Shown here piece after piece: positions 1 to 64,000 of a DNA stretch of 64,000 nucleotides (positions are counted from its first letter, which is position 1; each line of letters starts with the position of its first letter). Position numbers and translations under genes: made by a program. The stretch is from Notolepis coatsorum. Taxonomy: Eukaryota > Chordata > Actinopteri > Aulopiformes > Paralepididae. The notes under the pieces were generated by a model. The model saw only the letters and a program-made list of their open reading frames with translations. It was not told the DNA's origin and did not search any database. The stretch is taken from the NCBI GenBank assembly GCA_963971535.1, contig OZ020592.1, positions 59,171,824-59,235,823 on the forward strand. Reading direction: 5' to 3'.

Positions 1-273
1 TTTTGTATCGAATCACCGTCCCGGAGCACGGGGGGCAGTGTTCTCACTCACCACTTTTGGGGTGCGAAACGGCGCTGAATCGTTTCACCCCCCGCTGAAC
101 GGGACCAGCTGGCAGAGGTGGTCTCGGGGTCGGTCCCGGGAGAACGGGGGGTGTGGCTTTGCGAGCTTGTACCTTTTCACGGGCGTGGCGCCTGGTGCTG
201 ACATAACGTCATAAATGTTGTTTGCCATTGCTATGTCTATACATTTGTTCGAATGCATTTATTTCTATTAGAC
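1..273. other. unassigned leading sequence
   Basis: No open frame, repeat family or conserved motif is visible. It is presumably intronic or intergenic DNA downstream of the visible semaphorin exons. Confidence 0.4.
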
Positions 274-730
274 CAGTGGTGCCCAACAAGTCGGCCGTGG
301 TCGACCAGTAGATCGCTCAAAACGCTCAAAAGCGGACTCTACAACACCATCCATTCGTGATAAAATATAACTTCATATTTATTGGCAATTTGTTCATTTT
401 ATATCAACATCCAGAGTCCGCAGTCGTGTTAAGACATTCCCGTTTACATTTTCGGTCGACCAGTAGATCAATGACATTCAATATAATCGATTAGCGTTAG
501 CCGTTAGCTTAGCGATATTGTTAACCCTGCAAAACGATCAAAAGCGGGCTCTACAACAGAGTTCCATTCGTGAGAAAAGGGGGGTGGGTTATATTGACAA
601 GGATTGACAAGAGGTTCAAATATAGCTTCATATTTATTAGTTATTTGTATCTTTATATCAACATCCATTCTCCAGTCTCCGTGTGAACACTTCCTGTGTT
701 TACATTTCGAGCGTGACATCATCGACAATA
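274..730. mobile_element. hAT-like non-autonomous remnant with an internal duplication
   Basis: The segment opens with CAGTGGTGCCCAAC, a terminus typical of hAT elements, followed by a phrase about a sequence like 'gtcgaccagtagatc'. Two diverged copies of a block of roughly 150-200 bp follow (about 299-475 and 531-730); both carry 'tctacaaca', 'cttcatatttatt' and 'tatcaacatcca'. No matching right terminus or target duplication was found, so the element is probably truncated. There is no transposase frame. Confidence 0.4.
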
Positions 731-1450
731 GCCGGGGGGGTGTCGTGATTTGTAGCAGCAGCAGCAGCGCTCCTCTAGTGCAACAGCAATGAGCGAGTGC
801 GAGAGGGATCTGTTTGGCAGTAGGCTGCTGTGTTATTAGCTGGCTTGCTAGGCTACTTATCCAAGCTACCGATATCCCTCCCTCCCTCCCATCCGTGCTT
901 TTGCTCATCGACTACGGCAAGCTTACAAGCTCAAAACGCAAACCGTAAACAAAACCCAGAGCGCACCCAGAATGAAGTGTGTACACAAACTAGAGGGGGG
1001 AGAGGGGGGGGGGGGGGGTTCGGATCAGATCTCGGCACGGGCGGAACGGAACGAAATAGAAACGAATAGAGTGAGTGAGAAAGGGCCCTTAGAGACTGTG
1101 CTAGACAAATGAATGACTAATTCGGTCAGAAATAGCATAACTAATAACGTTAGTAAGCACTGCTTATATGCTTATTATGTCTGTGGGGTACAGTAAACGT
1201 TTCTCCCGGTACATTCTGAAGAGCACACCGCTGTATGTTGGAGAACCAGCGGTCTTCCGCTCCTCCTCACTCGAGTGAGAGCAAAGCCGTGCGAGGGGGG
1301 CGGCACCTCGGCACAGCTCAGCCCTGTGTGACGCGAGCAGGAAGGAGGAGATGGGAGTCCTTCTAATCGGAATATGTTGTTTCTTTACACATATGTTGGA
1401 TTATGAATATGTCTTTATAGCTACAAATTAATGACTAATTCGGTCAGAAA

Positions 1451-1485
1451 GCAGTAACACAACAGTTGCAATGTTGTGTTACTGC
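1451..1485. other. perfect 13-bp-stem hairpin inside the foldback loop
   Basis: GCAGTAACACAAC (1451-1463) pairs exactly with GTTGTGTTACTGC (1473-1485) around a 9-base loop. It is a structural feature only; no RNA product is implied. Confidence 0.85.
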
Positions 1486-1608
1486 TTCTCGGCATAAGCC
1501 CCATAATAAGACCGTCTCTGGTTTGCTCCAGCGGACACCAGAGCTCAGCGATGCCGCTCGCGTGAGCATATTCTCCCCGCTGGTGATCGCAGCACAGAGG
1601 GTCGCGGA

Positions 1609-1742
1609 CCAGCCTGGCAGCATAGCTATAAAGACATATTCATAATCCAACATATGTGTAAAGAAACAACATATTCCAGCCTGGCAGCATAGCTATAAAG
1701 ACATATTCATAATCCAACATATGTGTAAAGAAACAACATATT
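1609..1742. repeat. 67-bp direct tandem duplication
   Basis: Two adjacent copies beginning CCAGCCTGGCAGCATAGC (1609-1675 and 1676-1742) are essentially identical. The second copy forms the inner end of the right foldback arm. Confidence 0.85.
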
Positions 1743-2009
1743 CCGATTGGAAGGACTCCCATCTCCTCCTTCCTGCTCGCGTCTCACACAGGGCTGAGCT
1801 GTGCCGAGGTGCCGCCCCCCTCGCACGGCTTTGCTCTCACTCGAGTGAGGAGGAGCGGAAGACCGCTGGTTCTCCAACATACAGCGGTGTGCTCTTCAGA
1901 ATGTACCGGGAGAAACGTTTACTGTACCCCGCAGACATAATAAGCATATAAGCAGTGCTTACTAACGTTATTAGTTACGCTATTTCTGACCGAATTAGTC
2001 ATTCATTTG

Positions 2010-2092
2010 TCTAGCACAGTCTCTAACAGTAACAGTAAGAAGCATTTTGGATAAAAGTATTCTGTACTTCTGTATGACAACAATGTATGCCT
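2010..2092 (+). mobile_element. LINE 3' tail remnant
   Basis: The stretch with 'aacagtaagaagcatttt' and 'attctgtacttctgtatgac' matches the end of the Rex1-like LINE at 57030-57105. It is only the 3' untranslated end, and it overlaps the right foldback arm. Confidence 0.55.
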
Positions 2093-2690
2093 TTCAAATG
2101 TTAAATGATAAATGATTAAATGATACACACTGAAATCTACGCTCTCTCATCCTGCTTTCGCCAACGCGACAATATTATTAAACAGCAGCGATGTGAAAGG
2201 CGAAGTGAACTCCAGCAGCAGCGCGCTTGCCGCTGCGGCTGCCGCGGGGGCGTGCCACGGCGTGTCACGTGGCCATCACGGCCAATCAGGCCAACCTCGG
2301 AAATCAAATCCGTTGCGGAAGTGATACACGCGTCCCAGCCAGGGACCCTACCCGAACAATATGAACAGTGGTTTTCTGCCGCCCTCTGGTGGCCAAACGC
2401 AGCAGCTCCAGATATTGAGCCTTCTCAGGCCTTTAGTCCTAGGTTTGCTGGATTCCTTTAATGCTGTGTTTCCTCTATTCATGTTGTGTTTCCCCTTTTT
2501 AGCTTGTGTTTAAAAGGTTTATCTTTTCATATGTTTCCCTTAAGGTTCATCCCTTTACATATGTTTTTAATAGTGTTAACATCTTTTCATATGTTTCCAT
2601 TAAAGGTTGTTCCTTTACATATGTTTTCCTTTTAGATATTCCCTTTACACATGCTTTTATTTATGATGTGAGTTTTCTTTTACTAATACT
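2093..2690. other. unassigned; AT-rich stretch with loose internal repetition
   Basis: 2120-2460 shows nothing recognisable. 2480-2690 is T-rich and repeats 'tttacatatgttt'-like phrases about every 45-60 bases, suggesting an old degenerate minisatellite. No gene is supported. Confidence 0.35.
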
Positions 2691-3112
2691 TTGTTCACCA
2701 GCCTTGGCCTTGCCTGGCCTTATACCAGCTGGCATTCATTAGTAATCACGGGCACTATTTAGACCTGCCCGTTTCTCACACTCATTGTCGCGCCATTGTA
2801 TTGATTTTCATTGCATTGTTTTGTCATTGTTCTGTTACGACAGTTGTGTTCGGTCACGTACTCACCTTGTCATCAGTATTTCCCAGTGAGTCTGTTCCTT
2901 CTTAGTCCATATTTTTCCAGCACTGCTGAGTTTTGTTTTCGGGTTGTACAGTTTGCTTTTGTCAGTAACCGTTTTTGATTTGTAATCATTGTGCTTGCAA
3001 CTGTATAATAAAAGCCTGTTCATCTTCATCCCGTCGTCTTTGCCTTTTACTCTCTCTGCTCGTGTTCCTGCATTTGGGGTCTCCTCTCCTATTCCCACAC
3101 CGAACCCTCACA
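2691..3112 (+). mobile_element. possible LTR fragment
   Basis: The region has the look of a fish Gypsy LTR: an AATAAA-type signal near 3007, a 'cctgcatttggggtc' phrase like the ends of other fish LTRs (compare 36170-36206), and an end in CTCACA. No partner LTR and no target duplication were identified. Confidence 0.3.
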
Positions 3113-3239
3113 GCTCCTTCATCCTGGAACAAGCTACAGGAGGACCTAAAATTGCCAGGACTGGTCATCCTCGGAGAATTTAAAGCCATCTTAAAAACCT
3201 ACGAATTCAGTTCCCTCGGACAGTGCAACTATGTTTGAT

Positions 3240-3415
3240 AACTTGCCTGAAATTGGATCTTGCTGTGAATGTTTTATCTGTATTTTATTGTGATGTTCTT
3301 TTTTATGTTGAAACTTTCTGCTGCCTTGCTTGGCCAGATCGCTCTTGAAAAAGAGATTTTAATCTCAATGATGCTTATCTGGTTAAATAAAGGATTTGAT
3401 TGATTTGATTGAAAC
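3240..3415 (+). mobile_element. LINE 3'-terminal fragment
   Basis: The phrases 'cttggccagatcgctcttg', 'aaaaagagattttaatctca' and 'ctggttaaataaagg', followed by 'gattgattgattg', are the common 3' end of a fish LINE family. The related end at 18880-18935 ('tcaatggtctttttgagat') supports this. Family assignment is uncertain and no coding part remains. Confidence 0.55.
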
Positions 3416-3419
3416 TTGC

Positions 3420-3660
3420 AGTAAATTGTATTTAGCTCGTTCGCAAGGGGGAGGTTGTCAGACGCCTGTGGGGACTTCGGTTTATAGTTTGTAATGGTCT
3501 TGAGGCCTTTCCAGACGGAATTCCCGTCAGAGAGCTGCTGCAGTTTCTCTGAGAAGCGAAGTTTCGCCTCCCTCACCGCTTTGGCGAACTTGTACTTGGC
3601 CTGCCTGAACCGATCCACATCTCCACTGCGCCTGGCCGATCTCAGCCGCCTGAGTTGGGC
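3420..3660 (-). pseudogene. LINE ORF2 fragment (linker between endonuclease and RT)
   Basis: On the minus strand this reads a frame with KYKFAKAVREAKLRF, KLQQLSDGNSVWKGL, ITNYK and LANELN. This linker is known from Rex1/CR1-like fish LINEs, between the endonuclease and reverse transcriptase domains. Only about 80 residues remain and both flanks are unrelated, so it is a fossil fragment. Confidence 0.6.
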
Positions 3661-3789
3661 TGAAAACCAGGGCTTGTCTGTGAGGATTCGCCTGTTCCCT
3701 GAGCTTTTCCCTGTCTACTCTCCTTCACCAGCCCCCACCCTTGCGAGATTTTTCCCTGTCTACTCTCCTTCACCAGCCCCCACCCTTGG

Positions 3790-4918
3790 ACTACCTTCAC
3801 GCAGCTATCATAGTTTGTGATTAGCGCCCCAGAGGGCTTTATATACCTGGACCTTCCCTCTAGTCCTTGTCGGGTCGTTCTGTATCTGTGTCTGTGTTCA
3901 TGGAGTTCTGTACGTTACCATTCTCTACGTTACCATCACCTGCCGCGTCTCCGGCGTGAGACGACGTGCCGGCCATCACCACCTATCGCCGTTTGCCTGG
4001 AGTGGGACACCGCCTTCGCTCTCTAATTCTCTACGGGAGGTTGCCAGTGTTCCCACTCCAGACGTCAAGCCGGCGCGCCATCGCTCCCTATTTTCACGGG
4101 AGGATGGCGTCTCTTCGCCCCGGCCCCCTGGGACCCCCTGTGTTCTGCGCTGCCCGTCTGCAGCATCCGAGGAGGAGGATTCCTTTAAGAGCAGCAGAGC
4201 CCTACTCGGTGTAGGGACGAAGAGGATCTCCGTGCCAGGCCTCCGCCGTCGGGCCCCTGTCTCCGTGCCCGGCCTCCGCCGTCGGGCCCCTGTCTCCGTG
4301 CCCGGCCTCCGCTGTCGGGCCCCTGTCTCCGTGCCCGGCCTCCGCTGTCGGGCCCCTGTCCCCGTGCCAGGCCTCCGCCGTCGGGCCCCTGTCCCCGTGC
4401 CAGGCCTCCGCCGTCGGGCCCCTGTCTCCGTGCCCGGCCTCCGCTGTCGGGCCCCTGTCTCCGTGCCCGGCCTCCGCTGTCGGGCCCCTGTCCCCGTGCC
4501 AGGCCTCCGCTGTCGGGCCCCTGTCCCCGTGCCAGGCCTCCGTCGTCGGAACCCTGTCCTCATCCCTGTAAGCAGCTCTGGCCCTCGCCCTGTCCAAGGC
4601 CTTAACCCTGTTCTCTGTCCCTGTCTCCAGCCCGCCTCTCCGGGCCTCTGTCCCTGTCCCCCTCTCCAGTGCCCCTGGTCCTGGCCCTGACACTTAGCCC
4701 TGGTCCTTAGCCCTGGCCCTTAGCCTTAGTCCCTTAGCCTGTTCGCCTCTTAAAGGCACAGTGCCGCATTTTCCATATTTCCTTGACTCTAGTGTTTTTG
4801 TGTTCTCCCTTAAAGGGACTGTGCCGCTTTTTGTTCAATAATAAATATTTGCCCTGTTTTGGCTTACGCTCATACCTGTCTTGTGTTGTGCGATTGGGGT
4901 CGGTTACAAACCATAACA
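3790..4918 (+). mobile_element. LTR-like segment containing a coding-like VNTR
   Basis: A TATA-like 'ctttatatacctgg' near 3838, a polyadenylation-type AATAAATATT near 4839 and a terminal 'aaaccataaca' at about 4908-4918 suggest a long solo LTR. A 33-bp tandem repeat occupies its middle. The left boundary is unclear, no second LTR is seen and no internal retroviral frame is present. An unknown GC-rich exon cannot be fully excluded. Confidence 0.35.
4228..4560 (+). repeat. 33-bp minisatellite, about 10 copies
   Basis: The unit contains GTGCCCGGCCTCCG and TCGGGCCCCT. Because 33 is divisible by three, all frames stay open and read as an 11-residue repeat (PGLRRRAPVSV on the plus strand). Units differ by single substitutions, mostly C/T. 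Confidence 0.9.
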
Positions 4919-5165
4919 TTGTCATTGTTAAAGATCTTCCTAGAGCGGAGGGGGACACACACCTCCTCGCCGAGGCTGATGAATTGATACTATGTGGTAC
5001 TGCACTGTTATTCACCCTTTGTTGTTTTGTACATGTTGTCAGTATGTGGTTGTGTTGACTAACTGCTCTGGGGTGGCAATTGCCTTTTAGCCATTATGGG
5101 GACATTGTAAAACTGACCTTAGATCAGAATCTAGGTACAACTTTGCCCTATTTTCATATATATGT
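4919..5165. other. unassigned intron-like sequence
   Basis: Nothing recognisable lies between the LTR-like segment and the donor-derived array. Confidence 0.35.
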
Positions 5166-5380
5166 CTATATGTCTTATCTCGATTACATTGTCTTTACCA
5201 GAGCTGAGTCTTATTATATATTACATTGTCTTTACCAGAGCTGAGTCATATTCTAGATGACATTGTCCTTACCAGAGCTGATTCATTATTCTAGATTACA
5301 TTGTCCTTACCAGAGCTGATTCATTATTCTAGATTACATTGTCCTTACCAGAGCTGAATCCTATTTTAATTTAGATGACA
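5166..5380 (-). repeat. splice-donor-derived minisatellite, about 5 copies
   Basis: Units of about 43 bp each contain ACATTGTC(C/T)TTACCAGAGCTG, which on the minus strand is CAGCTCTG followed by GTAAGGACAATGT. That equals the last exon bases and donor of the semaphorin exon at 6373-6489, where the same phrase occurs at 6362-6380. The array lies in the intron immediately after that donor and has been split from it by the TIR element at 5381-6363. Confidence 0.8.
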
Positions 5381-6363
5381 TTGGGCCTCATGCATGAAGC
5401 GATATAAGAACAGATTTTGTTCTTAACTAGCATTTCCTCTTACTTTGTTCTTACCTGGGATTCAGCAAAGTTTTTTTATTGTTGCTTTTTTCTCAGGCAA
5501 GAACAAATTATAAGAGTGGTCGAGAGCACTCTTACCAAAATAAAAACTCTTACCCAGATGAGAAACATTTCAAAAAGCCTACATTCACAATAATAATAAT
5601 ACATAAGATTTATATAGCGCTTTTCCTAATTCTCAAAGACACTTTACAAAACAAACAATATAATACAATACAGTTTTAGTAGATCAAATAAAAAAAAATA
5701 TATAAAATGGGTGAGAGAGGAAGGAGTTCATGGGTTGAAAGCAAACCATTGGTCAATTGCCCCCAAATACAGTACCCCCAAATACGACTTTATAAACCCA
5801 TGCAGAACTTTTCAATAATTATTATTATTATAACTTATTACATGGCGTTTTCACAATCGCCGAAATGCTTGCTTGTGATTGGTCAATAGCGTGCGTCAGA
5901 GGTCCGTTATCACACAATAACGGACCTCTGCCAAGCAATAATGACCGCTGTGCGCAGCTGTTCGCAATGAAGCCCACTACAACACTGTATCAGTGCTGCT
6001 CAGCATATGCACAGCTGCACTCAGTCATCAGTGCAATCAGACCACAGACCTGCCTACTGCCGATAATAATAATCACTTTATTTGGGCTGACAGAGCCACA
6101 GAACAACTGCGTTTGCATTTTATCTCGTCTTGTCGATGGTGTACAATGAATTAGGTATATTTGTTAGTAAGTTAGCCATGTAATAAGCGGGATAATGTAT
6201 AGCTATACTCGATCATTGTCGCAAAATAATTGACCTTCACAGATTTTGACGTTAAGAACGGCTTGATGAACGTGGCGGTGGCTTTTCTTATTGTTCTCTT
6301 AACAGACAGGTAAGCAAGAATATAAGAAAAAATAATAAGAGAGTATTGTTGAATGAGGCCCAA
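5381..6363. mobile_element. 983-bp TIR element (non-autonomous DNA transposon)
   Basis: The left end TTGGGCCTCATGCATGAA and right end (reverse complement TTGGGCCTCATTCAACAA) form inverted repeats with 11 perfect bases, plus CA after a mismatch. The insertion splits one unit of the splice-donor minisatellite: 'gaca' on the left and 'tgtcctta' on the right rejoin to the unit 'gacattgtcctta' apart from terminal bases, so the exact target duplication is ambiguous. No transposase is present. The interior holds a GTCCGTTAT-type hairpin near 5898-5930. Confidence 0.65.
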
Positions 6364-6372
6364 TGTCCTTAC

Positions 6373-52308
<45,936 letters not shown>

Positions 52309-52653
52309 CTGCGAGAACAGGGAGGGAACCGTAGAGATGTGTTAGAGTTCACTGCGAGAACAGGGAGGGAACCGTAGAGATGTGTTAGAGTTTACTGCGA
52401 GAACAGGGAGGGAACCGTAGAGATGTGTTAGAGTTCACTGCGAGAACAGGGAGGGAACCGTACAGATGTGTTAGAGGTCACTGCGAGAACAGGGAGGGAA
52501 CCGTACAGATGTGTTAGAGTTCACTGCGAGAACAGGGAGGGAACCGTACAGATGTGTTAGAGTTCACTGCGAGAACAGGGAGGGAACCGTAGAGATGTGT
52601 TAGAGTTCACTGCGAGAACAGGGAGGGAACCGTACAGATGTGTTAGAGTTCAC
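52309..52653 (-). repeat. 43-bp minisatellite ending in the exon A acceptor
   Basis: Eight units. On the minus strand each reads TCTAACACATCTCTACGG, then TTCCCTCCCTGTTCTCGCAG. The array abuts the exon exactly, so the true acceptor is the last of eight near-identical polypyrimidine-AG units. Confidence 0.95.
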
Positions 52654-53249
52654 ACTGAAATATCCTGTTCCTCATGGTCGCCATCTTCTTCGCAATGTGT
52701 AGGGGAAAATTACTGATCGTACGTGTATATATAGACTGAAACCACACCCGTGTTTTTAGATTAAATTGATTAAAGTAAACAGACTATCTTTTCTGCATAA
52801 GGAAACCACACCTTTATGGCTGCGTTCATCGTCGTTTCCATGGACATCGTGAATAAACATGTCTGCACAGACACTGTGACGTGAAATTATTTAACTTTTT
52901 ACCAACTGATTTTCTGATCTGTAAGGTATGCTAAAACAAAAAATTAAGATTTGGGGAGTAATATATAATATTATTTATAAGTAGCACAGGTTAGTTTACT
53001 TCCTATTTGGGCAGAGATGATTGACAGTGGAACATCATCCTGTATGTGTATGCAGTGGCCCCTTCTCTCTCACTTCATTGGACGTAAAGAAGCAGAGGCA
53101 CAGTTTGACTGCGACAAGCATGCAGCACCCCGGCATAGTAATCCATATGAGGAAGATGAATATGAGTTATCTTATTACTGAGGGCTCTGGGCCAGCTTGT
53201 GATCCCATCGATTCACAAAAAGGAGAGGAGGATAAGGAATGGGAGGATG
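52654..53249. other. unassigned intron sequence
   Basis: Nothing recognisable. No leader exon is evident on the minus strand. Confidence 0.4.
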
Positions 53250-53294
<45 letters not shown>

Positions 53295-53480
53295 GGAGGG
53301 AGGGAAAGAGAGAAAAAGAGAGAGGGGGAAGGAGGGAGGGAGAGAGAGAGGGAGGGAGGGAGGGAGAGAGAGAAAGGGAAGGAGAGAGAGAGAAGGAGGG
53401 AGAGGGGGATGGAGAGAGAAACTGTAAGAGAAAGAGCAAGAAATAGAGGGAGTGAGAAAGAGAGGGAGAGAGAAAGGAAA
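53250..53480 (+). repeat. GA/GGGA low-complexity tract
   Basis: Imperfect purine repeat. The open frames over it are artefacts. Confidence 0.93.
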
Positions 53481-53959
53481 AGGAGATGCTGTGCTAGAAT
53501 TAACAGGCCCATCTGCACCCTGCTGCTGACTGTTCCCCTGTGTATCACTGTACATCCCTCCTCCTCCATCCTTCACTCCCTCTCTTCATTCCCTAGATCT
53601 CCCCAACACCTGTCTTCCCTTCTGTCTTTCTTTCTTATCTGTTCCACCCCCTCTCTCATACGAGAGGACACACAGTATAGCTTAAAATACATGTTTAGAG
53701 CAGATGCCTGCAGGCTACAGTATCATAGAGCTTGATTTGACAGAACGTCCATCCCCATTCACCTCCACGTTCTTGGCCGATTATTTGGCCGATACACCTT
53801 ATGGCCGCCATGGAATGCTATCCAGTACGTAAGCCAGCTTTCCCCTTGGGTCTGAAAAGTGGCACATTGAGAAACAAATGTTGAAGGTCACTTTGACATA
53901 ACCATGGTGGTGTGTTGGTGTCTTCTCTCATATTCACAATTCATTCCTGGTCATCTCAT

Positions 53960-54170
53960 TAAACTAAAGGAACACACCAACATTATGGGAACTGTACTTA
54001 CTGTCTTCTCCAGAATCAAGAAGATAGATACCAATTTCCTCCCTGTCCGTTGAGTAGAAAGCGATCCTGTTGCAAGCTAACCTAGCTTAGCATAAATGAA
54101 TACGGACCAGCCACTCCAGGAGAGGTGTTTTTGGCCAACAGCTAGGCTAGCTTGGCCAAGTTGGATAGTA
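53960..54170. mobile_element. dispersed repeat (copy 2)
   Basis: Matches 49963-50150 ('tacttactgtcttctccaga', 'caagctaacctagcttagc'). Confidence 0.6.
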
Positions 54171-54559
54171 TGGACGCCATGTTGTGGCCACCTTTTCACA
54201 GTGAGTCATAAACCACTGACACACTCTAGAACTCTTTTTGAAACCTTGCTGTCCAAACTTTGGTAAGAAATAGCTCTGGTGGCAGTCGTGTTGAAAATTC
54301 CAAGTTGCTGAGTCACATGCACTGTCCACACAGAAAGAAATGTTGAGTTCCATGACAACACTGTCAGAATCCTACAGAAGCCATCTTAGGTTGAACTCAA
54401 ACAGGCGACCGCGGTGCATTTCTACCCAATTCAAGTTCTGTGCTGCAGAGCAAGATCTGCTCCTCCTACAACTCCATCTCTCAAACCCAGATAACAACAA
54501 TGACCTCATTTTAACCAGTGACCTGCCCCCATTTTCAGAGGTGCCAGACTGTGTGTTCA

Positions 54560-54660
54560 AGTTTCTTTATTAGTTGTCATACAGAAATACAGAATACTTG
54601 TGTATTAAATGCTTCTTTCTGTTTTGCTCCTGAGAGTGTGCTAGATAAAATAAAAAGATA
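54560..54660 (-). mobile_element. LINE 3' tail fragment
   Basis: 'gtttctttattagttgtcat' followed by 'acagaatacttgtgtat' is the reverse of the LINE end at 57050-57110. Confidence 0.65.
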
Positions 54661-54691
54661 GTATAAAATAAGTATAATATAAGTATAAAAT

Positions 54692-54792
<101 letters not shown>

Positions 54793-54987
54793 TAAAATAT
54801 CGAGTTTTGTGACTGACTGGGGAATGATCCATTTCTTGAAAATCAAGGGCAAAATCACTGTCAGGCTGTGATCATGCGAATATTCTCTAATGTATTTGTT
54901 AATAGATTAGGGTGCTCCATAATATACAGAGATGGAAATAACACTAATTTGACCCACATAGACCTACTGTATGCATCTCCTTTCCCG

Positions 54988-55617
<630 letters not shown>

Positions 55618-57117
55618 CAGGTCCACGGAGGACGCCATAGCCCATGTGCTGCACACAGCAGCATCACACCTGGACAAGAGGCATGGGAACTATGTGAGAA
55701 TGCTGTTCATCGACTACAGCTCAGCATTCAATACCATAGTCCCCTCCAAACTCATAGCCAAGCTCAGGGACCTGGGCTTGAACTATGACCTCTGCCAGTG
55801 GGTCTTGGACTTCCTGACGGGCAGACCGCAGGTGGTAAGAGCAGGCAACTGCACCTCCTCATCCATGACGCTCAACATAGGGGCCCCCCAGGGCTGTGTT
55901 CTGAGCCCCCTCCTCTACTCCCTGTACACACATGACTGCGTGGCACAGCGGAACAACAACACAATCATCAAATTTGCTGATGACACAGTAGTGGTGGGCC
56001 TGATCTCTGCCAACGACGAGAGGGCCTACCTGGAAGAGGTAGAGAATCTGTCACAGTGGTGTCAGGAGAACTGCCTCTCCCTGAACGTCAGCAAAACAAA
56101 AGAGATGATTGTGGACTTCAGGAGGTTGGGGGTCAAGGACTACAGCCCCCTCAGCATCGACGGGGCACCGGTTGAGAGAGTGAACAGTTTCAAGTACCTC
56201 AGAGCCCACATATCCGAGGACTTGACATGGACCACACACATTGACAGTGTTGTGAAGAAGGCACGACAACGCCTCTACTTCCTCAGGCGCCTAAGGAAGT
56301 TCCAAGTCAGTCAGAAGATCCTTAAGAACTTCTACTCATGTACAATAGAGAGCATCCTGACTGGCAACATCACCTCCTGGTTTGGGAATAGCACTGCACA
56401 AGACCGTAGCAGACTACAAAGAGTGACACGTTCAGCCGAACGCACAATTGGAGGGGGGCTTCCCACCCTCCAGAACATTTACAACAAGCGGTGCAGGGGG
56501 AAGGCTAAGAGAATCATCAAGGACTCCAGCCACCCGAACAACTGCCTCTTTGAACTGCTGCGGTCAGGCAAGCGATACCGGAGTCTTAAGGCGAGCACAG
56601 AAAGACTCAGAAGAAGCTTCTATCCCCAGGCCATCAGGCTGCTCAACGAACAATAAACACTATGCAACAACCATCAAATGCACACAGCACACACACCCAC
56701 ACACTCACTTAAACAAACAACACACTGCAGCACCCACTCTCCACACTTTAGATCACCTAAACACACTTTACACTTTATATTTATTGGTAAATGATTTGCA
56801 CTACAACTCGTACACCTTACTGTAAATCGTACCTCATCCCATTTCTGCTCTGCACTATATAGTATTGTATATTAGTACATTGCATAGTATATTGTATATT
56901 GTATGGTAACTCAGTTACTTCTATTCTGCATCGAACATTGTACATAATATGTCTATACTGAACACTGTGACCTCTATTTTTACTTCTATTTTACATGCTA
57001 TTTTATTTTATTTCATACTTATCTTGTCTAGCACAGTCTCTGGAGCGTAACAGTAAGAAGCATTTTGTATACAAGTATTCTGTACTTCTGTATGACAACT
57101 ATTAAAGAAACTTGAAA
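55618..57117 (+). mobile_element. Rex1/CR1-like LINE, 5'-truncated
   Basis: The open frame runs to 56656. RT motifs [37 protein letters not shown] and catalytic [14 protein letters not shown] are followed by the CR1-type C terminus (NRS-like [30 protein letters not shown]). A 450-bp 3' untranslated region ends in 'attaaagaaacttgaaactt'. No stop interrupts the RT, so it is a fairly young truncated insertion. Its tail is the source sequence for 2010-2092 and 54560-54660. Confidence 0.9.
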
Positions 57118-57199
57118 CTTGAACTTGATCTGATATACTACAAAAGAAAAACATTGTGAGAATTTAGAGTAAGTATTGCAACACTAGACATAATTTGGT

Positions 57200-57990
57200 A
57201 ACACTTTATAATAACACTCAGTTATAAGACCTTTATAAGGTATTTGTAGATAATGAACTAATCATGAACAAATCATTTATATACATTCGTAATTTATTAT
57301 TAAATCATTTATAATTATATTTGTATAACATTTACAAATTAGTTCTACATTATTTATAACTCATTATCAACATTGTTTGTACTTGATTTGTTCATTATTT
57401 TTATTTTTTTTAATCTTTTTCCCCCTCCTTTTTCCTCCGATTTTCTCCCATCCCAATGTTAGTCGTTATGCCAATTCCCAATCCCCTTCCTGGTCGCTGC
57501 GCACTTACCCCCCACAGTCGGTCTGGGAGAGTGGAGGCTATCACGTGCTTCCTCCGACACACGTCTAGCCAATCAACCGCTTCTTTTCACCTGGCAGCGC
57601 GGACTCTCACTGAGAGGGTGTAACGTGTGGAAGGATCACACTACCCCCCTTAGATCCTATCCGCGCTGAGCAGGCGCCCCGACCAAACTGTAGGAGTCGC
57701 CAGCTTTCCCACCCTCTAATACAGCCAATTGTATTAGTGTGAACGGCCAGCCAAGCTGGTGACAACGCCGGAGCTGTGAGCTGGATTCGAACAGGCGAAT
57801 CCAGCGTCTCTGGTGTTGGTGACGAACGCAATCTCCGCTACGCCACCTGACCGCCCTGATTTGTTCATCATTAAATAATGCTGTTTAATGTGTAGTAACA
57901 CATTTGTAGATGCTTTGAAAAATGGATATAAAAAAACGACTATACTGTACCTCCATTTATTTGTTCATGTTCAACAAATGATTTGTTAAG
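57200..57990. mobile_element. palindromic fish DNA element, split by a SINE
   Basis: 'taacactttataataacact' and 'ttatttataactcattat'-type sequence belong to a common AT-rich fish DNA repeat. It continues after the SINE at about 57860. Its right terminus is not apparent. Confidence 0.4.
57393..57858 (-). mobile_element. tRNA-derived SINE, family 1 (copy 4) with target duplication
   Basis: On the minus strand the tRNA-like head starts near 57858 ('ggcgtagcggagattgcg', B-box-like GCCTGTTCGAATCC) and the body extends to a T/A-rich tail near 57400. TGATTTGTTCAT flanks both sides (about 57379-57390 and 57859-57870). Confidence 0.78.
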
Positions 57991-58199
57991 ACATTCATAA
58001 TATCGGCGCTATACAGCCTGAAAATACAAATAATTATTACCCTCGTGTCATCATCACATATACTGAGCACACATTAAGAATAAACACATAATTCAAATGT
58101 AACGTTACTTAGCGCCCACCACATCAAGTACGTCTACACAACATATAAGAGTTGTAGGTCGGAAATGATGGAATAGATTTACCAACAAAAAAGGTGTGT

Positions 58200-58591
58200 T
58201 GTTACGATTCTGGTTCTTGACTACGGTCGGGAACCTCCCACCTTCTCTGTCATCTGTCACTTGATTACTGTCACTTGTTTTCCCTGTCATTTAGTGCTGT
58301 CAATTAGGGGTTGGCTTCTGATTGGCTGTCACGGGGGCGTGTGTGGAATGTTGGTATTTGGTGGCTATATAACATTCCTTTCCTCTGCTTGTCATTTGTC
58401 AGGTCTTCACTATAGGCGTTCGGAGATAACGCGGGCGGTTCCAGTTCTGGACCACCACTAAGCTCCATTACCTAATTCTCTCGTTCCCTTGCCTTGGCAT
58501 AGTATCCTAGTATTACTCTTTGTGTTCTTTACTATTAAAGTCGAACCTGTTCAAGAGTATACCTTCTCCGTCTCTGTGATTGCCTACAACA
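58200..58591 (+). repeat. 5' LTR of the sushi-type element
   Basis: 392 bp, TGTTACGATT...CTACAACA, with a TATA-like 'gctatataacattcc' near 58365. The primer-binding position follows at 58592 ('attggaactcacc'). Confidence 0.65.
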
Positions 58592-58643
58592 ATTGGAACT
58601 CACCTACCTCCATCCTGACAGAAGACCTGACCATCAGAGTTCC

Positions 58644-59852
58644 ATGGAGGCAATCATGGAGATGCTCCGGGCACAGAAGGGTGCACAGGAGCGCTTGGAG
58701 GAATGGCAACATCTGATCAGCGGCGAGTTGGTTCGGCTGGGCGGGATCGTCAGCGCGTCGCAGGAGACGGCGCAGTTGGCGCTCATCACAGCCCAGCAGG
58801 CACAAGTCGAGGTGGCGGGGGTAAGGACGACGGTGGGTGAGACGGCGGCAGGAGAGGCGGCGTTCAACACCACGTTCAACACCGAGGAGAGTCGGGGAGC
58901 TCTTGGGCACCAGGATCGGAACCAGGAGCCACGGCTACCCGCACCAAGCCGCTACGCGCGAGCACTGGAGGGATGCAGGGAGTTCATCACCCAGTGCTCA
59001 CTCGTGTTCCAGCTGCAGCCACACTCATTCCCCTCTTCCAGAGCACAAGTTGCATATATTATCACCCTCCTCACCGGTCAAGCACTCTCCTGGGCTACGG
59101 CCGAATTAGAGAGCGGTTCGCCTCTCTGCGACTGTGTGGACGACTTCACCAGGGAGTTGAGAAGGGTATTCGACACTTCCCGAGTACTCTCGGTCTTCGA
59201 GGCCGGTGAGCGGCTTCTCGCTTGCCGGCAGGGCTCCCGCACGGTCTCAGAATACGCCATCGAATTTCGGATCGTGGCTCGGGAGGCGGCTTGGCCGGAA
59301 ATTCCTTGTGTGGTCCTATTTCTCAAGGGACTCTCCGCACGGATGCGAGACGAGTTCTCCGTGCGTGAGATCCCTGAGCAGCTGGAAACGCTCATCAACA
59401 CCGCCATACGGATGGACAACCGACATCGGGAGAGAGAGAGGGAGCGTGAAGATACTACCCAGGTACGTGTCCTTTCTCCTCCTGTTGTTGACATCTTCCC
59501 GCATTACACGAGTGAGCCACTGGGTGATGAATCCATGCAGCTTGGGGCGCTGTCGCTCTCAGACGACGAGCGGCGGCGCTTCATCGAGGAGCGACGTTGC
59601 TTCCGGTGCGGCCGCTCCGGTCATCGTTTCGGCAGCTGTCGGGAACAGGCTGGCTCAACTCGGCGCCAGTCGGGAAGGGGAGGTGCTCCGCCGGGCCTCG
59701 AGAGGGCGCCAGCAGGTGGGCTCACCCCAGCACTACCATCTGACTCACGTACATTTCTGGAGGTGGTGGTTAACTGTGGGGGTAACGTTAGGGGAACGAA
59801 GGCTCTCATTGACTCAGGGGCGGCGGGCAATTTCATTCACTTGGGTTGGTGA
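58644..59852 (+). CDS. Gag with zinc knuckle and start of protease
   Basis: About 402 residues from ATG 58644. An N-terminal coiled-coil-like region is followed by a capsid segment (YIITLLTGQALSWATAELE, FTRELRRVFD, GSRTVSEYAIEFRIVA), the knuckle CFRCGRSGHRFGSC near residue 320, and the protease active site ALIDSGAAGNFIH at the end. The frame stops at TGA just after, where the family continues, so a one-base shift near 59845 separates protease halves. Confidence 0.88.
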   Translation: MEAIMEMLRAQKGAQERLEEWQHLISGELVRLGGIVSASQETAQLALITAQQAQVEVAGVRTTVGETAAGEAAFNTTFNTEESRGALGHQDRNQEPRLPAPSRYARALEGCREFITQCSLVFQLQPHSFPSSRAQVAYIITLLTGQALSWATAELESGSPLCDCVDDFTRELRRVFDTSRVLSVFEAGERLLACRQGSRTVSEYAIEFRIVAREAAWPEIPCVVLFLKGLSARMRDEFSVREIPEQLETLINTAIRMDNRHREREREREDTTQVRVLSPPVVDIFPHYTSEPLGDESMQLGALSLSDDERRRFIEERRCFRCGRSGHRFGSCREQAGSTRRQSGRGGAPPGLERAPAGGLTPALPSDSRTFLEVVVNCGGNVRGTKALIDSGAAGNFIHLGW

Positions 59853-60381
59853 GAGAATGGGGAATCCCGGTAGAAGAGTTGGGGGTTCCCATTCCTGTCT
59901 ACGCCCTGGACGGTCAGCCCCTGGGCAGTGGGAGCGTCACACAACGTACTGTTCCTATGCACATCCGGGTGGCGGGTGGGGGGTGGGAGTGGGTTCAATT
60001 ATTTGTTATTGTCTCCCCCTATTCTGTTATAGTGTTGGGTCATCCCTGGTTGTCTTCATGTGTACGGAATATTAATTGGAGCACGGGCAAGCTCTCAACG
60101 GAGGTCGACGTGAAGTCGGTCGTCGGCGAGAGTTTGTCCACTCCCTTGTCTCCCTTCCCCTCTTCTCTTTTTTCTCCTTCTTCTCTCTCCAGGGTGGTGG
60201 GGAGCGTCGCAGATTCTGTTCCACCCTCTAATCCCGATTTGATAGGGGTTCCTGAGATCTATTGGGACCTGGCGGACGTTTTTAGCAAGACGCGTGCTAA
60301 AGCACTACCGCCTCATAGATCATACGACTGTCCCATTAATCTTCTACCCGGTACCTCCCCGCCTCGCGGGCGAATGTTCTC
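59846..60381 (+). pseudogene. rest of protease and RT N-terminal linker
   Basis: Reads VREWGIPVEELGVPIPVYAL, then GQPLGSGSVTQRT, VIVLGHPWLSS, WDLADVFSKTRAKALPPH and YDCPINLLPG. These are typical sushi-family linker motifs. The frame is cut at 60381 by the LINE. Confidence 0.88.
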
Positions 60382-61081
60382 GGAAACATCGGAAACACCG
60401 GAAACATCACTGCCTGGTATGGAAACAGCACGGCACAGGACAAGAAGGCCCTACAGAGAGTGGTGCGCTCAGCCGAGCGTACCACGGGTATTGCACTACC
60501 TCCCCTGCAGGTTCTATACAACAAGAGGTGCAAATCCAGAGCCTGCAGAATAATGAAAGACCCCCACCACCCCAATAACAGCCTGTTTCAGCTGCTGAGG
60601 TCAGGCAGACGCCTGCGAACCCCAGCTACTAGGACAGAGAGGCTTAGGCTCAGCTTCTTCCCCCAGGCCATCAGAGTCTTGAACAATGAACATTGAGTAC
60701 CACAGAACACTGAACTATCCACACATAAGCACACATGAGCACACACACGACATGCACGCTGTGCACGCTCACACACTAGCAGCCACTTTAACACTTTAAC
60801 TTGAGCGGGCACACACTCATGCCGCACACACCCACACTTATTGCCAAAAGGAAAGGCCACTTTAAATTAGTATTAGCAACAGTAACAGTGTATTGCACTA
60901 CCAAAGCTACCTAGCATGTCCTATATGCTCTGTAAATAACTATGTACAAATACCGAGATGTCACACCATGGTACCTGTTATCTGTTATTGCACAATGTTT
61001 TTTGTATTGGATTCTATTATGTGTGTTGTATTGCACATCGTTGCGGGCAAGACCACCCGCATTTCATTGTATACTCGTATG

Positions 61082-62775
61082 CAGTGTTGGGACTAACGCG
61101 TTACAAAGTAACGCGTTACAGAAACGAAGTTACTTTTTGCCGCAACTAGTACTCTAACGCATTACTTTTGAAATTCAGTAACGCTACTTACGTTACTGAA
61201 TGGTTCGTCACTGCGTTATTTGCGTTATATACGGCGTAGATTGATAGCGAGCGGTAGTGATTATTATTATTATCCTCATCCCCACCCGCGTAGAATGATA
61301 CGAGGCGAGTCTGGCCACTGGCCAATCAGAAGTGCGCAAGAAATGCGGCTACGGAAAGAAATAGACCCTCTCTATTGTAAACAAAACAAACGCTCGCTAT
61401 GAATCGACATAAAAAGAACGCAGTAACAAACTAACAAACCATTTAGCAACTACTTGGAGAGATAATTAATATACAACATGGAAACGAGATAAAGAACATG
61501 TTTGAGGCGCTGCTGGAGTCAACTGGACTAACGTAACGTTACTACATCTCAACCACCGCAGACTTTGGTGAGTCAGTGCAATGTGTTCACTGAAACTCAA
61601 GTTGATCAACGGATTTTGACTTTACGAAATCTGCCAGGGAATCTCATAATACTAATCAAACAATATAAATATAGTCCTTTCATGCACAATTGATATCCTA
61701 ACTATTCTAACGTTGCAATGCTTTGATTGATATCTTAAACAACGTTGCAACTTGCAAGATGGTGAATGAATGAATGAATGAAAACTTTATTTAACAGATT
61801 GCAGAATGGGTACAATACAGTACGGCTCAATACATACAATTGTTAAGGGGATGCAGACCTGAGAAAGACGTTTGTCTTGTTTCCATCAGGGTCCCCCATT
61901 TTCAATTCATATAGACATTTATGACATACACAACATACATGACATTTATGGCATAGGGACATAGGTATTTAGTACTGATACATTTGTGACATAAACGGTA
62001 TTCAAATATACAGTACTGTTAACCCCTAGCTTTGGGTAGGGCGTTCCACATTGTTGTGGCATAATTGCGAAACGTTAGTCCCTTGTTTGAGCCGAATCTG
62101 GGTTTTACATGATTTGTTGAGCTTCCTCTGGTGTAGTGGTTGTGGTATTCACTGACCTTTGGGAAGTATTTTGACATGTACATGGGTACCCCGGTCGTAT
62201 AGTGTATCTTGTAGACCAGGCCCATTGCAAGTTGCTGTACTCTGTCGTCTACTCTAAGCCATCCTAGGTTGTCAAAGTGGGCAGGGGTGAGGTGGGTTCT
62301 GGGGTTCAGGTCAAGTAGTAGTCTGACCAGTTTGTTTTGTGATGTTTGTAATTTTGCTTTGGTACCATGAGGTGCAAGCATAGTCGTAGTACCCTTGAAT
62401 TATAATGGTTATAATGAAACGCTCCGGCGACATCAAGGCTGTTCCTTCAACCGGCGCACTTCTTATTATATGACTCGGGACAACATTTGTTTGTGTCAGA
62501 TTTGTGTTTGTATCTAGACCACATTGCTTAGCAGAGTTCGGTGATGTGAATGGAAACTGTCAAGTTGATCAACCGATTTTGAGTACTATAGGGCATGGGA
62601 CTCGGGAGCAATCTTTTTTTTTTTTATCTTTTTTTTTTAATAACTAAATAGTTACTTTTCACAGTAACTCATTACTTTTGGGTGTAAGTAACTAGTACAG
62701 TAACGAAGTTACTTTGAAATGAAGTAACTAGTAAAGTAACTGAGTTACTATTTTTCAGTAACTAGCACAACACTG
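61082..62775. mobile_element. non-autonomous hAT element, 1,694 bp
   Basis: Ends CAGTGTTGGGACTAACGCGT and ...CAGTAACTAGCACAACACTG, with several 'taacgcgttac'/'agtaact' repeats near the termini. An exact 8-bp duplication CTCGTATG flanks it (61074-61081 and 62776-62783). No transposase. Confidence 0.93.
61764..62400 (-). pseudogene. LINE ORF2 C terminus with 'CAATCAATC' family tail (copy 5)
   Basis: On the minus strand 62381-62019 reads KLQTSQNKLVRLLLDLNPRT, VDDRVQQLAMGLVYKIH and FRNYATTMWNALP. This C-terminal end of a LINE ORF2 is followed by the same 3' untranslated sequence as the four short copies elsewhere (tail here is GAAT/CATT repeats). It lies inside the hAT. Confidence 0.82.
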
Positions 62776-62816
62776 CTCGTATGCCATGACAAATAAAACT
62801 CTTGACTTGACTTGAC

Positions 62817-64000
62817 TTCTCTCTCTCACGCCCCGAGACCTTGGCCATGAACACCTACATTGAGGAGGCATTGCTTGCGGGGCACATACGTCCTTCCACA
62901 TCCCCGGCCGGCGCTGGTTTCTTCTTTGTTGACAAAAAAGATGGGGATCAGCGCCCGTGCATTGATTATAGGGGATTGAATGACGTTTCCATCAAGAACC
63001 GATATCCTTTACCTCTCATGGACACGGCCTTTGAGTGCTTACAGGGGGCACAGGTCTTTTCTAAACTTGACTTACGTAATGCATACAATCTGGTCAGGAT
63101 TAGAGAAGGAGACGAGTGGAAGACTGCATTTAATACACCCAATGGTCACTATGAGTATTTGGTCATGCCCTTTGGTTTGGCTAATGCTCCGGCAGTCTTC
63201 CAAGCCCTGGTTAACGACGTGCTGCGAGACTTGATTGGGGTGTCAGTGTTTGTTTACCTAGATGATATCCAAATTTTTTCTTGCGATATGGTGCAACACC
63301 AACTGCATGTTCGGGAGGTGCTAGACCGTCTCCTCAAGCATCAACTATTCGTTAAGGCTGAGAAGTGTGTGTTTCACACTGATACCGTTTCCTTCCTGGG
63401 CTTTGTGTTGACGAAGGGTGATCTACGTGTGGATTCGGCCAAGGTGAGTGCAGTCTTGGACTGGCCACGGCCTTCGTCGCTCAAGGGGTTACAACGGTTT
63501 TTGGGCTTTGCAAATTTTTACAGTCGCTTTATTCGCAACTTTAGCGCCTTAGCCAATCCGTTAACAGCTCTCACTAAGGCCTCTCTCCCTGGCTTTGAAT
63601 GGTCGCCTAGGGCAGAGTCGGCCTTCTGCGATCTCAAGCGTCGGTTTACATCCGCTCCTGTATTGATCCGCCACGATGCAGAGGTTCCGTTCATTGTGGA
63701 GGTGGATGCCTCTGACATCGCTGTGGGGGGGGTGCTCTCTCAGAGGTGCTTAAAGGATGGGTTGGAGGGGGCGGCACATCCTTTCATTGTTTGGACCGAT
63801 CATAAGAACTTGGCTTACATCCAAGGGGCTAAACGCCTTAACGCTCGCCAGGCCAGGTGGGCGTTATTCTTCACACGATTTCGATTTACCATCTCCTATA
63901 GACCCGGGTCCAAGAATATCAAACCCGACGCGTTATCGCGCCAGTTTGATCTTCCTGGCCAGGGAGGAGCAGCCCCATCCCATTATTCCACCGGCCTTGA
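62817..64000 (+). CDS. Gypsy reverse transcriptase and partial RNase H (runs off the right edge)
   Basis: Open from the LINE junction (first ATG 62847) to the window end. It reads [62 protein letters not shown], catalytic [11 protein letters not shown] and the thumb/connection. RNase H begins with [18 protein letters not shown] but jumps within a few residues to [15 protein letters not shown]. About 40 residues normally present between these motifs are missing without loss of frame. It ends at the linker after DALSRQ. Confidence 0.92.

Follow-up and report, generated by a model that had tools for sequence, protein, structure and literature searches.

Minisatellites spanning splice junctions in a semaphorin gene and in other genes of Notolepis coatsorum

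The window, i.e. the 64-kb stretch of DNA analysed here (positions 59171824-59235823 in a genome assembly of 3.42 Gb in 4787 contigs), contains a semaphorin gene in which several exons continue into tandem arrays whose unit includes the splice site. This locus raises the question of whether exon-intron borders are preferred starting points for tandem duplication, as the original prediction proposed, or whether ordinary minisatellites were in some places founded across an exon edge.

Arrays at the junctions of the semaphorin gene

The gene lies on the minus strand, as do all exons and junction arrays described below, and comprises ten exons (A-J) with 20 visible junctions. The exon model was obtained by tblastn with a SEMA4D probe combined with splice consensus. 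Semaphorin-4D was the top match among solved structures, which suggests a class-4-like semaphorin. Exons A-H form a single open frame when joined; exons I (6734-6957) and J (6373-6489) each contain one single-base frame break, which may reflect gene decay or an assembly error. No exons beyond J were found within the 64-kb window.

Four junctions are flush with an array, as originally described. On the intron side of the acceptor of exon A (52160-52308), a 43-bp unit is repeated in 8.0 copies (52309-52653), each ending in the acceptor AG. The final ~50 bp of exon D (37467-37560) belong to the end unit of an array of ~19 copies of 59 bp, which extends from the exon across the donor into the intron (36392-37517). 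Exon E (27855-27968) carries junction arrays at both ends: ~18.5 copies of a 53-bp unit run from the intron across the acceptor into the exon (27934-28916), the unit including the acceptor and ~35 bp of exon E, and ~27 copies of a 20-bp unit begin at the donor GT (27308-27855). Read from the sequence, the 20-bp units abut as ...CAGTAG/GTATGT..., an acceptor-donor junction resembling a recursive splice site. Exons B (50516-50578), C (38695-38793), G (19065-19240) and H (8473-8611) are without junction arrays.

The arrays proposed for donors J and F fared differently. The 38-bp unit of the array assigned to donor J (5178-5365, 4.9 copies) does contain the J donor, which is thus repeated in five further copies, but the array does not adjoin the exon and lies 1 kb away from it. 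The gap is filled by an element of ~990 bp with 14-15-bp terminal inverted repeats (approximately 5377-6367) that sits within the first unit; since it interrupts this unit, the array is probably older than the insertion. At the donor of exon F (26599-26753), TRF calls no array, and the degenerate repeat found there lacks the donor itself: intron positions +9 to +29 recur with 20 of 21 matches ~138 bp deeper in the intron (26431-26452). This match beat all 500 shuffles, and a second match was weaker. The six of about nineteen junctions counted originally therefore become five of 20 (acceptors A and E, donors D, E and J) plus one degenerate trace. With head-to-tail units of 43, 59, 53, 20 and 38 bp in 8-27 copies (4.9 at donor J), the five arrays fall under the definition of minisatellites.

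Other minisatellites keep clear of the junctions, as had been noted for those near 10.1, 10.9 and 21.5 kb: the nearest junction is 1.5-2.4 kb away from the arrays at 10103-10631, 11049-11186 and 21523-21965, and 15 other minisatellites in the gene span touch none. Their density predicts that 0.21 of 20 junctions should fall inside a unit, compared with five observed (P(>=5) = 1.5e-6, a post hoc value, the gene having been picked for the pattern). Long simple repeats adjoin the acceptors of exons I and F at a distance of 2-7 bp, namely, as read on the minus strand, a CT-rich repeat of 1.2 kb (6960-8178) and ~240 bp of TG (26760-26997); these microsatellites were left out of the minisatellite counts. 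Judged by eye from the list of open reading frames, the window also contains retrotransposon-like reverse-transcriptase and gag/pol frames at 12641-18329 (minus strand) and at 24591-25745, 41689-45841 and 55598-56656 (plus strand). An array at 38889-39003 is built from a ~30-bp unit type, GGTTAACCCTTTCACTGCCACACTACAGAA, which also forms arrays at ten of the loci sampled below (L019, L023, L044, L051, L059, L060, L062, L063, L064 and L066). Arrays of this type at unrelated loci seem to represent a dispersed minisatellite family that is moving or being copied around.

Junction arrays in a sample of other genes

Further exons were collected from the same genome by Pfam domain searches for semaphorin, tyrosine phosphatase and phosphodiesterase domains, i.e. 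independently of repeats. We read 178 loci (58 semaphorin, 90 phosphatase and 30 phosphodiesterase), a part of the matches listed (25 and 106 for semaphorin, 152 for phosphatase, 70 for phosphodiesterase), which gave 179 exon records. Excluded were the window gene (L001, L024), 13 loci judged by eye to be retrocopy-like or intron-poor (L039-L043, L045, L046, L048, L050, L052, L053, L057, L099), local copies (L004, L005, L021, L027, L061, among which L021 and L027 are less alike than assumed) and loci with similar cores (L087, L100, L107, L169), leaving 155 exons with 310 junctions. Outside the window gene, L061 was the only dropped locus with a junction-spanning array; at the dropped locus L169 an array begins 3 bp past the exon core, as at L143. 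In nine of the excluded phosphatase loci (L039-L043, L048, L052, L053, L057), the domain lies in long frames of up to 598 aa across several expected exons, which suggests that they are retrocopies.

Spanning junctions were counted by eye and not blind. The count drew on TRF arrays that had a period of at least 10, were not made of simple units and came within 15 bp of the matched exon core. An array close by did not qualify as spanning at nine loci (L007, L028, L030, L071, L083, L089, L117, L130, L143), nor did a second array at L168, and some sampled exon cores may end elsewhere than at a real junction. On this basis, 19 of the 310 junctions are contained in an array unit or directly adjoin one (loose count): ten donors (L032, L072, L082, L086, L120, L134, L154, L155, L163, L177) and nine acceptors (L033, L034, L060, L088, L121, L138, L140, L168, L172). 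The strict count, for which the unit must take in 6 bp or more to either side of the junction, is 14 and omits four junctions with few exon bases in the unit (L033, L082, L088, L177) and the ambiguous L134. By family, the arrays occupy 7 of 104 semaphorin, 7 of 148 phosphatase and 5 of 58 phosphodiesterase junctions, and those of conserved phosphatase and phosphodiesterase exons are among them. Junction arrays are thus not confined to the window gene, which is an extreme case: its five of 20 is high even against the sampled rate of 6.1% (P = 0.006, post hoc).

A difference in copy number was observed at one pair of loci outside the window. L060 and L061, ~177 kb apart, show 9 mismatches in 3087 aligned bases and a few small gaps, and differ by exactly one 91-bp unit of the junction array, which comprises a phosphatase acceptor and ~45 exon bases; they also differ by one 42-bp unit of another array. 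The pair may be two alleles that the assembler retained separately, or may stem from a recent duplication.

Origin of the arrays and the duplicated splice sites

The expected number of spanning arrays per junction was calculated by multiplying the unit length by the number of array founders per base in non-duplicated flank. This is a fair measure because, whenever a duplication spans a junction, the true edge remains in place as the terminal unit. It also follows that the exon being the first or last unit, a layout which had been pointed out and which is indeed seen, is automatic geometry. The non-duplicated flank of the sample holds 130 arrays in 166 kb. With the average flank as null, the junction-enrichment check that had been proposed gave 19 observed against 6.6 expected for the loose count (P = 4.8e-5) and 14 against 4.2 for the strict count (P = 1.1e-4). 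When the null was built from either the 3-kb or the 650-bp loci only, the ratios ranged from 2.75 to 4.4, and with semaphorins removed 12 of 206 junctions were spanned against 5.0 expected (P = 0.005).

The resulting ~3-fold excess over average flank agrees with exon borders being preferred starting points, but arrays that span no junction are also denser toward exons. Their exon-facing edges number 0.53 per kb at a distance of 800-1400 bp from the exon (31 arrays), 1.02 per kb at 50-100 bp (5 arrays) and 1.59 per kb at 5-50 bp (7 arrays). If the densities close to exons replace the flank average (98 arrays in 141.6 kb) in the calculation, the expectation rises by our own arithmetic to ~10-15, and the excess shrinks to 1.3-1.9-fold. 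A profile of the terminal units gave a near-to-far ratio of 2.65 (95% CI 1.47-4.48), an exaggerated contrast, since far-off arrays are lost at short loci. In terms of bases, and for the first 129 exons, arrays cover 7-8% at 0-20 bp from the exon and, beyond 100 bp, 13-21% in 13 of 14 bins and 7% in the remaining one; this poorer coverage beside the exon than in the intron interior would follow from array growth being directed solely into the intron. In the sample, exon surroundings hold arrays ~2-3 times more often than the average flank. Such a general rise in density toward exons could explain much of the junction excess, and a hotspot specific to the junction is therefore not established.

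The anatomy of the units bears on where the duplications broke. The original prediction regarded the units as built from the splice site itself; instead, the junction may lie anywhere within the unit. The exon share lies between 0.06 and 0.86. After correction of the fractions by eye, its distribution is compatible with a uniform one (18 units, KS P = 0.61), from which it follows that the duplication breakpoints were not at the splice site. The uncorrected automatic shares gave P = 0.043 in the same comparison, and the automatic estimates of exon bases are unreliable where copies differ by indels (L072, L172, L082 and window donor D). Unit lengths were divisible by three in 6 of 19 cases. Copying from mature mRNA was rejected as a source, as the units hold intron sequence beside exon sequence, and so were GC-rich exons as a cause, the GC content of the array units being 0.412 compared with 0.430 in the flank and 0.578 in exons. 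Five sampled phosphodiesterase exons, which we take from their sequence to be of PDE4 type, show recurrence at one junction: three (L138, L140, L172) carry an array at the same acceptor, with differing units, and two (L137, L139) do not (Fisher P = 0.0018, uncorrected for the number of junction classes). The exon-side limit of the array is nearly identical in L138 and L172. This recurrence hints at a proneness that would be specific to the sequence.

We consider it probable that the arrays are ordinary minisatellites whose founding tandem duplication spanned an exon edge. By geometry, a duplication across a donor or acceptor keeps the true edge, together with the rest of the exon, at the end of the array and places the new copies on the intron side. 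Selection on the exon would then pin this end unit, while the array gains or loses whole units within the intron, as the one-unit difference at the L060/L061 locus suggests. In a genome this rich in minisatellites, with many other arrays in the flanks, several percent of the sampled exon edges carry one. The occurrence of spanning units in three unrelated families, the uniform position of the junction within them, the gradual rise of array edges toward exons and the retention of decoy dinucleotides at about the level of other unit dinucleotides all agree with such a passive origin. The significant excess over average flank does not, however, and plain random seeding would have to be supplemented by a bias or by arrays lasting longer near exons; the near-exon excess could stem from arrays persisting longer in old, transposon-poor DNA or from a mild mutational bias. 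The array-bearing acceptor shared by three of five PDE4-type exons and the departure of the uncorrected fractions from uniformity also count against the passive account.

That exon borders are instead true hotspots, at which RNA-DNA hybrids, splicing-linked breaks, a nucleosome edge or a step in composition trigger duplication, appears rather doubtful to us. The ~3-fold excess, its persistence without semaphorins and the PDE4-type recurrence would all fit, but edge density climbs gradually over hundreds of bp and reaches 1.59 per kb at 5-50 bp for arrays that span nothing, the breakpoints show no concentration at the splice site, and units of 0.41 GC beside exons of 0.58 and flank of 0.43 argue against exon composition as the driver. 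For the window gene, we think it unlikely that the five arrays accumulated through relaxed selection on the junctions of a decaying pseudogene. The frame breaks in exons I and J and the high count relative to the sample (P = 0.006, post hoc) point in this direction; exons A-H, on the other hand, form one open, well-conserved frame, arrays also occur at conserved phosphatase and phosphodiesterase junctions, the breaks may be assembly errors, and pseudogene decay would explain the cluster only and not the phenomenon. Duplication of the arrays by the assembler has very little credibility, even though the assembly is large and contains near-duplicate local copies such as L060 and L061: units differ from each other and form higher-order periods, an insertion breaks up one of the arrays, and the near-identical loci share their array and differ by one exact unit.

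The remaining explanation, that selection maintains the copies because additional splice sites protect against mutation or adjust splicing, seems to us highly improbable. Its attraction is that 158 of 177 aligned copies retain the splice dinucleotide GT or AG: 66 of 75 in the five window arrays and 92 of 102 in 18 others. Elsewhere in the units, dinucleotides are retained at almost the same rate, with averages of 81% and 87%, so that the decoys behave as expected of passive copies. Within the window, AG is kept in 7 of 7 copies at acceptor A and 18 of 18 at acceptor E, and GT in 17 of 19 at donor D, 19 of 26 at donor E and 5 of 5 at donor J. Losses are concentrated at window donor E (7 of 26), L088 (6 of 11, AG remaining in five) and L120, where all three copies have GC in place of GT. 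With only 6 of 19 units a multiple of three, splicing at a neighbouring copy would in most cases change the reading frame, which again speaks against selection for spare sites. A general silencing of the decoys was rejected, most copies retaining GT or AG. At the DNA level, the claim that many decoy splice sites are tolerated is supported, and to judge from the sequence, the real site may be accompanied by dozens of spare ones that look intact. The copy spliced is most probably the exon-proximal one, which would be the only site bordering a complete exon under exon definition, and occasionally the next one.

Extrapolated from the 5-6% found in the sample, several percent of all junctions, i.e. 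thousands genome-wide, might be the anchor points of unstable minisatellites in which the splice site is multiplied, with exon edges as their preferred birthplaces; we put this forward as a tentative possibility. If it were true, the choice of splice site would have to depend on position and disregard up to dozens of near-identical alternatives, and splicing throughout the genome could be modulated by array length, as it is at human ABCA7.

Relation to known repeats at splice junctions

In the open-licence literature, we found no genome-wide report of junction-spanning minisatellites or of their presence at several percent of junctions. Such arrays are known singly, and their prevalence in this fish looks new. 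Junction arrays at several percent would provide a natural laboratory for how the spliceosome chooses a site, for exon definition in the presence of decoys and for shifts of exon boundaries; arrays that go unrecognised could also misplace exon ends in annotation and RNA mapping.

The known systems, as far as the parts of the reports used here describe them, share different features with the fish arrays. Introns composed of tandem repeats occur in an avian GC-rich gene, with units that are not junction-spanning in the part of the report considered (PMC6792250). In intron 1 of gilthead seabream myostatin-2, a block of ~150 bp is present once or twice at the 5' end and is polymorphic between individuals; like the donor arrays here it is an intron-start repeat, and it adds predicted splice sites, but it reaches two copies at most, these are 73% alike, and the available part of the report does not place the donor within the unit (PMC3045353). 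In human segmental duplications, internal tandem repeats occur at exon-intron boundaries with units of ~30 bp on average, and their copy number differs between near-identical copies (PMC2812944), as it does here between L060 and L061. There, however, exonic repeats turn into new introns in recent paralogues (27 intron modifications after manual inspection), whereas in the fish conserved junctions are multiplied within introns (PMC2812944).

The closest likeness is with the VNTR in intron 18 of human ABCA7, a 25-bp repeat flush with the exon, the first two bases of which are the donor GT (PMC5954066). Transcripts of this gene have been seen to retain a single unit and to skip the following exon; skipping increased with the length of the repeat, retention of one unit did not, and the VNTR is tied to Alzheimer risk (PMC5954066). 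Window donor E has the same layout, its array lying on the intron side and starting at the donor GT. More broadly, a real splice site within the unit, flush with the exon and repeated on the intron side, is found at acceptors A and E and at donors D and E, at donor J with the insertion in between, and not at donor F. ABCA7 is one human locus with population and RNA data (PMC5954066), while the present evidence is DNA from one assembly with 19 of 310 sampled junctions. The fish differs from ABCA7 in that several junctions of one gene are affected, acceptors as well as donors, and in that a unit often includes up to ~50 exon bases.
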